A DNA stretch of 64,000 bases from NCBI GenBank assembly GCA_025363475.1, contig JANYDS010000023.1, forward strand, positions 124,001-188,000, in the 5' to 3' direction. Position numbers and translations under genes: made by a program. The notes beneath the pieces were generated by a model. The model did not search any database. It worked only from the letters and a program-made list of their open reading frames with translations, and was not told the DNA's origin. Shown here one piece after another: positions 1 through 64,000 of this stretch (positions are counted from its first letter, which is position 1; every line of letters begins with the position of its first letter). Source of the DNA: Terriglobia bacterium. GTDB lineage: Bacteria; Acidobacteriota; Terriglobia; Bryobacterales; Bryobacteraceae.

Positions 1-46
1 ATAGGTTCCTGTGGTGGATGCGGTTTTGGTTGAGTTGGTTTTTAGA

Positions 47-724
47 TCATGCTGCGCGGCGGAATTCTGGGGTTTTGAAGCGGTTGAAAGCTTGGGTTTG
101 AGCGACGCGGGCGGCGCCGAGGCGGTCCTGGCGGTGTTGGGCGCGGGTGATTTCGGCGGTTGAAAAAACGAACCCATAGGCGGCTGGGTTGAAGGTACGT
201 TGTTCCATTTCGTCGAATCGTTTCAGTAAGATGGCTTCTTCCATGGCGGTATTGTGGTTGGTTTTGCGGGTGGTTTGGACATCCTGAAGCTGGCGGAGGG
301 CTTTTTCCTGGGCGCGGTGGAGGCGGTGTTCGTAGATGCTTAGGTTGGCGAAGGCTCGGGAGTTGTCTATGAAGGTTTGGGCCTGGGCGAGGGCGTTTTG
401 GAGCAGGTCGCCTTCGGATTCGGTGAGGGGGAGGGCCAGCATGGCGTCTTCGAGGGATTTGATGCGGTTGAGACGCCATTGAGCGTCGGCGGCGGTTTGG
501 GCGAACTGGCGTTCGAGGGTGCCTTCGGGGTTTAGTGCCTGGAAGTATTCGTTCGTGAAGGTCAGGTAGATTTGTTCGTCTTCGGCTGGCAGGAGGATGG
601 TTTGGCCGGTCAGGCCGTGGCGCAGGGCGTTCAGGCTGGATTTTCTTTTGCCGGCCTGGGTTCTTGGGCCTCCTTTTAGATTCGGGATCGGGCGGTTATC
701 TTCGGTTAGTTTGGGTGCTGACAT
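47..724 (-). CDS. Conserved hypothetical protein of a repeated soil-bacterium family (NALRHGLTG motif)
   Basis: 225 residues; function not recognised. The N-terminus has a basic Gly/Lys stretch (about residues 18-28) followed by NALRHGLTG at about 32-40. The rest is highly charged and predicted helical. Short proteins starting with an N-A-x-x-H-G-L-T motif occur in many paralogous copies in Acidobacteria and Planctomycetes genomes; this is recalled family knowledge, not a search. No membrane segment or signal peptide is seen. It lies beside IS21 and toxin debris, so this end of the window looks like accessory DNA. Confidence 0.75.
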   Translation of the reverse strand: MSAPKLTEDNRPIPNLKGGPRTQAGKRKSSLNALRHGLTGQTILLPAEDEQIYLTFTNEYFQALNPEGTLERQFAQTAADAQWRLNRIKSLEDAMLALPLTESEGDLLQNALAQAQTFIDNSRAFANLSIYEHRLHRAQEKALRQLQDVQTTRKTNHNTAMEEAILLKRFDEMEQRTFNPAAYGFVFSTAEITRAQHRQDRLGAARVAQTQAFNRFKTPEFRRAA

Positions 725-827
725 TTTTCGGGTTCTCCCGTGGATGTTGTACCACCCTGGCGCAAGGGTTCAGGGTCGTTTTTGGGTTTGTTTGTTGATC
801 CTAATGGAGTTATAAATGTGCACCGGC

Positions 828-888
828 GTGAACCGCGGTCACGGATGAACGCGGATTTCACGCGGATCGGCACGGATGATGCGTTGGT
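828..888. repeat. Short degenerate CGGAT-rich repeats
   Basis: The unit A-C-(GC)-GGAT recurs about four times at 10-13 base intervals between two gene remnants. Intergenic DNA of this kind (alternating ACGGATGA and ACGCGGATTTC units) is common in environmental genomes. No coding function is seen. The rest of 725-917 holds nothing recognisable. Confidence 0.5.
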
Positions 889-917
889 CTGGCGGACGCT
901 GTAATATGACGTGAACG

Positions 918-1127
918 GTGACCGGACGGAATTTTCACTTCGAATGGGATGACAACAAGGCGCATGCCAATATCCAAAAGCATGGAATTTCGTTTGAGTC
1001 AGCACAGACGGTTTTCAATGACTCGCGGCTTCTGACTGTCGCGGATTTTGAGCATAGCGATATAGAGGACAGATGGTTCTCGAATCGGCTGTGGCAGCGA
1101 CGGCAGGCTTATGGCAACGGCGACTGA
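918..1127 (+). pseudogene. BrnT-family toxin, truncated by an IS21-like fragment
   Basis: The first ~54 codons (GTG start) read as the N-terminal two thirds of a BrnT/DUF497 ribonuclease toxin: FEWDDNKAHANIQKHGISF, then a VFND motif and an HSDIEDRWFS block. BrnT is normally ~90 residues, with its last strands after this block. Here the homology stops at about base 1080 and the frame runs 16 codons into unrelated sequence. That sequence continues, in another frame, as an IS21 transposase. No BrnA antitoxin gene follows. The toxin is therefore judged dead. Confidence 0.6.
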
Positions 1128-1345
1128 AGCACTGGCGCGCGACAGCGGGGCCGGAACAACGGGAAGTCTTCTTCGGGCAACAACACGTGGCGGGGCGGCT
1201 GGGGCAGAGCGACTTCACGCGCATGGGCGAGTTGAATATCACCATCGGCGGACAGAGTTTCCCGCATCGGCTCTATCACTTCGTGCTGACGTATTCGAAC
1301 TGGGAGGACGTGTCTCTGTGCTATTCGGAGATTCCGGAAATCTGA
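1100..1345 (+). mobile_element. IS21-family transposase (IstA) fragment
   Basis: One open frame from about 1100 to the stop at 1345 encodes ~80 residues typical of the start of the IstA integrase core: LWQRRLKHWRA, then GQSDFTRMGELNITIGGQ and YHFVLTYSNWEDVSLCYSE. In intact IS21 elements this block is followed by the rest of the rve catalytic domain and by the istB ATPase gene. Neither is present, and no terminal inverted repeats were found. It is a decayed remnant fused to the brnT remnant. Confidence 0.75.
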
Positions 1346-1391
1346 CGGCGCAAAATATCAAGCACGCCGAAACAGGGCAGTATTCGACGTT

Positions 1392-1622
1392 ATGATTTAT
1401 TACTTCACACGTGACGACATCCGCTTGGGAGCTATTGCCAAGAACGAACAAGTTGAGGGAGCCTTTCGAACGCTTTGTCTCAATCCAGAATTCGTCAGAT
1501 CACTGGAGACGACAACGAAAAGTATTTCCGCAGTTGATCCCAGAAGCGATTTTGATACAGTTTCGCGGAAAATCTTGCCCGGCCTAAAAGATCTGGACGA
1601 GTTGATGGCGAAAATCCGATAG
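1392..1622 (+). CDS. Small hypothetical protein
   Basis: 76 residues, no family recognised. Base composition is visibly more AT-rich than its neighbours, which fits the accessory debris just upstream. It has a mixed hydrophilic sequence, a Leu/Asp/Lys-rich C-terminus (about residues 60-76) and no membrane segment. There is no clear Shine-Dalgarno sequence. It may be a real small gene carried in with the mobile DNA or a chance open frame. Confidence 0.3.
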   Translation: MIYYFTRDDIRLGAIAKNEQVEGAFRTLCLNPEFVRSLETTTKSISAVDPRSDFDTVSRKILPGLKDLDELMAKIR

Positions 1623-1654
1623 GCTGTGGGACGTTCCACATCGGGTTGAGACAA

Positions 1655-2029
1655 TTACCCGCGGCCAAACAGACCCGCTCCAAGCAGCGCCAGCACTACC
1701 AGGCTCACTCCCACGAATCGCCAGTCCTTCAATCTTGCGAAGCCCAGCACGGAGAACGCCACCCGCGCTACCGGGGTGGCGATCATAGCCAGCGCGGCAA
1801 GCTGAATAATTCCGGCGGCAGAGCCGTCGAGAGCCAGGCGCACGACGCCGGTGACACTGCGGAGCATCGCCGGTTCTCCCGTAAAGCCAGTATGTAAAGC
1901 CGCTTCACCGCCGTGACGCCACAGGAACAGAATCGCTCCGGCAGTCATGATGCCGCAGCAGACGATTACGCCCACGCGCAGCAGTTTGCCCATAGTGATT
2001 TCCAAGGCGTCGGTTTTGATTTCCGCCAC
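1655..2029 (-). CDS. DUF1634 family small membrane protein
   Basis: 124 residues with three hydrophobic segments (about 16-36, 72-92 and 101-121), matching DUF1634 in size and layout. DUF1634 genes usually follow a TauE/SafE permease gene, as here: the permease ends at 2031 and this gene starts at 2029 on the same strand, so the two are probably co-translated. It is presumably an accessory subunit of that permease in the cytoplasmic membrane. The family's biochemical role is unknown. Confidence 0.8.
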   Translation of the reverse strand: MAEIKTDALEITMGKLLRVGVIVCCGIMTAGAILFLWRHGGEAALHTGFTGEPAMLRSVTGVVRLALDGSAAGIIQLAALAMIATPVARVAFSVLGFARLKDWRFVGVSLVVLALLGAGLFGRG

Positions 2030-2030
2030 C

Positions 2031-2879
2031 TTAAATCCTTCCCCTGATGCCGCTGTAAATCATTTCCACACCGAGGGCGAAAATCACCACACGGAAGAGC
2101 TTGCGCAGCGAATCACTATTTGCTTTAATCAGCAAACGGGCACCCCCAAGAGACCCCGCCACCGTGCCCAGCATGACGGGCATAACCAGAGCCGGGTCTA
2201 TGTAACCCCGGTGCAGGTAAACCCCAGCGCTGGCAGCCGCGGTGACGCCGATCATGAAATTACTGGTAGTGGTGGAAACCTTAAAGGGCAGCCCCATAGC
2301 CAAATCCAGAGCCATGACTTTGACTGCTCCGGAGCCGATCCCCAACATGCCGGAAAGCAGGCCAGCCACGCCCATGATGCCGAAGCCGAGAGGCACACGC
2401 TGGACGTTGTAGCGGATGCAGCCTTGCGTGGCGTTGGGCTCGGGATAGGTCCCATTGAGTCCCCAGCGTGCCCCGAAAGAATTGGGTTTGCAGGGAGCGG
2501 CGCTGGTGCCGGTTTCCTTCTGGCTGGGTGCGAGCGCTGAGAAGAGCAGCACGCAGCCGAACAGGATGGCGAGCCCGGCGGCAGGCATCCGAGTCGCCAG
2601 TGCTGCTCCGCCCAGGGCTCCGAGGCAGGTCGCAATCTCAAGCAGCAATCCGATCCGTATGTTAGAAAATCCATCGCGAACGTAGGCACCGGCGGACCCG
2701 GATGAACATGCGATCACGGCGATGAGCGAGGCACCAATCGCATAGCGGATATCCACGCCGAACACGATTGTGAGCAGGGGAATGATGACGACCCCGCCGC
2801 CCAGACCAGTCAGGGCACCCAACAGCCCGGCCAGGAGCGAACCGGCGAAGAGCAGGACTGAGAAGAGCGCATTGTTCAT
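2031..2879 (-). CDS. TauE/SafE family sulfite/organosulfonate-type permease
   Basis: About 282 residues from the ATG at 2879. Family marks are the first-helix GLLGALTGLGGGVVIIPLL motif and a second, weaker copy in the C-terminal half (GLLSGMLGIGSGAVKV), i.e. the two-fold repeat of DUF81. About eight membrane segments are separated by a hydrophilic loop at about residues 115-160. Family members export sulfite, sulfoacetate and similar small anions; the substrate here is unknown. A longer reading from TTG 2951 adds 24 hydrophilic residues that do not look like the family. Co-directional with the DUF1634 gene. Confidence 0.85.
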   Translation of the reverse strand: MNNALFSVLLFAGSLLAGLLGALTGLGGGVVIIPLLTIVFGVDIRYAIGASLIAVIACSSGSAGAYVRDGFSNIRIGLLLEIATCLGALGGAALATRMPAAGLAILFGCVLLFSALAPSQKETGTSAAPCKPNSFGARWGLNGTYPEPNATQGCIRYNVQRVPLGFGIMGVAGLLSGMLGIGSGAVKVMALDLAMGLPFKVSTTTSNFMIGVTAAASAGVYLHRGYIDPALVMPVMLGTVAGSLGGARLLIKANSDSLRKLFRVVIFALGVEMIYSGIRGRI

Positions 2880-2981
2880 CCTGATGTCAGTGTGGCGTTT
2901 CGGGTCGGCGAGAGACCCTGCCACATTTTGCCATACCGGCACCTTCTTCAATCACTGGTAAACTTAGGGCTGGACTTCCCT

Positions 2982-3983
2982 TTGCCTTCCCCGCTGCCTC
3001 TCATCGACAGTTTTAATCGCGTTCACGACAATCTGCGCATCAGTGTCACGGATCGCTGTAATATCCGTTGTTTCTATTGCATGCCGGATGAGCCGATTCA
3101 GTTCACAGAACGGGAAGAAATCCTGACTTTCGAAGAGATCGAACATTTTGTGCGCGTGGCCGCGTCGCTGGGTGTAAACAAGCTGCGGATCACGGGCGGC
3201 GAGCCGCTGGTGCGCAGGGATCTGCCGGAGTTGATTGAAAAACTGGTCAGTATCCCCGGCATTAAGGACGTAGCCCTCACGACGAACGCGGTTCTGCTTA
3301 AGCAACACGCGCAGGCATTGTATGACGCGGGGTTGCGGCGGCTCAATATCCATCTGGACACCCTGGACCGCGAGCGATTCAAACAAATCACGCGCCGCGA
3401 TGAACTGCCGCGAGTCCTGGCCGGAATTGATGAAGCCGTGCGGGTCGGTTTTGAAAAGATCAAACTCAACGTGGTCGCAGTGAAGAACCTGATTGAACCG
3501 GATATTGTTCCGATGGCTGTGTATTGCCGCGAACGCGGTTTTGAGCCACGCTTCATTGAGTTCATGCCGCTTGATTCGCAGTCATTGTGGGATCGCCGCA
3601 AAGTACTGCTGGCGGATGAAATCAGAGAGATGCTGACCAGCGCGATCGGGCCGATGGTTGCCGTGCCGGACAGCGATCCGCGTGCTCCGGCCACCGACTT
3701 TGCGTACTCTGATGGCGGTGGACGGGTAGGCTTTATCGCCTCGGTGAGCAAGCCGTTTTGTCTGAACTGCAACCGCATCCGGCTAACTTCCGACGGCAAG
3801 CTGCGCTACTGCCTCTTTGCCATCGAAGAGACTGATGTTAAGGGGTTGCTTCGTTCCGGGGCTCCGGACAGCGAGATTGCCGACACCCTCCGCCGCAACA
3901 TTGCCGGCAAGTGGATCGGACACGAGATTAACTCGTCGAAATTCATTCCGCCGCCACGACCGATGTACGCAATCGGCGGCTAG
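2982..3983 (+). CDS. moaA: GTP 3',8-cyclase MoaA (molybdenum cofactor biosynthesis)
   Basis: Radical-SAM enzyme that converts GTP to 3',8-cyclo-7,8-dihydro-GTP, the first step of molybdopterin synthesis. The SAM cluster motif is CNIRCFYC (Cys26, 30, 33), with GGEPLVRRDL after it. The C-terminal second cluster motif is CLNCNRIRL...LRYC, and the chain ends in the diagnostic Gly-Gly. Start: the family begins just before LIDSFNR, so TTG 2982 (333 residues) is preferred. GTG 2892 would add 30 residues that resemble nothing in the family. No other moa gene is in the window. The 3' end overlaps the convergent zinc-ribbon gene by four bases. Confidence 0.93.
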   Translation: MPSPLPLIDSFNRVHDNLRISVTDRCNIRCFYCMPDEPIQFTEREEILTFEEIEHFVRVAASLGVNKLRITGGEPLVRRDLPELIEKLVSIPGIKDVALTTNAVLLKQHAQALYDAGLRRLNIHLDTLDRERFKQITRRDELPRVLAGIDEAVRVGFEKIKLNVVAVKNLIEPDIVPMAVYCRERGFEPRFIEFMPLDSQSLWDRRKVLLADEIREMLTSAIGPMVAVPDSDPRAPATDFAYSDGGGRVGFIASVSKPFCLNCNRIRLTSDGKLRYCLFAIEETDVKGLLRSGAPDSEIADTLRRNIAGKWIGHEINSSKFIPPPRPMYAIGG

Positions 3984-4225
3984 TCTTTCACCGGCCGTTC
4001 TGTCTTCTGTACTTTCGCTTTGACCTTCACTGGCGCGGGATCGTGCTCCGCCTCAACCGGTTTGGGAAGGTTGATATCGAGGAAGCGAAATTTGAATTGC
4101 CTGCGGTCACACTCGCGACACCGGAACGGAACGACGAGCGGCGAAATCAGATATTCAAACGCGTTCCGGAACCGTGAGCGCCGGAGCCGCGAATCGCACT
4201 TATCGCAACCGTGATGGGACAACAT
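3980..4225 (-). CDS. Small zinc-ribbon-like protein
   Basis: 81 residues with two C-x2-C knuckles (CDKC at about 7-10 and CREC at about 36-39) separated by a basic RRSRFRN segment and a hydrophobic stretch, then an acidic/Lys-rich tail. This looks like a structural zinc ribbon. Similar short proteins with a C-x2-C ... RRSR ... C-x2-C plan are recalled from Acidobacteria, but no function is known. It converges on moaA with a four-base overlap. Confidence 0.6.
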   Translation of the reverse strand: MLSHHGCDKCDSRLRRSRFRNAFEYLISPLVVPFRCRECDRRQFKFRFLDINLPKPVEAEHDPAPVKVKAKVQKTERPVKD

Positions 4226-4340
4226 TCAGTATCAGTACTTATTCTTGCATTTTGTACCGGAACCGCAGGCCAGGAACTTCCCGGTTGCCCACAGTGTCTA
4301 CCTCAGCGAAACAGTATTCTGCCCCGGGAGGGTGCAAATC

Positions 4341-5063
4341 ATGTTCGAACAGACATTCGTGAATACGCCGGCGGGAACAGGAAAGCCGTGGACAGTGGTT
4401 GGGTCTCTGGGATTGCAGGCAGGGGCGGTGCTGGCGCTGCTGGTCGCGCCCCTGTTTCATTTGGAAAAACTGGTGGCGCCGGCTGCAGCGGGTCCGGTCT
4501 ACGTGTCGCTTGGTCACGCTCGGGTGCAGCAGGCACGCCCGGAACCTGCCTCGCGCTTGCGCCACGCGCTGGTGTCTCCCGTCTGGAATAGTTTGAACGT
4601 TCCACGCGGAGTGTCTGAAGTCAAGCTGGCACCCGAGGCACCGGAGGGTGGCGATTTTGCGCTGTCTGGCGGCGTTGGCGCGGCGGTGGTGAACCTGGCT
4701 CCCGTGACGATTATGCCGCTGGCAAGGCCCTCTGTTCCTGCGCCCGCGAAATCTGCTGCCGTGGCGCCCCTGGTCCCGGTTCGCATCAGCATGGGCGCTC
4801 AGGCCGCCAAACTGATTTTCGGGCCACAGCCAGTGTATCCGCGTCTTGCCGTTACTGCGCGTATAGAGGGCGTAGTGCGTTTGCGGGCACTGATCTCAAG
4901 CACCGGACTCATCACTAACCTGCAGGCCGTCAGCGGGCAGCCTTTGCTGGTGCAATCCGCACTCACTGCCGTGCAGCAGTGGCGCTACCGGCCTACTTTG
5001 CTGGGGACAGAGCCTGTGGAAGTGGCGACGGAGATTGAAGTTCGTTTTACGCTTAGCCGGTAG
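4341..5063 (+). CDS. TonB-family energy-transducer-like protein
   Basis: 240 residues. A single N-terminal membrane segment (about 18-38) is followed by a Pro/Ala-rich periplasmic linker and a C-terminal TonB domain (about 150-240) with the usual QPVYPRLA ... GVVRLRALI ... ALTAVQQWRYRP sequence. TonB proteins pass proton-motive energy to outer-membrane receptors. With no exbB/exbD nearby, a structural or alternative role is possible. Start: ATG 4341 has a GGGAGGG Shine-Dalgarno at 4326-4332; the open frame extends upstream without family similarity. Confidence 0.85.
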   Translation: MFEQTFVNTPAGTGKPWTVVGSLGLQAGAVLALLVAPLFHLEKLVAPAAAGPVYVSLGHARVQQARPEPASRLRHALVSPVWNSLNVPRGVSEVKLAPEAPEGGDFALSGGVGAAVVNLAPVTIMPLARPSVPAPAKSAAVAPLVPVRISMGAQAAKLIFGPQPVYPRLAVTARIEGVVRLRALISSTGLITNLQAVSGQPLLVQSALTAVQQWRYRPTLLGTEPVEVATEIEVRFTLSR

Positions 5064-5838
5064 CCGGGTATCCGGTGAGGCTGATCCGGCGGTCCACAAT
5101 TACACGACGCACGGCTGGCGAGGTCAGGGCCTGCAGTTCTACCTGGCGGCTTGCTTTCAGGCGAGTGGCCGCGTACTCAAGCTCCGGACCCAAATAGCCA
5201 GGGTGGCACATGAATTCGGTGAGGCCAGCGGGCAGCTGTTCAAGAGTCTCGATCAGGTTTGCCTCGTTCAGGATTCCGGTGAGTTGGAAGCCTGCAAAAT
5301 GATCGGTGGTTTTCAGTTCTCGCAGAGCGCTGATCACTGCTGGTTTCCGAAGGTTGATCAGTTTCGCCGTGGCACTGGTCCCGGGCTTGAAGTCGAACGG
5401 CCTCCGCACCCAGGGTATGGAAAAATTGCGGGCGATTCGTACCACCGCTTTCAGTACGGGGGGCAGCAGATGGGTGTGTTTGTGTGTGTCGAGGTGGGTA
5501 GGATGAATACCGGCGGCTTTGATTTTCCGCACCTGCGCAGCGAATTCCTCGTACACGGGCAACTGCCCCAGGAGGAGCGACGTCGCAACCCCCTGCAAGC
5601 TTGCCGGGAGCGTGCGCCCCGGGTCCAGAACACTTTGCCCCTGCACGATGACCAGATGGCAGCCGATATCGAGCGAAGGGTTCTGCCGTGCCAGGCCGAC
5701 GGCATGGTCAAAAGCGTCGCCGTTCGCCATCAGGGTGGCAGCGGTGAGGATTCCGTTGCTGTGGGCCTCGACGATGCCTTCGTTGACGTCGCGAGTGAAG
5801 CCGAAATCGTCTGCATTGACGATGAGCCGGATGCTCAT
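5053..5838 (-). CDS. YdjC/ChbG/HpnK-family carbohydrate or lipid deacetylase
   Basis: 261 residues. The metal-site motifs of the YdjC-like family are present: NADDFGFT near the N-terminus, GCHLVIVQG (about 59-67) and HPTHLDTHKHTHLLPP (about 113-128). Members deacetylate chitooligosaccharides (ChbG) or hopanoid glucosamine (HpnK) in a metal-dependent way. Its start codon shares one base with the mlaD stop (TAATG), so it is the last gene of the mla operon. That suggests a glycolipid or hopanoid-like substrate, but this is inference. The 3' end overlaps the TonB-like gene by 11 bases. Confidence 0.88.
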   Translation of the reverse strand: MSIRLIVNADDFGFTRDVNEGIVEAHSNGILTAATLMANGDAFDHAVGLARQNPSLDIGCHLVIVQGQSVLDPGRTLPASLQGVATSLLLGQLPVYEEFAAQVRKIKAAGIHPTHLDTHKHTHLLPPVLKAVVRIARNFSIPWVRRPFDFKPGTSATAKLINLRKPAVISALRELKTTDHFAGFQLTGILNEANLIETLEQLPAGLTEFMCHPGYLGPELEYAATRLKASRQVELQALTSPAVRRVIVDRRISLTGYPATG

Positions 5839-6911
5839 TAAAAAAGTGCAAACTTGATCTTGAGGAATTTCTTGGGGTCGGCGTGGACGTCTTTGATGAG
5901 GCTTTCCACTTCCCGCATGGTGCCGTTCATGGAATCGTAAAGCTGCGGGTTGACCACCAACTGGCCCAGTGTTCCCTGGCCGGAATTGATCTTGTCGATG
6001 GTTGTATTGACCTTCGTTGCAATCAGATTCAGCTGTTTGTAAATCTCGTCATCATTCAGCAGTTTTCCAGCGGTGCCCTTCCCCGCATTGAGGTTATCGA
6101 GCATTTTTTTCGCTTCGCCGACACTGGCGCGGGCTTCATCGTAAAGCTGCGGATCATAGAGCAGTTTGCCCGCTGAACCCTTCGACTGCTGCACCTGCGC
6201 CAGCATGTCGTCCAGGCGCTGGATGGGCTTGCGGATATCCGCATAGAGCGCATCGTCGTAAAGCAAATGGCTGATGGTGCCATTGCTGTTCTTCACGTCT
6301 TTCACCAGTTGCTCGACTGCTCCGGCAGTGCCGTTGAGGCGGTCATAAAGCGAATCGTCTTTGATGAATTTGCCGATGTTGCCCTGACCGTTTTCGACGA
6401 TGGCAAGCAAGCCATCGACGCGGCCCACGATGGTTTCGAACTGGGCGAGCACACGGGAGCTTTGTGCGATCACTTCGGGAATATCCTGGGTTTCGATGGT
6501 GCGGATCATCCCGCCCGGGTCCACGTGTTTCGGGTGGGTGCCACGAGTGATATTGATGTATTTATCCCCCAGCAGGTTGGCTGCGCTGATGGCTGCGGTT
6601 GAATCTTCAGGGATCTGATCCAGATATTTGGGCTGAATCACCATGTCGATTACAACCGTCGACTTGCGGTCGTGCGAGCCTGACAGTTTCACTTCGCCGA
6701 TGTGCCCCACGAGGATGCCGTTCAGGCGCACGGGCGCGTTGCTCGACATGCCTGCAGAGTCTTCCATGAGAGTCCGGAGGTGGAAGTCAGTACTGAAGAT
6801 ACTGCTTTCGCCCGTAAGCAGAAAGATAAGGATTGCCGCGAGCGTGAGCGCAACGGCGGCCACGATGCCGGCCCGCAGCTGGGACCATTTCACTTTTTCC
6901 TGAGATGCCAT
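5838..6911 (-). CDS. mlaD: MlaD-like MCE-domain lipid-binding protein with five C-terminal repeats
   Basis: 357 residues. One N-terminal membrane anchor (about 13-33) is followed by an MCE domain (about 40-122) with the RLNGILVGHIGEV and LLGDKYINI blocks. MlaD forms the periplasmic hexamer of the MlaFEDB phospholipid transporter. After residue 170 there are five copies of a ~34-residue unit centred on G-x-x-G-K-L-L-x-D-x-x-L-Y (starting near 176, 210, 245, 279, 313), predicted helical. E. coli MlaD lacks this extension. Gene order is mlaE-mlaF-mlaD-deacetylase. Confidence 0.9.
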   Translation of the reverse strand: MASQEKVKWSQLRAGIVAAVALTLAAILIFLLTGESSIFSTDFHLRTLMEDSAGMSSNAPVRLNGILVGHIGEVKLSGSHDRKSTVVIDMVIQPKYLDQIPEDSTAAISAANLLGDKYINITRGTHPKHVDPGGMIRTIETQDIPEVIAQSSRVLAQFETIVGRVDGLLAIVENGQGNIGKFIKDDSLYDRLNGTAGAVEQLVKDVKNSNGTISHLLYDDALYADIRKPIQRLDDMLAQVQQSKGSAGKLLYDPQLYDEARASVGEAKKMLDNLNAGKGTAGKLLNDDEIYKQLNLIATKVNTTIDKINSGQGTLGQLVVNPQLYDSMNGTMREVESLIKDVHADPKKFLKIKFALF

Positions 6912-6926
6912 AGAGACGCGCCGGGG

Positions 6927-7790
6927 CTAAGCCGCAGCCTCCTCGGGGCGTTTCACGAATTTGGAAATGTAGGAGTCCGTAGAAGCCTCCAGTTCGGCCT
7001 GATTGCCTTCGAAAATCAGACGTCCCTCCTTGAGAACCATGAATACAGTTTTAGTGGCACCGCTGGCTGCGGGGTCGAGTCTGCCACTGTCCGGATTGTA
7101 CCGAAAGTTGGCCACCAGATTCCCGTCCTGGTAGCGGTACGTGACTACGAGCGCAGTTGTGTTGTCAACATCGCGCTCTTTGATAATGAGCGCCATGATG
7201 GTGTGGGCCGTGATAGGGTCAAGGCCCGCAGTTGGCGAATCGTACAGCAACAATGGTGGTTTGGTGACTACAGCGCGGGCTATGGCAACGCGACGGCGCA
7301 TGCCACCCGAGAGTTCGCCTGGATATTTCGAAATTGTCTGTTCAAGTTCCACGAAGCGTAAGGAATCCCGCACGGCGGGTTCCATTTCTTCACGTTTCAT
7401 CTGGATTGATTTCTGGTTGAGCAGCGGGTAGGCGACATTTTGTGCCACAGTCATGGAATCGAAAAGCGCACTTTCCTGGAAAAGCATGCCAATTTTGCTG
7501 CGTACCTCAAACCATGCAGATTCCGCTATGTCAGTGACATCCTCATCAAAGACGAAAACGCGGCCGGAGGTCGGGCGGACCAGCCCCATGGCAACCTTCA
7601 GCAGGACTGTTTTGCCGCTGCCTGCCGCACCGAGGATGATGCGTGTCTCCCCTTTTTTCACAGTGAAGGAAAAATCTTCCAGCGCTTTCACGTCGTCGAA
7701 CACTACGGTGATTTTTTCAAAGCGTAAAGGCGGAGCATCCGAGACCGGTGAAGCCCCGGGCAACTGAGAAGCGTCTGGCGCCGGGACCAT
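6927..7790 (-). CDS. mlaF: MlaF-like ABC transporter ATP-binding protein
   Basis: 287 residues. Walker A GAAGSGKT, Q-loop at LFQESALFD, signature LSGGM followed by RRRVAIARA, and a Walker B LLLYDSPTAGLDP. The Walker B glutamate is replaced by Ser, a substitution that would be expected to matter for hydrolysis if the alignment is right. A long insertion before the final strands (about 215-250) is unusual. It energises phospholipid transport with the MlaE permease and MlaD. Its start overlaps the mlaE stop (ATGA), and mlaD follows after 15 bases. Confidence 0.92.
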   Translation of the reverse strand: MVPAPDASQLPGASPVSDAPPLRFEKITVVFDDVKALEDFSFTVKKGETRIILGAAGSGKTVLLKVAMGLVRPTSGRVFVFDEDVTDIAESAWFEVRSKIGMLFQESALFDSMTVAQNVAYPLLNQKSIQMKREEMEPAVRDSLRFVELEQTISKYPGELSGGMRRRVAIARAVVTKPPLLLYDSPTAGLDPITAHTIMALIIKERDVDNTTALVVTYRYQDGNLVANFRYNPDSGRLDPAASGATKTVFMVLKEGRLIFEGNQAELEASTDSYISKFVKRPEEAAA

Positions 7791-8554
7791 CAGGAAGACC
7801 CTGCACTGACAAAAATTTTGCTAATGAAAAGGTCGAGTACGAAGATTGTGACCGAGGCCGCGACTACGGCTTGGGTGGTGGCACGTCCAACGCCCTGGGT
7901 TCCGCCGCTGGTGCGCAAACCATAGAAACAGCCGATGAGGGAAATAGCGAAGGAAAAAATGAACGGTTTAAGGAGGCCCTGGCCAAGGTCGCTCCAACCC
8001 AGCGCGCGCCAGGTGGTGGACCAGTATTGCAGCGAGGGCAGCGCGTAGACCAGCCGTGCGATTACCCAGCCGCCCACCATACCGACGAAGTCGTCAATCA
8101 CCGTCAGGCAGGGCAGCATGACGGCGGTGGCTATCATGCGGGGCGTTACCAGTTTCTGCACCGGGTCAGTGCCCAGAGCCCGCATGGCGTCGATCTGTTC
8201 GGTAACCTTCATGGAACCGAGTTCGCTGGCGATGCCGGAAGCGTTACGACCGGCAACCATCACGGAGGTCAGCACTGGCCCCAGTTCGCGAACCAGAATG
8301 ATGGAAACAACGTTGCCAACGCGGCCGGTCTGGCCGTACTGACCGAGGGCGCGGCCCATTTGCAGCGCCATCACCGCACCTGAGAAGAAGCCGGTAAGCA
8401 ATACGATGGGAATGCTGCCGACACCGAGGGCATCCATTTGCAGCCGGATATCGTCGTAATAATGCGGCCTGCGAATGACATTCCGCATGGCCCGGCCGGC
8501 CAACTCGAAAAAATCCTGAATTGCCTGAATTGGGCCTTTGAGAAAGTCGAGCAC
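7790..8554 (-). CDS. mlaE: MlaE-like ABC transporter permease
   Basis: About 254 residues from GTG 8554. Family marks are the amphipathic start (FLKGPIQAIQDFFELAG), GFFSGAVMALQMG, the cytoplasmic LVRELGPVLTSVMVAGR block, IASELGSMKVTEQIDAMRAL, and the C-terminal GRATTQAVV segment. It has five to six membrane helices and is the inner-membrane permease of the Mla phospholipid system. The frame is open up to 8641, but that would overlap the divergent peptidase start, so GTG 8554 is chosen; TTG 8590 is another option. First gene of the mlaEFD-deacetylase operon. Confidence 0.9.
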   Translation of the reverse strand: MLDFLKGPIQAIQDFFELAGRAMRNVIRRPHYYDDIRLQMDALGVGSIPIVLLTGFFSGAVMALQMGRALGQYGQTGRVGNVVSIILVRELGPVLTSVMVAGRNASGIASELGSMKVTEQIDAMRALGTDPVQKLVTPRMIATAVMLPCLTVIDDFVGMVGGWVIARLVYALPSLQYWSTTWRALGWSDLGQGLLKPFIFSFAISLIGCFYGLRTSGGTQGVGRATTQAVVAASVTIFVLDLFISKIFVSAGSS

Positions 8555-8599
8555 AGTAGAGGTACTTACGAAGTCGATGCTAGCATACAAACACCGAAT

Positions 8600-9547
8600 A
8601 TGAAGGGTTTGACCGATGTTCCGGGGATACTGGTGGGCCATGCGACGGACTCTTCCGCACTGACTGGCTGCACCGTAATTCTGTGCGGCAGCGATGCGAC
8701 AGGGGGCGTTGATGTTCGCGGGTCAGCTACAGGGTCGTGCGAACTGGAAACATTGAATCCGGGAGCGGTCGCGCCTAATTTACACGCGATTGTGCTGGCA
8801 GGCGGCAGTGCGTTTGGCCTGGAAGCCAGTTGTGGCGTGCGCCGGTGGCTTGAAGGTCGCGGGATTGGATTTTCGGCCGGGCCGACGCATGTCCCGATCG
8901 TACCGTCAGCGGTTATTTTTGATCTTTCTTTGGCAAAGGCCGGTGTGCGGCCAACGCGCGAAATGGGCGAAAAAGCGGCTGCGGCGGCGAACAGCGGGGC
9001 GGTAGTCGAAGGCAATGTCGGTGCCGGAACCGGTGCCACAGTCGGCAAAATTTTCGGTATGAAGCAGGCCATGAAGGGCGGTATTGGCAGCGCGTCTCTC
9101 ACGCTGGGTTCGGGAGTGGTTGTGGCTGCGCTGGTAGTGCTCAATCCGCTCGGCGACATTATTGAAAATGGCAAGGTAATCGCTGGAGCACGTAAGTCGC
9201 CAACCAGCAGGGAGTTCGCGGATTCGGCCATGTCGATGCGGCATGGCGTAAAAAGAACGGCTTTTGGCGGCGGTAATACCGTGCTGGCTGTGATTGCGAC
9301 GAACGCACGTTTCGACCGGGTGCAGACGAACAAACTTGCGGCGCTGGGCAGCCTCGGCATGGTTCGAACTATTTCGCCGGTGAATACGATGGCAGACGGC
9401 GACATCACCTTCGCAATTTCGCTGGGTAAAGAGAAAGCCGATGTGGATGAAGTGGGTGTAGCCGCCGCTGAGGCGCTGGGGATGGCTGTAATTCGTGCGG
9501 CGCGGGCAGCTAAGACTTCAGGCGGCGTGCCGGGCCTGGCCGGGTAA
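8600..9547 (+). CDS. P1-family (DmpA-like) peptidase/aminopeptidase
   Basis: 315 residues. The opening MKGLTDVPGILVGHATD, the TGGVDVRGSA and VLAGGSAFGLEA blocks and the GNVGAGTGATVGK motif are typical of family S58. The self-cleavage site region GGIGSAS (about 155-161) supplies the Ser that becomes the N-terminal nucleophile of the small chain. Members cleave N-terminal residues or beta-peptides; the substrate here is unknown. ATG 8600 matches the family start; upstream sequence in the same frame does not. Divergent from mlaE with 45 bases between the chosen starts. Confidence 0.88.
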   Translation: MKGLTDVPGILVGHATDSSALTGCTVILCGSDATGGVDVRGSATGSCELETLNPGAVAPNLHAIVLAGGSAFGLEASCGVRRWLEGRGIGFSAGPTHVPIVPSAVIFDLSLAKAGVRPTREMGEKAAAAANSGAVVEGNVGAGTGATVGKIFGMKQAMKGGIGSASLTLGSGVVVAALVVLNPLGDIIENGKVIAGARKSPTSREFADSAMSMRHGVKRTAFGGGNTVLAVIATNARFDRVQTNKLAALGSLGMVRTISPVNTMADGDITFAISLGKEKADVDEVGVAAAEALGMAVIRAARAAKTSGGVPGLAG

Positions 9548-9564
9548 CGGAAACCTCCGCAAGC

Positions 9565-10818
9565 TCAACACTCGACTGTATTGACGGCTAGTCCGGCAAG
9601 CGAAGTTTCTTTGTAGCGACTTTGCATGTCGAGGCCGGTCTGGTACATGGTCTTAATTACCTGATCCAGTTCGACGAAGTGGCCTTCGGTTTCCTGCATA
9701 GCCATGCGGCAAGCCATGATGGCTTTTACGGCACCGACGGCGTTGCGCTCGATGCAGGGGATTTGAACCAGTCCTCCAATGGGGTCACAGGTCATGCCGA
9801 GGTGATGCTCCATGCCGATTTCCGCCGCGTGTTCGATCTGGCCGTTGGTCCCGTCGAGCGCCGCAACAAGGCCTGCGGCGGCCATGGAGCAGGCAACTCC
9901 TACTTCTCCCTGACAGCCAACTTCGGCCCCGGAGATTGAAGCGTTCTCTTTGTAAAGAACTCCAATTGCGGTGGCAGTCATCAGGTAACGGAAGATGCCT
10001 TCGGCGGTGGCGCCAGGGTGGTAACGAAGATAGTATTCACCTACCGCAGGGATAAGTCCTGAAGCGCCATTGGTGGGCGCTGTGACGACCCTTCCGCCCG
10101 CAGCGTTTTCTTCGTTGACTGCCATGGCGAAAACGTTGACCCAGTCCATCACAGCCAGGGGGTCAGCACTACCGCGTTCTGTCAGCCGGCGTGCCAGCGC
10201 GGGCGCGCGGCGGCGGACTTTCAACCCGCCGGGGAGAATGCCTTCCGTGATCAGGCCCCGCCCCATACAGGCCTGCATGGCATGCCAGATACGGTCGACA
10301 TAATCACGGACTTCCTGCTCGGTGTGCCATGCCTTTTCGTTCTCCAGGACGAGTTTCCAGATCGGCATGTTGTACCGCAGGATTTCGGCACCCGATTCAA
10401 AGGGGTAAGGCACGGGCAGCTTCGCACCTTCATCTGCCTTCTGCCCTTCGCGCAGAATGAAGCCGCCGCCGATGGAGTAATAGACAACGCTCGGACCGGG
10501 TGTCGCAGTGAAGCGCATGGCGTTGGGATGGCCGGGCAGCACCATGTCTTTGTGGAAGATGATTTCCGCCAGCGCCTGAGGCTCTTTGTCAGGCGCGACA
10601 GTTTCCGGGGATTCGCCAGCGAGGCCCAGTTGGATGGCGCGGTCAGTGCCATGGCCTTTCCCTGTTAACGCGAGAGAACCGTAGAGTTCGGCGCGAATGG
10701 TGCAGGGGGTGCCGTCCAGGCTGAGAGCGAATTCGCGGGCAGCGCGCATCGGGCCAACGGTATGTGAGCTGGACGGCCCGATGCCGATCTTAAAAAGCTC
10801 GAAAACGCTTGTTTTCAC
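9565..10818 (-). CDS. sdaA: L-serine ammonia-lyase (single-chain, iron-sulfur type)
   Basis: 417 residues. Converts L-serine to pyruvate and ammonia using a [4Fe-4S] cluster. The beta-type N-terminus has [13 protein letters not shown]; the alpha-type C-half has [34 protein letters not shown] and [20 protein letters not shown], which carry the cluster cysteines. The GTG start overlaps the cimA stop (GTGA), so it is translationally coupled to the branched-chain amino acid operon. Its pyruvate feeds both citramalate and acetolactate synthesis. This placement is unusual (see findings). Confidence 0.93.
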
Positions 10819-12359
10819 TGAAGGCGCATAAGTTCAAGCCGAAGAGCGTCCACCAGGGCATTCCAGCTGGCTTCAATCACGTCGTCCGAGACGCCGACGG
10901 TCGACCAGCTCTTTTGGTGATCAGACCATTCGACAAGTACACGCACTTTGGCGTCGGTACCCTTTTTAGTATCCAACACTCGCACTTTGTAATCGATCAG
11001 ATGGACTTCGCCGATGCTGGGGTAGAGTTCCGAGATGCAGTTGCGCAGGGCAACATCAAGAGCGTGAACGGGGCCGTGGCCGGTGGCTGTGGCAGTGTGG
11101 ATGCTGCCTTTGGCTTTCACTTTTACGTCGGCGGTGGCATGGCCGGATTTGATGGACACCTGCCAGTCTTCCACGTCAAAGAAATGGACATCGGGATGCA
11201 GTGCTTCATGCACGAAGAGCTCGAAGGTGCCGTCAGCGGTTTCCAGATCGTAGCCATCGTGCTCAAGGTCTTTGACCCGGGCAAGCAGGTCGCGCCGGGC
11301 TTCGGGCGAAAGGGTATCCGCAAGGCCGTGCTGGCGCAGACGATAGACGACATTGCTCTGGCCCGAAAGATCGCTTACCAGCACGCGCTGGCGGTTGCCG
11401 ACCAGATCGGGAGAGATGTGTTCGTAGGTGGCAGAATCTTTGAGCACCGCGCTGACGTGGATGCCGCCTTTGTGGGCGAAGGCGCTCTTGCCTACATAAG
11501 GCTGATCGTTGCGCAGGGGCAGGTTGGCCAGTTCCGCAATGTACCGGCAGGCGGCAGAAAGTTCCTGCAGCTTTTCCGGCCCGATGGTTGTATGGCCGCG
11601 TTTGAGTTCGAGATTGGCAATGATCGAGGCCAGGTTTGAATTGCCGCAGCGTTCTCCATAACCATTGAGACAGCCCTGGACGTGCGTGGCACCGTTGTCG
11701 ATGGCCGCGATGGCGTTGGCCACCGCTACATCTGAATCGTTGTGGGTATGGATGCCGAGGGTGCCGTCGAAGCGCGCCCTGATTTCAGCCACAATCTTGC
11801 CCAATTGGTCTGGCAGTGTGCCGCCATTGGTGTCGCAAAGGCAGAGAACATCGGCACCGGCTTTCTTCGCTGCTTCGAGCGTGCGGAGCGCAAAGGCAGG
11901 GTTGCGGATGTAGCCATCGAAGAAATGCTCGGCATCGTAGACCACCTCTTTGCCATGGGCTTTGAGGTAGCTGACAGTGTCGGAAATGATGGCGAGATTT
12001 TCGTCTTCCGTGATGCCCAAAGCTTTGGCAACATGGAAATCCCAGCTCTTACCGAAGATGGAAATGACCGGGGTTCCGGCTTCCACCAGCAACTGGACGT
12101 TACGGTCTTCTTCAACAGGATTCTTCGCAAAGCGCGTGGAGCCGAAAGCCGTCAGCTTTGCATGCGTGAGCTTTAGGCCCCGCGCGCGCTCGAAGAAATC
12201 CTTGTCTCTGGGATTGGAACCGGGCCATCCGCCTTCAATGTAATCAATACCCAGCTCATCCAGTTTCCGTGTAATGAGGATTTTGTCCTCCACGGAGAAG
12301 GAGACGGCCTCTCCCTGCGTGCCGTCCCGGAGAGTGGTATCGAATGTTTGAATGCGCAT
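10815..12359 (-). CDS. cimA: (R)-citramalate synthase CimA
   Basis: 514 residues. Condenses pyruvate with acetyl-CoA to citramalate, giving isoleucine without threonine. The HMGL-like catalytic domain has [12 protein letters not shown] at about 5-16, [20 protein letters not shown] and [16 protein letters not shown], followed by the C-terminal LeuA-type allosteric domain (about 370-510). The GGWPGSNP block and overall length fit the CimA subgroup rather than LeuA; leuA itself is not in the window. It starts 12 bases after ilvC and overlaps sdaA. Confidence 0.92.
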
Positions 12360-12371
12360 GGAGTTGAGCGG

Positions 12372-13409
<1,038 letters not shown>

Positions 13410-13439
13410 CTAAACCTGGGATTTGTGAACGTGCGTAAC

Positions 13440-13961
13440 TTAAACCGCAACCGGGGTTGAAACGGGAGGCTGCAGCCGGAGTTTGCGGGCTTCGAGCGAC
13501 ATGGAAATGGCGCCGGAGCGAACAACATCAGTCTCGCCGTAGCTGCGCATGACATCGACGAATTCATCCAGCTTGCCGGGTTCACCGGTGGCTTCAATGG
13601 CGAAGCCTTCGGTTGAAGAATCCACTACGCGGGCGTGGAAAATTTCGGCTTCCTTGATGACAGCAGTACGCGTTTCCTGGCTGCAGCGCACACGAACCAG
13701 AACCATTTCGCGAATCACGGCCGGGGTTTCCGACATGTCCGATGCCTGGAGCACGTTGATTAGCTTGTTCATCTGCTTGATGACCTGCGTGCGCAGACGG
13801 TCTTCCACATCAACCACGATGGTCATGCGGGAAAGTTCCGGGTCCATCGTTTTGGCGACCGTGAGGCTCTCAATGTTGTAACCGCGGGCAGCCAGAACAC
13901 CGGTAACGCGAAGCAGCGCGCCCGGTTTGTTTTCCATTAACAGCGAAATCGTTTGCAGCAT
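13440..13961 (-). CDS. ilvN: Acetolactate synthase small (regulatory) subunit
   Basis: 173 residues (IlvN/IlvH family). The N-terminal ACT domain (about 4-78) starts with the typical ISLLMENKPGALLRVTGVLA and contains RGYNIESLTVA. The C-terminal ALS_ss domain contains VLVRVRC and ARVVDSSTEGFAIEATG. It binds the large subunit and gives valine feedback inhibition. It starts five bases after ilvB ends, so the two subunits should be made together. Confidence 0.96.
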   Translation of the reverse strand: MLQTISLLMENKPGALLRVTGVLAARGYNIESLTVAKTMDPELSRMTIVVDVEDRLRTQVIKQMNKLINVLQASDMSETPAVIREMVLVRVRCSQETRTAVIKEAEIFHARVVDSSTEGFAIEATGEPGKLDEFVDVMRSYGETDVVRSGAISMSLEARKLRLQPPVSTPVAV

Positions 13962-13966
13962 TTTTT

Positions 13967-15706
13967 CTAAACTCCCACCGGTTCTTTAGGGCAGAACACC
14001 ATGTCGTAAATCGCTCCACCGGCGGGAACCATGGGGTACACGTTTTCATCCGGCGTCACTTTGACATTGAGCAGGTAGGGGCCGGGTTCATTGACTGCTT
14101 CGAGCAGTGCGCTGGCCAGTTCCCAGGGTTTGTCAATCGTCCGGCCCTTGAAGCCGTAGGCTGCGGCAAGTTTCTCCGCGTCCGGGAAGCAGTCGAGCGT
14201 GATGGCACTGAGCCGGTTGTTATAGAACAGCGTCTGCCACTGCCGCACCATGCCGAGTACGCCATTGTTCATGACGATGATCTTGATGGGCAGCGCATGC
14301 GACGCGATAGTAGCCAGTTCTGAGAGCGACATCTGGAAGCCGCCATCTCCAGAGATGGAGAAGACCAGTTTGTCCGGCCGGGCCATCTGTGCACCAAGAG
14401 CCGATGGCATGCCGAAGCCCATGGAACCCAAGCCGCCGGAGTTGATCCAAAGCCGCGGTTCGTTGAAGCGGATTAGCTGTGCCGCCCACATCTGGTGCTG
14501 ACCAACGTCTGAACAGACGATGGCCTGACCACCGGACAGCCGGTCAATCTCTTCCATCAGGTGCTGAGGCTTGATCTCAGTATCCGAATGCGGACAGTCG
14601 TAAGGGCGCTCTGCCTTCCACACTTTGATCTGTTTGTGCCAGGTGGTCCGCGCCGGAGCTTTCACGGCTTTCGATTCCGCTTCGAGTTCCTGCAGATTCT
14701 TGATGAGCTTTTGCAGGACGCGTTTCACATCGCCCACGATCGGAATATCAGGGATGCGGTTCTTGCCGATTTCCGCCGGATCGATATCCACGTGGATCAC
14801 GCGGGCATGTTTGGCGAAGGTGTTGAGCGAACCCGTGACACGGTCATCAAACCTTGTACCCAGAGCGATGAGAAGATCGCAGTCAGTAAGCGCCATATTC
14901 GCCGCATAGCTGCCGTGCATCCCCGGCATGCTGATGAAATTCGGATGGCCGGAAGAAAGTGAACCAAGCGCCATCAGCGTGCAGACTGCAGGCAGGTTGG
15001 CGGTCTCCACCAGTTCTGTAAGCTCGGCTGAAGCGTTGGCCGCGATGATGCCCCCACCTGCGTAAACCAGAGGCTTTTCGGCTTCCCAAATCAACTGGGC
15101 AGCGCGGCGGATCTGGCCCGCATGGCCTTCGGTGAACACCTTATAACCGGGCAGGTGAACGGACTCAACAGGAACATAATGGCTGCGTGCCTGGAACACG
15201 TCTTTCGGGATATCCACCAGCACCGGACCCGGCCTGCCGCTGGCTGCGATATAGAAGGCTTCCTTGATGATCTGCGGCAGTTCCTGTACGTTCTTCACCA
15301 TGAAGTTGTGCTTGGTGCAGGAGCGTGTGATGCCGAAAGTATCCGCTTCCTGGAAGGCATCGCTGCCGATGAGCTTGGAGTGAACCTGCCCCGTGATGGC
15401 GACCAGGGGGATGGAATCCATCATGGCATCAACCAGGCCGGTCACCAGATTGGTGGCTCCGGGGCCGGAAGTCGCGCAGCAAACGCCTACCTTGCCAGTG
15501 GCGCGTGCATAACCTTCTGCCGCGAAAGCCGCGTTCTCTTCGTGACGCACGAGGATGTGGCGGATATGGTGGTCATACAGGGCGTCATAAAAGGGAAGCG
15601 TTACGCCGCCCGGGTACCCGAAGAAACATTCGACGCCTTCACGGGTAAGGCATTCCAGCAGAATTTCCGCGCCGGTCATGAGCTTGCCGTCCATCTCGGT
15701 ATGCAT
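13967..15706 (-). CDS. ilvB: Acetolactate synthase large (catalytic) subunit
   Basis: 579 residues from ATG 15706. TPP enzyme that joins two pyruvates, or pyruvate with 2-oxobutyrate. The start region MTGAEILLECLTREGVE is typical, with the catalytic Glu in VRHEENAAFAAEGYAR and a C-terminal TPP site GDGGFQMSLSELATI...NNGVLGMVRQWQ. The ATG at 15706 has AGGAG at 15718-15722 (spacing 11). An in-frame ATG at 15730 would add eight non-family residues. First structural gene of the ilvBNC-cimA-sdaA operon, downstream of the leader and terminator at 15763-15911. Confidence 0.95.
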   Translation of the reverse strand: MHTEMDGKLMTGAEILLECLTREGVECFFGYPGGVTLPFYDALYDHHIRHILVRHEENAAFAAEGYARATGKVGVCCATSGPGATNLVTGLVDAMMDSIPLVAITGQVHSKLIGSDAFQEADTFGITRSCTKHNFMVKNVQELPQIIKEAFYIAASGRPGPVLVDIPKDVFQARSHYVPVESVHLPGYKVFTEGHAGQIRRAAQLIWEAEKPLVYAGGGIIAANASAELTELVETANLPAVCTLMALGSLSSGHPNFISMPGMHGSYAANMALTDCDLLIALGTRFDDRVTGSLNTFAKHARVIHVDIDPAEIGKNRIPDIPIVGDVKRVLQKLIKNLQELEAESKAVKAPARTTWHKQIKVWKAERPYDCPHSDTEIKPQHLMEEIDRLSGGQAIVCSDVGQHQMWAAQLIRFNEPRLWINSGGLGSMGFGMPSALGAQMARPDKLVFSISGDGGFQMSLSELATIASHALPIKIIVMNNGVLGMVRQWQTLFYNNRLSAITLDCFPDAEKLAAAYGFKGRTIDKPWELASALLEAVNEPGPYLLNVKVTPDENVYPMVPAGGAIYDMVFCPKEPVGV

Positions 15707-15762
15707 GTTCTTTAAAACTCCTGGTAACATCTTTCCAACCGTTTGCGCGCTTCGCGCAAACG

Positions 15763-15802
15763 AAAAAAGGCCACCAGCCGGGTTTTACCCCTGCTGATGG
15801 CC
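15763..15802 (-). terminator. Intrinsic terminator (attenuator) before ilvB
   Basis: Read on the minus strand, GGCCATCAGC (15793-15802) pairs with GCTGGTGGCC (15769-15778), a 10-bp stem with one G-U pair. Inside it a GGG:CCC extension closes a TAAAA loop. Six T residues follow at 15763-15768. It lies between the leader peptide and ilvB, so it would stop the operon unless its 5' arm is held in the alternative pairing described for the leader. A second hairpin with a 9-bp stem follows at about 15740-15762, just before ilvB. Confidence 0.85.
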
Positions 15803-15825
15803 TCGGATTCTAAACTGCCCGATAA

Positions 15826-15837
15826 CCTCAGAAGGGG
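15826..15837 (-). promoter_or_regulatory. Antiterminator arm of the ilv attenuator
   Basis: Minus-strand CCCCTTCTGAGG, covering the last leader codons and stop, can pair with CCATCAGCAGGGG at 15788-15800, the 5' arm of the terminator. The pairing has eleven base pairs, one mismatch and one bulged A. A ribosome resting at the leader stop would cover this arm and allow termination. A ribosome stalled at the early Val codons would leave it free. This is inferred from sequence complementarity only. Confidence 0.6.
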
Positions 15838-15911
15838 ACGGATACTACGACTACTACGATCCCTGATACAGGGACTGTCGCGGTAATTCGTCCTGAGAGG
15901 CTAAGGAGCAT
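15828..15911 (-). CDS. ilv operon leader peptide (attenuation)
   Basis: A 27-residue ORF ending 26 bases before the terminator stem. It reads MLLSLSGRITATVPVS followed by GIVVVVVSVPF. That is eight Val (five consecutive, codons 19-23), three Leu, two Ile and two Thr, exactly the amino acids whose charged tRNAs control ilv operons. The arrangement mirrors the Val-rich ivbL leader of E. coli ilvBN. A weak GGAAG lies seven bases before the ATG. The codons include an internal 6-bp hairpin (TCCCTG/CAGGGA). It was found by reading the leader, being too short for normal gene calling. Confidence 0.85.
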   Translation of the reverse strand: MLLSLSGRITATVPVSGIVVVVVSVPF

Positions 15912-15961
15912 TGCTGAACTTCCAGTGTAATGTTGAAGTTTCGGAAATGCAAGCAGGCCTG

Positions 15962-15990
15962 TGTATAAATAATTTTTATGGAATCGTCTA
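15962..15990 (-). promoter_or_regulatory. Candidate promoter of the ilv operon
   Basis: On the minus strand, TAGACG (15985-15990) and TATACA (15962-15967) are separated by 17 bases in an AT-rich stretch, about 50 bases before the leader ATG. A perfect TTGACA at 16000-16005 and a second candidate pair, TTGCAT/TACACT with 17-base spacing (15924-15952), also exist. Which one is used cannot be decided from sequence. Confidence 0.4.
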
Positions 15991-16038
15991 ACAGGAAGCT
16001 GTCAACGCCGACTGATAGGATAAATTCTTCCACCCAAC

Positions 16039-17025
16039 ATGAAATCCCGAGTTCTATCAGGCGTTCAGCCTTCCGGCAACCTCCACATCGGCAATTACCT
16101 TGGCGCGCTTGCGAACTGGGTAAAAATTCAATACGACTACGAGAGCATTTTTTGCATAGTCGATCTGCATGCGATCACGGTTTACCAGAATCCGGAAGAA
16201 TTGAGGGCGAAGGTCCGCGAGTTGGCGGGCTTGTTCCTCGCCTCGGGAATTGACCCTAAGCAGTCGCGAATTGTGGTGCAATCCACCGTGCCGGCGCACG
16301 CAGAACTGGCGTGGCTGCTCACCTGCGTTACTCCGATGGGATGGCTGGAGCGGATGACGCAGTTTAAAGCCAAATCAGCTGCGCAGGAATCAGTTGGGGC
16401 GGGGCTCTTTCAGTATCCGGTCCTGATGGCTGCTGACATTTTGCTGTACCAGGCCGGGATTGTACCTGTGGGTGAGGATCAGACCCAGCACCTTGAACTT
16501 GCGCGCGATATCGCCCAGCGTTTCAACTCGCTCTATGGTGAGACGTTTGTGATGCCCGCCACCAGCCTTCCTCTTGTGGGTGCACGCGTTATGGGTCTTG
16601 ATGACCCTACAACAAAAATGAGTAAATCGGCCCAGGGTGCCGGCCATTTAGTCGCGCTGCTGGATCCGCCGGACCGCATCCGCAAGACGATCATGCGCGC
16701 TACAACCGATTCAAATCCGGCCGTTGATTTCGAAACGATGGGACCCGGCGTTGCGAATCTGCTGGCTATTTTTCAGGCGTTTGCCGGCTGGAGCAGCGAC
16801 CAGATGCGCGCTCATTTTACCGGTTTGCGCTATGGTGATCTAAAAAAACAGGTGGGCGAAATGGTGGTGTCGAAACTCGACCCCATTCAGCAGCGGTTCC
16901 GTGAGATCACCGCTGATCACAGCTATGTGGATCAGGTGCTACGTGACGGAGCTGAAGCCGTTGCGCCTATCGCCAATTCCACGGTGCAACTGGTGAAGCA
17001 ACGGATGGGCGTCTTTACCTGGTAA
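16039..17025 (+). CDS. trpS: Tryptophanyl-tRNA synthetase
   Basis: 328 residues, normal class I TrpRS length. It has SGVQPSGNLHIGNYLGAL with the HIGN signature (about 16-19), the tryptophan-pocket block QYPVLMAADILLY, GEDQTQHLELARDIA and the KMSKS loop. It charges tRNA-Trp in the cytoplasm. There is no obvious Shine-Dalgarno before the ATG. It diverges from the ilv operon across the ~130-base region holding the candidate ilv promoters; a Trp-specific leader or T-box was looked for and not seen. Confidence 0.97.
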   Translation: MKSRVLSGVQPSGNLHIGNYLGALANWVKIQYDYESIFCIVDLHAITVYQNPEELRAKVRELAGLFLASGIDPKQSRIVVQSTVPAHAELAWLLTCVTPMGWLERMTQFKAKSAAQESVGAGLFQYPVLMAADILLYQAGIVPVGEDQTQHLELARDIAQRFNSLYGETFVMPATSLPLVGARVMGLDDPTTKMSKSAQGAGHLVALLDPPDRIRKTIMRATTDSNPAVDFETMGPGVANLLAIFQAFAGWSSDQMRAHFTGLRYGDLKKQVGEMVVSKLDPIQQRFREITADHSYVDQVLRDGAEAVAPIANSTVQLVKQRMGVFTW

Positions 17026-17066
17026 GGCTTTGAAGCCGGCAAAATTTACAAGCTGCGACTGCGGCT

Positions 17067-19283
17067 CTAATGAAGTCGGAGTTCATTCTCAATATCGATC
17101 AGAGCCTCTTCACGACGGCCAGCGATATCCAGATCCCGTTCCAGCCTTTGTAGTGCGACGCCGATGACATCGCGATGATGCAGCCGCGCACCAAATGTTC
17201 CGCCGCTCATTTTTAGCCACAGGTTGTGCAGGCGGTCAACATCTTCCGGCCAGAGCCGTGGCGGATGAGGGCCAAGGTTTACGAAAAACGGCGGCTTGCC
17301 CTCGGTAACTACTTCGAGTGAAAACGGATGTCTGGGTTCTGCCAGGCCTTCCCATGCCAGGCCAATCCTTCTGGCCAGTTCTTCAGATTCCATCTTCATG
17401 GAACCACCGGTTACAACTCTCGTAGCTTGTAATTTGGCCGCGGTCTGCACAATTGCTTCAAAGGCGTTGGTACTCGGTACGACCAGCAACTCAACGGTCT
17501 TGCCCTCTTTTTCCGCCATGATGACGACTTTTGAAAACAACTCGCGTTCGGTATCGGTGAATAGCTGGGTCTGTTCCAGCTCAACACCAGCCGTACCACT
17601 CAGAATCTGACGCACTGTCATCACAACGATGTCGTGCCGTCGCATATTGGTCTTGTGAACCACGCTGCGCAGGTGTGAGAGATTGTTCGGGTCGCGAACG
17701 GCGACCAGGATACAACCCTGACGGGCATTGAGACTGTCGGTCGCCACTTCCGGCTGCATTTCGAGGTTAAACTCTTCGAGGCCTTGTTTCGTCCCGGCGT
17801 GTTTGCGCCGGTTGATGCGCTCAGAGATGGTGAAGACAACGAAAAGAACCAGCGTAAAGATGATGCCGTAGATGGTCGCTATCTGTTTGGAGAAGAGGTT
17901 AGCTACCGCGACCAGACCGAGAACAGCAGTTGTGATGCCGAGCCCGATCGGGATTTCAACTCCGCCCACCCGGATGTTCAGCCCGACCTTATATTCCTGA
18001 TCGTGCCGCTTGTAGCGCAGCACAACTACCCCGATCGCCTGCAGGAAGAAGCTCCAAACCACACCAAATGCGTAGGCTTCACCGAGGACAAAAACATTGC
18101 CCTTGCTGAGCAGGATTGTGATGACCTGCATGATGCCTGCAATGTGGATCATGCGGTGCGTTGTCCCGTAGCGGCTGTGGGGCTTGCGGAACCAGTCCAC
18201 CAAAACGCCGTCCTCTGCAACCCGGTTCATCACGCCATTGAACCCGATCATTGATGTATTCACTGCGCCTGACAGGATCAGGACGCCGACAATTACCACG
18301 AACACGTGAAAGGTAAGCCGCAAAACTTGCGGTCCGGCCAGATGCATCGCCAGGCCGCCCAGCAAATTGTTCACATACTGTGGCCGGATGCTGTCAGGGA
18401 TGATCATGCCCGCAAACAGCGTAATCAAGCCGGTGGAAACTGCGGCGTAAGCGCAAACGATGTTACCGGTCAGCTTGAGATTTTTCAGTTTGGGATAAGC
18501 GATTTCGCGGTAAACTTGGGCCAGTGTTTCAAAGCCGCTCATTGAGAGCAGTGAATGTCCAAAAGCAATCAAGATTGCGACGGCTGGCAGTTTCGGCCAG
18601 AACGTACCTTTGAACCAGCCGAGCGCATCTTCACTGAAATGGATATTGGAAAGGACGGGGGCGGGCGGAATCTGCGCCGGACCACCATTGATCATCAGTG
18701 TAATCGGGCACCAGATCAGGAAAAGCACAACCATCACCGTCGTGATTTGCATGATACGCAGAGCCTTCCCGCTCGATTCATGCATGCCCTTTAAGTTCAG
18801 CCACCAAAAATAAATCGTGACAATCACGGCAAAGCCCGCTGAAAACAGATCCGGCGAGACTTTGACTGAAAGATGAAGGAGACCTGCCGATTCATTGAGC
18901 AGGCCAGACATGTACTGACCCGCACTGACCACGCTGATGGGTCCGGTGAGGATGTAGTCAAACAGCAGCGCTGAGACCGACAAACGCGCCATAAACGGAC
19001 CCATCGCGTCGCGCACTACGACGTAAACGCCGCCGCGAACGAACATGCTGCTGCCCTCAATGTAGACAGAGCGCACTGCGAAGCTGAACAGCATCACCCC
19101 GAGAACGAACCAGGGCGCGGCCTTGCCGATGGACTGCTCCGCAATGCCGCCCGCGTAAAACGCTGATGACGCCAGATCGCTCAGTACGATCGCCGCCGCG
19201 CGCCAGAAAGAAATGAACGCGAGTGCGACTGTCGTCGCGACTACTACTTTGGCACCTTGTCGTGTTGCCGGGTGAGAATCCAT
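17067..19283 (-). CDS. KimA-like APC-superfamily permease (second copy)
   Basis: 738 residues. About twelve membrane segments fill residues 1-470. A ~260-residue cytoplasmic C-terminus follows, with an alternating beta/alpha UspA-like part (ILVAVRDPNNLSHL ... VVTGGSMKM). N-terminal features VLSDLASSAFYAGGI, MFVRGGVYVVVRDAMG and SVSALLFDYILTGPISVVSAG line up with the APC fold. They resemble B. subtilis KimA (a c-di-AMP-controlled potassium importer), though an amino acid substrate is not excluded. It is about half identical by eye to the upstream copy and 30 bases behind it, with GGGAG as ribosome site. Confidence 0.8.
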   Translation of the reverse strand: MDSHPATRQGAKVVVATTVALAFISFWRAAAIVLSDLASSAFYAGGIAEQSIGKAAPWFVLGVMLFSFAVRSVYIEGSSMFVRGGVYVVVRDAMGPFMARLSVSALLFDYILTGPISVVSAGQYMSGLLNESAGLLHLSVKVSPDLFSAGFAVIVTIYFWWLNLKGMHESSGKALRIMQITTVMVVLFLIWCPITLMINGGPAQIPPAPVLSNIHFSEDALGWFKGTFWPKLPAVAILIAFGHSLLSMSGFETLAQVYREIAYPKLKNLKLTGNIVCAYAAVSTGLITLFAGMIIPDSIRPQYVNNLLGGLAMHLAGPQVLRLTFHVFVVIVGVLILSGAVNTSMIGFNGVMNRVAEDGVLVDWFRKPHSRYGTTHRMIHIAGIMQVITILLSKGNVFVLGEAYAFGVVWSFFLQAIGVVVLRYKRHDQEYKVGLNIRVGGVEIPIGLGITTAVLGLVAVANLFSKQIATIYGIIFTLVLFVVFTISERINRRKHAGTKQGLEEFNLEMQPEVATDSLNARQGCILVAVRDPNNLSHLRSVVHKTNMRRHDIVVMTVRQILSGTAGVELEQTQLFTDTERELFSKVVIMAEKEGKTVELLVVPSTNAFEAIVQTAAKLQATRVVTGGSMKMESEELARRIGLAWEGLAEPRHPFSLEVVTEGKPPFFVNLGPHPPRLWPEDVDRLHNLWLKMSGGTFGARLHHRDVIGVALQRLERDLDIAGRREEALIDIENELRLH

Positions 19284-19313
19284 TTTGCTCCCACCAGTCT
19301 ACAGATGGCTTGT

Positions 19314-21590
19314 CTACGACAGTTGCTGCGGTGAAGGCACGATCACTTTATCCGGCCCGTGGGCTTGCACGGCGGCAACTACTTCGGCGACGACAGCGCC
19401 ATCATTGTTATCCAGATCGCGCTTCAGGCGATTCAGCGCGACACTAATTACATCACGATGGCGCAGTTCATCGCCAGTGCCCCTGGTTATCAGGTCCAGC
19501 CAGAGACGATGGGTGAGGTCGACATCTTCCGGCCAAAGCCTGGGCGGATGCGGGCCAAGATTGAAGAACATCGACTGATTGACGTCAGGCATCACCACTT
19601 CAAGCGAGAGCGATGGACGCGGCTTCGCCAGTTCTTCCCAGGCCGCACCAATCAGGCGACCCTGTTCCGCCGGCGTCAGGCTGGGCGAAAGTCCGGTCAC
19701 GATTCTTGCGCACTGCAGTAAAGCGGCAGTCTGCAATATTGCCACCCACGGTGATGTGCCAGCCACGCTGAGAAGTTCCACATGTTTGCCTGCTTTTTCC
19801 GCAAGTCCCACGACCCGCGAAAACACGAGTTGTTCGGAATCTGCAAACACCTGATCGGATTCAAGCCCGTGCTCGCCGGAACCCGCCTGTGTCACCACTT
19901 TCACCGTCAGCACAACAATGTCTTCGCGCCGGGTGTCAGTCTTTTCGATCACTTTTTGCAGGTGTTCCAGGTGATGAGGATTGCGTACAGCAACCAGAAT
20001 GCTGCCCGGTCTTACCTTCAGCGTCTCTGCTGAAATCTCATCGCTCGTATGCAGCCGGAAATGTTCATTCTCCTGACCGTGGATATGGGTAACTCCCTTG
20101 TTTCGCCTCTTGTTGTAGCGTTCTGAAAACTCGAAGACCAGAAAGAAGGCGATGGTAAATATCAAGCCGGAAACGGTCGCCACCTTCTTCGTCAGCACAT
20201 TAATACTGGCCAGCAAAAACAGAATGATTGTTACCACTGCCAGTCCGATGGGGATTTCGGTCTTCCCAATCCGCAGGTTGAACGGCACTTTCCATTCACG
20301 ACCGTGGGGCATCTTGTAGCGCAGTACCAGCATCGACATGGCGTTCATCGTGAAGCTCCAGGCGACACCAAACGCGTACGCTTCGCCCAATACTTCAATG
20401 TTGCCGCGGCTTACGATAATCGTGACTAACTGTAAACCTGCAATCACGTTGATGATTCTGCTGGTAGTGCCAAATTTATGGTGCGGTTTGCGGAACCATT
20501 CGGTCAGCACGCCGTCTTCCGCCACACGGTTGACAACCCCGTTGGAGCCGATCAGCGAAGTATTCACTGCCCCGGAAAGAATGAGCACGCCGACCAGTAC
20601 CACAAACCCGTGGAACGCCAGTCTGACCGCGTAGGGGCCGGCCAGGAACATCGACAAGCCGCCAATCAGATTGTCCAGGTACTTATGCCGCTCGCCATCC
20701 GGAATCAGCATGACTGCGAAGAATGAAACCAGCGAGGTAAACAGAAGGCTGTAGACAAAAATTACAAAACCCGCGCGTTCCAGATTTTTCAGTTTTGGAG
20801 ACGCAATTTCCCGGTTCACCTGCGCCAGGCTTTCCTCGCCACTCATTGCCAGCAGCGAATGCCCCATGCCGATCATGATCGCGATGGCCGGAATCGCTGA
20901 TGCCCCGTGACCCTTGAGCCATCCCAGCGAATCAGGTCCGAACTTGATGTTCGACATCGCGGGAAACGGCACCGGCTGATAGCCCTTGCTAACGATCGTC
21001 ACGATACACCAGACAATCAGGATGACGACCATCACTGTGGTGATTTGCATAATCCGCAAGGCCTTCTCGCTGGATTCATGCATGCCGATGATGTTCTTGC
21101 GCCAGAAGTAAAACGTAACCAGAACGGCAAAGCCGGCGGCGAAATATTCCGACGGTACATGCGCCACATTCAGGTGGAAGTAATCGATGGATTCGTTTAC
21201 CAGACCGCCCAGATACAAACCCGCACTAACTCCGCTGATCGGCCCCGTAAGCACGTAATCGAACATGAGCGCCGAGACCGAGAATTTCGCGTAGACCGGA
21301 CCCATGGCTTCGCGAACCACGCGGTAAACACCGCCCCGCACAAACATGCTGCAGCTCTCGATATATACGGCCCGAACCGCATACGAGAACAGCATGATGC
21401 CGAGGATGAACCACGGGGCAGACTTGCCAATCGCAGTTTCCGCAATTCCCCCGACATAGTAAGCCGACGACGCAAGATCACTCAAAACAATAGCGGCAGC
21501 CCGCCAAAACGAGATAAACGACAACATGACAGTTGTCGCGACAACTACTTTCCTTGTTACTGCGGGGCGGTCAGATGGGACAGCGGTCAA
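19314..21590 (-). CDS. KimA-like APC-superfamily permease (first copy, riboswitch-controlled)
   Basis: 758 residues, TTG start with GGAG seven bases upstream. It has the same layout as the following gene: ~12 membrane segments, with VLSDLASSAYYVGGI, FVRGGVYRVVREAMG and SALMFDYVLTGPISGVSAG. A hydrophilic C-terminus from about residue 490 contains a UspA-like segment (GSILVAVRNPHHLEHL, ARIVTG). The 5' leader contains a ydaO-type c-di-AMP riboswitch, whose known target genes are largely potassium and osmolyte transporters. Potassium import is thus the leading hypothesis. The pair looks like a tandem duplication. Confidence 0.82.
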   Translation of the reverse strand: MTAVPSDRPAVTRKVVVATTVMLSFISFWRAAAIVLSDLASSAYYVGGIAETAIGKSAPWFILGIMLFSYAVRAVYIESCSMFVRGGVYRVVREAMGPVYAKFSVSALMFDYVLTGPISGVSAGLYLGGLVNESIDYFHLNVAHVPSEYFAAGFAVLVTFYFWRKNIIGMHESSEKALRIMQITTVMVVILIVWCIVTIVSKGYQPVPFPAMSNIKFGPDSLGWLKGHGASAIPAIAIMIGMGHSLLAMSGEESLAQVNREIASPKLKNLERAGFVIFVYSLLFTSLVSFFAVMLIPDGERHKYLDNLIGGLSMFLAGPYAVRLAFHGFVVLVGVLILSGAVNTSLIGSNGVVNRVAEDGVLTEWFRKPHHKFGTTSRIINVIAGLQLVTIIVSRGNIEVLGEAYAFGVAWSFTMNAMSMLVLRYKMPHGREWKVPFNLRIGKTEIPIGLAVVTIILFLLASINVLTKKVATVSGLIFTIAFFLVFEFSERYNKRRNKGVTHIHGQENEHFRLHTSDEISAETLKVRPGSILVAVRNPHHLEHLQKVIEKTDTRREDIVVLTVKVVTQAGSGEHGLESDQVFADSEQLVFSRVVGLAEKAGKHVELLSVAGTSPWVAILQTAALLQCARIVTGLSPSLTPAEQGRLIGAAWEELAKPRPSLSLEVVMPDVNQSMFFNLGPHPPRLWPEDVDLTHRLWLDLITRGTGDELRHRDVISVALNRLKRDLDNNDGAVVAEVVAAVQAHGPDKVIVPSPQQLS

Positions 21591-21630
21591 GCGTATACTC
21601 CGGTTCCTGCCTCAACGGCAGCTCTCAAAT

Positions 21631-21753
21631 TTACCTGCGGGGTTAGCTGACGGGCTGGAGCTTGAAAGTACTCCGTCCGGAACTTCGGACTGCGCCCCGG
21701 TTACTCGGGTCCCCCGCTCCGCTGCGAAGAGTCTCGCAAAGAACTCGGCATCC
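21631..21753 (-). promoter_or_regulatory. Cyclic di-AMP riboswitch (ydaO/yuaA type)
   Basis: The minus-strand leader of the permease operon shows the ydaO hallmarks in order. They are a 5' GGATGCCGAG, a GCGGGGGACCCG block, GGGGCGCAGTC, a variable hairpin (TCCGAAGTTCCGGA), and the conserved 3' GCCCGTCAGCTAACCCCGC followed by AGGTAA. The B. subtilis element has ACCCGACAGCTAACTCCG at that place. Downstream, CTGCC/GGCAG can form a small hairpin just before the GGAG ribosome site, with no T-tract. Control is therefore more likely translational than by termination. Recognised from memory of the consensus; not run through Infernal. Confidence 0.85.
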
Positions 21754-21772
21754 GTCAGATTAGCATGTAGTC

Positions 21773-23083
21773 GTGGGACCTGAGACACTGGCGCGGCAAA
21801 TCATCGGTCGATTGCAGGCTTCCGGATTCGACGCATATCTGGTCGGTGGCTGCGTGCGTGACATGCTGCTCAACCGTATACCGGGCGATTTTGACGTCGC
21901 CACGTCTGCCTTGCCGGAAGATCTCAAGCGTCTTTTCCCGGGTTCGGGTGAAGTCGGCGCTCACTTCGGAGTGGTGCTGGTGCGCGGCGGTGGAGCTCAG
22001 GTTGAGGTCGCCACGTTTCGCAGCGATCTCGACTACCTTGATGGCCGGCACCCCTCCGGGGTTCGCTTTGAAACGAACCCTGGAGAAGACGCGTTGCGAA
22101 GGGACTTTACCATCAACGCCCTGTTTCTCGATCCTGCAACCGGCGATTTGCTCGACTTCGTAAACGGGCGTGCTGATCTCAAAACAGGCATCATCCGCGC
22201 CATCGGAGACCCTGCCAAACGTTTTGCTGAAGACCACCTGCGTCTGCTCCGGGCGGTAAGGTTCGCCGCGCGCCTCAATTTTCAAATCGAGCACGTAACT
22301 TTTGCCGCCATACGGACGCTTGCCCCCCAAATCCGCACTATTGCCGCAGAACGGGTTCGCGACGAAATCCTGCGCATCCTCATGGAAAGCGGTGCCAGAC
22401 GTGGCTTCGAACTGCTCTCCACAACTGGATTACTCGACGAAATTCTGCCTGAAGTCGCGGCCATGCGGGGAGTACAGCAGCCCCCTGAGTTCCATCCGGA
22501 AGGCGATGTCTGGACCCACACACTGATCATGCTCGACGGCCTCGACAATCCCTCCGCGACACTCGCCATGGGCGTCCTGCTTCATGATGTCGGCAAGCCT
22601 TCGACGTTTCGCATAGCTGACCGGATCCGTTTCAACGGCCATGTGGAAAAAGGCGTTGAAATTGCACACTCGATCCTCGTGCGCCTCCGGTTTTCCGCCC
22701 AGGCTACCGAAGCCATCGAAGCTCTGGTGGCCAACCACATGAAGTTTATGGACGTGTGCGAAATGAAGGACAGCACGTTGAAGCGTTTCATCCGTCAGCC
22801 GGCATTTGACGAACACCTGGCGCTGCACCGCCTTGATTGCCTTTCGAGCCACGGCAGTTTGACGAACTACGACTTCGTACAACAGAAGCTTGGGCAGTTG
22901 CCGGTTGAGGAACTCCATCCTGTTCCACTGCTGTCAGGTCGGCATCTCATAGCAGCCGGATACCAGCCGGGGCCCGCCTTCGGTGATGTCCTCAAAGCAG
23001 TGGAAGACGCCCAGCTGGAAGGTCGTATCTCGACACCCGAAGCTGCGCTGGCGCTCGCGGTTACAGAATTTAGTCGTCGTTAA
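21773..23083 (+). CDS. cca: CCA-adding enzyme / poly(A) polymerase family nucleotidyltransferase with HD domain
   Basis: 436 residues, GTG start. The class II nucleotidyltransferase head has LVGGCVRDMLL with the catalytic GDFDVATSA. FRSDLDYLDGRHPSGVRF and the ALRRDFTINALFLDP block follow, then the RNA-binding RFAEDHLRLLRAVRFAARL motif. The C-half contains an HD-type motif (HTLIMLDGL, LLHDVGKP). It repairs or adds tRNA 3' CCA ends, or in some bacteria only part of the CCA. It diverges from the riboswitch leader; the 3' end overlaps rmuC by 14 bases. Confidence 0.88.
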   Translation: MGPETLARQIIGRLQASGFDAYLVGGCVRDMLLNRIPGDFDVATSALPEDLKRLFPGSGEVGAHFGVVLVRGGGAQVEVATFRSDLDYLDGRHPSGVRFETNPGEDALRRDFTINALFLDPATGDLLDFVNGRADLKTGIIRAIGDPAKRFAEDHLRLLRAVRFAARLNFQIEHVTFAAIRTLAPQIRTIAAERVRDEILRILMESGARRGFELLSTTGLLDEILPEVAAMRGVQQPPEFHPEGDVWTHTLIMLDGLDNPSATLAMGVLLHDVGKPSTFRIADRIRFNGHVEKGVEIAHSILVRLRFSAQATEAIEALVANHMKFMDVCEMKDSTLKRFIRQPAFDEHLALHRLDCLSSHGSLTNYDFVQQKLGQLPVEELHPVPLLSGRHLIAAGYQPGPAFGDVLKAVEDAQLEGRISTPEAALALAVTEFSRR

Positions 23084-24308
23084 CCGCAACCAGGTGCAGC
23101 AGGCCGGTCCGGTCCGGCTCTTCTGAGCTCTCGACGTCCTTGAGCCGCCGTTCGATCACGCGCGTTCGGGTCGCGGCCTCATCCACTGTCTGCGTGGCCT
23201 GTTCCAGACGTTTGCGGATAGTGGCCAGAACCTGCGAATATTTACCGAACTGACCTTTCACTTCACCCAGCAGTTTCCAGACTTCGCTCGAACGCTGTTG
23301 GATGGTCAGTGTTCGGAAGCCCATCTGCAGACTGTTGAGCAGCGCGGCGAAAGTGGTTGGGCCGGAGAGCACAACGCGGTAATCGTTCTGCAGGCTTTCC
23401 GCCAGACCGGGACGTCGCAGCGCCTCCGCATACAGGCCTTCTGTAGCCAGGAAAAGTATCCCGAAATCAGTCGTTTTCGGAGGAGCCAGATACTTACTGC
23501 TGAACGTCTTCGCGCAAGCCCGCACGACGGTTTCCAGTTCGCGGGAGATTGCGTCTACAGCCACGGCATCACCGCGCTCAGCCGCTGCAGCCAGCCGCTG
23601 ATAAGTCTCCATCGGAAACTTTGCATCCACCGGCAACCAGACCGGTTCGTTATCCTGGCCCGGCAGTTTGATGGCAAATTCCACCCGTTCACTGGTCCCG
23701 GTAACGGCCACATTGCGGTCAAACTGATCTGGCGAAAGCATCTGCGAGAGCAGATTTTCCAGCTGCACTTCGCCCCACGCCCCGCGCGTAGTCACGTTGC
23801 TCAGGACACGCTTCAAATCGCCGACGCCAGAAGCCAGCGCCTGCATCTCGCCCAAACCTTTGTGCACCTGTTCCAGCCGCTCACTCACCAGCCGGAAAGA
23901 TTCCCCGAGTCGCGCTTCCAGCGTGGTCTGCAGCTTTTCATCCACCGTCTGCCGCATCTGTTCGAGTTTCGCGGCGTTATCTGTTTGAATCGCCAGCAGC
24001 CGCTGATCCACTACGCCGCGAATCGCTTCGAGGCGGGTGTGCTGGTCGCGCTGCATATCGCCCAGTTGTCCGGTTAGCGCCCCGCGAAGCGCTTCAGAAC
24101 GCTGGTCGGTCAATGCGGCAAAGTTCTGAATGCTGGATGAAAGCTCACCGCGCAATCCGCGATTCTCCTCGCTCTGGCCCTGTTGCAGACGCGCCAGATC
24201 GTCGCGGAGACGTGCTTCAAACGAATCGCGGGAGCGCAGCCGCGAAAGCAAAATCAGATTGAGGCCGATGACAACGATGAGGAGAATAACGAGCGCAGCA
24301 GAAAACAT
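23070..24308 (-). CDS. rmuC: DNA recombination protein RmuC homologue
   Basis: 412 residues. An N-terminal membrane anchor (about 5-22) is followed by a long coiled coil (about 25-175, with repeated Gln/Arg/Glu heptads). The RmuC core then has GAWGEVQLENLLSQMLSPDQF, LPVDAKFPMETYQRL and a FGILFLATEGLYAEA block, typical of the PD-(D/E)XK-like RmuC fold. RmuC limits inversions at short repeats. Convergent overlap with cca. Confidence 0.93.
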   Translation of the reverse strand: MFSAALVILLIVVIGLNLILLSRLRSRDSFEARLRDDLARLQQGQSEENRGLRGELSSSIQNFAALTDQRSEALRGALTGQLGDMQRDQHTRLEAIRGVVDQRLLAIQTDNAAKLEQMRQTVDEKLQTTLEARLGESFRLVSERLEQVHKGLGEMQALASGVGDLKRVLSNVTTRGAWGEVQLENLLSQMLSPDQFDRNVAVTGTSERVEFAIKLPGQDNEPVWLPVDAKFPMETYQRLAAAAERGDAVAVDAISRELETVVRACAKTFSSKYLAPPKTTDFGILFLATEGLYAEALRRPGLAESLQNDYRVVLSGPTTFAALLNSLQMGFRTLTIQQRSSEVWKLLGEVKGQFGKYSQVLATIRKRLEQATQTVDEAATRTRVIERRLKDVESSEEPDRTGLLHLVAVNDD

Positions 24309-24396
24309 TTTGATCCTCGCCTGTTTCGATCAGACGTGACTTGAGGATACACCTTTTCATTCGAATCCGGCCACCGGTCCTCCGCATCTCAAGCAC

Positions 24397-24834
24397 ATGT
24401 CATCCGCAGCAGAAAGTGCTCAACTGATCCTCACGCTTTACGAACAGCGCCGCGAACCGGTCATGAGGGAGGCTCGCGGGTTTGTTCAGGGCTTCAACCC
24501 TCAGTCGATCACCGACTTGATGGAGACATTTTTGGGGCCGCACAGCGGACACCTCCGGATGGTGGCCGGTTACTGGGATATGGCTTCCTCGTTCGTGGTC
24601 AACGGCGCGATCGATGCCAAAATGTTTGATGACGCCAATTCGGAGCATTGGGGCCTCTTGGCAAAGCTTGAAGATTTCCTGCCGCAACTTCGTGAAATGT
24701 TGATGAATCCGCGTTTTATGAAACACCTCGAAGAAGTATGTCTCGCTGTGCCCGACGGCCGCGAACGCATCAACTTAACCAGAGGACGATTGCGCAAGAT
24801 GGCGGCGATGCGCGCTGCGGCAGCGGCCAAATAG
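24397..24834 (+). CDS. Conserved hypothetical protein
   Basis: 145 residues, all-helical by composition. The family is recalled from Acidobacteria and beta-proteobacteria (pattern LYEQRREPVMREAR, then GPHSGHLRMVAGYWDMASSFVV and DDANSEHW) but has no known function. No signal peptide or membrane segment is seen. It lies alone between two oppositely directed genes, so it probably has its own promoter in the ~90 bases upstream. Confidence 0.7.
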   Translation: MSSAAESAQLILTLYEQRREPVMREARGFVQGFNPQSITDLMETFLGPHSGHLRMVAGYWDMASSFVVNGAIDAKMFDDANSEHWGLLAKLEDFLPQLREMLMNPRFMKHLEEVCLAVPDGRERINLTRGRLRKMAAMRAAAAAK

Positions 24835-24852
24835 CCGCTCTAACCAATCTAA

Positions 24853-26208
24853 CTAACGGGCTTCCACAAGCGGCTGCGCAATCAACATAGCTTTGCGCCG
24901 CAGATGAATCATCGAAAAAAGTACGACGAACCCGCTGACCAGGCCAATCGACGGCCCCACACCCAGCATGGCCGGGTCTGCCAGCCGCCCCTCAGCCCGC
25001 AGAAGGGTAGTCACAATCAAATTCACCGTCACGGGGATAAAGGCCGCTAGCAAAGGTAATTTCGGACGGTCCAAAGCGAAAAAACACCGCGCAATCACGT
25101 CCATCAACGCCCAGCCCATCAGACTGGGCGCGAACCCCAAAAACACGCCAGAAACCAGCTGTGTGGATTCCGGCGTAAAGTTGCCGCGCTCAAACAGCAG
25201 CGCAATCACTGGTGTTCGCAGCAGCATTCCAGCCGCACACGCGACCGCTGACGCCAAGGCCATCATCCCGACACTCTTGTCAATCAGGCGGTACGCCTTC
25301 TGCGTGTCGCTCGTACCCCGCAGGCACGCGATTTCCGGCACCAGAGTTCCGGCCACCGGATAAACCAGATAAGCAATCACCACATTCGCGCAGCGCATGC
25401 AGTAATCAAAAGCAGCAGCGGTACCGGAAGCCCCATGTGTTGCGAATGCGCGCGTAACCACAATGTTCGCGGCTATCAAGCCGCCATAGAGCACAAACAT
25501 TCCCGGTTTGACAAGAATGTCGCGCAGCGGAATCGTCATCGCGGCACGGGGAGCACCCCGCAGCTCACGAGTGGCCCACCAGGTCAGAACCAGCTGCAAT
25601 GCCGCCCCGGTTGTATAGCCGATGGCAAAACCATCCACACCCATCACCTCCCAAAGGGAAAGTGCGGCCACGATCGTCACACCGTTCAGGCAGGCCTGGT
25701 AGAGCGCGGGCACCAGAAACCGCCGCTCCGTATAGAGCAGCGCGGAATAAATTGCCGCACCTCCCGCAAACAGCGCAGAAGGCGCCAGTATCCGCAAAAG
25801 TTGCACAGCCTGGTCATGTTGCACGCCAGCCAGGCCAGGCCCCAGGAGGTGAATTACCTCCGGCGCAAGCACAACTCCGGCCACGCTCACCCCAGCCAGA
25901 ATGAGGCCGAACACCTGTGCAGCGCGCGCGAACAGCGCCAGTCGCGCTGCCCCTTGCCGCAGCATCAGCATTGGCACAAAGGCGAACAACATGGTGTTCA
26001 TAACAATTGAATTCAGGGTGTCAAGAGGCCCCGTCGCCACGGCTAGCGCATCGGCCCGCGCATGAGTCCCCACCAGGTAGGCAGTGACTGCGATCCGGAA
26101 AAATCCGGTGATATTTCCGACAAGAATCCCGGCCCCGACCACCAGGCCGCCCTGCACCAGACGACTCTGGCGCAGCCGGGCGACCGTGATGGAAAGAGAC
26201 GGAAGCAA
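24853..26208 (-). CDS. MurJ/MviN-family lipid II flippase-like protein
   Basis: 451 residues with ~12-13 hydrophobic segments, of the MOP superfamily MurJ branch. Marks are the opening GGLVVGAGILVGNITGFFRI, the NSIVMNTMLFAFVPML loop and GGAAIYSALLYTERRF. It is shorter than typical MurJ (~510), so it may be a polysaccharide-type MviN paralogue rather than the essential lipid II flippase. It follows tpx with no gap (tpx stop at 26209, this start at 26208). Confidence 0.8.
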   Translation of the reverse strand: MLPSLSITVARLRQSRLVQGGLVVGAGILVGNITGFFRIAVTAYLVGTHARADALAVATGPLDTLNSIVMNTMLFAFVPMLMLRQGAARLALFARAAQVFGLILAGVSVAGVVLAPEVIHLLGPGLAGVQHDQAVQLLRILAPSALFAGGAAIYSALLYTERRFLVPALYQACLNGVTIVAALSLWEVMGVDGFAIGYTTGAALQLVLTWWATRELRGAPRAAMTIPLRDILVKPGMFVLYGGLIAANIVVTRAFATHGASGTAAAFDYCMRCANVVIAYLVYPVAGTLVPEIACLRGTSDTQKAYRLIDKSVGMMALASAVACAAGMLLRTPVIALLFERGNFTPESTQLVSGVFLGFAPSLMGWALMDVIARCFFALDRPKLPLLAAFIPVTVNLIVTTLLRAEGRLADPAMLGVGPSIGLVSGFVVLFSMIHLRRKAMLIAQPLVEAR

Positions 26209-26712
26209 CTAACTCCGTGCGGCTGCCAGGGCGGCTTCGTAGTTCGGGGAATCCCCAACTTCCGGGACATACTCCACATATTTGATCTTGTCGTCCGGCC
26301 CTACCACGAAAATTGCGCGGCTCAGGATACGGAGTTCTTTGATCAGCGTGCCGTAGGCCTCACCAAAAGACACGTCGCGATGATCAGACAACATCTTCAG
26401 ATTGTCCACCGCAAACGAATTGCAGAAACGCTTCTGCGCAAACGGCAAATCGACACTGACGGTGAAAATATCCACACCGTCCAGCTTTGCCGCTTCTTCA
26501 TTAAACCGCCTGGTCTGCGCATCGCAAACCGGCGTATCCAGCGAAGGCAGTACGCTGAAGATCCGCGTTTTCTTGCCCGTATCGCCCAGATGCATGGGTT
26601 TCATACCGCTGTCGATCACAGAAAAATCCGGGGCCTGGTCGCCGGCTTTCAGTTCCGGGCCCACCAGTGTCAGCGGGTTTCCCCGCATAGTTGTTGCTCC
26701 TGCGCGCTCCAT
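26209..26712 (-). CDS. tpx: Thiol peroxidase (atypical 2-Cys peroxiredoxin)
   Basis: 167 residues. Reduces peroxides with the peroxidatic Cys63 in SLDTPVCDAQTRRF and the resolving Cys97 in AQKRFC. The start region RGNPLTLVGPELKAGDQAPDF is diagnostic for Tpx. ATG 26712 has GAGG nine bases before it; an internal ATG eight codons later also has a good AGGAG, so both starts are possible. It lies between the thioredoxin-domain gene (34 bases upstream) and the MurJ-like gene, all on the minus strand. Confidence 0.96.
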   Translation of the reverse strand: MERAGATTMRGNPLTLVGPELKAGDQAPDFSVIDSGMKPMHLGDTGKKTRIFSVLPSLDTPVCDAQTRRFNEEAAKLDGVDIFTVSVDLPFAQKRFCNSFAVDNLKMLSDHRDVSFGEAYGTLIKELRILSRAIFVVGPDDKIKYVEYVPEVGDSPNYEAALAAARS

Positions 26713-26746
26713 AATAATCGTCCTCTTTCTTTTGGGGTTGAAACGC

Positions 26747-28825
26747 CTATCTTAGCAATTGCAGCAGTTCCTCCTGATTTGTGGCCGGTTTCCGGCATGT
26801 GTAATTCTCACAAATATAGACTGCGGTTCCTCCGCCACCCGCCATCTGCCGTGTTGCCGGTTGATATTCAGCCAGTTCCGGCGCGGCATAAAGCAGGATT
26901 CTGTTCGGATCGAACTGTGCCCGCAGGGTCCGGACCATCTCATCTGAGCCGTTGCCCGCCACCACAATCTCTCGCTGCGGAGCAATGTCGAACTCGCACG
27001 ATGCCAGCATCTGAGGCATCCCGGTTGCCGACTGCGTCAGCCCCTTGTGGAACACGGCAATCAATTTCCGTGCCGCACGCTCATACGAAACGTTCCCCGT
27101 AATTCGTGCGAGCCTCAGCAGATTGCTCAACGCCACGGCATTGCCGGAAGGCTCCGCGCCATCGTAGTCGTCTTTGGTCCGCATCAATCGCGCGGCGTCT
27201 TCCTGTGACGACGTAAAGAATCCACCGGCTTCGTCTTCAAGCAGTGATCGTTGCTGGTCCGTCAGCGCAATCGCCTCCCGTAAATATCGGAAATTGAAAG
27301 TCGCTTCATAAAGGTCAATCAGGCCTTGCACCAGAAACGCATAATCGTCCAGCATCCCGGCAATCGCGGCATCGCCATCGCAATAGCGCCGCAGCAGTGA
27401 GCCGTCTTTCAGGCGCAGAGTTTCCAGCAGAAAATCCGCAGCCTGAACCGCAGCCAATGCGTATTTCGGTTCATTTAGAACTGCTGCGCCCTTCGCAAAT
27501 GCAGAGATCATCAGGCCATTCCACGAGGTCAGAATCTTGTTATCGAGATGCGGTCGCGGACGCAGTGCACGCGCGTCAAACAACACCCTTTCCGCTTCCG
27601 CGATTCCGGTCACAAATTCCACTGCGGAGACCCCGAAATGACTCGCAGTTTCCTCCAGCGTATGTGCCTGAAACAAGATATTCCTGCCGGTGAATTCGGT
27701 ATGTGGGTCGTTCATCACATTGCCGTCCGGTTCCACTCCGTATCGATACCGGAACCACTCCGCCCGCTCCAGCCCCAGCAGCGCCTGAATTTCAGGCCAG
27801 GCCCAGATATAGAAGGCGCCTTCGCTCTTGTCTTTGGGCCGCGTCCCGTCCTCCGCACTATCGGCATCTTCGGCTGAATAGAATCCGCCGCCCGCAGCTG
27901 TCATATCCCGCATCACGTAATCCAGAACCCGCTGCGCCGCCAGCGCCAGCGTGCTGTTCTGCGTAATCTGAAACGCTTCCAGGTACGAAATTGCCAGCTG
28001 CGCCTGGTCGTACAGCATCTTTTCAAAGTGCGGCACAAACCAGTATTCGTCTACCGAATACCTGTGAAATCCCCCACCCAGCTGATCATGCATGCCGCCC
28101 CGTTCCATGGCCAGGAGCGTTTCCACCACCATGTCCAGAGCTGCCTCCTGCCCCGTCCGCTTCCAGTACCTCAGCAGGAAGTTATAAACTGAAGGCCGCG
28201 GGAATTTCGGTGCCGAACCGAATCCGCCCCGTTCAGAATCGAACGCTCGGCGGAACTGCTGGAACGCTTCGTCGAATACCGTTGCAGCGACCCGGTCTTT
28301 CCCGCCTTCCGCCGACCCGCCAGCCTGCAACCGCAACTGGTCCATCATGGCCGCGCTCGATTGCAAAATTTTCTCCCGGTCGTTCTTCCACGCCTCTGCC
28401 ACGCGTTCCAGAACCAAGGGGAATCCCGCGCGTCCATACCGGTTTTCCGGCGGGAAATAGGTCCCGCCAACGAACGGCTTTAACTCGGGAGTTAGCCAGA
28501 CAGACATTGGCCATCCCCCGCTCCCGGTCGTCGCCTGCACATACGACATATAGATTCGATCGATGTCCGGGCGCTCTTCGCGGTCCACTTTTACTGGCAC
28601 AAACCATTTATTCACCAGTGCTGCAATTTCCTCGTTCTCAAACGATTCCCGCTCCATCACATGGCACCAGTGGCACGTGGAGTAGCCTATCGAAAGGAAG
28701 ATCGGCTTGTCTTCAACCCGCGATTTTTCAAACGCCTCCGGCCCCCAGGGGTACCAGTCCACAGGATTGTGGGCGTGCTGCTGAAGATACGGACTCTTCT
28801 CATGAATCAAACGGTTGGAATGCAT
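26747..28825 (-). CDS. YyaL-type thioredoxin-domain (DUF255) protein
   Basis: 692 residues. The N-terminal DUF255 thioredoxin-like domain (about 1-165) has [18 protein letters not shown] and the CHWCH motif (Cys51, Cys54). The remainder is an (alpha/alpha)6 barrel like N-acylglucosamine epimerases/glycosidases ([24 protein letters not shown]). Family members include human SPATA20; enzymatic function is unknown. Its neighbour tpx suggests a redox role, but this is only context. Divergent from the phosphoesterase gene with 20 bases between them. Confidence 0.92.
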
Positions 28826-28845
28826 GGTGTAAATAACAGGAGAAC

Positions 28846-29631
28846 ATGAACAGTATGAGACTGGCAGTCATCGCGGACATCCACGGCAACTTGCCAGCTC
28901 TCGAAGCGGTTCTTGAAGATCTGTGCGATTACCGGCCAGACGCCGTTCTCAACCTCGGCGATCATCTCTCCGGCCCGCTCAACGCCGCCGCCACTGCGGA
29001 CCTGTTGATGAGCCTGAACCACTTCAACATCCGCGGCAATCATGACCGGCAGCTCATAGACCGCTCTTTCGAAGCGATGGGCCTTTCCGACCGCGCCGCC
29101 CACTCTCAACTAAAATCGCACCACTTCGCCTGGCTGGAAAAGCTCCCACCAACCCTCGAATGGGAGCCCGGCATTTTCCTTTGTCACGGCACTCCGGCAA
29201 CGGACCTCGAATATCTCGTCGAAGAAATCGAACCAGCGGGACTGCGTCTGGCGAAACCGGAGTACGTGAGAGAAAAACTCGCCAACACCCAAGCTAGTCT
29301 GATTTTGTGCGGACATTCCCACATTCCTCGAACTGTCACGAGCCCCAGCGCCCTCATCGTGAACCCAGGCAGTGCAGGTTTGCAGGCGTACGAAGACACA
29401 AGTCCGTGGCTGCACTATGTGGAAACCGGCAGTCCGCACGCCCGATATGCGTTACTCGAACGCCGCAACGGCAGATGGAAAGTGGAGCACCGTGCGCTCC
29501 CTTATGACTGGCATGCCGCAGCCAAAACGGCAGAACTCAACGGGAGGCCCGACTGGGCCCACGCGATTGCAACCGGTTACGCGTTGAGGTCCGAAGCCGT
29601 GAACCGATCTATCTGCCAACCACGCCCGTGA
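28846..29631 (+). CDS. Metallophosphoesterase (YfcE/MJ0936-like)
   Basis: 261 residues. Calcineurin-like fold with all metal motifs: [20 protein letters not shown] (DxH), [10 protein letters not shown] (GD), IRGNHDR (GNHD), CHG and LCGHSHIPR (GHxH). Probably a cytosolic phosphodiesterase of unknown substrate. Two starts are possible: ATG 28846 (AGGAG three bases upstream) or ATG 28855 (twelve bases, and closer to the family start). The 3' end overlaps thiG by 23 bases. Confidence 0.9.
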
Positions 29632-30382
29632 TCGGGCTGCTCGCGCTGGCGTAAAGCCTGCGTTCCATGCGCCCGGCTTCGAACGCCATGCGTCCAGCCT
29701 GTACCGCCAGGTTCATGGCGCGCGCCATTTTCACTGCGTCGTCCGCTGCGGCGACAGCTGTGTTCATCAGAATCCCATCTGCGCCAAGTTCCATAGCGAT
29801 GGCCGCATCTGACGCGGTACCGACGCCTGCATCAACGATCAAAGGAACCTCAGTAATCATTTCGCGCATGATGCGGAGGTTCGTAATATTCTGAATGCCA
29901 AGCCCTGAACCGATGGGTGCGGCAAGCGGCATGACAGCCGCGGCACCCGCATCGATCAATTTGCGCGCATTGACCACATCGTCATTCGTATAAGGAAGGA
30001 CGACAAACCCTTCCTTCGCCAGGACACGGGTGGCTTCCAGCAGGCCCGCGTTATCCGGAAACAGGGTTTTCTCATCGCCGATAACTTCAAGCTTCACCCA
30101 GTTGGACAAACCCACTTCGCGGCCCAGGCGGGCCGTGCGGATGGCGTCTTCAGCCGTATAACAGCCGGCCGTATTGGGCAGAATGAACATCTTTTCGAGG
30201 TCGATGTAATCGAGCATCGATTCCTGGGTTTTATCAGTGAGATTGACACGGCGAACGGCCACCGTGACCACCTCCGCGCCTGAGGCTTCGTGGCAGAGCG
30301 CCATTTCGGCGAAGCTGCGGTATTTGCCGGTGCCGATCATCAGACGTGAACGGAAGGTGCGACCAGCAATGGTTAGGGGCAT
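29609..30382 (-). CDS. thiG: Thiazole synthase ThiG
   Basis: 257 residues, complete. Forms the thiazole phosphate of thiamine from deoxyxylulose 5-phosphate, ThiS-thiocarboxylate and dehydroglycine. It has [13 protein letters not shown], the [15 protein letters not shown] block with the Schiff-base lysine, [15 protein letters not shown] and the phosphate site [21 protein letters not shown]. No thiS, thiH/thiO or thiC gene is near, so the gene is isolated here. No TPP riboswitch fits in the 36 bases between it and the divergent PhzF-like gene. Confidence 0.96.
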
Positions 30383-30418
30383 TGCTTTAGTTTACGTGCG
30401 GTGATTCATAATCGAGGA

Positions 30419-31204
30419 ATGTCCGTTCGCGTGATTCAGGTGGACGCCTTCACCTCTGTGCCCTTTGCCGGGAATCCGGCCGCAGTCTTTGTACTGCCCG
30501 CAGCGGCGGATGAAACATGGATGCGGAACGTCGCGCGAGAGATGAATCTTTCTGAAACCGCGTACCTGCATCCGGAAGCCGACGGATATCGCCTGCGCTG
30601 GCTGACGCCTGCGGTTGAGGTCGATTTGTGCGGGCACGCGACGCTGGCAAGCGCGCACGTTCTGTGGGAAGAAGGTCACCTCACGGCAGACCAGACCGCG
30701 AGGTTTTATACGCGCAGTGGATTGCTGACCTGCGAAAAACATGGCGACTGGATTGAGATGGATTTTCCGGCCAAACTCGAACAACCCGCAGACGCCCCCG
30801 CGCAACTGGCCGAAGCGTTGGGAACAGAACTAAAATACGTGGGCCGGAACCAGTTTGATTACCTGGTAGAAGTAGCTGACGAAGAGACGCTGCGCTCGCT
30901 GAAGCCGAACCAATATCTGCTGCGACAAATGCCGGTACGCGGTGTCATTGTTACATCGCGGAGCAGCAAATACGATTTTGTTTCGCGTTTTTTTGCGCCC
31001 GGTGCAGGGGTTGATGAAGACCCGGTAACGGGCTCCGCGCACACGGCATTAGCGCCCTTCTGGGGCCAGAAATTAGGCAAGACCGAGATGACGGGATTCC
31101 AGGCTTCCGCGCGTGGTGGAGTCGTCAAGGTGCACGTAGCCGGGGACCGCGTGATTCTTTCAGGTCAGGCCGTCACAGTGCTGCGCGGCGAGTTGCTGGC
31201 ATAG
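30419..31204 (+). CDS. PhzF-family isomerase
   Basis: 261 residues. Typical PhzF beginning VIQVDAFTSVPFAGNPAAV, the catalytic Glu in MNLSETAYL, a second-half DLCGHATLASAHVL motif and the DEDPVTGSAHTALAPFW block. Family members isomerise small diacid metabolites (PhzF in phenazine synthesis, YddE of unknown role). No phenazine genes occur here, so the substrate is unknown. ATG 30419 with GAGGA directly before it is chosen; GTG 30401 is an alternative. The next ORF starts four bases after its stop, suggesting an operon with the symporter. Confidence 0.9.
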   Translation: MSVRVIQVDAFTSVPFAGNPAAVFVLPAAADETWMRNVAREMNLSETAYLHPEADGYRLRWLTPAVEVDLCGHATLASAHVLWEEGHLTADQTARFYTRSGLLTCEKHGDWIEMDFPAKLEQPADAPAQLAEALGTELKYVGRNQFDYLVEVADEETLRSLKPNQYLLRQMPVRGVIVTSRSSKYDFVSRFFAPGAGVDEDPVTGSAHTALAPFWGQKLGKTEMTGFQASARGGVVKVHVAGDRVILSGQAVTVLRGELLA

Positions 31205-31207
31205 ATC

Positions 31208-31375
31208 ATGGCTAAGCCGTTTTCTTTTAAGCTTCCTGAAGAAGCCCACGATCCCGAGCCGCCGCCTTTTCTGGGAACGTGGAATGTAGTCTACGCGGCA
31301 GTGCTGGGCTGGCTGCTTGTTTTAATCCTTGTTTTCGCCGCATTCACGCGTTATTTTTCGCGTTTCTATCTATGA
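31208..31375 (+). CDS. 55-residue single-TM protein preceding the symporter (DUF3311-like position)
   Basis: An acidic/Pro-rich head (PEEAHDPEPPPF, about 10-21) is followed by one membrane segment (about 28-46) and a basic TRYFSRFYL tail. Its stop overlaps the symporter start (ATGA at 31372-31375) and it begins four bases after the phzF-like stop. Small one- or two-TM proteins in this position are known for sodium/solute symporters (DUF3311, DUF485/YhdT types). Sequence membership of any of these is not clear. Being short, it is easily missed in annotation. Confidence 0.75.
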   Translation: MAKPFSFKLPEEAHDPEPPPFLGTWNVVYAAVLGWLLVLILVFAAFTRYFSRFYL

Positions 31376-33066
31376 CACTGATCGACTGGATCGTCATGAT
31401 CGTGACAATAATCGCGATCCCGAGCTTTGGTTTGTGGAAAGGCCGGGGCAGCAACACGACCAGCCATTATCTGCTCGCCGGGAAATCTATGCCCTGGTAC
31501 GCCATGGGCCTGTCGATTATGGCAACGCAGGCGAGCGCGATTACCTTTATCGCGACCACAGGTCAGGCCTATGTGGACGGCATGCGCTTCGTGCAATTTT
31601 ATCTGGGCTTGCCGATCGCGATGGTGATTCTGGCGGCGACAGCAGTGCCGATCTTTCACCGGTCTGGCGTTTATACAGCCTATGAATATCTGGAACGGCG
31701 TTTCGACGCCAAAACGCGAGCACTGGCCAGTCTTGTATTCCTGGTTCAGCGGGGCGCGGGGGTGGGCATTGCGCTGTACGCGCCAGCGATTGTGATGAGC
31801 GTAATCTTCGGCTGGAACGATCAGGTGACGACGCTGATCATCGGAACGCTGTGTGTGCTCTATACAACGATGGGCGGCATCCCCGCCGTGACGTGGACCG
31901 ACGTTCTGCAAATGAGCATCATCTTCGCCGGGCTGATTCTGGCACTGTTCACCGTGGTTGCTCTGATGCCGCGCGGCGTGAGTTTTACTGATGCTGTTTA
32001 CCTGGCGGGAGCGGTGGGGAAACTGAACGCCATCGACACCCATTTCGATATGAACAACCGCTACAACCTGTGGAGCGGGTTGCTGGGCGGGACGTTCCTG
32101 ATGCTGGGCTACTTCGGCTGTGACCAGAGCCAGGTGCAGCGTTACTTGAGCGGCAAGTCAGTGGCGGAAAGCCGGCTGGGTTTGCTTTTCAACGCGGTGG
32201 CCAAGGTCCCGATGCAGTTTTTCATTCTTTTTGTGGGCGCGATGGTTTTCGTGTTCTATCTGTTCGCTCAGCCGCCGGTGTTGTTTGAAACTACGGCGAT
32301 GAAAGCGATTCAGGGGCAGCCGGGCTTCACGGAAGTGCAGACGCATTTTGACCAGGCCTGGAAGAGCCGCGAACAGGCCGCTGAGGCGCTGAACGCCGCG
32401 CGGAAGCTGGATGACAAGGCCGCCCTGGCCGCTTCCGTGCAGAGCTACCGGGCGGCGCAGCGCGAAATTGACGGTGCACGCAAAGACGGCATCAAACTTT
32501 ATGAAAAGACCCAGGGGCATCCGGGTTTCAACGACACGAATTACGTCTTTCTAACCTTCGTGACAAAGTACTTTCCGGTGGGTGTGATTGGCCTGGTGAT
32601 TGCCGTGATTCTGAACGCGGCAATGTCGGCGTGTTCGGGAGAACTGAATTCCCTCGCGACCGTCAGTGTGATGGATATCTATAAACGGTTCATTCAGGAT
32701 GCGGGCACCGACACTCATTACCTGCTGGTCTCGCGAATTTGTACCGCGCTTTGGGGTGTTTGGGCTGTAGTGTTTGCGCAGTTCGCGAAGAATTTGGGGT
32801 CGCTGGTGGAAGCCGTGAATCTGGTGGGTTCGTATTTTTATCCAGTACTATTGGGCGTCTTCACCCTGGGGTTCTTCTTCAAGCGTGTGAAGGGTTCCGC
32901 GGCGTTCTGGGCCATGCTAACCGGTGAGGCCGCCATCATTGCCTGTGCCGTGTTCACCAATGTCGCTTTTCTCTGGTACAACGTGATCGGTGCCGTGGTG
33001 GTGGTGCTTGCAGGACTGCTGTTTTCAGTGATCTTTCCGCCGACCGGATATAATCAACAACAATGA
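31372..33066 (+). CDS. Sodium:solute symporter (SSS) family protein
   Basis: 564 residues, ~13 membrane segments. Family marks are SHYLLAGKSMPWYAMGLSIMATQASAITFI and GVYTAYEYLERRF near the N-terminus, a GCDQSQVQRYLSGKS motif mid-way, and NAAMSACSGELNSLATVSVMDIY with the conserved Na2-site region. A ~75-residue Ala/Gln/Lys-rich helical insertion lies at about 310-385, between membrane segments. Sugar and carboxylate importers with such insertions exist in several phyla; the substrate here is unknown. ATG 31372 overlaps the small upstream gene, and its stop overlaps the next start. Confidence 0.92.
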   Translation: MTLIDWIVMIVTIIAIPSFGLWKGRGSNTTSHYLLAGKSMPWYAMGLSIMATQASAITFIATTGQAYVDGMRFVQFYLGLPIAMVILAATAVPIFHRSGVYTAYEYLERRFDAKTRALASLVFLVQRGAGVGIALYAPAIVMSVIFGWNDQVTTLIIGTLCVLYTTMGGIPAVTWTDVLQMSIIFAGLILALFTVVALMPRGVSFTDAVYLAGAVGKLNAIDTHFDMNNRYNLWSGLLGGTFLMLGYFGCDQSQVQRYLSGKSVAESRLGLLFNAVAKVPMQFFILFVGAMVFVFYLFAQPPVLFETTAMKAIQGQPGFTEVQTHFDQAWKSREQAAEALNAARKLDDKAALAASVQSYRAAQREIDGARKDGIKLYEKTQGHPGFNDTNYVFLTFVTKYFPVGVIGLVIAVILNAAMSACSGELNSLATVSVMDIYKRFIQDAGTDTHYLLVSRICTALWGVWAVVFAQFAKNLGSLVEAVNLVGSYFYPVLLGVFTLGFFFKRVKGSAAFWAMLTGEAAIIACAVFTNVAFLWYNVIGAVVVVLAGLLFSVIFPPTGYNQQQ

Positions 33067-33875
33067 AATTGCACTCGCTCTTCGGTTTTATGGTTGCCGG
33101 CCTTATCCCGGCGCTGGCACAGGTTGCAGGAACCACTCCACTGGCCCCCGGCAACGCGGCTGGGGTCTCGATGGGGCACATGCATCTGACTGTACGCGAC
33201 CTTGATGCCAGCCAGAAATTCTTCGCCCTGCTGGGCGGCAAGCCGGTGCAAAACGGCCCGCTGCAACTGATTGAATTTCCCGGCATGTATGTGATGCTTC
33301 GCAAAGGTGAACCGACCGGTGGCACCGTCGGGTCCGTCGTCAATCATTTTGGATTTCAGGTGCAGAACATGCAGGACTGGCTGCCGAAATGGCAGGCTGC
33401 GGGAATCAAAATGGAGCCGATGACGCGACCGACGCAGGTGTACTTAATTACCCCTGACGACATCCGCATCGAAGTCATGGAAGAGAAGGACATTAAGACC
33501 CCTGTTGCGGCTGAACATATCCACTTCGCGGGACCGGTCCTTGAAATGCAGGCTTGGTATATCAAAACATTTGGTGCGGTAGCGCGCAAGAGGGGGCCGT
33601 TTGAAGCTGCGGATATCCCCGGTATCAACCTGTCCTTCTCCGCACCGGATCCAAAGATGACCGCTGCTCCCGTCACAACCAAGGGACGTTCGCTCGATCA
33701 CATCGGGTTTGAAGTGAAGAACCTGCCGGCGTTTATCGCGAAGCTCGAAGCATCGGGCATCAAGATGGACCGGGCTTATACAAAAGTAGCCGGCTCCAGC
33801 GCTTCGATTGCATTCCTCACCGATCCGTGGGGTACGTATATCGAACTGACTGAGGGAATCGCGCCCCTCAAGTAG
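33063..33875 (+). CDS. Exported VOC/glyoxalase-fold protein
   Basis: 270 residues. A signal peptide (about 1-19, ending ALA-Q) precedes two VOC modules. The first (about 38-140) opens with MGHMHLTVRDLDASQKFFALL; the second (about 150-265) has HIHFAGPVLEMQAWYI and a late HIGFEV and LTDPWGTYIEL. Metal-ligand His and Glu residues of the glyoxalase superfamily are present, but the reaction is unknown. Its ATG overlaps the symporter stop (ATGA), so it is translationally coupled to it. The periplasmic location suggests it acts on or binds a compound related to the symporter's substrate (inference). Confidence 0.82.
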   Translation: MKLHSLFGFMVAGLIPALAQVAGTTPLAPGNAAGVSMGHMHLTVRDLDASQKFFALLGGKPVQNGPLQLIEFPGMYVMLRKGEPTGGTVGSVVNHFGFQVQNMQDWLPKWQAAGIKMEPMTRPTQVYLITPDDIRIEVMEEKDIKTPVAAEHIHFAGPVLEMQAWYIKTFGAVARKRGPFEAADIPGINLSFSAPDPKMTAAPVTTKGRSLDHIGFEVKNLPAFIAKLEASGIKMDRAYTKVAGSSASIAFLTDPWGTYIELTEGIAPLK

Positions 33876-33880
33876 CGGAT

Positions 33881-35650
33881 TTGAGCAAGCCCAGCCGGAG
33901 ATTCGCCGAAGTCATTGCGCCGGAGCGGGCGTTGGTGCGCTATTCCTTCGTGGTGGCGGCCTGCGCGATTGCGGTGGCCATGGAATTTTGGGTTGACCGC
34001 GCCTCAGGAGACCGACTGGGTCCGTTCCTCACCGCGTTTGTGGCGGTTATCGCGTGCGCTGTTGTTGCGGGACCGGGGCCTGGAGTTGTTTCCACATTCC
34101 TCATGTTGATCTGGTCGGTCTTCGACCTGCAACACGGCAGCCGGCCGACTCCAGAGGTGTTGCTGCGAGGGTTTTTCTTCACCAGCGCAGGCCTGCTGCT
34201 CAGTCTGGGGAGTTCACGGATGCTGCGTTCCGCGCGGGATGCCGCCAGCAGCGAGGCGTGGCACCGGCAACTGGTAGAGACCGCCTCTGAGGGCATCTGG
34301 GTGCGGGATGAAAACAACATAATTACATACGCCAATGCGCGAATGGCTGAAATGCTGGGCGTTCCGGTGGAAAGCCTGGACGGGCGCAAAATGACCGACT
34401 TCTTCTTCCCCGAAGACTTGTCGATGGAACGCATGCGTATGCAGACGCTCACTGAAGGAGCCAAGCAGCAGTTTGATCGAAGATTGCGGCGCTCCGACGG
34501 CGCCGAACTGTGGGTATTGGCCTGCTCCAATGTGATGCCGGCAGAAGCGCGGGGAAAAGTGTCTACGCTCGCCATGATGTCTGACATTACAGAGCGCAAG
34601 CTGGCGGAACGGGCACTCCGGCAATCTGAAGAACGCTTCCGTAATCTCTTTGAAAGCGTGCTGGAGGGGGTTTACCAGAGCACGCCCAGCGGTCGTATAT
34701 TGGCAGCCAACCCTATGCTGCTCAGGATGCTGGGACTCTCGAACGAAGCAGCGCTGAATGATGTTCAGATTACGAAAGATCTGTACGTTGACCCTTCTAT
34801 CAGGCCCCGACTCCTCGAACAACTCGAGCGCGAGGGCAGCCTTCAGAACGTGGAATACGAGCTGCGGAGTCGCGACGGCCGCACCATCACAGTTCTGGAA
34901 AACGCACAAGTGGTGCGGGACCCGACAGGTGAAGTACTCTACTACGAAGGCACTCTGACGGACATCAGCGAGCGGAAGCGGATTGAAGACAGGCTGCGAC
35001 GCGCGCAAAAAATTGAAGCCCTGGGGCGCCTCGCAGGCGGTGTAGCCCACGATTTCGACATGGTGCTCGAAGTGATTGTGCACAATTTGCGCAATGTGAT
35101 TTCTGGATTATCGGAAGATCAGGAAGTCCGCCGGAGTGCAGAACAGGCTCTGCAGGCAGCGGAAGGCGCCACCGCGCTGACACGTCAATTGCTCTCATTC
35201 AGCAAACGCCCTGATGCGGGGGATGGTCGCCCCGGGGACCCGGCGGTTTTGGGCGAGGGCGAGACGATTCTGCTGGTAGACGACGAGCCCCTGGTCCGGG
35301 AATTAAGTCGCGACATGCTGGAACGCCAGGGTTACCGGGTGGTAGTGGCGTCGGATCCGGCAGAAGCAGTGCGCCTTGGTGCCGACCGCACACGTTCATT
35401 CGACGTTCTGGTGGCAGATGCCAGCATGCCCTCCATGAGCGGCATGGAACTTGCCCACCGCCTGCGCGCGCTTCACACCGGCCTGAAAGTTTTGTTCATC
35501 TGCGGCTACGCGGATGCCCCTTTGGAACAGGCGGACTTGTCGCCACCCGGCACGGCATCAATCCAGAAGCCCTTTTCGGCAGATTCGCTGGGCCGGAGGA
35601 TCAGGCAGATGCTGGGCCGGGACGGTCACTTCCCCGCAGACGAAACATAA
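33881..35650 (+). CDS. PAS-PAS-HisKA-receiver sensor lacking the ATPase domain
   Basis: 589 residues, TTG start. Domains in order: ~4 membrane segments (about 18-110), PAS (about 125-240), PAS (about 250-365), a HisKA-like dimerisation segment with His390 in GGVAHDFDMVLEV, then receiver (about 462-580). The receiver keeps DD, phospho-acceptor Asp513 in VADASMP and Lys563 in IQKPF. The HATPase domain with N, G1 and G2 boxes, normally ~130-200 residues here, is missing: LLSFSKRPD runs straight into a Gly/Asp linker and ETILLVDDEP. The H-box also has DM for the usual NN. It cannot autophosphorylate by itself. Confidence 0.85.
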   Translation: MSKPSRRFAEVIAPERALVRYSFVVAACAIAVAMEFWVDRASGDRLGPFLTAFVAVIACAVVAGPGPGVVSTFLMLIWSVFDLQHGSRPTPEVLLRGFFFTSAGLLLSLGSSRMLRSARDAASSEAWHRQLVETASEGIWVRDENNIITYANARMAEMLGVPVESLDGRKMTDFFFPEDLSMERMRMQTLTEGAKQQFDRRLRRSDGAELWVLACSNVMPAEARGKVSTLAMMSDITERKLAERALRQSEERFRNLFESVLEGVYQSTPSGRILAANPMLLRMLGLSNEAALNDVQITKDLYVDPSIRPRLLEQLEREGSLQNVEYELRSRDGRTITVLENAQVVRDPTGEVLYYEGTLTDISERKRIEDRLRRAQKIEALGRLAGGVAHDFDMVLEVIVHNLRNVISGLSEDQEVRRSAEQALQAAEGATALTRQLLSFSKRPDAGDGRPGDPAVLGEGETILLVDDEPLVRELSRDMLERQGYRVVVASDPAEAVRLGADRTRSFDVLVADASMPSMSGMELAHRLRALHTGLKVLFICGYADAPLEQADLSPPGTASIQKPFSADSLGRRIRQMLGRDGHFPADET

Positions 35651-37109
35651 CTCGCAGACCTCTGCGCCAGTCAGCCGCAAGGCCCAGGCGGGTAATTGTA
35701 ATGGCCGGGTTGAGGGCCGCCAGAATAGTCTCGGTGCTGGAATGGTATTCCAGAGCAGGAGCGACCAGCACGATGCGGGGCGCGACCGGCTGAATGACAT
35801 GGCCCTTGAAGTAACCCTGACGTTCGAAATCACCAGCCAGCAGATGCTTGCGAACCCGCAGCCAGTAGTCGAGCGCCTGAAATGGCAGATGGATGTCGGC
35901 GGTCGCTTTGAGTTCAATGACAACCAGCTGGCCCGCATGGTCGATGGCCAGGAGATCGATGATGCCGCGGTCGACTCCGGCGAACACGGGGACTTGGCCA
36001 TATACGGGCAGGGGACGGAGCGATGCATCGAGCGTCTCCGGGTGCGCGCGCACCATCGATTCCAGCCAGCCTTCCGGATTCGCTGTATACAAAGGATGCT
36101 GGCGGTCTTCGCCCTCAGGGCTGCGCACACGGCCGACTTCCCTGGCCATATTCGCCACCGTTTCGGAGGAGCAGCGACTTTTTCGGGAGATTCCGCAGGT
36201 CAGTTTGCCCCCTGCGTGACGGGCTATTTCGAGGCCCCGAATCTGGAAGCTGACAGAGCCGTCACTTTGTTCAACGCGGGTCACATCGGCGGAGATGTCG
36301 CTCAAGTTCGCGGTTTCGGTGTTGGGATGAGATGCCCGGTGACAAAGCGGCAGCGTGGAATCCAGATTGCCCGCGTCAGCTAAATCCGCCAGGCCGGCGC
36401 GGTCCCGCTCATCGTAAATAAACAGCTCGCATCTAAAGGCAACAGGGTTCAGCCATTGCGCACGGGAAGCAACTTCCTGCTGACCGTGTGGCGGCACAAA
36501 AAGGACCAGCGAATTGAGATTGAGCCCAGGCTCACGGCGGCGCAGATATTCCAGCCAGAGAATGCCGAACGAGAGAACACCACCACACGCGGAACTCTCT
36601 GGCGGTGCGGCGATTGCTGCCAGACCCTGCGAACCCTGACGTAAAAAAGCACGGGCGTACCCGGGGGAAAGGCTGTGTTCAAGGTTCGCCTCCATGGTGA
36701 CTTCTTCGGTGCGCCAGTCCGGAAGTTGACGCGCCAGCATGAGTTGGAAACGTTCGCGGAAGGCGGCGCGGGAAGTCTTGCGTTTCAGTTCAAGACCCAG
36801 CGGGGCGGCCAGATCGGCGATCTGAAGCTCACCCTCGGCTCTGGGGAAGCGCTCAGTGCGAAGGGCTATTCGGTCGCGACGCTGTTCTTTGACTCCGGAG
36901 ATTTTCCGCACAAGGTTGCGATTGGTATCCCATACCTGAAGGGTGAGGCGGCCGTTCCATTCAGAAAGGTTCCACTGACCCGGCGTCAGCGCCAGGGGTT
37001 CTTCGCCGGGGTCGAGAACGGCGGGTTGAACCGCTGCGGCGATGAAGGTTTCGACCAGAGTGCGCAGTGGGTTGGGCAGTGCAGCAGGCAGTGTAGTAAA
37101 GGGAGACAC
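35601..37109 (-). CDS. Conserved protein with C-terminal PD-(D/E)XK nuclease-like domain
   Basis: 502 residues; no named family recognised. The C-terminal ~150 residues look like a NucS/DUF91-type restriction-nuclease fold. They contain GWLESMVRAHPE, VDRGIIDLLAIDHAGQLVVIELKA (spaced E, D, E-x-K) and FQALDYWLRVRKHL. The N-terminal ~330 residues are of mixed composition with a basic, Gln/Arg-rich centre and a possible second alpha/beta domain. It may cut or bind DNA, but this is inference from motifs. The 3' end runs 50 bases into the end of the PAS sensor gene on the other strand. Confidence 0.7.
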   Translation of the reverse strand: MSPFTTLPAALPNPLRTLVETFIAAAVQPAVLDPGEEPLALTPGQWNLSEWNGRLTLQVWDTNRNLVRKISGVKEQRRDRIALRTERFPRAEGELQIADLAAPLGLELKRKTSRAAFRERFQLMLARQLPDWRTEEVTMEANLEHSLSPGYARAFLRQGSQGLAAIAAPPESSACGGVLSFGILWLEYLRRREPGLNLNSLVLFVPPHGQQEVASRAQWLNPVAFRCELFIYDERDRAGLADLADAGNLDSTLPLCHRASHPNTETANLSDISADVTRVEQSDGSVSFQIRGLEIARHAGGKLTCGISRKSRCSSETVANMAREVGRVRSPEGEDRQHPLYTANPEGWLESMVRAHPETLDASLRPLPVYGQVPVFAGVDRGIIDLLAIDHAGQLVVIELKATADIHLPFQALDYWLRVRKHLLAGDFERQGYFKGHVIQPVAPRIVLVAPALEYHSSTETILAALNPAITITRLGLAADWRRGLRVMFRLRGSDRPGPASA

Positions 37110-37171
37110 GCGCTCTGAGGCTAACAGGCCTGGAGGCCGATTTCTATAGGTCCTGCGGTCAGAGGGTGATA

Positions 37172-38200
37172 TCAGGGCCGGTGGCTGGTCTGGTAGTGCT
37201 GCTGGAGCAGGTCAAGCCCGAAGTCTCCTTCAAAATCGCGCCAGACGGAGTGGATGTGATTCGCTTTGTCCTGCGTGTCGTCGAATTCAATTAAAAAAGC
37301 AGCGGACTGGATCCGGTAGTAGTGAGGCTCACCGGCGTGTGTTCCCCCGGACCACGCGAACCAAATGCTGTTGCCGGCCTTGCGGATCTGCGCTGTGCGA
37401 ATTTCGGCCAGCGCCTCAGGCATGTTGAAAACATACTCATCCAGAAGGTCTGTCAGGATTGCCTTTTGTTTCGGATTCAGGGCGGACAGCCCGATGCCGC
37501 CCGGCTGACCTTGCAACGCTGCTTTCCGCGTGTTCGTGGTGAGGATGTCTGCCGGAGCGGTCTTGTCTACAACAGCAGTGACGGCCTGGGCCGGAGTCAG
37601 TGACTGAACGAGATTAAAACCCAGATCATCTTCGCGCGAAAGTACCCGCAGGCCGGCGCGTGAACCCTCCCGCACTTCGGCTGGATTGGTGCCGAAGAAG
37701 CTGGGCGCACCGATGACTTTACCGGCGACGATGGTGAAATTCTGGCTGAGGTGGTGACCATCAATCCGGTATCCCCAATTGCCCGTTTCGGATGGTTTGC
37801 CGAAAATACTGAAAAAATAGCCGTCAGGATCACGGCGCGGGCCACTGCCTTTTTCCATAGCCGCCAGGACTTCATCAAGGCTCATGATGGTGGTGGCTTT
37901 GATGAACCCGCTCTGGCTCAAGCCCGCATTGAGCAGAGCCAGCGCGAGCTGCCGCTGGCCGGATGTCATTTCGCGCAGCGGCAGGCCTTTGCGCGGCACA
38001 GGAGTGTAGAACCAGAGCATCCTTTCCGCGTCATCAAGGGTAAATGAAATTTTCGTTTGTTGTTCTGGCGTGAGCGCTGCCAGCAGGGAATTGGCGGCCT
38101 TCGCCATGACGGGCGCCGATTCCACGCGGCGGGCGGCGGTGGCGACTGCTACCAGGGCGAGGCCCAGCACACAGAGTTGAATACGAATCGTTCTGATCAT
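37172..38200 (-). CDS. DUF3500 family exported protein
   Basis: 342 residues. A signal peptide (about 1-28) is followed by the DUF3500 core: LTPEQQTKISF, RKGLPLREMTSGQRQLALALL, a SIFGKPSETGNWGYRIDGHHLSQNF block and FAWSGG...PHYYRIQ near the C-terminus. Family function is unknown; the conserved GHH and WSG residues suggest a binding or hydrolytic site. Its ATG overlaps the stop of the upstream metallo-hydrolase gene, so it is the third gene of a tightly overlapping three-gene operon of exported proteins. Confidence 0.9.
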   Translation of the reverse strand: MIRTIRIQLCVLGLALVAVATAARRVESAPVMAKAANSLLAALTPEQQTKISFTLDDAERMLWFYTPVPRKGLPLREMTSGQRQLALALLNAGLSQSGFIKATTIMSLDEVLAAMEKGSGPRRDPDGYFFSIFGKPSETGNWGYRIDGHHLSQNFTIVAGKVIGAPSFFGTNPAEVREGSRAGLRVLSREDDLGFNLVQSLTPAQAVTAVVDKTAPADILTTNTRKAALQGQPGGIGLSALNPKQKAILTDLLDEYVFNMPEALAEIRTAQIRKAGNSIWFAWSGGTHAGEPHYYRIQSAAFLIEFDDTQDKANHIHSVWRDFEGDFGLDLLQQHYQTSHRP

Positions 38201-39198
38201 TTTTGGCTGCTCCGGATGGCGTTGAATTCCTTTGTGGCTGCACGCATACCCGCGTCGTCCACGTCAGGCTGGATAGTGCCATCAAATTCGCGGTAGAGAC
38301 GGACAGTGTTCATTACAAGCTTCTCGGGCGCGCCAATCCATTCGTCGAAATGGCCGAGGGAGATGTCGGCAGCGGCCTTGCCCGCGCTCATGCCGGCGTC
38401 GAAACGCTGACGGGCCTGGGCCTTGAAAAGTCGCAGGTAGTCCGCCATTTCTTTCAGTTCCTTCTTGCCGCCGAGAGGACCGTGGCCCGGAACGATCACA
38501 TCAACATCCATCGCCATGATGCGGTCAATCGCTCCAAGCCATTTGGTGACGTGCGCATTCTGGCAAAACGGAGCCACATAAAAGAACGCGATATCACCTG
38601 CAAAGAGGATTTTGTGACGCGGGATATAAACCATGACATCGCCCCAGGTATGTGCGGGGCCGTTGAAAATCAGTTCGACGGCGAGGTCACCATAGCGGTA
38701 AGTGACCATGTCGTTAAAGGTGGTAACGGGCGGATAGAGCTTACGCTCTTCGGTACCGTCGGCCCAGCCGTCACGCTTTTCCCAAAGCGGCGTGGCGATT
38801 TTGGTCGCGAGCATGGCTTCCCGGCAGTAACTATGGCCGACGATTTCCGCAGGCAGAAAATACCGATTGCCCGCGATGTGGTCGATGTGATGGTGTGTGA
38901 GCGCCAGGCGGTCGAAGGGTTTGCCGGGAACGGCGCGCTTTGCTGCGGCAATGAAAGCTTTGGCATGCAGGGGAGCGCCGAGCGAATCAATGGCCATCAT
39001 GTGCGCAGGACCGGCGATCACGCCAGCATTTGACACGCTCAAATTGGGGATACCGGGGCCGCCTCCCTGCACGTATGCAAAAACATCGGGTGCAAGTTCG
39101 CGGAGTTCGGTCTTCCACGACGGAATGCTCCCCGCCGTCTGGCCCTTCAGCATTGCGGCTGCGGCAAGGCCGATAGCCTCACGCCGTGTCAGTTTCAT
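38197..39198 (-). CDS. Exported metallo-beta-lactamase-fold hydrolase
   Basis: 333 residues. Tat-like N-terminus (KLTRREAIGLAAAAML). The MBL metal motif is THHHIDHIAGN, with GPAHTWGDVMVY (third metal His), AGDIAF and a later PGHGPL. Close to SoxH/quinoprotein-relay MBL proteins in layout, with a C-terminal helical part. The substrate is unknown. Start and stop both overlap neighbours by four bases (ATGA), giving one operon with the B3-type enzyme upstream and DUF3500 downstream. Confidence 0.88.
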   Translation of the reverse strand: MKLTRREAIGLAAAAMLKGQTAGSIPSWKTELRELAPDVFAYVQGGGPGIPNLSVSNAGVIAGPAHMMAIDSLGAPLHAKAFIAAAKRAVPGKPFDRLALTHHHIDHIAGNRYFLPAEIVGHSYCREAMLATKIATPLWEKRDGWADGTEERKLYPPVTTFNDMVTYRYGDLAVELIFNGPAHTWGDVMVYIPRHKILFAGDIAFFYVAPFCQNAHVTKWLGAIDRIMAMDVDVIVPGHGPLGGKKELKEMADYLRLFKAQARQRFDAGMSAGKAAADISLGHFDEWIGAPEKLVMNTVRLYREFDGTIQPDVDDAGMRAATKEFNAIRSSQK

Positions 39199-40028
39199 TT
39201 CGCTGCGGCTTTCTGTTCTGCCAGCTTCGCCTGGAATGCTTTCTCCTGCGCGTCAAGGTGTGCTTTGTAACCCGCCGGATCGATGAATGGATTGGCCCCT
39301 TTCGGATTTTTTTCGAGCGCAGCATACTTGGCCTTCATGTTGTAGAAAGCACCGTGGGAGGCAAGGAAAACATCAACGGGCAGACTGCGCAGAACCTTAA
39401 ACCCGCGCACATAGTCCTCTGCGATTTCCGGATAGACCTTGTTATTCACCAGAATATAGTTCGGGTTAACGCCGATGCTGCCCAGGATGACGACGTTGTA
39501 GCTCCTGCCATTTTCTTCGGCCTTCATGGTGAACGTGGTGCAGCCTTTGGTGTGACCCGGAGTGAGATGAGCAACCAGCGTGGTGCCGCCCAGCTTGATT
39601 TCGTCGCCATCATGCAGAATGCGGTCGATCGGGTGGGGCTTGCCGTGCGGAACCATCTTCATGAGGCCCACCACATCCTGCTCCATAACCATCACCTGCG
39701 CCCCCGTCAGCTCCTTAACCAGCGCGTCACCTTCCATGTGATCGCCGTGGGCGTGGCTGCCGAGAAGAATTTTGGTATCAGCGAAGCGTAAACCCAGTTT
39801 TTCCGCGGAAGCGCGAATCCCCGGCACCGTGGCTTCAAAATCGCTGTTGATGAGAATGTTACCTTCCGGAGTGGTGATCAGATAAGAACCCAGCTGGTCA
39901 GTACCCACGAAGTAAATGTTGCCGATTACGTGGTGGGCCGGGAAGGGTTTATTCATCGCATCGGCGGGGCTTTGTGCGTCAAGGCGGGAGAGAGTCAGAC
40001 AGAAGAGGACGCACAGCAGAATTCGCAT
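39195..40028 (-). CDS. Subclass B3-like metallo-beta-lactamase fold protein
   Basis: 277 residues. A signal peptide (about 1-19) and the motif SHAHGDHMEG (His92, His94, Asp96, His97) are followed by TPGHTKGCTTF and LASHGAFYN (further metal His). The C-terminal NPFIDPAGYKAHLDAQEKAF tail is typical of B3 enzymes (AIM/THIN-B/L1 group). Whether it hydrolyses beta-lactams cannot be told from sequence. Environmental B3 homologues are common in Acidobacteria. First gene of the operon. Confidence 0.85.
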   Translation of the reverse strand: MRILLCVLFCLTLSRLDAQSPADAMNKPFPAHHVIGNIYFVGTDQLGSYLITTPEGNILINSDFEATVPGIRASAEKLGLRFADTKILLGSHAHGDHMEGDALVKELTGAQVMVMEQDVVGLMKMVPHGKPHPIDRILHDGDEIKLGGTTLVAHLTPGHTKGCTTFTMKAEENGRSYNVVILGSIGVNPNYILVNNKVYPEIAEDYVRGFKVLRSLPVDVFLASHGAFYNMKAKYAALEKNPKGANPFIDPAGYKAHLDAQEKAFQAKLAEQKAAAK

Positions 40029-40050
40029 GGTGGTGAAAGTCTATCAGAAT

Positions 40051-40091
40051 GGAAAAAGGGCAGCCGCTTCGTCAGCTGCCGCCCTTTTTCC
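40051..40091 (-). terminator. Bidirectional intrinsic terminator
   Basis: GGAAAAAGGGCAGC (40051-40064) pairs with GCTGC-CGC-CCTTTTTCC (40075-40091), the second arm carrying a three-base bulge. A/T-rich ends on both sides make it usable in either direction. It follows glnB on the minus strand and lies before the start of the metallo-hydrolase operon. Confidence 0.8.
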
Positions 40092-40120
40092 ATGTTGGGA
40101 GTGATTAGAGTTGCGATTGA

Positions 40121-40486
<366 letters not shown>

Positions 40487-42088
40487 CTAATGCGACGGGT
40501 CTGAGAGCTTGATATGCGAAGGGGCCATGGTGGAACCCAGGCCTTTCGGCAAAGTCATTGCAGCCGGGCTGGCGATGGCCGAGATTACATATTCGGGATA
40601 AGCCGAGATGCCATGCTCATGCAGATCGAGGCCTTCGAGTTCGCCTTCTTTGGAAACACGGAGCAGACCCATTGAATTCAAAGCATACATGACGATCAGG
40701 GCCACGAAGAAGGTAGCAAAGGTCATAATGACGCTTCCGATAAGCTGCGCAATCAGTATCTGAGTGCCCCCACCGTAGAACAGGCCCTTGAGCGGAGCGG
40801 AATTGTCTGCGGCGAACTGGCCAGTTGCACCATATTCGCCGGAAGCGAACAGGCCGAGGGAGATTGTGCCCCAGATGCCGCAGATGCCATGTACCGGAAC
40901 CGCACCAATGGGATCGTCAATCCGGAGGTATTCAAGCAGTTCCACACCAAAAACTACGATGATGCCGGCAACCGCGCCCAGCAAAATGGCACCCGTGGGG
41001 CTGACCCAGTAGCAGGGACACGTGATGGCAACCAAGCCGGCGAGGAAGCCGTTGACCGTGAAGCTGACATCCCACTTATTGCCGAGGGAACGTGCCGTGA
41101 ACATAGCGGTCAGACCAGCGGCGCAGGCCGCGAGCGTAGTATTCGCAGCTACCCGGCCGATGCCGATAAAATCCATTGCCGAGAGCGTGCTGCCCGGGTT
41201 AAAGCCATACCAGCCGAACCAAAGGAGCAGACCGCCGGATGCCGCGATCGTGAGATCGTGCGGCAGCATAGGACCGCCGCCGTCGCGCTTGAATTTACGG
41301 CCAAGGCGGGGCCCCAGAACGATGGCGCCAGCGAGCGCGACCATGCCGCCGATGGTGTGAACCACGGTGGAACCGGCGAAATCATGGAACCCTGTACCGA
41401 CCCACGGCAGGAACATATCTTTGGCACCCATGGTGGCGAGGAAGCCATCCGGACCCCAGGCCCAGTGACCGATGATCGGATAAATGAAGCCGGAAACCAT
41501 GAAGCTGTAAACCAGGTCGCCGATCCAGCCGGTGCGGCCAATCATTGCGCCGGAGGTGATGGTTGAGCAGGTATCAGCGAAAGCAAACTGGAATAGCCAG
41601 AATGCCAGGAACGCTACGCCGGTAGCTTCATACGTCTGCGGCGCGCCCTGTAGCATGAACCAGTTCAGGCCGATGAAACCGTTGCCGTGGCTGAACATGA
41701 ATGAAAAGCCCCAGGCATAGAAGAGAATGCCGCAGAGACAAGTGTCAACCACGCATTCCATCAGCACGTTAACCGTTTCGCGCGAGCGGCAGAAACCCGC
41801 TTCGAGCATCGTAAATCCAACCTGCATACCGAAAACCAGGAAGGCAGCTACCAGAACCCACATCGTGTTGAGAGGATTTACGATATCGTTGCCTTTCAGA
41901 ACCGGATCCGCTGCCAGCGCGCGAAGACCGAACAGATCAGGGTTAAAGAAGAGTATCCCGGCGAGCAGGAGGCCGATGCCTGTGAGTTTGCCCAGAAGCA
42001 GCAGCCCACCGTACCTGCGCCACTCGGTGTCTCGGAGCCGCGTTCCGAGGCGGGTCAATTTCTGCGAGAGAGACGGTTTATTGTTCAT
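40487..42088 (-). CDS. amt: Ammonium transporter (Amt family)
   Basis: 533 residues. An N-terminal extension of ~55 residues with one extra hydrophobic segment precedes a canonical 11-helix Amt core. It has LEAGFCRSRETVNV, FAFADTCSTITSGAMIGR with the Phe gate region, AGSTVVHTIGGMVALAGAIVLGPRLGR (first pore His) and the second-half VPVHGICGIWGTI (second pore His). It conducts ammonium across the inner membrane. AAGGAG lies ~12 bases before the ATG. Upstream there is a candidate promoter and an inverted repeat. Confidence 0.95.
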   Translation of the reverse strand: MNNKPSLSQKLTRLGTRLRDTEWRRYGGLLLLGKLTGIGLLLAGILFFNPDLFGLRALAADPVLKGNDIVNPLNTMWVLVAAFLVFGMQVGFTMLEAGFCRSRETVNVLMECVVDTCLCGILFYAWGFSFMFSHGNGFIGLNWFMLQGAPQTYEATGVAFLAFWLFQFAFADTCSTITSGAMIGRTGWIGDLVYSFMVSGFIYPIIGHWAWGPDGFLATMGAKDMFLPWVGTGFHDFAGSTVVHTIGGMVALAGAIVLGPRLGRKFKRDGGGPMLPHDLTIAASGGLLLWFGWYGFNPGSTLSAMDFIGIGRVAANTTLAACAAGLTAMFTARSLGNKWDVSFTVNGFLAGLVAITCPCYWVSPTGAILLGAVAGIIVVFGVELLEYLRIDDPIGAVPVHGICGIWGTISLGLFASGEYGATGQFAADNSAPLKGLFYGGGTQILIAQLIGSVIMTFATFFVALIVMYALNSMGLLRVSKEGELEGLDLHEHGISAYPEYVISAIASPAAMTLPKGLGSTMAPSHIKLSDPSH

Positions 42089-42123
42089 TAGATACTGCGC
42101 TCCTTAGAGTTTTCCGCTGAGCG

Positions 42124-42168
42124 GCAACGTCATGCAATCATAAGTAAAACTAATTTATACGACGTTGC
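42124..42168. promoter_or_regulatory. amt upstream region: inverted repeat and candidate promoter
   Basis: GCAACGTC (42124-42131) and its exact complement GACGTTGC (42161-42168) flank 29 AT-rich bases. On the minus strand, TATAAA lies inside, just after one arm, with CGGACA 18 bases upstream as a possible -35. The arrangement would let a dimeric regulator bridge the promoter, or form a hairpin in the amt leader. No sigma-54 (-24/-12) promoter was seen. Confidence 0.4.
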
Positions 42169-42276
42169 TATATCAGTTGTCCGGAACTTGCAGTCTATCG
42201 GCAGGGGGGACGGGAGTCCAATCGATTCTTTGAATCCCGATGGAAGAAATTTCTGATTGGACGGGTAATCAGGGAA

Positions 42277-44109
42277 TTAAACGTCGAGTCCGACCGCGCG
42301 CATGAGGTCGAGCGCGTTGCTGCGCGTGACCACTCCAGGCCGCATGGTGTAGTCGAAAACAAGACGATCATTTTCCAGGCGATCTTCGAAATGAACGTTA
42401 GTAGCAGCGGGTGCAAGTTCATCAGCCACGCGCGCCAGCGACAAGTCGTGGGTGGTAACCAGGCCGATTGCGCCACGGTCCAGCAGAGCGCGGATCAGGC
42501 CTTCTGAACCGAGGGCGCGGTCATGCGAATTTGTACCGCCGAGCAGTTCATCGAGCAGAAATAAGGCGGGTGCCGGCAGTTCCAGCACCTGTTTGAGACG
42601 CAGAATCTCAGCCATAAAACGCGAATGGCCTTCCTCCAGCGAATCGGTGGTGCGAATGGAAGCGCCAACCGACAACGGCGAAATGGTAAGACTGGTGGCG
42701 CGAACAGGGGCCCCGGCGAAGGCGAGAACGGTATTGATACCGATGGTTCGCAGCAGCGTGCTCTTGCCGGACATGTTGGAACCGCTCACAATGATGAGCC
42801 GCAAAGGCGGCGCAAGGCAGACGCTGTTGCGCACGCAATTTTCCGCGCGCAGCAACGGGTGGCCCAGATCCTCACCCTGAAACAGCGGGCCGGTTTCGGC
42901 GAACACGGGAAAAAGGTCGGCCGGGTGCTCCCAGGCATAATTGGCCAGCGACGAGAGGGCTTCTATTTCGCTTACCGCGCCTAGCCATTGTGCGACATGG
43001 GGCCCGTTTTCAGCGCGCCAGGCTTCTATCCCCATACCAAGTTGTGTGGTCCAGAGAATGAGGGGACCAATGGCGCGGACCAGTGGGCTGTCGCGGGAAT
43101 CCAGCAGTTCAGCCAGGCGGCTCAGGCGGGCAATTCGCCGGGATGCGGGTTGGCCGCTGGTGTTGATTGACGCGCGAAGTGCAGCGAGATGGGCGGACTG
43201 GAACTGCTGCTTTTCGAGCGTCGCCATGATTTGCGAAAGCAGCGCAAGGTCATGCGCGGGCTCTTCCACTGCCGCGATGATGGCAAGAATTCTGGTGCGG
43301 TGTGGAATCGCGATCAGGGCTTCTAAAACTCCCGCTGCGATCAGCGCGATTTGGGCATTGGGCTGAGCGAGGTCTGTACCGAACCACCACACGAGGGCGC
43401 TGAGCGCACAAGCGGAAAGCACCAGCGCGGTGACTCGCATCCACGCCGGGAACGGGTTCGCCGGTTCCTGACCCCATCGGGCGAGGTGGGCGGGGCTGGA
43501 AGCGGCGCCGAAGTCATCGCCGACAACGGCCAGTTGTTCGCGGAGGTCGAGCAGCGGTTTGAGTTCTTCGATAGCGGCGTGGCGTTCCTGAAGCTCGGCA
43601 ACAGGTGCCGGGGTCTGAAGCCAGGCAGCCAGACGCGCTTCACCTCCCGCCGTCCGCGCAGTCGATATGAGGTGGAACAGGCTCCCGTGGCCGAAGATGT
43701 CGAGGTCACCAGAGTAAGGGTGATGAGCGTCTTTGAACCGTTCACCGCCCTTGCTGTTGTCGTTATTTTTGTCATTGCGGTTGTCCGCGTGTGGGGTTGT
43801 ATGCCAGCGGTTTTCAATACGGGCGAGGCCCTGCTCGTAAAAGCGGATGGCACGGCGCGTACATTCGCAGGCACGTTCAAGCCGCGCCTGCCAGGAGACC
43901 AAAGCGATGAAGGCGATGACGGGCAGGATGGTCAGCCAGCCGGACACAGTGCCCTGAATTGCCAGCCAGAAAGTGCCGGCGATGACCAGGAAAACCAAAA
44001 GGCGCAGGGTCCCGGTTTGATTGCGGCGGGACTGAAGAGCCGTGAGTTCTTTGGTCCGCTCTGCCAGCCGACTGCTGTAGATTTCGCGCGGCTGGTCGCC
44101 TGGGGGCAT
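42277..44109 (-). CDS. Membrane-anchored MutS-like ATPase
   Basis: 610 residues. Two N-terminal membrane segments (about 35-75) and a further hydrophobic pair (about 225-270) are interleaved with a helical MutS-lever-like region. The C-terminal MutS ATPase domain has Walker A GSNMSGKST (about 443-451), Walker B ALFLLDELLGGTNSHDR and the TTHDLSLA signature. The mismatch-recognition domain of true MutS is absent. Members of this membrane MutS-like group occur in Bacteroidetes and Acidobacteria with no assigned function. A mismatch-repair role is doubtful. Confidence 0.88.
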   Translation of the reverse strand: MPPGDQPREIYSSRLAERTKELTALQSRRNQTGTLRLLVFLVIAGTFWLAIQGTVSGWLTILPVIAFIALVSWQARLERACECTRRAIRFYEQGLARIENRWHTTPHADNRNDKNNDNSKGGERFKDAHHPYSGDLDIFGHGSLFHLISTARTAGGEARLAAWLQTPAPVAELQERHAAIEELKPLLDLREQLAVVGDDFGAASSPAHLARWGQEPANPFPAWMRVTALVLSACALSALVWWFGTDLAQPNAQIALIAAGVLEALIAIPHRTRILAIIAAVEEPAHDLALLSQIMATLEKQQFQSAHLAALRASINTSGQPASRRIARLSRLAELLDSRDSPLVRAIGPLILWTTQLGMGIEAWRAENGPHVAQWLGAVSEIEALSSLANYAWEHPADLFPVFAETGPLFQGEDLGHPLLRAENCVRNSVCLAPPLRLIIVSGSNMSGKSTLLRTIGINTVLAFAGAPVRATSLTISPLSVGASIRTTDSLEEGHSRFMAEILRLKQVLELPAPALFLLDELLGGTNSHDRALGSEGLIRALLDRGAIGLVTTHDLSLARVADELAPAATNVHFEDRLENDRLVFDYTMRPGVVTRSNALDLMRAVGLDV

Positions 44110-44408
44110 GAGACTACCTTCCCATGACGGGTTGCTTTCGGGAGAAATTGGGCAGTAGTGAGGAGAAACGGTTTAGGTTGTTGGGCTTCTTGAATTGACG
44201 GACGCGATTACCAGGCGCGCGGCCGTGAGCAACGAGGATGCTACTTCCATCCGCACGCTGGCTCGGATTGCGGAGACGCATGAAAATCGGATTTCTTAGC
44301 TTGAGGAAAACCAGTAAAAAGAGCCAAAACGGCATCACTACCGGCTTGCCTGCAATTCAGGGACCGGCGAATCGCACCCTGATGTTTCCTGAAGAGGCAT
44401 AAGGCAAG
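44110..44408. other. Gene-poor stretch before tRNA-Val
   Basis: About 300 bases without a supportable gene. A 74-codon open frame (44114-44338, minus) has a hydrophobic start but resembles no family and no ribosome site is seen. No hairpin-plus-T terminator or repeat was recognised. It probably contains the tRNA promoter and the upstream control region of the MutS-like gene. Confidence 0.4.
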
Positions 44409-44485
44409 AGGCGCATAGCTCAGTTGGTTAGAGCGCCCGCTTCACACGCAGGAGGCCCGGGGTTCGGGTCCCTGCGCACCCACCA
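44409..44485 (+). tRNA. tRNA-Val (anticodon CAC)
   Basis: 77 bases including encoded CCA (44483-44485). D-stem GCTC/GAGC, anticodon loop TTCACAC (44441-44447, anticodon CAC), T-arm CGGGG-TTCGGGT-CCCTG, discriminator A. Folding shows four A.C mismatches: acceptor pairs 1-72, 4-69 and 7-66, and anticodon-stem pair 29-41. Each is one transition away from a Watson-Crick pair. It is either a tolerant functional tRNA or one in early decay. It ends seven bases before the rapZ stop on the other strand. Confidence 0.85.
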
Positions 44486-44492
44486 ACCTTTG

Positions 44493-45422
44493 CTAAACCG
44501 GCTTTGTAACGTCGCGATGGGCTACCTTTGCCGGGTAGCCTGCCGCTGCCAGGTTCTTGCGTATCTGGTCTGCAATCATCACTGACCTGTGGTGTCCGCC
44601 CGTGCAGCCAAAACCAATGGTCAGATAGCTCTTGCCTTCCTGGATGTAGTGGGGCAACAGATAAATCAAAAGTTCCGAAATCCGGGCCAAAAACTCGCCC
44701 GTCTGCGGGAATGAACGGATGTAGCGCGCCACCGCCGGGTTTCGCCCGGTCAGTTTTTTGAACTTCGGAATGTAGTTCGGATTGGGCAGAAAGCGAGCGT
44801 CAAAGACCAAATCGCAATCGGGCGGAATCCCGTGACGGTATCCAAAACTCATGATATTCACCAGCAGTTTCGATTCGTCGCGCCCACCCTCAAATTTGTC
44901 GTTAATGAATTTTCGAAGATCGTGGACATTAAACTTTGACGTATTGATGGTCAGGTCCGCCAGCGCCCGGATGGGACCCAGCACCCGCCGTTCCTTGGCT
45001 ATGCTGGCGCTGATTGACTGAACAGCACTCAAGGGGTGCGGCCGGCGCGTCTCGCTAAACCGGCGCATCAGTGCTTCATCATCCGCTTCCAGAAACAGAA
45101 GCCGGGTGTTAACGCTGGACTTGATATGGCCGAAAATGGCGGGGAACTTCTTGAGGCCCACACCCTCCCGCACATCGACGACAAGTGCTGCGCGCCGGAT
45201 GGAGGCGGAATCCCGCACCAGCTCAGCGAATTTTGGGATCAGCTCAACCGGAAGGTTATCAACTGAGTAATAGCCCAGATCTTCCAGTGCGCGGAGCACA
45301 GAGGCTTTGCCTGAACCGCTCATCCCGGTGATAATAACCAGCTCAGAAGCTACTCCGGCTGAAGAAGCTGCGGTTTTCTTTTGAGGTTTTGCCGGCGTGT
45401 CCGCGCTGGTGCCCTGTTTCAA
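44493..45422 (-). CDS. rapZ: RNase adapter protein RapZ (YvcJ family)
   Basis: 309 residues. The N-terminal P-loop domain has ITGMSGSGKASVLRALEDLGYYSVDNLPVEL, with Walker A GMSGSGK. The C-terminal RapZ domain has SFGYRHGIPPDCDLVFDARFLPNP and GCTGGHHRSV. In E. coli RapZ senses glucosamine 6-phosphate and guides small-RNA turnover; in Firmicutes YvcJ affects competence. The rpoN-hpf-rapZ order is conserved across many phyla. Fifteen bases separate it from hpf. The first ~25 residues are a poorly conserved tail, so a later start is possible. Confidence 0.95.
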   Translation of the reverse strand: MKQGTSADTPAKPQKKTAASSAGVASELVIITGMSGSGKASVLRALEDLGYYSVDNLPVELIPKFAELVRDSASIRRAALVVDVREGVGLKKFPAIFGHIKSSVNTRLLFLEADDEALMRRFSETRRPHPLSAVQSISASIAKERRVLGPIRALADLTINTSKFNVHDLRKFINDKFEGGRDESKLLVNIMSFGYRHGIPPDCDLVFDARFLPNPNYIPKFKKLTGRNPAVARYIRSFPQTGEFLARISELLIYLLPHYIQEGKSYLTIGFGCTGGHHRSVMIADQIRKNLAAAGYPAKVAHRDVTKPV

Positions 45423-45437
45423 ATTTTGCTCCGCAGC

Positions 45438-45758
45438 CTAGATTGCGGGTTCGGGCGTTCTCTTGCTATCGCGTGCCTTTTCCCGAACCTTGATGGCCTG
45501 CCCTTCGAGCTTAACAAGAGCTTCGTGAAACGCAGCGTAAAGATCTGCGTGAGAGCCGTGGCCGACAAGCTCATGGTGATGATAGGGAACCGTGATTTCC
45601 ACGGTGTTCACCAGACGCTCGTGTCCCACAATGACATGAGCCTGAACCTCTCCCCGGCTGGTATCGAGCATTTTGCTCACTTTGTCAAATGCGGCAGTCA
45701 GTTTGGTCGTTTCGTTCGCAGGGAGCTCAACATGGCGCCCCGTGTAAGTGACTTTCAT
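45438..45758 (-). CDS. hpf: Ribosome hibernation promoting factor (short HPF/RaiA family)
   Basis: 106 residues. Beta-alpha-beta-beta-beta-alpha fold signature MKVTYTGRHVELPANETTKL ... KVSKML, ITVPYHHHELVGHGSHADLYAAFHEAL, typical of short HPF. It binds the 30S subunit in stationary phase and inhibits translation. Located nine bases after rpoN, its usual place. It lacks the C-terminal dimerisation domain of long HPF. Confidence 0.93.
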   Translation of the reverse strand: MKVTYTGRHVELPANETTKLTAAFDKVSKMLDTSRGEVQAHVIVGHERLVNTVEITVPYHHHELVGHGSHADLYAAFHEALVKLEGQAIKVREKARDSKRTPEPAI

Positions 45759-45767
45759 AGGCCTCTT

Positions 45768-47324
45768 TTATTCGCGCCTGCGGCGCTGGTGAGTGGAAGG
45801 AATTTTCATGTCCTCCCGGTACTTGGCGACAGTACGGCGTGTCACGTCAATGCCTTCGGCCTGAAGTCTTGCCGTAATGTGGTCATCGGTGAGCGGGTGC
45901 CGGGTGTCTTCCTCGTCAATCATTTTACGCACTCTGCGCTTAAGCAGCAGCAGCGGAGTTGCGCCCCCTGACGGCCCCTGCACGGCTTCCGAAAAGAAAT
46001 AGCGCAGTTCGTAAACTCCATGCGGGGTGTGGGCGTACTTATTGGCAACGGCGCGGCTGACGGTGGAGGGATGCACACCCACTTCCTCAGCCACATCTTT
46101 AATCATCATCGGCTTCAGTGCATCAAGACCATCAGTCAGGAATTCATATTGCCGCCTGCGAATAGCTTCGCAAACCCTCAGAATCGTGTGCTTGCGCTGT
46201 TCGATGTTCTTCATCAGCTGAATGGCCGATGAATACCGCTCGCGAATGTAGTCGCGAACTTCCTTAGTGGCACCCTGATCGCGATCCAGCATCTTCCGAT
46301 ACTGTGCGTTCAGCCGCAACTGAGGCAGTTCGTCATCGTTCATCTGGATCAGGAAATCTTCACCATCCCGAATGAAATAGACGTCCGGCTCAACCGTGCG
46401 CGCGCCGGAACCGGAATACTTAACACCCGGCCGGGGATTGAGCCGCCTAATCATTGCCACTGCAAGTTCCACGTGCTCTGAAGGACGCCCCAGAACCTTC
46501 GCCAGTTCCCGGAACTGACGAGTCTCAAGCAGCCGCATATGGTCAGAGACGATGGCCCAGGCCACTCCGCCTTTGCCGTTCAGGCTCTCAATCTGCAGCA
46601 GCATGCACTCCTGAAGATCCCGCGCGCCAACACCGGCAGGGTCTAAAGATTGCACTGCTTTCAGCGCCGCATCCATCATGGCGATATTGTGGGCGCCCTG
46701 CTCGCCCATTTCTTCCAGAGATGCTGTCAGATAACCGTCATCATCCAGATTGCCGATGATGGTTTCCGCAGCATCTCTGGTCTCATCGTCGATCAGGACA
46801 ACGCTCAGTTGTGAACGCAGGTAATCCGGCAGCGTTTGCGGACTGGAAAGGAAGGTTTCGAAACCCGGCTTATCCGAGGGCTCAGAGGCCGGACTGCGGT
46901 AGCCAGGGTCCAGGTAATCGTCGAAAAATGACCCGAAATCGATTTCGTCAAAAGGGTCAGTAGTTGAGGTGTCGGTAGGTTCCGGACCGTCAGCCGGAGC
47001 TTCAGATTCCGCATACGCGTCGGAATTGCGGGTAATTTCCGGAGCATCGCCGTCTAGTTTAATGTCGGCGGCGTCGAGCATTGCCTGATCCGCCGGATCT
47101 GACGAACGCTCCGCCTCAAGGAGGGGCTGGAGTTCCTCTGCGGAAATCTCCTCCCCCTCATCCAGAGATTCTTCAAGAACGGGGTTTTCATTGATTTCCT
47201 GGTTGATCATGTCCTTCAGCTCTAAGCGGTTCAGCTGAAGCACGGTCACCATCTGGACCAGCCCGGGAGTCAATATCTGCTTCTGAGAAACCCTCAGCTG
47301 CAGTTTGGGAGACAACATGCTCAC
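45768..47324 (-). CDS. rpoN: RNA polymerase sigma-54 factor
   Basis: 518 residues. Region I (about 1-50) is Gln/Leu-rich: LSPKLQLRVSQKQILTPGLV. An acidic region II follows (about 55-160). Region III has the core-binding and HTH parts (KDVAEEVGVHPSTVSRAVANKY). The RpoN box is TRRTVAKYRE (ARRTVAKYRE is usual). It directs transcription from -24/-12 promoters with enhancer-binding activators. GTG 47324 or ATG 47318 could be the start. A TATAAT at 47331-47336 lies immediately upstream, so the mRNA may have almost no 5' leader. Confidence 0.96.
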   Translation of the reverse strand: MSMLSPKLQLRVSQKQILTPGLVQMVTVLQLNRLELKDMINQEINENPVLEESLDEGEEISAEELQPLLEAERSSDPADQAMLDAADIKLDGDAPEITRNSDAYAESEAPADGPEPTDTSTTDPFDEIDFGSFFDDYLDPGYRSPASEPSDKPGFETFLSSPQTLPDYLRSQLSVVLIDDETRDAAETIIGNLDDDGYLTASLEEMGEQGAHNIAMMDAALKAVQSLDPAGVGARDLQECMLLQIESLNGKGGVAWAIVSDHMRLLETRQFRELAKVLGRPSEHVELAVAMIRRLNPRPGVKYSGSGARTVEPDVYFIRDGEDFLIQMNDDELPQLRLNAQYRKMLDRDQGATKEVRDYIRERYSSAIQLMKNIEQRKHTILRVCEAIRRRQYEFLTDGLDALKPMMIKDVAEEVGVHPSTVSRAVANKYAHTPHGVYELRYFFSEAVQGPSGGATPLLLLKRRVRKMIDEEDTRHPLTDDHITARLQAEGIDVTRRTVAKYREDMKIPSTHQRRRRE

Positions 47325-47330
47325 AACGCC

Positions 47331-47336
47331 ATTATA
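47331..47336 (-). promoter_or_regulatory. Candidate -10 box for rpoN
   Basis: Perfect TATAAT on the minus strand, followed within about seven bases by the rpoN GTG/ATG start codons. No good -35 was found at 16-18 bases. If used, transcription would begin at or next to the start codon. Confidence 0.3.
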
Positions 47337-47401
47337 GTAGGGCCTGCGGAAAAATGCATGAGGATAATGTTAGGTTTGATCCAATTTGGAATTAAAATTG
47401 C

Positions 47402-47767
47402 TCATCGTTTGGCCGCAGGCGCTGCAAGCATTACTTTCCAGACATTTTCATCGTGACCGATACTCAACAGGTTGCCGGAACGAACCAGCGGCAGACGCAA
47501 CAGCCTGGCTTCGTTTTCAATTTTCTTCAGCCACTCGGCATCCGCTAGTTTGTAGTATTTCAACCCTGCTTCAGTGCACGCTTTGCCTTCGTAGTCGATC
47601 AGAGCCGTCAGTCCAAACCGGTCAGTAAATCGTCTGATCTCACCTGGTGACATCGGCTTCTGCTTCAGGTCAACGAAGTGGATGGTGGCACGGCGTTCCT
47701 TGAAGAAGCGGTCTGCCGCTCGCGTCTCCTGTGAATTTTTCAGGCCGAAGATCTGGACGGTCACCAT
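47402..47767 (-). CDS. ArsC/Spx-family thioredoxin-fold protein without the active-site cysteine
   Basis: 121 residues. The fold and late motifs of ArsC/Spx/YffB proteins are recognisable ([44 protein letters not shown]). At the catalytic loop, [11 protein letters not shown] has Asn11 where ArsC and Spx have Cys. Arsenate reduction is therefore unlikely; an RNA-polymerase-binding or unknown role is possible. It lies upstream of rpoN on the same strand and overlaps the upstream region of divergent coaA. Confidence 0.8.
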
Positions 47768-47799
47768 ACGGGTTCAGAGTGGCAGGATACCATCTGCTG

Positions 47800-48759
47800 G
47801 TGGGCACGATTCCCGCTTCCGAGCCAATCAGTCTCTATACAAGCTTCGCGCGGGAGCAATGGACTGCCCTGCGCGCGAACACTCCCCTGCTGCTGACGGA
47901 AAAAGAAGTCATTTCCTTGCGCGGCATTAACGACATGGTGTCGCTGCAGGAAGTGGAAGAAATCTACGTGCCGCTGTCACGCCTGCTGAATCTGCATGTT
48001 GCGGCCGTGCAACACCTCTATGACGCCCGCCGCGAGTTTATGGGGTCACCATTGCCAGGCAAAGTGCCGTACATCATCGGCGTGGCAGGCAGCGTTGCGG
48101 TCGGCAAGAGTACCTTTTCGCGTGTCCTGCGCGCCGCACTCGCGCGCTGGCCGGAGCATCCGCGCGTGGAGCTAATCACAACCGATGGGTTCTTGTATCC
48201 GAATCGCGTCCTCGAAGAACGGCACCTGATGCGCCGCAAAGGTTTCCCCGAGAGCTATGACCGCCGGCGTTTGCTGCGTTTCCTTGCCGACGTCAAAGCT
48301 GGCGTGCAGAACGTAGCCGCTCCGGTGTATTCGCACTTGCTCTACGACATTGTAAGCGGCGAATTTCAGACGGTCACACAGCCGGACATATTGATTGTGG
48401 AAGGTCTCAATGTGCTGCAGACTGCGGACCGGTGGCAGCGTGGTGTCTCACGTTTGTTCGCTTCAGATTTTTTTGACTTCTCGATTTATCTGGACGCAGG
48501 CGACACGGCTCTGGAGCAGTCTTATATTTCCCGCTTTCTGCGCCTGCGCGAGACCGTTTTTCAGGACAAGGCGTCCTACTTCCACCGCTACGCGAATTTG
48601 ACGGAAACCGAAGCCGTCGAGCAGGGGCTGGCGATCTGGCGCGAGATCAACCTGGTGAACCTGCGGGATAACGTTCGGCCTACGCGCGAACGTGCGGACC
48701 TGATCATGGACAAGGGTCCGGACCATTCCGTGCAGCGCCTGCAATTACGCCGGATCTAA
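47800..48759 (+). CDS. coaA: Type I pantothenate kinase
   Basis: 319 residues from GTG 47800 (E. coli CoaA is 316). Phosphorylates pantothenate, the first step of coenzyme A synthesis. It has Walker [63 protein letters not shown] and [12 protein letters not shown]. Family members begin just before the [11 protein letters not shown]-like segment, so GTG 47800 is preferred; GTG 47779 or an earlier ATG are possible. The end overlaps the cyclase gene by 15 bases in convergent orientation. Confidence 0.95.
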
Positions 48760-51700
48760 ACCAAAGCGTTCGCGATACAGCTTCCGGAACTCAGTCCGCG
48801 GGCCGCGCACGAAATACATTTCCCGCTCACGTTTATCTTTGGTCTGAACCAGCCCGCGCGCCTCGCAATCGAAGAAATCAGCTACCAGTTCGTGGGTCCG
48901 GGCTGAGATATTTACACTGCCCGGCGCGCCCGAGGATTCCATGCGCGAAGCCAGGTTGACCGTATTCCCCCAGATGTCGAAAGCGAATTTGCGGACCCCG
49001 ACCACGCCTGCGGAAACCGGTCCGCTGTGCAGGCCGATGCGGACACTCCAGATTGCGCCCTCTCCCCGTTGAGAAAGCTGCTCAACAGCTTCCAGCATTT
49101 TCAGGGCGCACAAAACGGCATCCACCGCGTGTGATGCGCGGGGCTGCGGCATACCGCTAACCAGCATGTAGGAATCGCCAATGGTCTTGAGCTTTTCGAG
49201 ACCGAACTCCACCACAATTTCATCGAAGTTTGTGAAGTATTCATGCAGCGATGAGACGAGCGCCTCCGCCGGCATTTCTTCGCTGGACAAAGTGAAGCCC
49301 ACGAAATCCGTGAAGCATACCGTGACTTCTTCGTAATGCTGCGGTTTCACAGTACCGGTGGTCTTCAGTTCGTCCGCTACTGAAGCAGGCAAAATGTTCA
49401 GCAGCAGAGCTTGCGACCGCTGTTCTTCCACCTGGATTTGATCGCGTTGTTCCCGGATTTCCGTAGTGCGCTCTTCAACGATAACTTCGAGGTGCGCCTT
49501 TTCCTGTTCCAGCTTGCGAACCCGCCAGCGCACGAAACCCCACACGCCACCCAGTGCGCAAAAGGCGTAGGTCAGCCATGCCCACCAGGATCGGTACCAG
49601 GGGGCGAGGATGACGAACGGAAACACCTTCTCTTCGCTGACTACACCATGCGGATTGCGCGCGCGTACCACGAAGCGATAACTCCCTTCAAACAGATGAG
49701 TGACGTCAGTGTGTGTCTCCGTGCTCCATTTGGACCAGTCGCTGTCGGCACCCTCCAGCTGAACCTGATATTCCACCTTACCCGGGTCTTCCAGAAACGG
49801 TGCGGCGAATTCGAAGCGCAGCGTGTTATCGCGGTAGCCAAGCCTGGGCTGCGTTGCCAGTGTCCCGGCCCCGCTAAATGCAGTTGCTCCCGATTGTGAC
49901 TGCACCCTGCGCAGTTCTACCCCGAATGGTGCACGCGGCGGCACAGACTGCGGAGTGTAGCGAATCAGGAAGCCCTCAGCGCCTGCAGCCCATACCGTTC
50001 CATCCGCTTCGGGCAGCACCGCATACAGTTCGGTTGCGTCAGAACGCAGTAGCGGCATAGGGTGCCATTCGCTCTTCCCGCCTGACGTCGGTTGAAGGAC
50101 TCCGTGATACCCCTCACCCGTAATCCAGAGTGCGCCATTTCCGCTCTCCCGAACCGTGGAAACCGGGCGTGGAGGAAAGCCCGGCCATGCGGAGAATCGG
50201 GATGCTGCGTCAGAGTATTGCAAAACGCCGCTGGTCGTAGTAACAATAAGGGTCCCGCCGATGCGGAAGAGGCTCTTGAACCCCTCGGGAACGCCTTGCT
50301 CCAAACCAAATAGCTCAATTTTTTCTTCGGGTACACGCCAGTCAACACGAAGGATTTTCCGGGGCGTGGTTACCCAGATTCGCCCGTCGGAATCTTCGGC
50401 AACAGTGCGAAATTCATCTCCGCTTGTGGCTAGTTTGCGCATGGATTTCCAGGCTGTGCCGCTCCATCGCATCTCATACAGACCACCGCGTCCCGCCGCA
50501 TAAACCTTGTCCGGATCATGTGCTGAGAGCGCGATGTCATAAATCACGTCCGTTGCATAATTCACCGATGCAGTGGTGTCCGTGATACCGTACAGGCCAC
50601 CCTGACCACCCGCCAGAAGCCCGTGCGGCGACGGCACGACAACGAAAGTGGGAACACTCAGGCCTCGCACGGGTTCAAAGTGCGGCACAGTGCCGGCTCG
50701 CAGGACGAAAAGTCCCGTATCGGTTCCGGCGTAAAGTTGTCCCTGATTTCTAGCACCCGGATTTCGAGCACCCCGATTTCTAACAATGGAATAGACGCTG
50801 CCGTTTAGCCCCTGGGCGCGGGAGAACCGCGTCATCGAGAGGTCAATTCGCTCGATCCCTGAACTCGAAGTGACCCACAGACCCCCTTCCCTGTCCCGGT
50901 ATAGCGCGGTCAGGGAATCGCTGAGAAGGCCCTGCTCCTTCGTATATATGTGAGCTAAAGAGCTGTCAACATTGAGGATGACAAGCCCGCCCCGTGAAGT
51001 GGCAACCACCGCAGCTCCGCCTTCAATCACCTTGACAGCGGCGATCATGCTGCTTTTGAGCAACTCATCCACGGGCGCGGAGAATTTCGTGAAAGCCTTG
51101 CCGTCGTAGCGGTAAAGCGCTGAGCGGGTAGCCAGTTCCATGCCGGCGGATCCGGCATAAACAGCGCGGACTTCGAACGGGGAAAATTGCTCGCCGCCCG
51201 GAACCGGATCCCAGATTTCTCCGTTCAATCGCTGCAGACCCTGGTCGCGCGACACCACATAGAGAACCCGGTTCACCAGCGTCAGGCGGCCATACGCACG
51301 GGCTGGTTTCCAGATTCGAAGTGTTCCCAGCCGCGGCGACCAGCGGAAAATCGCCTGGTACGATCCGAAGTAGACCGAATCCCCCAGAAGCAGAATGCTC
51401 CAGACATCGGCAAACTTGCGGGCCTCGACGGGCACATGGCTCAGCAGGGACACGTAGTGCAGATTGCCGGTTTTGTCGGGTGCCAGAAATCCAAAATCAC
51501 CACGGCTCCCAACATAAACCGTGCCCTGTTCGTCGACCGCCAGCGAAGTGGCCGTCCCGGTACCCGCGCTGATTTTGCGCCACGTGACGCCATCGTATTC
51601 GAGAACGCCTTCGGTATTTCCGAAGAACATAACGCCGCGCTTGTCCTGGACCGCCGCCCAGTTTTGTGGCGAGGCCTGATAAGTTTTCGGAGTGAAGGTC

Positions 51701-51807
51701 TGAGTAAAGAGCGAACCCGCTTCACGGCCCCATTGAGCGGTTGCCGGGACGGCGGAAACCACAAATGCCAGGAGGCACCAGCACGTCGCGGCAGTGGAAC
51801 GGGACAT
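48745..51807 (-). CDS. Two-component-type propeller, Y_Y_Y domain, adenylate cyclase fusion
   Basis: 1020 residues. Order: signal peptide (about 1-24), two beta-propellers (about 30-610) of the kind found in hybrid two-component sensors, Y_Y_Y domain (about 640-705), one membrane helix (about 710-735), coiled coil (about 740-785), class III cyclase (about 815-990). Cyclase metal residues Asp834 and Asp878, transition-state Asn951/Arg955 and the adenine-specificity pair (Lys of EKLKTIGD, Asp944 of FDIWG) are present, predicting cAMP output. It would sense a periplasmic ligand. A 15-base in-frame triplet repeat lies in the propeller. Confidence 0.92.
50745..50784. repeat. In-frame 15-base tandem repeat inside the propeller-cyclase gene
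   Basis: GATTTC(T/G)AGCAC-type units begin at 50745, 50760 and 50775, so the period is exactly 15. On the coding strand they give three five-residue units [14 protein letters not shown] in a propeller loop. This has the look of slippage expansion. Confidence 0.8.
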
Positions 51808-51846
51808 GTCCCTTAAACAGCCTGCGCGTCGGCTTTCCGGAAGCGG

Positions 51847-52566
51847 TTACTGGCGCGAGCGAGGATGAGGCCGCCGAGGCCTGCCGCGATCAGTCCGATG
51901 GTGCCTGCCTGGTGCTGTCCCGCTCGTGGTTTGGAACGTGTACACCACTCCGTCAAAGCCAGAGGGCGTGTCGAGATTTTGGTTCAGCTGGATGTCGGTT
52001 CGTGTGTCCAGCAGGTACAGTAGCGGGACGAAGCTGATGTACGCAGGAGTCCCGATGCCGAAGGAAGCCTGCCCGGGAGGTGTACCGGAGGTGCAGAGTC
52101 CTGTACCGGCGCTGAACAGATCATCCATGCAGAAATAATGAGTGCCGATAACACTGCCAAACGGCGGGTCCATTGCAATCGCTTCGCCCGCGATGACCGG
52201 GGCCAGATCAACCGTGAAGCGGATTTCATACCCAGCCGCGTTTGCTGCATCGACATGAAAAGGAGTGAAGCCTCCCACGGTCAATTGCAGACTCCCGGCG
52301 AGAGAATCCCAGACCGGTGCCACCGTGATTGTGTTGAGAAGCCCTGTGCTGGCTGCATGCAGCCCGGTCGTATCAAGCGTGAAAAGGTCGAAGCTGAACA
52401 GTTGCAGGACGCCGGAGTGGCACCCGACGCTCAACTGGCTATAAGCATTAAAGGTGTCCGAGACACAAGCCGGACCAGTCAGAGTTGTTGCTCTGGCAGC
52501 TTGAGGAATCAGCGCAACTGCGCTGAACAGCCACGCGGCGTTAATAACGCGGGACACAACCCTCAA
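51847..52566 (-). CDS. Exported PEP-CTERM-type protein with frameshifted C-terminus
   Basis: 239 residues as an open frame. A signal peptide (about 1-26) and a beta-rich Gly/Thr body with paired Cys are typical of PEP-CTERM/VPLPA exoproteins, but the end (PGRHHRTDRGRPRRPHPRSRQ-like) is not. Reading the other frame from about 51905 down to TAA at 51813-51815 gives AGTIGLIAAGLGGLILAR...RFRK, the hydrophobic-plus-basic tail of a PEP-CTERM sorting signal. The Pro-Glu-Pro itself is lost. A two-base loss at the motif would explain both. The body function is unknown. Confidence 0.7.
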   Translation of the reverse strand: MRVVSRVINAAWLFSAVALIPQAARATTLTGPACVSDTFNAYSQLSVGCHSGVLQLFSFDLFTLDTTGLHAASTGLLNTITVAPVWDSLAGSLQLTVGGFTPFHVDAANAAGYEIRFTVDLAPVIAGEAIAMDPPFGSVIGTHYFCMDDLFSAGTGLCTSGTPPGQASFGIGTPAYISFVPLLYLLDTRTDIQLNQNLDTPSGFDGVVYTFQTTSGTAPGRHHRTDRGRPRRPHPRSRQ

Positions 52567-52796
52567 TCTAACCCCTCCCTTTCCCTGTTCTCTTGTGTGT
52601 GGTCCTGTCTCTCGGGAATTAAAAGATCATACGTCAATAAAAGTTGTGGCGCAATCAGAGAAGTCCGGTGATTTTTTGGTGGATCAGTTCGGTAGTTCGA
52701 CCTCGGCAACTTCCTCTCTCGACGCCATCTCTCGTCGAACGGGTTCGGTGCACACCCGTTGCGGAGCCGTGCTCATGTCTCTAAGAGCTCACATGT
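52567..52796. other. Non-coding stretch between two frameshifted genes
   Basis: About 230 bases with no supportable gene, repeat or terminator. It contains the upstream region of the PEP-CTERM-type gene and the end region of the methyltransferase-like gene. Confidence 0.4.
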
Positions 52797-52881
52797 TTAG
52801 AAGATCCGTGGGACCAGGCGGAAGCGCGTACGGGGCATGTACTCCCGGTATCCCGAAAGGTTCGCCTCGAGGAAGTGTTCC

Positions 52882-53493
52882 TCATCCAGCAGCCAGCAGC
52901 CGCCAAATGATGCCCGCGAGGAGCGCTGCAGCGGGTGCCAGTCCCCAGAGAGATCCGAGCGCCAACGGGGTTCCGGCGATCAGCAGGAGGCCGGCGGCGT
53001 ACATCGGGTGCCGCAATAGACCGTAGAGACCTGTGGAGACAACCGTTTGGCCCTCCGCCAACTCGACCGCCCCGGACGCGAAGCTGTTAGCCTTCATCAC
53101 CCCGAACAGGCCCAGGTATCCGACGAGCACCATTGCGCCGCCAGCCATGGCGGTCCAGGCCGGCAGGTTCGACGAGCCGAAACGCCGGTCCAGGCCGGGC
53201 AGCACAAGGAGAGCCACAAAAAACACCAGATTGAAAGCCTGAATCCGCTTCTGGCTGGTCCGTGTCTCTCCCGCCGAGCCGCGGCGCATCCACCTCTCTA
53301 CAAGGGCGGAATCATTCTTTAGAAGGTGGCCGGTGATCGCGATCGCAGGAGTCATGAAAACCACCAGGAACAGCCAGCCCTGCCAGTAATACACCGTGCC
53401 AGCGCTGCCAAAGACGATCATGCCCAGCACAACGACCAGAAAGCCGAGCGCCGTCCACGCGCGCCGATGCAGCGAGTGCTGGATCACGGGCAA
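52882..53493 (-). CDS. Isoprenylcysteine carboxyl methyltransferase (ICMT)-family protein, frameshifted at the 3' end
   Basis: 203 residues as an open frame with ~5 membrane segments. The ICMT/PEMT motif TGLYGLLRHPMYAAGLLL is intact. The frame stops at IIWRLLAAG. Two tandem copies of the seven-base GCTGCTG (52887-52900) sit at the break; removing one restores WRLLDEEHFLEANLSGYREY and a proper end at TAA 52797-52799. The E-E-x-x-L...Y-x-Y part is the conserved SAM-binding tail, so the present product should be inactive unless frameshifting occurs. Substrate unknown. Confidence 0.8.
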   Translation of the reverse strand: MPVIQHSLHRRAWTALGFLVVVLGMIVFGSAGTVYYWQGWLFLVVFMTPAIAITGHLLKNDSALVERWMRRGSAGETRTSQKRIQAFNLVFFVALLVLPGLDRRFGSSNLPAWTAMAGGAMVLVGYLGLFGVMKANSFASGAVELAEGQTVVSTGLYGLLRHPMYAAGLLLIAGTPLALGSLWGLAPAAALLAGIIWRLLAAG

Positions 53494-53530
53494 ACGATAC
53501 TACTCCCACGGTCATTTGTCCATCCTTAGC

Positions 53531-53567
53531 GGAACAAGCGGAACAAGCTGGAACAAGCTCTTGTTCC
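53531..53567. repeat. GGAACAAGC triple repeat ending in a hairpin
   Basis: Three copies of GGAACAAGC start at 53531, 53540 and 53550. The last continues into CTTGTTCC, giving an 8-bp perfect stem (53550-53557 with 53560-53567) and a two-base loop. There is no T-tract, so it is not a clear terminator. It lies in the 180-base gap between the ICMT-like gene and the acetyltransferase. It looks like a REP-type or slippage repeat. Confidence 0.75.
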
Positions 53568-53673
53568 GTCCGGTGGGGTCACTCCCGAGGTGTAAGGGGC
53601 AGTCCGGTTGCGATAATTCTTTCAAGGCCCCAGCCCCGCAGTATCGGAAAGGGGTTCCACCTGACCGAAGACC

Positions 53674-54171
53674 ATGACCCTGACACCTGTTCGCATCTTT
53701 CCCGCAACCGAAGCCGACGTTCCCGTGATCCTCGAAATGATTCGCGGGCTGGCTGAATACGAAAAACTTGAACACCTGGTGGTCGCGACAGAAGACAAAC
53801 TGCGCGCTACATTATTTGGCGAGCGGCCAGCGGCGGAAGTGCTGCTCGCGTGGACAGAAACCGAGTGCGCGGGCATTGCTCTCTTCTTTTCCAGTTACTC
53901 CACTTTTCTCGCCCAGCCGGGGATTTTCCTCGAAGATCTCTATGTGAAACCGCACCTGCGGGGCGCTGGAACTGGTACTGCCCTGCTTGCCCGCCTTGCA
54001 CAACTCGCCGTAGATCGTGGTTGTGGACGCCTCGAATGGGACGTCCTTGACTGGAATGCCCCCTCCATCGGTTTCTATAAAGCCCTCGGCGCAACGGCGA
54101 TGGATGAGTGGACGCGCTACCGTATGACCGGCGAAGCGCTCACCCAACTGGCTGCACGGCGCGCTGGTTAG
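53674..54171 (+). CDS. GNAT-family N-acetyltransferase (SSAT2/diamine-type)
   Basis: 165 residues. The acetyl-CoA loop is FLEDLYVKPHLRGAGTGTALL, with a preceding SSYSTF strand and the C-terminal CGRLEWDVLDWNAPSIGFYKALGA, matching the thialysine/diamine acetyltransferase (SSAT2) subgroup. The likely substrate is a small amine; this is unproven. ATG 53674 was kept for the match of its first strand (TPVRIFPATEADVPVILEMI) to the fold. Confidence 0.9.
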   Translation: MTLTPVRIFPATEADVPVILEMIRGLAEYEKLEHLVVATEDKLRATLFGERPAAEVLLAWTETECAGIALFFSSYSTFLAQPGIFLEDLYVKPHLRGAGTGTALLARLAQLAVDRGCGRLEWDVLDWNAPSIGFYKALGATAMDEWTRYRMTGEALTQLAARRAG

Positions 54172-54227
54172 ACCGGCGGGTTAGTCCGGCACTGCGTTAA
54201 GCTGAAGGGCAGGGAGATTCAATCATT

Positions 54228-54287
54228 ATGTCTAAAGGTATGGACCGCAAAAAAGAAACAAAAAAACCCAAAAAAGAAAAGAAGTAG
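54228..54287 (+). CDS. 19-residue Lys-rich small protein
   Basis: ATG 54228 with AGGGAG eleven bases upstream encodes MSKGMDRKKETKKPKKEKK. The start SKGMDRKKETKK matches a family of short basic proteins remembered from many Proteobacteria and other phyla (about 25-45 residues, M-x-K-G-M-D-x-K-K-x-x-K-K). No function is known; nucleic-acid binding is a guess. The gene is 56 bases after the acetyltransferase and may be co-transcribed. Confidence 0.6.
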   Translation: MSKGMDRKKETKKPKKEKK

Positions 54288-54338
54288 CCGCTTGCGGCAC
54301 TTTGGGTCCTGCCGAAGCGGCATGACGCTGCAATGCGC

Positions 54339-56600
54339 CTACCGCTTCGGCACAAACGTCACACGGCTCTTCACGTCAACCTTCTGAAACTGCATCGGGA
54401 AACTGGTCCCGTTGTAGTAAGCCTGCCACTGGTCCTTGAAATGTGCGGACGCAACATTCCCCGATTGTCCAATCGGAATATTCATCAGCGAAGCATCCCA
54501 GTCTCCCAATGACGCATCCATGCGCTCTGACGGTGCAAGCCGCGCCGTTGTCTGTTTCACCGTAGTGGAACCGCCACTCATCGGCACCGGCCCAATCCGA
54601 AAATAACCACCGATCAGCGGTATCTGCGCTCCAACAGGATTACTTGCCGCGAGAAACCGGTATTTGCCCCATTTCCAGGCTTTCGGGTTCGCTCCCTGCA
54701 TTCGTGTGCCTTCTTCTATAGCGTCAGCAAAGCAGCGCAGCAACAACTCGTCGTAGTCTGCAAACCAGCCCGCAGGCCGCTCACGCAGCATCCGCTCAAT
54801 GACTGAAGTAGAAAAATTATTGGAGTAAGCGTCGCCACTGCCCGGGGCTGCGCGCTCTGCGACAGCTTTCCTCAGGTACTGGAATGTCAGGGCTGTTACA
54901 AGCGGTTCGGCGTGGTCGCGGTCCATCTGGCCATCCCAGGTCCGCAACATGGTCACCGCGTCGCTAAATCGGTAAGACGATGACTTCCGCTTGTCAAAGG
55001 CTGTAACCAGCTGGCGGCCCAGAAATTGATTGAAGCTGCTGTAAACATCTTTCTGTAAGCGCAGACTGTCCGCAGGCTTGAGTTTGTTGCCAGACGCCGA
55101 CAGCATGTCGAAAATCTGACGCGAACGGTACTGCGAATCGAAGAACCCGCTCACGTGATATGGGTAGTTGGCGGGGAACGGGTTCTGGTTGGCGGTCACC
55201 ACCAGCCCGTTGGCCGGATTGAAGGCTTGGGGCAGTTCCTCAAACGGAATGTAACCGTCCCATTCGTTATCGCCGCTAGAACCATCCACCGGAACATCGC
55301 CGAAATAGTTGCGTCGAATCGGGAGCTTGCCCGTGGCGTGATAGCCGATATTGCCATCCACATCCGCGTAAACGAAATTCTGCCCCGGGCCACCAAACCG
55401 TGAGAGCGCGGTCTTGAATTCTTCCCAGTTGCGGGCACGGTCCAGTTGCGGGAACACGGCCTGCAGTACGCCCGGTTGCGCGGCGGACCACTTCAGCGCC
55501 AGAGCTCTGCCATTGGCGGTGCTGATGACGGGACCGTGGCGAGTTACCCACAGAGCCATCTCTTCAGGCATGTGGCCCTTGATGGCGATCACCTCACGTT
55601 CAGAACGGGCCTGCTCCAGCTTGCCTTCAAAAACATAGCGACCGGAGCGCGGATCAATTTTCTCGATGTAAATGTCCTGAACGTCGAAGCCGAGGTTGGT
55701 GAGTCCCCAGGCGATACGGTCGTTGTGGCCTGAAATCACGCCCGGTACGCCGGGCAGCGTGACTCCGCTGACGTTCAGCCCAGGAGCCTGTATATGGTGC
55801 AGCATCCAGACACCGGGTTCGCCAAACTCAAGATGCATGTCATTCGAAAGCAGCGGCTTGCCGGTTGCGGAACGAGTGCCGGCGATGGCCCAGGCATTGG
55901 AACCCGGATGCCCGTCCCCGCCGGGAAGAATCTCGGTGCCGCTGCGGTAGGGGAACAGGAAATTGATCTTGTCGGGCTCGCCGTTCTTGAGCATGGCCTC
56001 TTTGACCAGTTTGTTCTTCCAGTCGTTGGTCAGGGTTCGAAACATCTGCATCCCGGCAAGCAGAGAATCCACTACACTCCACGGGCGGGGGGCATAGCCA
56101 AGCAACAGAAATTCGAAGCCGTAGCGACCGTGATGGGTTTCGATATAAGCGTTTACGCCCCGCGCATATGCCGCCATTTCGGCTTTGTCGGCGTCAGGCA
56201 TTTGCGTATAGATTTGCTCTGCCGTGCGTCGCATACGCATCCGACGGGATTCGCGGTCGGCCTCAAGTGCCACCATGCCGACCACTTCAGACAGTTCACC
56301 AGAGGCCAGGCGCCGCAGTGCGTCCATTTGAAACATGCGGTCTTCCGCTGTCGTGTAGCCCTGCGCGAACCACGCGTCTTCGGCTGTTTTTGCTTTGATG
56401 TGGGGTACACCCAGACTGTCACGATCTACCTCGACCGGCTGGCTGACATACGTTTCCAGCGTGCCGGAGGTTTGCGGCAGGGCGCGGTAAAACACCCAAT
56501 AATAGACCGCAAGTCCCGCGATTACCGCAATCGCGAGCACAACATTGACCACAAACAGGAGACGGCGCACTGATGCGATTGTAGAACGCGGTGCTGTCAT
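54339..56600 (-). CDS. Penicillin acylase (penicillin amidase) family protein
   Basis: 753 residues. N-terminal membrane anchor or signal (about 12-35), alpha chain, then the self-processing Ser234 in GHPGSNAWAIAG that starts the beta chain. Further Ntn-hydrolase marks are LLSNDMHLEFGEPG, ISGHNDRIAWGLTNLGFDVQD and the beta-chain Asn region GPGQNFVYAD. Substrates of the family include penicillins and acyl-homoserine lactones; none is indicated here. Codons 2-6 form one arm of a perfect 14-bp inverted repeat with the 5' leader. Confidence 0.92.
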   Translation of the reverse strand: MTAPRSTIASVRRLLFVVNVVLAIAVIAGLAVYYWVFYRALPQTSGTLETYVSQPVEVDRDSLGVPHIKAKTAEDAWFAQGYTTAEDRMFQMDALRRLASGELSEVVGMVALEADRESRRMRMRRTAEQIYTQMPDADKAEMAAYARGVNAYIETHHGRYGFEFLLLGYAPRPWSVVDSLLAGMQMFRTLTNDWKNKLVKEAMLKNGEPDKINFLFPYRSGTEILPGGDGHPGSNAWAIAGTRSATGKPLLSNDMHLEFGEPGVWMLHHIQAPGLNVSGVTLPGVPGVISGHNDRIAWGLTNLGFDVQDIYIEKIDPRSGRYVFEGKLEQARSEREVIAIKGHMPEEMALWVTRHGPVISTANGRALALKWSAAQPGVLQAVFPQLDRARNWEEFKTALSRFGGPGQNFVYADVDGNIGYHATGKLPIRRNYFGDVPVDGSSGDNEWDGYIPFEELPQAFNPANGLVVTANQNPFPANYPYHVSGFFDSQYRSRQIFDMLSASGNKLKPADSLRLQKDVYSSFNQFLGRQLVTAFDKRKSSSYRFSDAVTMLRTWDGQMDRDHAEPLVTALTFQYLRKAVAERAAPGSGDAYSNNFSTSVIERMLRERPAGWFADYDELLLRCFADAIEEGTRMQGANPKAWKWGKYRFLAASNPVGAQIPLIGGYFRIGPVPMSGGSTTVKQTTARLAPSERMDASLGDWDASLMNIPIGQSGNVASAHFKDQWQAYYNGTSFPMQFQKVDVKSRVTFVPKR

Positions 56601-56625
56601 AACCCCGCTTTACAGCACCGCGTTC
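56584..56625. promoter_or_regulatory. 14-bp inverted repeat around the penicillin acylase start codon
   Basis: GAACGCGGTGCTGT (56584-56597) and its perfect complement ACAGCACCGCGTTC (56612-56625) enclose 14 bases. In the acylase mRNA this stem would display the GGGG ribosome-site-like sequence and the AUG in its loop, with codons 2-6 as the 3' arm. The region also separates the acylase gene from the divergent CNNM gene. It could act as translational hairpin or DNA operator; no T-tract, so not a terminator. Confidence 0.75.
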
Positions 56626-56643
56626 TCTACACTAACGTTTAGG

Positions 56644-58026
56644 TTGTCCGTCACCGACTACATTGCGCGCCTGGGCCTGATGGCGATGATTCTTGCCGTC
56701 AACGGCTTCTTCGCCGCCGCGGAAACGGCGCTGCTGACCGTTCGTGATTCGCGCCTGCGCCACCTCGCCGATGAGGGAGTTGCCGGTGCGAAGACAGCCC
56801 TTGCTCTGCTGGCCAAACCGGAAAAGCTGCTTTCCGTGACCCAGATCGGAGTGACACTGAACAGCCTGGCCCTCGGCTGGGCCGGTGAAGACACGCTCTA
56901 CGAAATCATGATGGCGCTCTTTCACCCGCTGCTCAGCACGGCAACGGCTTTCTACCTTCATGCGGCGGCGTTTGTGCTGTCATTCGCACTGATGACCTTC
57001 GCGCACGTAGTCATTGGCGAAGTAGTGCCGAAGAATGTAGCGATTGACCGGGCTGACAGGCTGGCCGTAGTTCTGGCGCCGGGCCTGATGGTTTTCTATC
57101 GCCTCACATCGTTTTTTGTCAATATCGTAGAGAGTTCAGCAAGTGCCATCACCGGCTTGATGGGCATTAAAGGCAGTCACCACCGCAGCGGGGGCCATTC
57201 TGCTGAGGAACTGAAACTGGTCGTGAGTTCCAGTCGCTTTGCCGGCAATCTGCCCAAAGCGGAGGAAGACATGATCCACCGCGTGCTCGATCTGGACGAT
57301 CTTTCGGTTCGCGAAATTATGATTCCACGGCGCGATATTGTCTCGGTTTCATCGAAAGCCACACTCGATCAGGTGCTTGAGGCCATGGTCCACAGCCAGC
57401 ATTCGCGGCTCCCGGTCTGGGAGACAAAACCGGAGCAAATGGTGGGCGCTGTTTTCTTCAAAGATATGCTGCGACTGTGGCATGAGCGCCGCGCCAGCAT
57501 TCGGTCTGGCCGGCCCGCGCCGCCGTTCTTCGTCAGTCACATCATCCGCAAGCCGCTCATTGTTCCGGAAACCAAACCTCTGATGCAGATGCTGGAAGAG
57601 TTTCGTCTGCGCCACTCGCATATGGCACTCGTTGTGGATGAATTTGGAACGGTCACCGGCTTGCTGACGGTGGAAGATGTGCTGGAACAGATAGTGGGTG
57701 AGATTGAAGATGAGTTTGACGATAAACTCACGCTTCCGCATGCCGAAGCAGATCATATTGAAATTGACGGGGCAACAAGTATCCGCGATTTTGCCTCGCT
57801 CTACGGCGTGGAACTGCCCGTGGATGCAGGGTTCGAAACAATCGCGGGATATCTGCTCTCGTGTTTTGGTTACATTCCCAAAGCCGGTGAGTGGGTCGAT
57901 TTTGAAGGCCGGCGTTTCAAAGTCGCGTCGGTAGACCGTAACCGCATTGCCCGCGTACACATAGACAAACGGTCCGAAGCGGCCGTCATCGGGGCGGAAG
58001 GAGAAACACCTGATGCTTGGTATTGA
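56644..58026 (+). CDS. CNNM/CorC (hemolysin C-like) membrane protein with CBS domains
   Basis: 460 residues from TTG 56644. DUF21/CNNM membrane domain (about 1-190) with NGFFAAAETALLTVRDSRL. Two CBS domains follow (about 205-345, including REIMIPRRDIV and SHMALVVDEFGTVTGLLTVEDVLEQIVGEI), then the CorC_HlyC transporter-associated domain (about 365-440). The family takes part in magnesium/cobalt homeostasis. TTG 56644 puts the first membrane helix at the normal place; earlier codons would overlap the divergent acylase gene. The stop overlaps the next gene by 14 bases. Confidence 0.9.
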   Translation: MSVTDYIARLGLMAMILAVNGFFAAAETALLTVRDSRLRHLADEGVAGAKTALALLAKPEKLLSVTQIGVTLNSLALGWAGEDTLYEIMMALFHPLLSTATAFYLHAAAFVLSFALMTFAHVVIGEVVPKNVAIDRADRLAVVLAPGLMVFYRLTSFFVNIVESSASAITGLMGIKGSHHRSGGHSAEELKLVVSSSRFAGNLPKAEEDMIHRVLDLDDLSVREIMIPRRDIVSVSSKATLDQVLEAMVHSQHSRLPVWETKPEQMVGAVFFKDMLRLWHERRASIRSGRPAPPFFVSHIIRKPLIVPETKPLMQMLEEFRLRHSHMALVVDEFGTVTGLLTVEDVLEQIVGEIEDEFDDKLTLPHAEADHIEIDGATSIRDFASLYGVELPVDAGFETIAGYLLSCFGYIPKAGEWVDFEGRRFKVASVDRNRIARVHIDKRSEAAVIGAEGETPDAWY

Positions 58027-59059
58027 TTCGCGTGCCGCCCGCGCCACCTGGACCGCAGCACTCGTGGTGTTGTCTCTCTGTCTAATCTACATGATGCGCG
58101 GGACGCTCCTGGTCTTCGTGATCGCCATGTTGCTGGCATGTCTTCTCTACCCGCTGATGGACATGATTGACCGCCTGCTGCCCACAAAGTCAAAGCTGCT
58201 TTCCGTAACCCTTACGTGGCTTGTGGTCATCGCGATCATGGCCGGCTTCAGTGTGTTCCTGGGTTCTGTTGTGGCCGAACAGGCAACCAGCCTCACCAAA
58301 GCCGGGCCTGCAATTTTGGAGCGCCTGAAGCAGCCACCCGTCAATACTTCAGCGGATTCTCATTCGCTCAAGGTGCAGATCAGCCGGATAATTGAAAACC
58401 AGCTTCGCGAGCACTATAACGAGATCGTCGGCATCGCCCCGCAGGTAACTCTCAAGGTGCTTTCCGCGTCGGGAAATCTGATTTATCTCATCCTGATTCC
58501 CATTCTGAGTTTCTTCATCCTGCGCGATGGCAGAAGCATCCGCGACGCTTTTTTAGATCTGTTAGAGGATTACCGCCCCTTGGCAGACGAGACCCTTTCT
58601 GACATTCATCTGCTGCTGCTCCAGTACATGCGCGCGCTGACCCTGCTCTGTTGCTCAACGTTCATTGTCTTTGCGGTTGTGATGAGTCTGATGGGCGTTC
58701 CCTATGCCATTCTTCTTGCCTCAGTAGCTTTTCCGCTCGAATTCATTCCCATGGTGGGTCCGCTCGCTGCGGCGATCATCATCATCGCAGTCACTATTGT
58801 CAGCGGATTTCCCCACCTGCTGTGGGTCGTGATGTTTCTTGCCGTATTCCGGATTTTCCAGGACTATGTCTTATCACCGCGGCTGATGAGCAGCAGTGTG
58901 GAACTGCATCCTTTCATGATTCTTTTCGGCGTTCTTGCCGGAGGGGAAGTGGGTGGAGTCGCGGGTATCTTCCTCAGCATCCCCACGCTTGCGATGATCC
59001 GCCTGCTGTACCACCGGCTTAGCCGGATGCGCGCTGTGCGCCGTCTCGGCGTCTCTTAA
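58013..59059 (+). CDS. AI-2E family transporter (PerM/YdiK-like permease)
   Basis: 348 residues, ~8 membrane segments. Typical opening helices LLVFVIAMLLACLLYPLMD, the central SGNLIYLILIPILSFFILRDG, and the conserved FIPMVGPLAAAI and GGEVGGVAGIFLSIPTLAMI segments. Members export small molecules or ions; the AI-2 name is historical and the substrate here is unknown. It is translationally coupled to the CNNM gene by a 14-base overlap. Confidence 0.92.
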   Translation: MLGIDSRAARATWTAALVVLSLCLIYMMRGTLLVFVIAMLLACLLYPLMDMIDRLLPTKSKLLSVTLTWLVVIAIMAGFSVFLGSVVAEQATSLTKAGPAILERLKQPPVNTSADSHSLKVQISRIIENQLREHYNEIVGIAPQVTLKVLSASGNLIYLILIPILSFFILRDGRSIRDAFLDLLEDYRPLADETLSDIHLLLLQYMRALTLLCCSTFIVFAVVMSLMGVPYAILLASVAFPLEFIPMVGPLAAAIIIIAVTIVSGFPHLLWVVMFLAVFRIFQDYVLSPRLMSSSVELHPFMILFGVLAGGEVGGVAGIFLSIPTLAMIRLLYHRLSRMRAVRRLGVS

Positions 59060-59123
59060 AAAGCCCGCCGCAACTAAGCGCACTCGTGTGCGTTTAACTT
59101 TACAGGCGGTACATACGGAAATC

Positions 59124-60845
59124 ATGTTGCGGAAAACTCCTGCTGGTCTTTGCCTGCTCCTGTTTGCAGCAGTCATTGCCACATCTCAAACCCCGCAGAA
59201 ACAGAACAGACCCCTTGTTGTTCATGCCCTCAACCGACTGACTTTTGGCCCGCGCCCCGGTGATGTGGAAGCGGTGATGGCTGAGGGCCTTGACCACTGG
59301 CTTGACCGTCAGCTGCACCCTGAAACTATTGCGGAAAACCCGGCACTTGAAGCCAAACTGGCGCCTCTTGATTCGCTCCGAATGAGCACAGCAGAAATGG
59401 CGCAGCACTACCCGACAAAGCAGATGCTCAAGGCCATGACCACCGGCAGGTTATCTAAACCATCTGACCCCGAGCTTCGTTATGCCATTCAGTCACTGAT
59501 CGACCGGCGTGAAGAGAACGCTGGCAAAGCCCTGGCACCTGCCCAGCCTTTCCCAGGCAGCTTTACCGAGCAACTGACAGCCCTTGAGTCCCTCTCCGGG
59601 GCAGAACAGATGAAGGCGCTGGACGAACTGCCGGATAACGTCCGCCGCAAGTTGTTCGATGCTGCCGCACCGCAACTGCGCCGCCGCATTCAGCTCTTAA
59701 ACGGCCCGAACCGTATGCCGGCGCTCGACCTCACAGAGGCCAAACTGCTTCGCGCGGTATCAAGCGACCGCCAGCTCGAAGAAGTGCTTGCCGATTTCTG
59801 GTTCAATCACTTCAACGTCAATCTCGATAAGGGTGCGGATAAGAATCTGCTCACCACATATGAGCGCGAAGCCATACGTCCGCATGTGCTCGGTCGCTTT
59901 GAGGATCTGCTGCTGGCGACAGCGCAGAGTCCGGCCATGTTGTTCTACCTCGACAACTGGGAATCGGCTGGCCCGGGAACTGCGAAGAGTCCCCGCAAGC
60001 AGGGTCTCAATGAAAACTACGGCCGCGAACTGATGGAGCTTCACACCCTGGGCGTCGATGGCGGTTACACCCAGCAGGACGTGACCGAAGTAGCGCGCTG
60101 CTTTACCGGCTGGACAATTCGCCAGCCCCAGCAGGCAGGCACCTTCGACTTCAATCCGCGGCTCCACGACACGGGTGAAAAACACGTCCTGGGAGAAACA
60201 ATTCCAGCGGGCGGAGGCATGTCTGATGGCGTGAGAGTAATCGAAATTCTGGCCCATCACCCCGCCACCGCGCGCTTCATTTCGCGCAGTCTGGCAGTTC
60301 GTTTCGTTTCGGATAACCCGCCCGAAACTCTGATCACGAAAATGGCGAAAACATTTACCTCAACCGACGGCGATCTGCTGGAAGTGATGAAAACCCTGGT
60401 CCGCTCTCCTGAATTCCGCGATCCTGCCACCTTCGGTTCCAAAGTGAAATCGCCGCTCGAACTCATCGCCAGTGCTATCCGCGCCGTGAACGGGGATATC
60501 GATTATTCGCAAGCCTTGTCTGATCAGCTTCGGCAGCTCGGGGAGCCGCTCTACCGCAAGATGGAACCGACTGGTTATTCCAATAGCGGTGCGGATTGGC
60601 TGAATTCGGCATCGCTGCTGGCGCGGATGAATTTTTCCCTCGCCCTGGTTCAGAATAAGATTCGCGGCGTCACAACCGAGCCCGTTCACGATGGTGAACC
60701 CGCCTCAATCGCGGAGGCCATTCTGTTCGCACCGCCCTCTTCAGCAACCCTCAGCGCGATACAGGCCGGGCTGGACCCCGGCAAACCCCAAGCCGTCCAA
60801 GTGGCCGGCTTGGTTCTTGGTTCTCCGGAATTTCAGCACAGGTAA
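59124..60845 (+). CDS. DUF1800 family exported protein
   Basis: 573 residues from ATG 59124. Signal peptide (about 1-22), then the DUF1800 pattern HALNRLTFGPRPGDVEAVMAEGLDHWLDRQLHP at the start. FWFNHFNVNLDKGADK and NYGRELMELHTLGVDGGYTQQDV follow, then GWTI and a closing region of HisKA-like helices. Function unknown; nearly always paired with a DUF1501 gene, as here (gap of five bases). The open frame begins at 59088, but the signal peptide supports 59124. Confidence 0.93.
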   Translation: MLRKTPAGLCLLLFAAVIATSQTPQKQNRPLVVHALNRLTFGPRPGDVEAVMAEGLDHWLDRQLHPETIAENPALEAKLAPLDSLRMSTAEMAQHYPTKQMLKAMTTGRLSKPSDPELRYAIQSLIDRREENAGKALAPAQPFPGSFTEQLTALESLSGAEQMKALDELPDNVRRKLFDAAAPQLRRRIQLLNGPNRMPALDLTEAKLLRAVSSDRQLEEVLADFWFNHFNVNLDKGADKNLLTTYEREAIRPHVLGRFEDLLLATAQSPAMLFYLDNWESAGPGTAKSPRKQGLNENYGRELMELHTLGVDGGYTQQDVTEVARCFTGWTIRQPQQAGTFDFNPRLHDTGEKHVLGETIPAGGGMSDGVRVIEILAHHPATARFISRSLAVRFVSDNPPETLITKMAKTFTSTDGDLLEVMKTLVRSPEFRDPATFGSKVKSPLELIASAIRAVNGDIDYSQALSDQLRQLGEPLYRKMEPTGYSNSGADWLNSASLLARMNFSLALVQNKIRGVTTEPVHDGEPASIAEAILFAPPSSATLSAIQAGLDPGKPQAVQVAGLVLGSPEFQHR

Positions 60846-60850
60846 ACACC

Positions 60851-62110
60851 ATGGCTACTTCACGCCGTATTTTTCTTCGTAACTCCGCACTGGCTATGGC
60901 CGGTGTGGGCTCTGCGCCTTTATGGCTGCAGCGCGCGGCCTTCGCAGGTGAACAGCAGAACAAACGCCGCAAAGTTCTGGTGGCCATCCTGCAGCGCGGT
61001 GCTGCTGACGGCCTCAATATCGTCGTCCCGCACGGTGAACAGCGCTACTACGACCTTCGGCCCACGATCGCCATCCCCCGGCCTGCGGCGGGAATTGCGG
61101 TTGAAGACGCAGTGATTGACCTTGATGGATTCTTCGGTTTCAATCCAGCGCTCGCGGCACTCCAGCCGCTCTGGAAGAATCAGCAGCTTGCCATCATCCA
61201 CGCGGCCGGTTCCCCTGACCCCACGCGCTCCCACTTCGACGCGCAGGACTACATGGAATCTGGCACGCCCGGCCTGAAAGCCACGCCGGACGGCTGGTTG
61301 AACCGGGCCATACCAGCGGCAGGCAACACGGCATCACCCGTTCGCGCAGTAAGTCTGGGCCCTGCGCTGGCACGCACTATGCGCGGCGCCAATCGCGCAA
61401 TCGCGGTGGAAAGCCTGAGTAACTTCACCGTTCGTGACACAGGCGCTTCAAAGGCGCTGGAAGCAATGTATGCAACTTCGGGGGATCAGATCCTCGGTGG
61501 CACCGGGCGCGAAACCTTCGACGCCGTAGCGCTGCTGAAATCGCTTCAGAAAACACCTTATCAGCCGCAGGGCGGGGCAAACTATCCCAAGGGCCGCTTT
61601 GGCGACAGTATGAGACAAATCGCCCAGTTGATCAAGGCAGATGTCGGCGTTGAAGTCGCCTTTGCGGATATCGGCAACTGGGACACCCACGTCAACGAAG
61701 TAGGGCCAAGGGCTTCACTGGGACAATTGGCAAATGTGCTGCGCGATTTCGGTGATTCGCTCGCTGCGTTTCATCAGGATCTGGGCGATCTCATGGAAGA
61801 TGTCGTCGTTGTCACCATGTCAGAGTTCGGCCGCACAGCGAAAGAAAACGGCAACCGGGGCACCGATCACGGCCACGCCAACGCCATGCTGGTGCTGGGT
61901 GGTGGCGTGAAAGGCGGCAAAGTTTACGGCAAGTGGCCGGGGCTTGAAGCCGACCAGCTCTATGAGAACCGCGACCTCGCCTTAACCACTGATTTCCGTG
62001 ATGTGTTGAGTGAAGTCGTATCAACGCACCTCGGCAACCGGTCCATCGGCTCTGTGTTTCCCCACTACGCAGGAACAGCCGGGGATTTCCGCGGCTTTCT
62101 TTCCTCCTGA
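60851..62110 (+). CDS. DUF1501 family exported protein
   Basis: 419 residues. Twin-arginine signal (about 4-32, SRRIFLRNSALAMAG, cleavage after FA). DUF1501 is an alkaline-phosphatase-superfamily fold with VAILQRGAADGLNIVVP near the N-terminus, the SHFDAQDYMESG block, DIGNWDTHV, a TMSEFGRTAKENGNRGTDHGHAN metal motif and LVLGGGVKGG. Probably a periplasmic metal-dependent protein; partner of the preceding DUF1800 gene. The stop lies directly beside the stop of the convergent lipoprotein gene. Confidence 0.94.
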   Translation: MATSRRIFLRNSALAMAGVGSAPLWLQRAAFAGEQQNKRRKVLVAILQRGAADGLNIVVPHGEQRYYDLRPTIAIPRPAAGIAVEDAVIDLDGFFGFNPALAALQPLWKNQQLAIIHAAGSPDPTRSHFDAQDYMESGTPGLKATPDGWLNRAIPAAGNTASPVRAVSLGPALARTMRGANRAIAVESLSNFTVRDTGASKALEAMYATSGDQILGGTGRETFDAVALLKSLQKTPYQPQGGANYPKGRFGDSMRQIAQLIKADVGVEVAFADIGNWDTHVNEVGPRASLGQLANVLRDFGDSLAAFHQDLGDLMEDVVVVTMSEFGRTAKENGNRGTDHGHANAMLVLGGGVKGGKVYGKWPGLEADQLYENRDLALTTDFRDVLSEVVSTHLGNRSIGSVFPHYAGTAGDFRGFLSS

Positions 62111-63157
62111 TTATTTCCGAGGCAGAAATACAGTAACGTCCGCCGCTGCCAGCCCCTGCTCGCCGCAATAGGAATAAAACATGATGACCTTGCCGCCGTC
62201 TTCGGCCACAAACGGGTCGCGCAAAGCATGCTCCTTACCCTCCGATTCCCCTGCCTTCGAGGGGATCACCGGCAAGTCCACGCATTCCCACATTTCAAGC
62301 GGCCTGAGCACCTCAACTGCGGCTGACGCCTTCCAGGTCCGCCAATCGCCTTTCAGCGGCACAGCAGACATCATGATCCGTTCTGGAATATCACCGATCA
62401 CAGAAAAGAAAACATACAGGGTTTCCCCCCGCAGCACCACCCCCACATGGCGGACCACGGCGGCATAAATGCCCGAAGCAAACGGACTGGGCCCGGTTTC
62501 GTAGGGTCCGGTGAGTTCGCTTGCCTTGCCCAGCACTCCCAGCCTTCCCATGCTGTAATACGAACCCTGCCACGCGAACACCCGCAGGTAAGAATTTTTC
62601 TGGGTGATGCCGGGCTGCGGCGCGAAATTCAGACCGTCCGTTGAAATCGTAGTCTGGGAATATTGCGCGTACCGATTGTCGCGCATCCATTTCAGCGCTT
62701 CACGTGGTTCTGCCGGCCAGGCCTTCCCGTCAGTGAACATGCCATGGACAAACATCACCAGGCGCTTGTTCGCATCATCCACATAAACTTCAGGCGAAGC
62801 CACATGCGTATAAAGCGAATCCGGACTGCCCGCCGGATCAGGCTGGGGACGATAAAAGATCGTATCCTTCACGTTCAGCACACCCGGTTCATAGATTTTC
62901 CACGGACCCGCAACAGCATCCGCATATGCCATCCGGATGTGGTCGCCTTTATGGTGCGCGAAGTAAAGGTAGTAACGGCCCAGAGGATGCTGAATCCAGG
63001 CCGGGACACGGATCATCGAAGGGCCGTTGACGTTATCGCCCACGGTCTTCGACATCTCATAGGTGATCAGCGGACCCTGCGGCAATCGAATCGCCAGAGG
63101 CGACTGGCAAAAGCCGCAGCCTGTGAGTATCAGGGCAATTGTAAGCGTCCGCAGCAT
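62111..63157 (-). CDS. Putative lipoprotein with glycosidase-type beta-propeller fold
   Basis: 348 residues from ATG 63157. A short signal with lipobox LTGC (Cys14) suggests a lipid anchor. The body repeats propeller-like blades: MIRVPAWI, RYYLYFAHHKGDHIRMAYADAVAGPWKIY, VASPEVYVDDANKRLVMFVHG and the late RDPFVAEDGGKVIMFYSYCGE. This pattern (YYLYFAHH, GPW, aspartates per blade) resembles GH43/GH117-type five-blade hydrolases, but catalytic residues were not assigned. The frame stays open to 63865 only as a shadow of the dehydrogenase gene. Confidence 0.75.
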   Translation of the reverse strand: MLRTLTIALILTGCGFCQSPLAIRLPQGPLITYEMSKTVGDNVNGPSMIRVPAWIQHPLGRYYLYFAHHKGDHIRMAYADAVAGPWKIYEPGVLNVKDTIFYRPQPDPAGSPDSLYTHVASPEVYVDDANKRLVMFVHGMFTDGKAWPAEPREALKWMRDNRYAQYSQTTISTDGLNFAPQPGITQKNSYLRVFAWQGSYYSMGRLGVLGKASELTGPYETGPSPFASGIYAAVVRHVGVVLRGETLYVFFSVIGDIPERIMMSAVPLKGDWRTWKASAAVEVLRPLEMWECVDLPVIPSKAGESEGKEHALRDPFVAEDGGKVIMFYSYCGEQGLAAADVTVFLPRK

Positions 63158-63193
63158 ATAGGAATTTGAGTTCAGTCTACAGGAGATTACCAA

Positions 63194-64000
63194 TTGAAAG
63201 CCATACAGATTACAAGCGCCGGCGGCCCCTTTGAGCTGGTGGAGCGCGAACTCCCGGCACCCCCGCCAGCCTGGGTTCGCATCCGCGTTCATGCCTGTGG
63301 AATTTGCCACAGTGACATGCTGGCGAAGGAAGGTCACTGGCCCGGCGTTCAGTATCCGCGGGTTCCCGGTCATGAAGTAGCCGGGGTTATTGACGAACCC
63401 GGCGCGAATGTCACCACATGGAAAAAGGGTCAGCGCGTTGGAGTCGGCTGGTATGGCGGCCATTGCGGAGTTTGCAACCCCTGTCGCCGCGGCCAGTTTA
63501 TCCATTGCGCGAACGGTGCCATCACCGGCTTCTCTCGCGATGGCGGCTATGCCGAATACATGATTGCCCCCGCCCAGGCTCTGGCGCTGATCCCGGATGA
63601 GCTTACTTTCGCGGAAGCTGCGCCTCTCATGTGCGCCGGCGTTACAACCTTCAACGCCTTGCGACACGCCGGTGCCCAACCCGGCGATCTGGTCGCAGTT
63701 CAGGCAATCGGTGGTCTTGGCCATCTGGGTGTCCAGTACGCTTCCAAATTTGGCTTCCGCACCGTGGCGATCTCGCGCGGCACCAAGGCCCGTGAACTGG
63801 CCCTGCAACTCGGCGCGCACGCGTATATCGATTCCGAAACGCAGAATCCCGCCGAGGCTCTTCAAGCCATGGGTGGCGCGAAAGTGATCCTTGCGACATC
63901 TCCCAGCGCAAAAGCCATGACGGCGCTGGTGGGCGGGTTGGGTCTTGAAGGCAGGCTGCTGGTGGTTGGCGCGTCAGCCGAGCCGATTGAGATTTCCCCC
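63194..64000 (+). CDS. Zinc-dependent alcohol dehydrogenase (partial, cut by window end)
   Basis: 269 codons are visible from TTG 63194 (AGGAG eight bases upstream). MDR family: catalytic zinc ligands in HACGICHSDM and PGHEVAGV, structural zinc cysteines in GGHCGVCNPCRRGQFIHC, and the NAD(P) Rossmann loop GGLGHLGVQYA. The layout matches the CAD/AdhP-like group of NAD(P)-dependent alcohol dehydrogenases; the substrate cannot be told. The C-terminal ~70 residues lie beyond base 64000. Confidence 0.9.
   Translation, partial: MKAIQITSAGGPFELVERELPAPPPAWVRIRVHACGICHSDMLAKEGHWPGVQYPRVPGHEVAGVIDEPGANVTTWKKGQRVGVGWYGGHCGVCNPCRRGQFIHCANGAITGFSRDGGYAEYMIAPAQALALIPDELTFAEAAPLMCAGVTTFNALRHAGAQPGDLVAVQAIGGLGHLGVQYASKFGFRTVAISRGTKARELALQLGAHAYIDSETQNPAEALQAMGGAKVILATSPSAKAMTALVGGLGLEGRLLVVGASAEPIEISP

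Follow-up and report, generated by a model that had tools for sequence, protein, structure and literature searches.

The window, i.e., the whole stretch of 64,000 nucleotides (64 kb) analyzed here, contains a group of five genes on its minus strand with the order ilvB-ilvN-ilvC-cimA-sdaA. This order had been claimed in an initial annotation and agrees with the NCBIfam matches. The genes and their divergent neighbor are:

13967 to 15730, minus strand: ilvB, acetolactate synthase large subunit (ORF from the ATG at 15730; TIGR00118)
13440 to 13961, minus strand: ilvN, acetolactate synthase small subunit (NF008864, TIGR00119)
12372 to 13391, minus strand: ilvC, ketol-acid reductoisomerase (TIGR00465)
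10815 to 12359, minus strand: cimA, citramalate synthase (TIGR00977)
9565 to 10818, minus strand: sdaA, L-serine ammonia-lyase (TIGR00720), its start overlapping the end of cimA
16039 to 17025, plus strand: trpS, divergent upstream gene (NCBIfam)

Judged by their spacing, the five genes would form one transcript. The place of sdaA, the last gene of the ilv operon, under branched-chain control is puzzling. The closest named IlvB relatives come from acidobacterial and Bryobacterales contigs (72-74% identity), which supports the acidobacterial origin assumed for the stretch. Elsewhere in the window, a c-di-AMP riboswitch (RF00379, 70 bits) was found at 21617-21760 on the minus strand, upstream of a permease-like gene (19314-21590).

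A short leader ORF lies in the 308-nt intergenic region between trpS and ilvB, together with a promoter-like pair and two alternative RNA pairings:

15947 to 15952, minus strand: -35-like hexamer TTGCAT
15924 to 15929, minus strand: -10-like hexamer TACACT, separated from TTGCAT by a 17-nt spacer
15828 to 15911, minus strand: leader peptide ORF, 27 codons plus TGA; MLLSLSGRITATVPVSGIVVVVVSVPF
15843 to 15857, minus strand: control codons, five Val numbered -9 to -5 relative to the stop, with the near-invariant GTA in last place (15845-15843)
15826 to 15837, minus strand: segment 2, 5' strand of the antiterminator, overlapping the last codons and the stop of the leader
15788 to 15800, minus strand: segment 3, common to the antiterminator and the 5' arm of the terminator (folding, covariation)
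15767 to 15804, minus strand: intrinsic terminator hairpin with a T run of six T at 15768-15763

Re-reading of the sequence confirmed the minus-strand ORF of 27 codons with five consecutive Val codons. The Val run reads GTA GTA GTC GTA GTA (15857-15843, minus strand) and is followed by TCC GTC CCC TTC TGA, so this short leader carries a codon run for the end product of the operon. No other ORF of 10-60 codons on either strand of the 64 kb contains five consecutive Val codons, and when the intergenic region was dinucleotide-shuffled 5000 times, such an ORF never arose. The leader RNA folds with a z-score of -5.55 relative to shuffles. Leader ORFs of this kind are so short that gene callers likely overlook them.

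Between the leader ORF and the first gene, the stretch and most of the aligned relatives carry an intrinsic terminator. In the predicted fold it consists of a 12-bp outer and a 3-bp inner stem (15804-15767, -28.7 kcal/mol). The initial annotation had described a 10-bp stem with six T, located 26 bases behind the stop codon. The six T and the position beyond the stop were confirmed, and the stem is longer; the gap is 23 nt (15828 to 15804) instead of 26, because the terminator stem begins lower than noted. The alternative pairing of 15826-15837 with 15788-15800, also proposed there, is the predicted fold before the 3' arm of the terminator exists. Computation thus gives an antiterminator exclusive with the terminator, freed by a stalled ribosome and covered by a terminating one. 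For these folds, the ribosome footprint was assumed to end 12 nt past the first base of the A-site codon. In the ribosome-masked fold lacking the 3' arm, the antiterminator reaches -22.8 kcal/mol when one of codons -9 to -7 occupies the A site, -17.4 kcal/mol at codon -6 and -11.8 kcal/mol at codon -5, and it is gone from codon -3 on. Stalling at three of the five Val codons would therefore free the whole antiterminator, and at the other two a part of it. With the footprint used, the GTA at -5 is not the best stall site and leaves about half of the antiterminator energy. Full-length folds contain the terminator at each of the 28 ribosome positions tried; therefore, the antiterminator has to be assumed to form first. 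The antiterminator is also the fold predicted for ribosome-free RNA that does not yet include segment 4, and hence termination need not follow when the leader is untranslated. For this one sequence, the full-length folds include a 1:2 protector.

The TTGCAT-17-TACACT pair (15952-15924) is located directly upstream of the leader ORF. If transcription started about 7 nt past TACACT, the leader ATG would be preceded by a 5' UTR of about 5 nt. A TTGNNN-16..18-TANNNT pair with an in-frame start was detected upstream of 98 of 123 loci (48 leader loci and 75 hits of the covariance model described below), compared with 4 of 175 control windows from coding sequence, and TTGCAT itself occurs in 77 of the 98. 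At these loci, the median distance from the -10 box to the first in-frame start is 13 nt, and values of 6-9 nt are common; as the start codon was taken to be the first in-frame ATG, GTG or TTG past the -10 box, these values are biased to short 5' UTRs. The short distances suggest that the leaders may often be read from leaderless or near-leaderless mRNA. A transcription start downstream of 15763, which the initial annotation regarded as incompatible with its reading, is argued against by the conserved upstream pair, which does not itself map the start.

Taken together, ribosome-mediated transcription attenuation of the ilvBNC-cimA-sdaA operon, as proposed initially, is very probable; it is supported by the anatomy, the exclusive pairings and the conservation in relatives. 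Its basis is sequence and computation, i.e., the ORF, both pairings, the covariation, the promoter-like pair, the conservation and the match between codon and gene, and from it we infer start site, stalling, coupling, termination and derepression. Transcription would begin just upstream of the leader ORF, with the ribosome trailing the polymerase. If Val-tRNA (in most relatives also Ile-tRNA) is short, the ribosome would halt in the Val run and segment 2 (15837-15826) would be free to pair with segment 3 (15800-15788); the terminator would then come too late and the operon would be transcribed. If charged tRNA is ample, the ribosome would reach the stop codon and cover segment 2, segment 3 would pair with segment 4, and transcription would end at the T run.

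For comparison with relatives, an IlvB search was carried out, which matched 53 of 61 genomes; three partial hits (G012, G021, G055) were left out of these. Among 54 ilvB loci, 48 with a leader and a plausible stop were kept, and L005 and L008 (no usable upstream DNA), L007, L132 and L133 (no convincing leader) as well as L123 (related end, stop not in place) were dropped. The leader peptides at the 48 loci are variable, and most end Val/Ile-rich and then with Pro-Ala, Pro-Gly or Pro-Val. In an alignment of 37 of the 48 (A1; L109, L121, L122 and L124-L131 left out), codon -5 is almost always GTA, and the aligned leaders also show CCCCG..TGA and, as 5' arm of the terminator, a sequence like GGCCAYCAGCGGGG. 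The covariance model R1, built from these 37 sequences, has matches in 123 of the 399 genomes searched from the class, counted as matches to the element, with the downstream gene identified for a part of them. Within the same family 95 of 101 genomes match, within the sister family f3 7 of 14, and among the others 21 of 284, many of these last matches being weak; these counts were made by hand, with misses taken as listed by kinship. Six of the 101 same-family genomes gave no match in the covariance model search. The initial annotation had made its reading depend on conservation in relatives, and both the Val/Ile codons and the terminator are conserved in the leader alignments and R1 matches.

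Terminator and antiterminator covary across the aligned relatives. In the 37 sequences, 89.1% of the terminator cells are paired, 8 of 14 pairs are changed on both sides, and 35 cells carry such changes compared with 14.5 in shuffles. For the antiterminator in fixed columns, 80.9% are paired, 6 of 12 pairs show changes on both sides, and 9 cells carry them compared with 4.1 in shuffles; a control slid by +2 had 11 such cells, yet only 41.7% were paired. The groups differ by one column in the position of the segment 3 GGGG; as this weakens fixed-column counts, a duplex permutation was used. Across the 43 of the 48 loci included in it, cognate segments 2 and 3 pair better than swapped ones (sum -869.2 vs. 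-771.6, s.d. 17.2), and none of 10,000 permutations was as good, with kinship ignored and segment 3 apparently misplaced in five retained rows (L086, L087, L094, L116, L129). The clearest case of covariation is L104, where segment 2 is TTCGCCTG and segment 3 is CAGGCGAA, compared with CCCCG..CTGA and TCAGCGGGG or near at most loci. Most of 10 loci from genus g21 (sister family f3) keep the leader end and the 2:3 pairing. A clear intrinsic terminator was absent from most of these 10, the exceptions being L130 and, weakly, L122 (3:4 hairpin, T run); leaders L124-L129 and L131 have the 2:3 pairing and end in, e.g., ..VAVACPG, but lack a clear terminator.

In addition, we analyzed the control codons in two sets, the 48 ilvB leaders (first set) and 75 R1 hits (second set). 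Of the latter, blastp assigns 59 to ilvB, 8 to cimA and 2 to ilvN; outside this assignment are L253 (ilvB-like start by eye), L257, L258, L259, L168 and L177. Codon -5 is GTA in 43/48 and 47/59 ilvB leaders of the two sets and differs in 5/48 and 12/59, respectively. Within ilvB, GTA is the rarest Val codon. It accounts for 129 of 233 Val codons in the leaders and 91 of 1927 in ilvB of the same loci in the first set (up to the first 500 codons), and for 135 of 258 vs. 96 of 1333 in the second, and these Val and GTA counts lean upward because picking of the stops favors Val/Ile and R1 includes the GTA column. Leader stops were picked by a score favoring Val, Ile and complementarity (first set) or by Val/Ile near the model hit (second set); the choice among Val codons played no part in the score. 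Among Ile codons of the second set, ATT reaches 63% in leaders vs. 27%, and codons for Pro, Ala and Thr lean to C endings; the increase of GTA and ATT is therefore not a general AT richness. The GTA bias may point to one Val isoacceptor as the sensor, and selective charging of isoacceptors, as treated in the available part of PMC1183508, is one explanation for it.

Codon -5 also follows the regulated gene. At the 59 ilvB loci it encodes Val in 48 and Ile in four. Of the eight loci where the element precedes cimA, seven, belonging to three genera of the same family, have ATT at this codon, and the eighth, which comes from another class, has GGG. Ile at -5 is thus found in 7/8 cimA and 4/59 ilvB leaders (Fisher p = 2.9e-6, kinship ignored). 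CimA makes an Ile precursor. The ilvB leaders L172, L173 and L176 of g44 and g58 have lost the GTA at -5; L173 has GTT there.

This match of codon and gene bears on an alternative in which the C-terminus of the leader peptide (..PA*, ..PG*) stalls the ribosome at termination on sensing a small molecule, as do TnaC-type leaders. Such nascent-peptide arrest would account for CCC (Pro) at -2 in 47/59 and Ala at -1 in 54/59 ilvB leaders, but the conserved leader end also encodes the antiterminator strand, the RNA changes hit both strands while the peptide end changes too (EFA in L104, GFA in L113), and the peptide at 15828-15911 ends with VPF. Together with the tracking of the gene by codon -5, this makes the alternative improbable. 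Even less probable is a riboswitch or T-box that senses amino acid, tRNA or ppGpp directly, with the ORF being incidental. T-boxes control ilv genes in other bacteria. In some bacteria, ppGpp riboswitches do so, according to the accessible text of PMC10272879. However, the leader region of the stretch gave no Rfam match at gathering score, conservation falls in the codons, segment 2 and the terminator, and there is scant room between the -10-like box and the ORF. The element had no match at gathering score in seven loci either, including L001 and L268. Three hits in the leader region in a search to E = 10 (E 0.99, 5.7 and 6.2) are far below gathering scores and were regarded as chance. Equally hard to sustain is a constitutive terminator next to an unrelated ORF, e.g., one trailing the upstream gene: terminators are common, but ORF and pairing are conserved, and since trpS is divergent, no trpS transcript needs to be ended there.

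Ribosome-mediated attenuation may not be limited to the ilvB operon. R1 matches precede IlvN-like ACT proteins at L170 (blastp) and L168 (below the NCBIfam cut-off), an ACT protein (by eye) followed by ilvA (NCBIfam) at L177, and, as a weak hit, ilvD (by eye) at L182. When 396 genomes were drawn evenly from the phylum, nine had an R1 match with an E value of 1e-4 or less, and six of the nine lie outside the class; five of these six were read (L260 left out). In another class, a leader ending VVVVVTVVRPTG precedes pheA (NCBIfam) and then ilvB (by eye) at L258, and one ending VGVVVLVVRPTG precedes pheA, which looks split, and then ilvD at L259, both genes named by eye. These two leaders are Val-rich. 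Also outside the class, leaders were found before ilvN and an ilvB-like gene (L256) and before cimA (L261). The R1 hits L257 and L179 were rejected as elements, as no Val/Ile leader was seen, and so was the weak hit L183, with a His run in another frame (by eye).

The source genome also contains a leader with a His run, MSVFSAARHHHHHPVNHARRVLA, upstream of hisI-hisG (L268, about 718-930, reverse complement; hisI named by eye), followed by a GC-rich hairpin and T run. Of 30 hisG loci examined, out of 38 hisG matches, 21 have a His-rich leader and hairpin: 19/22 in the same family, 2/2 in f2 and 0/6 in f3.

We tentatively consider, at somewhat less than an even chance, that the Acidobacteriota use one modular attenuator for their branched-chain regulon, i.e., the ilvB operon, cimA, ilvN-like ACT genes, ilvA, ilvD and pheA-ilv operons in other classes. 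The near-fixed codon -5 would be swapped with the gene, being the rare Val codon GTA before ilvB and the Ile codon ATT before cimA; the GTA bias would reflect sensing of one Val isoacceptor, and many leaders would be leaderless or near-leaderless. If this holds true, the theory of selective charging becomes testable far from enteric bacteria. The family itself supplies about 100 natural variants that differ from one another in codon choice, in register and in their hairpins.

Most of what is known about leader-peptide attenuation comes from Proteobacteria and Actinobacteria. The mechanism as such is already known, and it is its occurrence in Acidobacteriota that appears to be new, in the form of a conserved attenuator family whose pairings covary and whose control codons match the regulated gene, accompanied by a His leader in the same genome. 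No paper describing leader-peptide ilv attenuation in Acidobacteriota was found in the open-licence literature and few subscription papers covered; Lopatovskaya et al. (2010, Mol Biol 44:128) could contain acidobacterial predictions. According to a 2010 survey, in the part available, the attenuators predicted in phyla such as Acidobacteria were almost all without associated functions (PMC2965389). With reinitiation in view, acidobacterial leader genes are counted by distance to the next gene in PMC4833913, the accessible text of which does not treat ilvB.

Among known systems, the attenuators of the enteric ilvBN (ivbL) and ilvGMEDA operons combine a leader containing control codons with competing hairpins and amino acid control. 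The acidobacterial element is likened to them by these described features, whereas its operon also contains ilvC, cimA and sdaA. Both enteric attenuators are listed in the part of PMC1183508 at hand. The ilvB-OMG and Leptospira ilvB motifs are similar in that BCAA-codon-rich uORFs precede ilvB, those of Leptospira with at least three consecutive Val codons, but the uORFs of both are also Thr-rich (PMC10272879, as far as available). Neither motif matched the leader region up to E = 10 in Rfam 15, which may lack either. The attenuator of the Corynebacterium glutamicum ilvBNC operon (ilvB-II motif) likewise has a BCAA-rich leader, an antiterminator and a terminator, with GUA and CUU named as conserved control codons and the start codon one nucleotide from the transcription start (PMC11857589 and PMC10272879, in the sections accessible); leaderless or near-leaderless reading was reported for this leader in the same sections of PMC11857589. 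C. glutamicum belongs to another phylum and its leader has 15 codons compared with 27 here. Going by these partly available descriptions, the acidobacterial leaders are set apart from it by the shared GTA at -5 and by a segment 2 which overlaps the stop codon.
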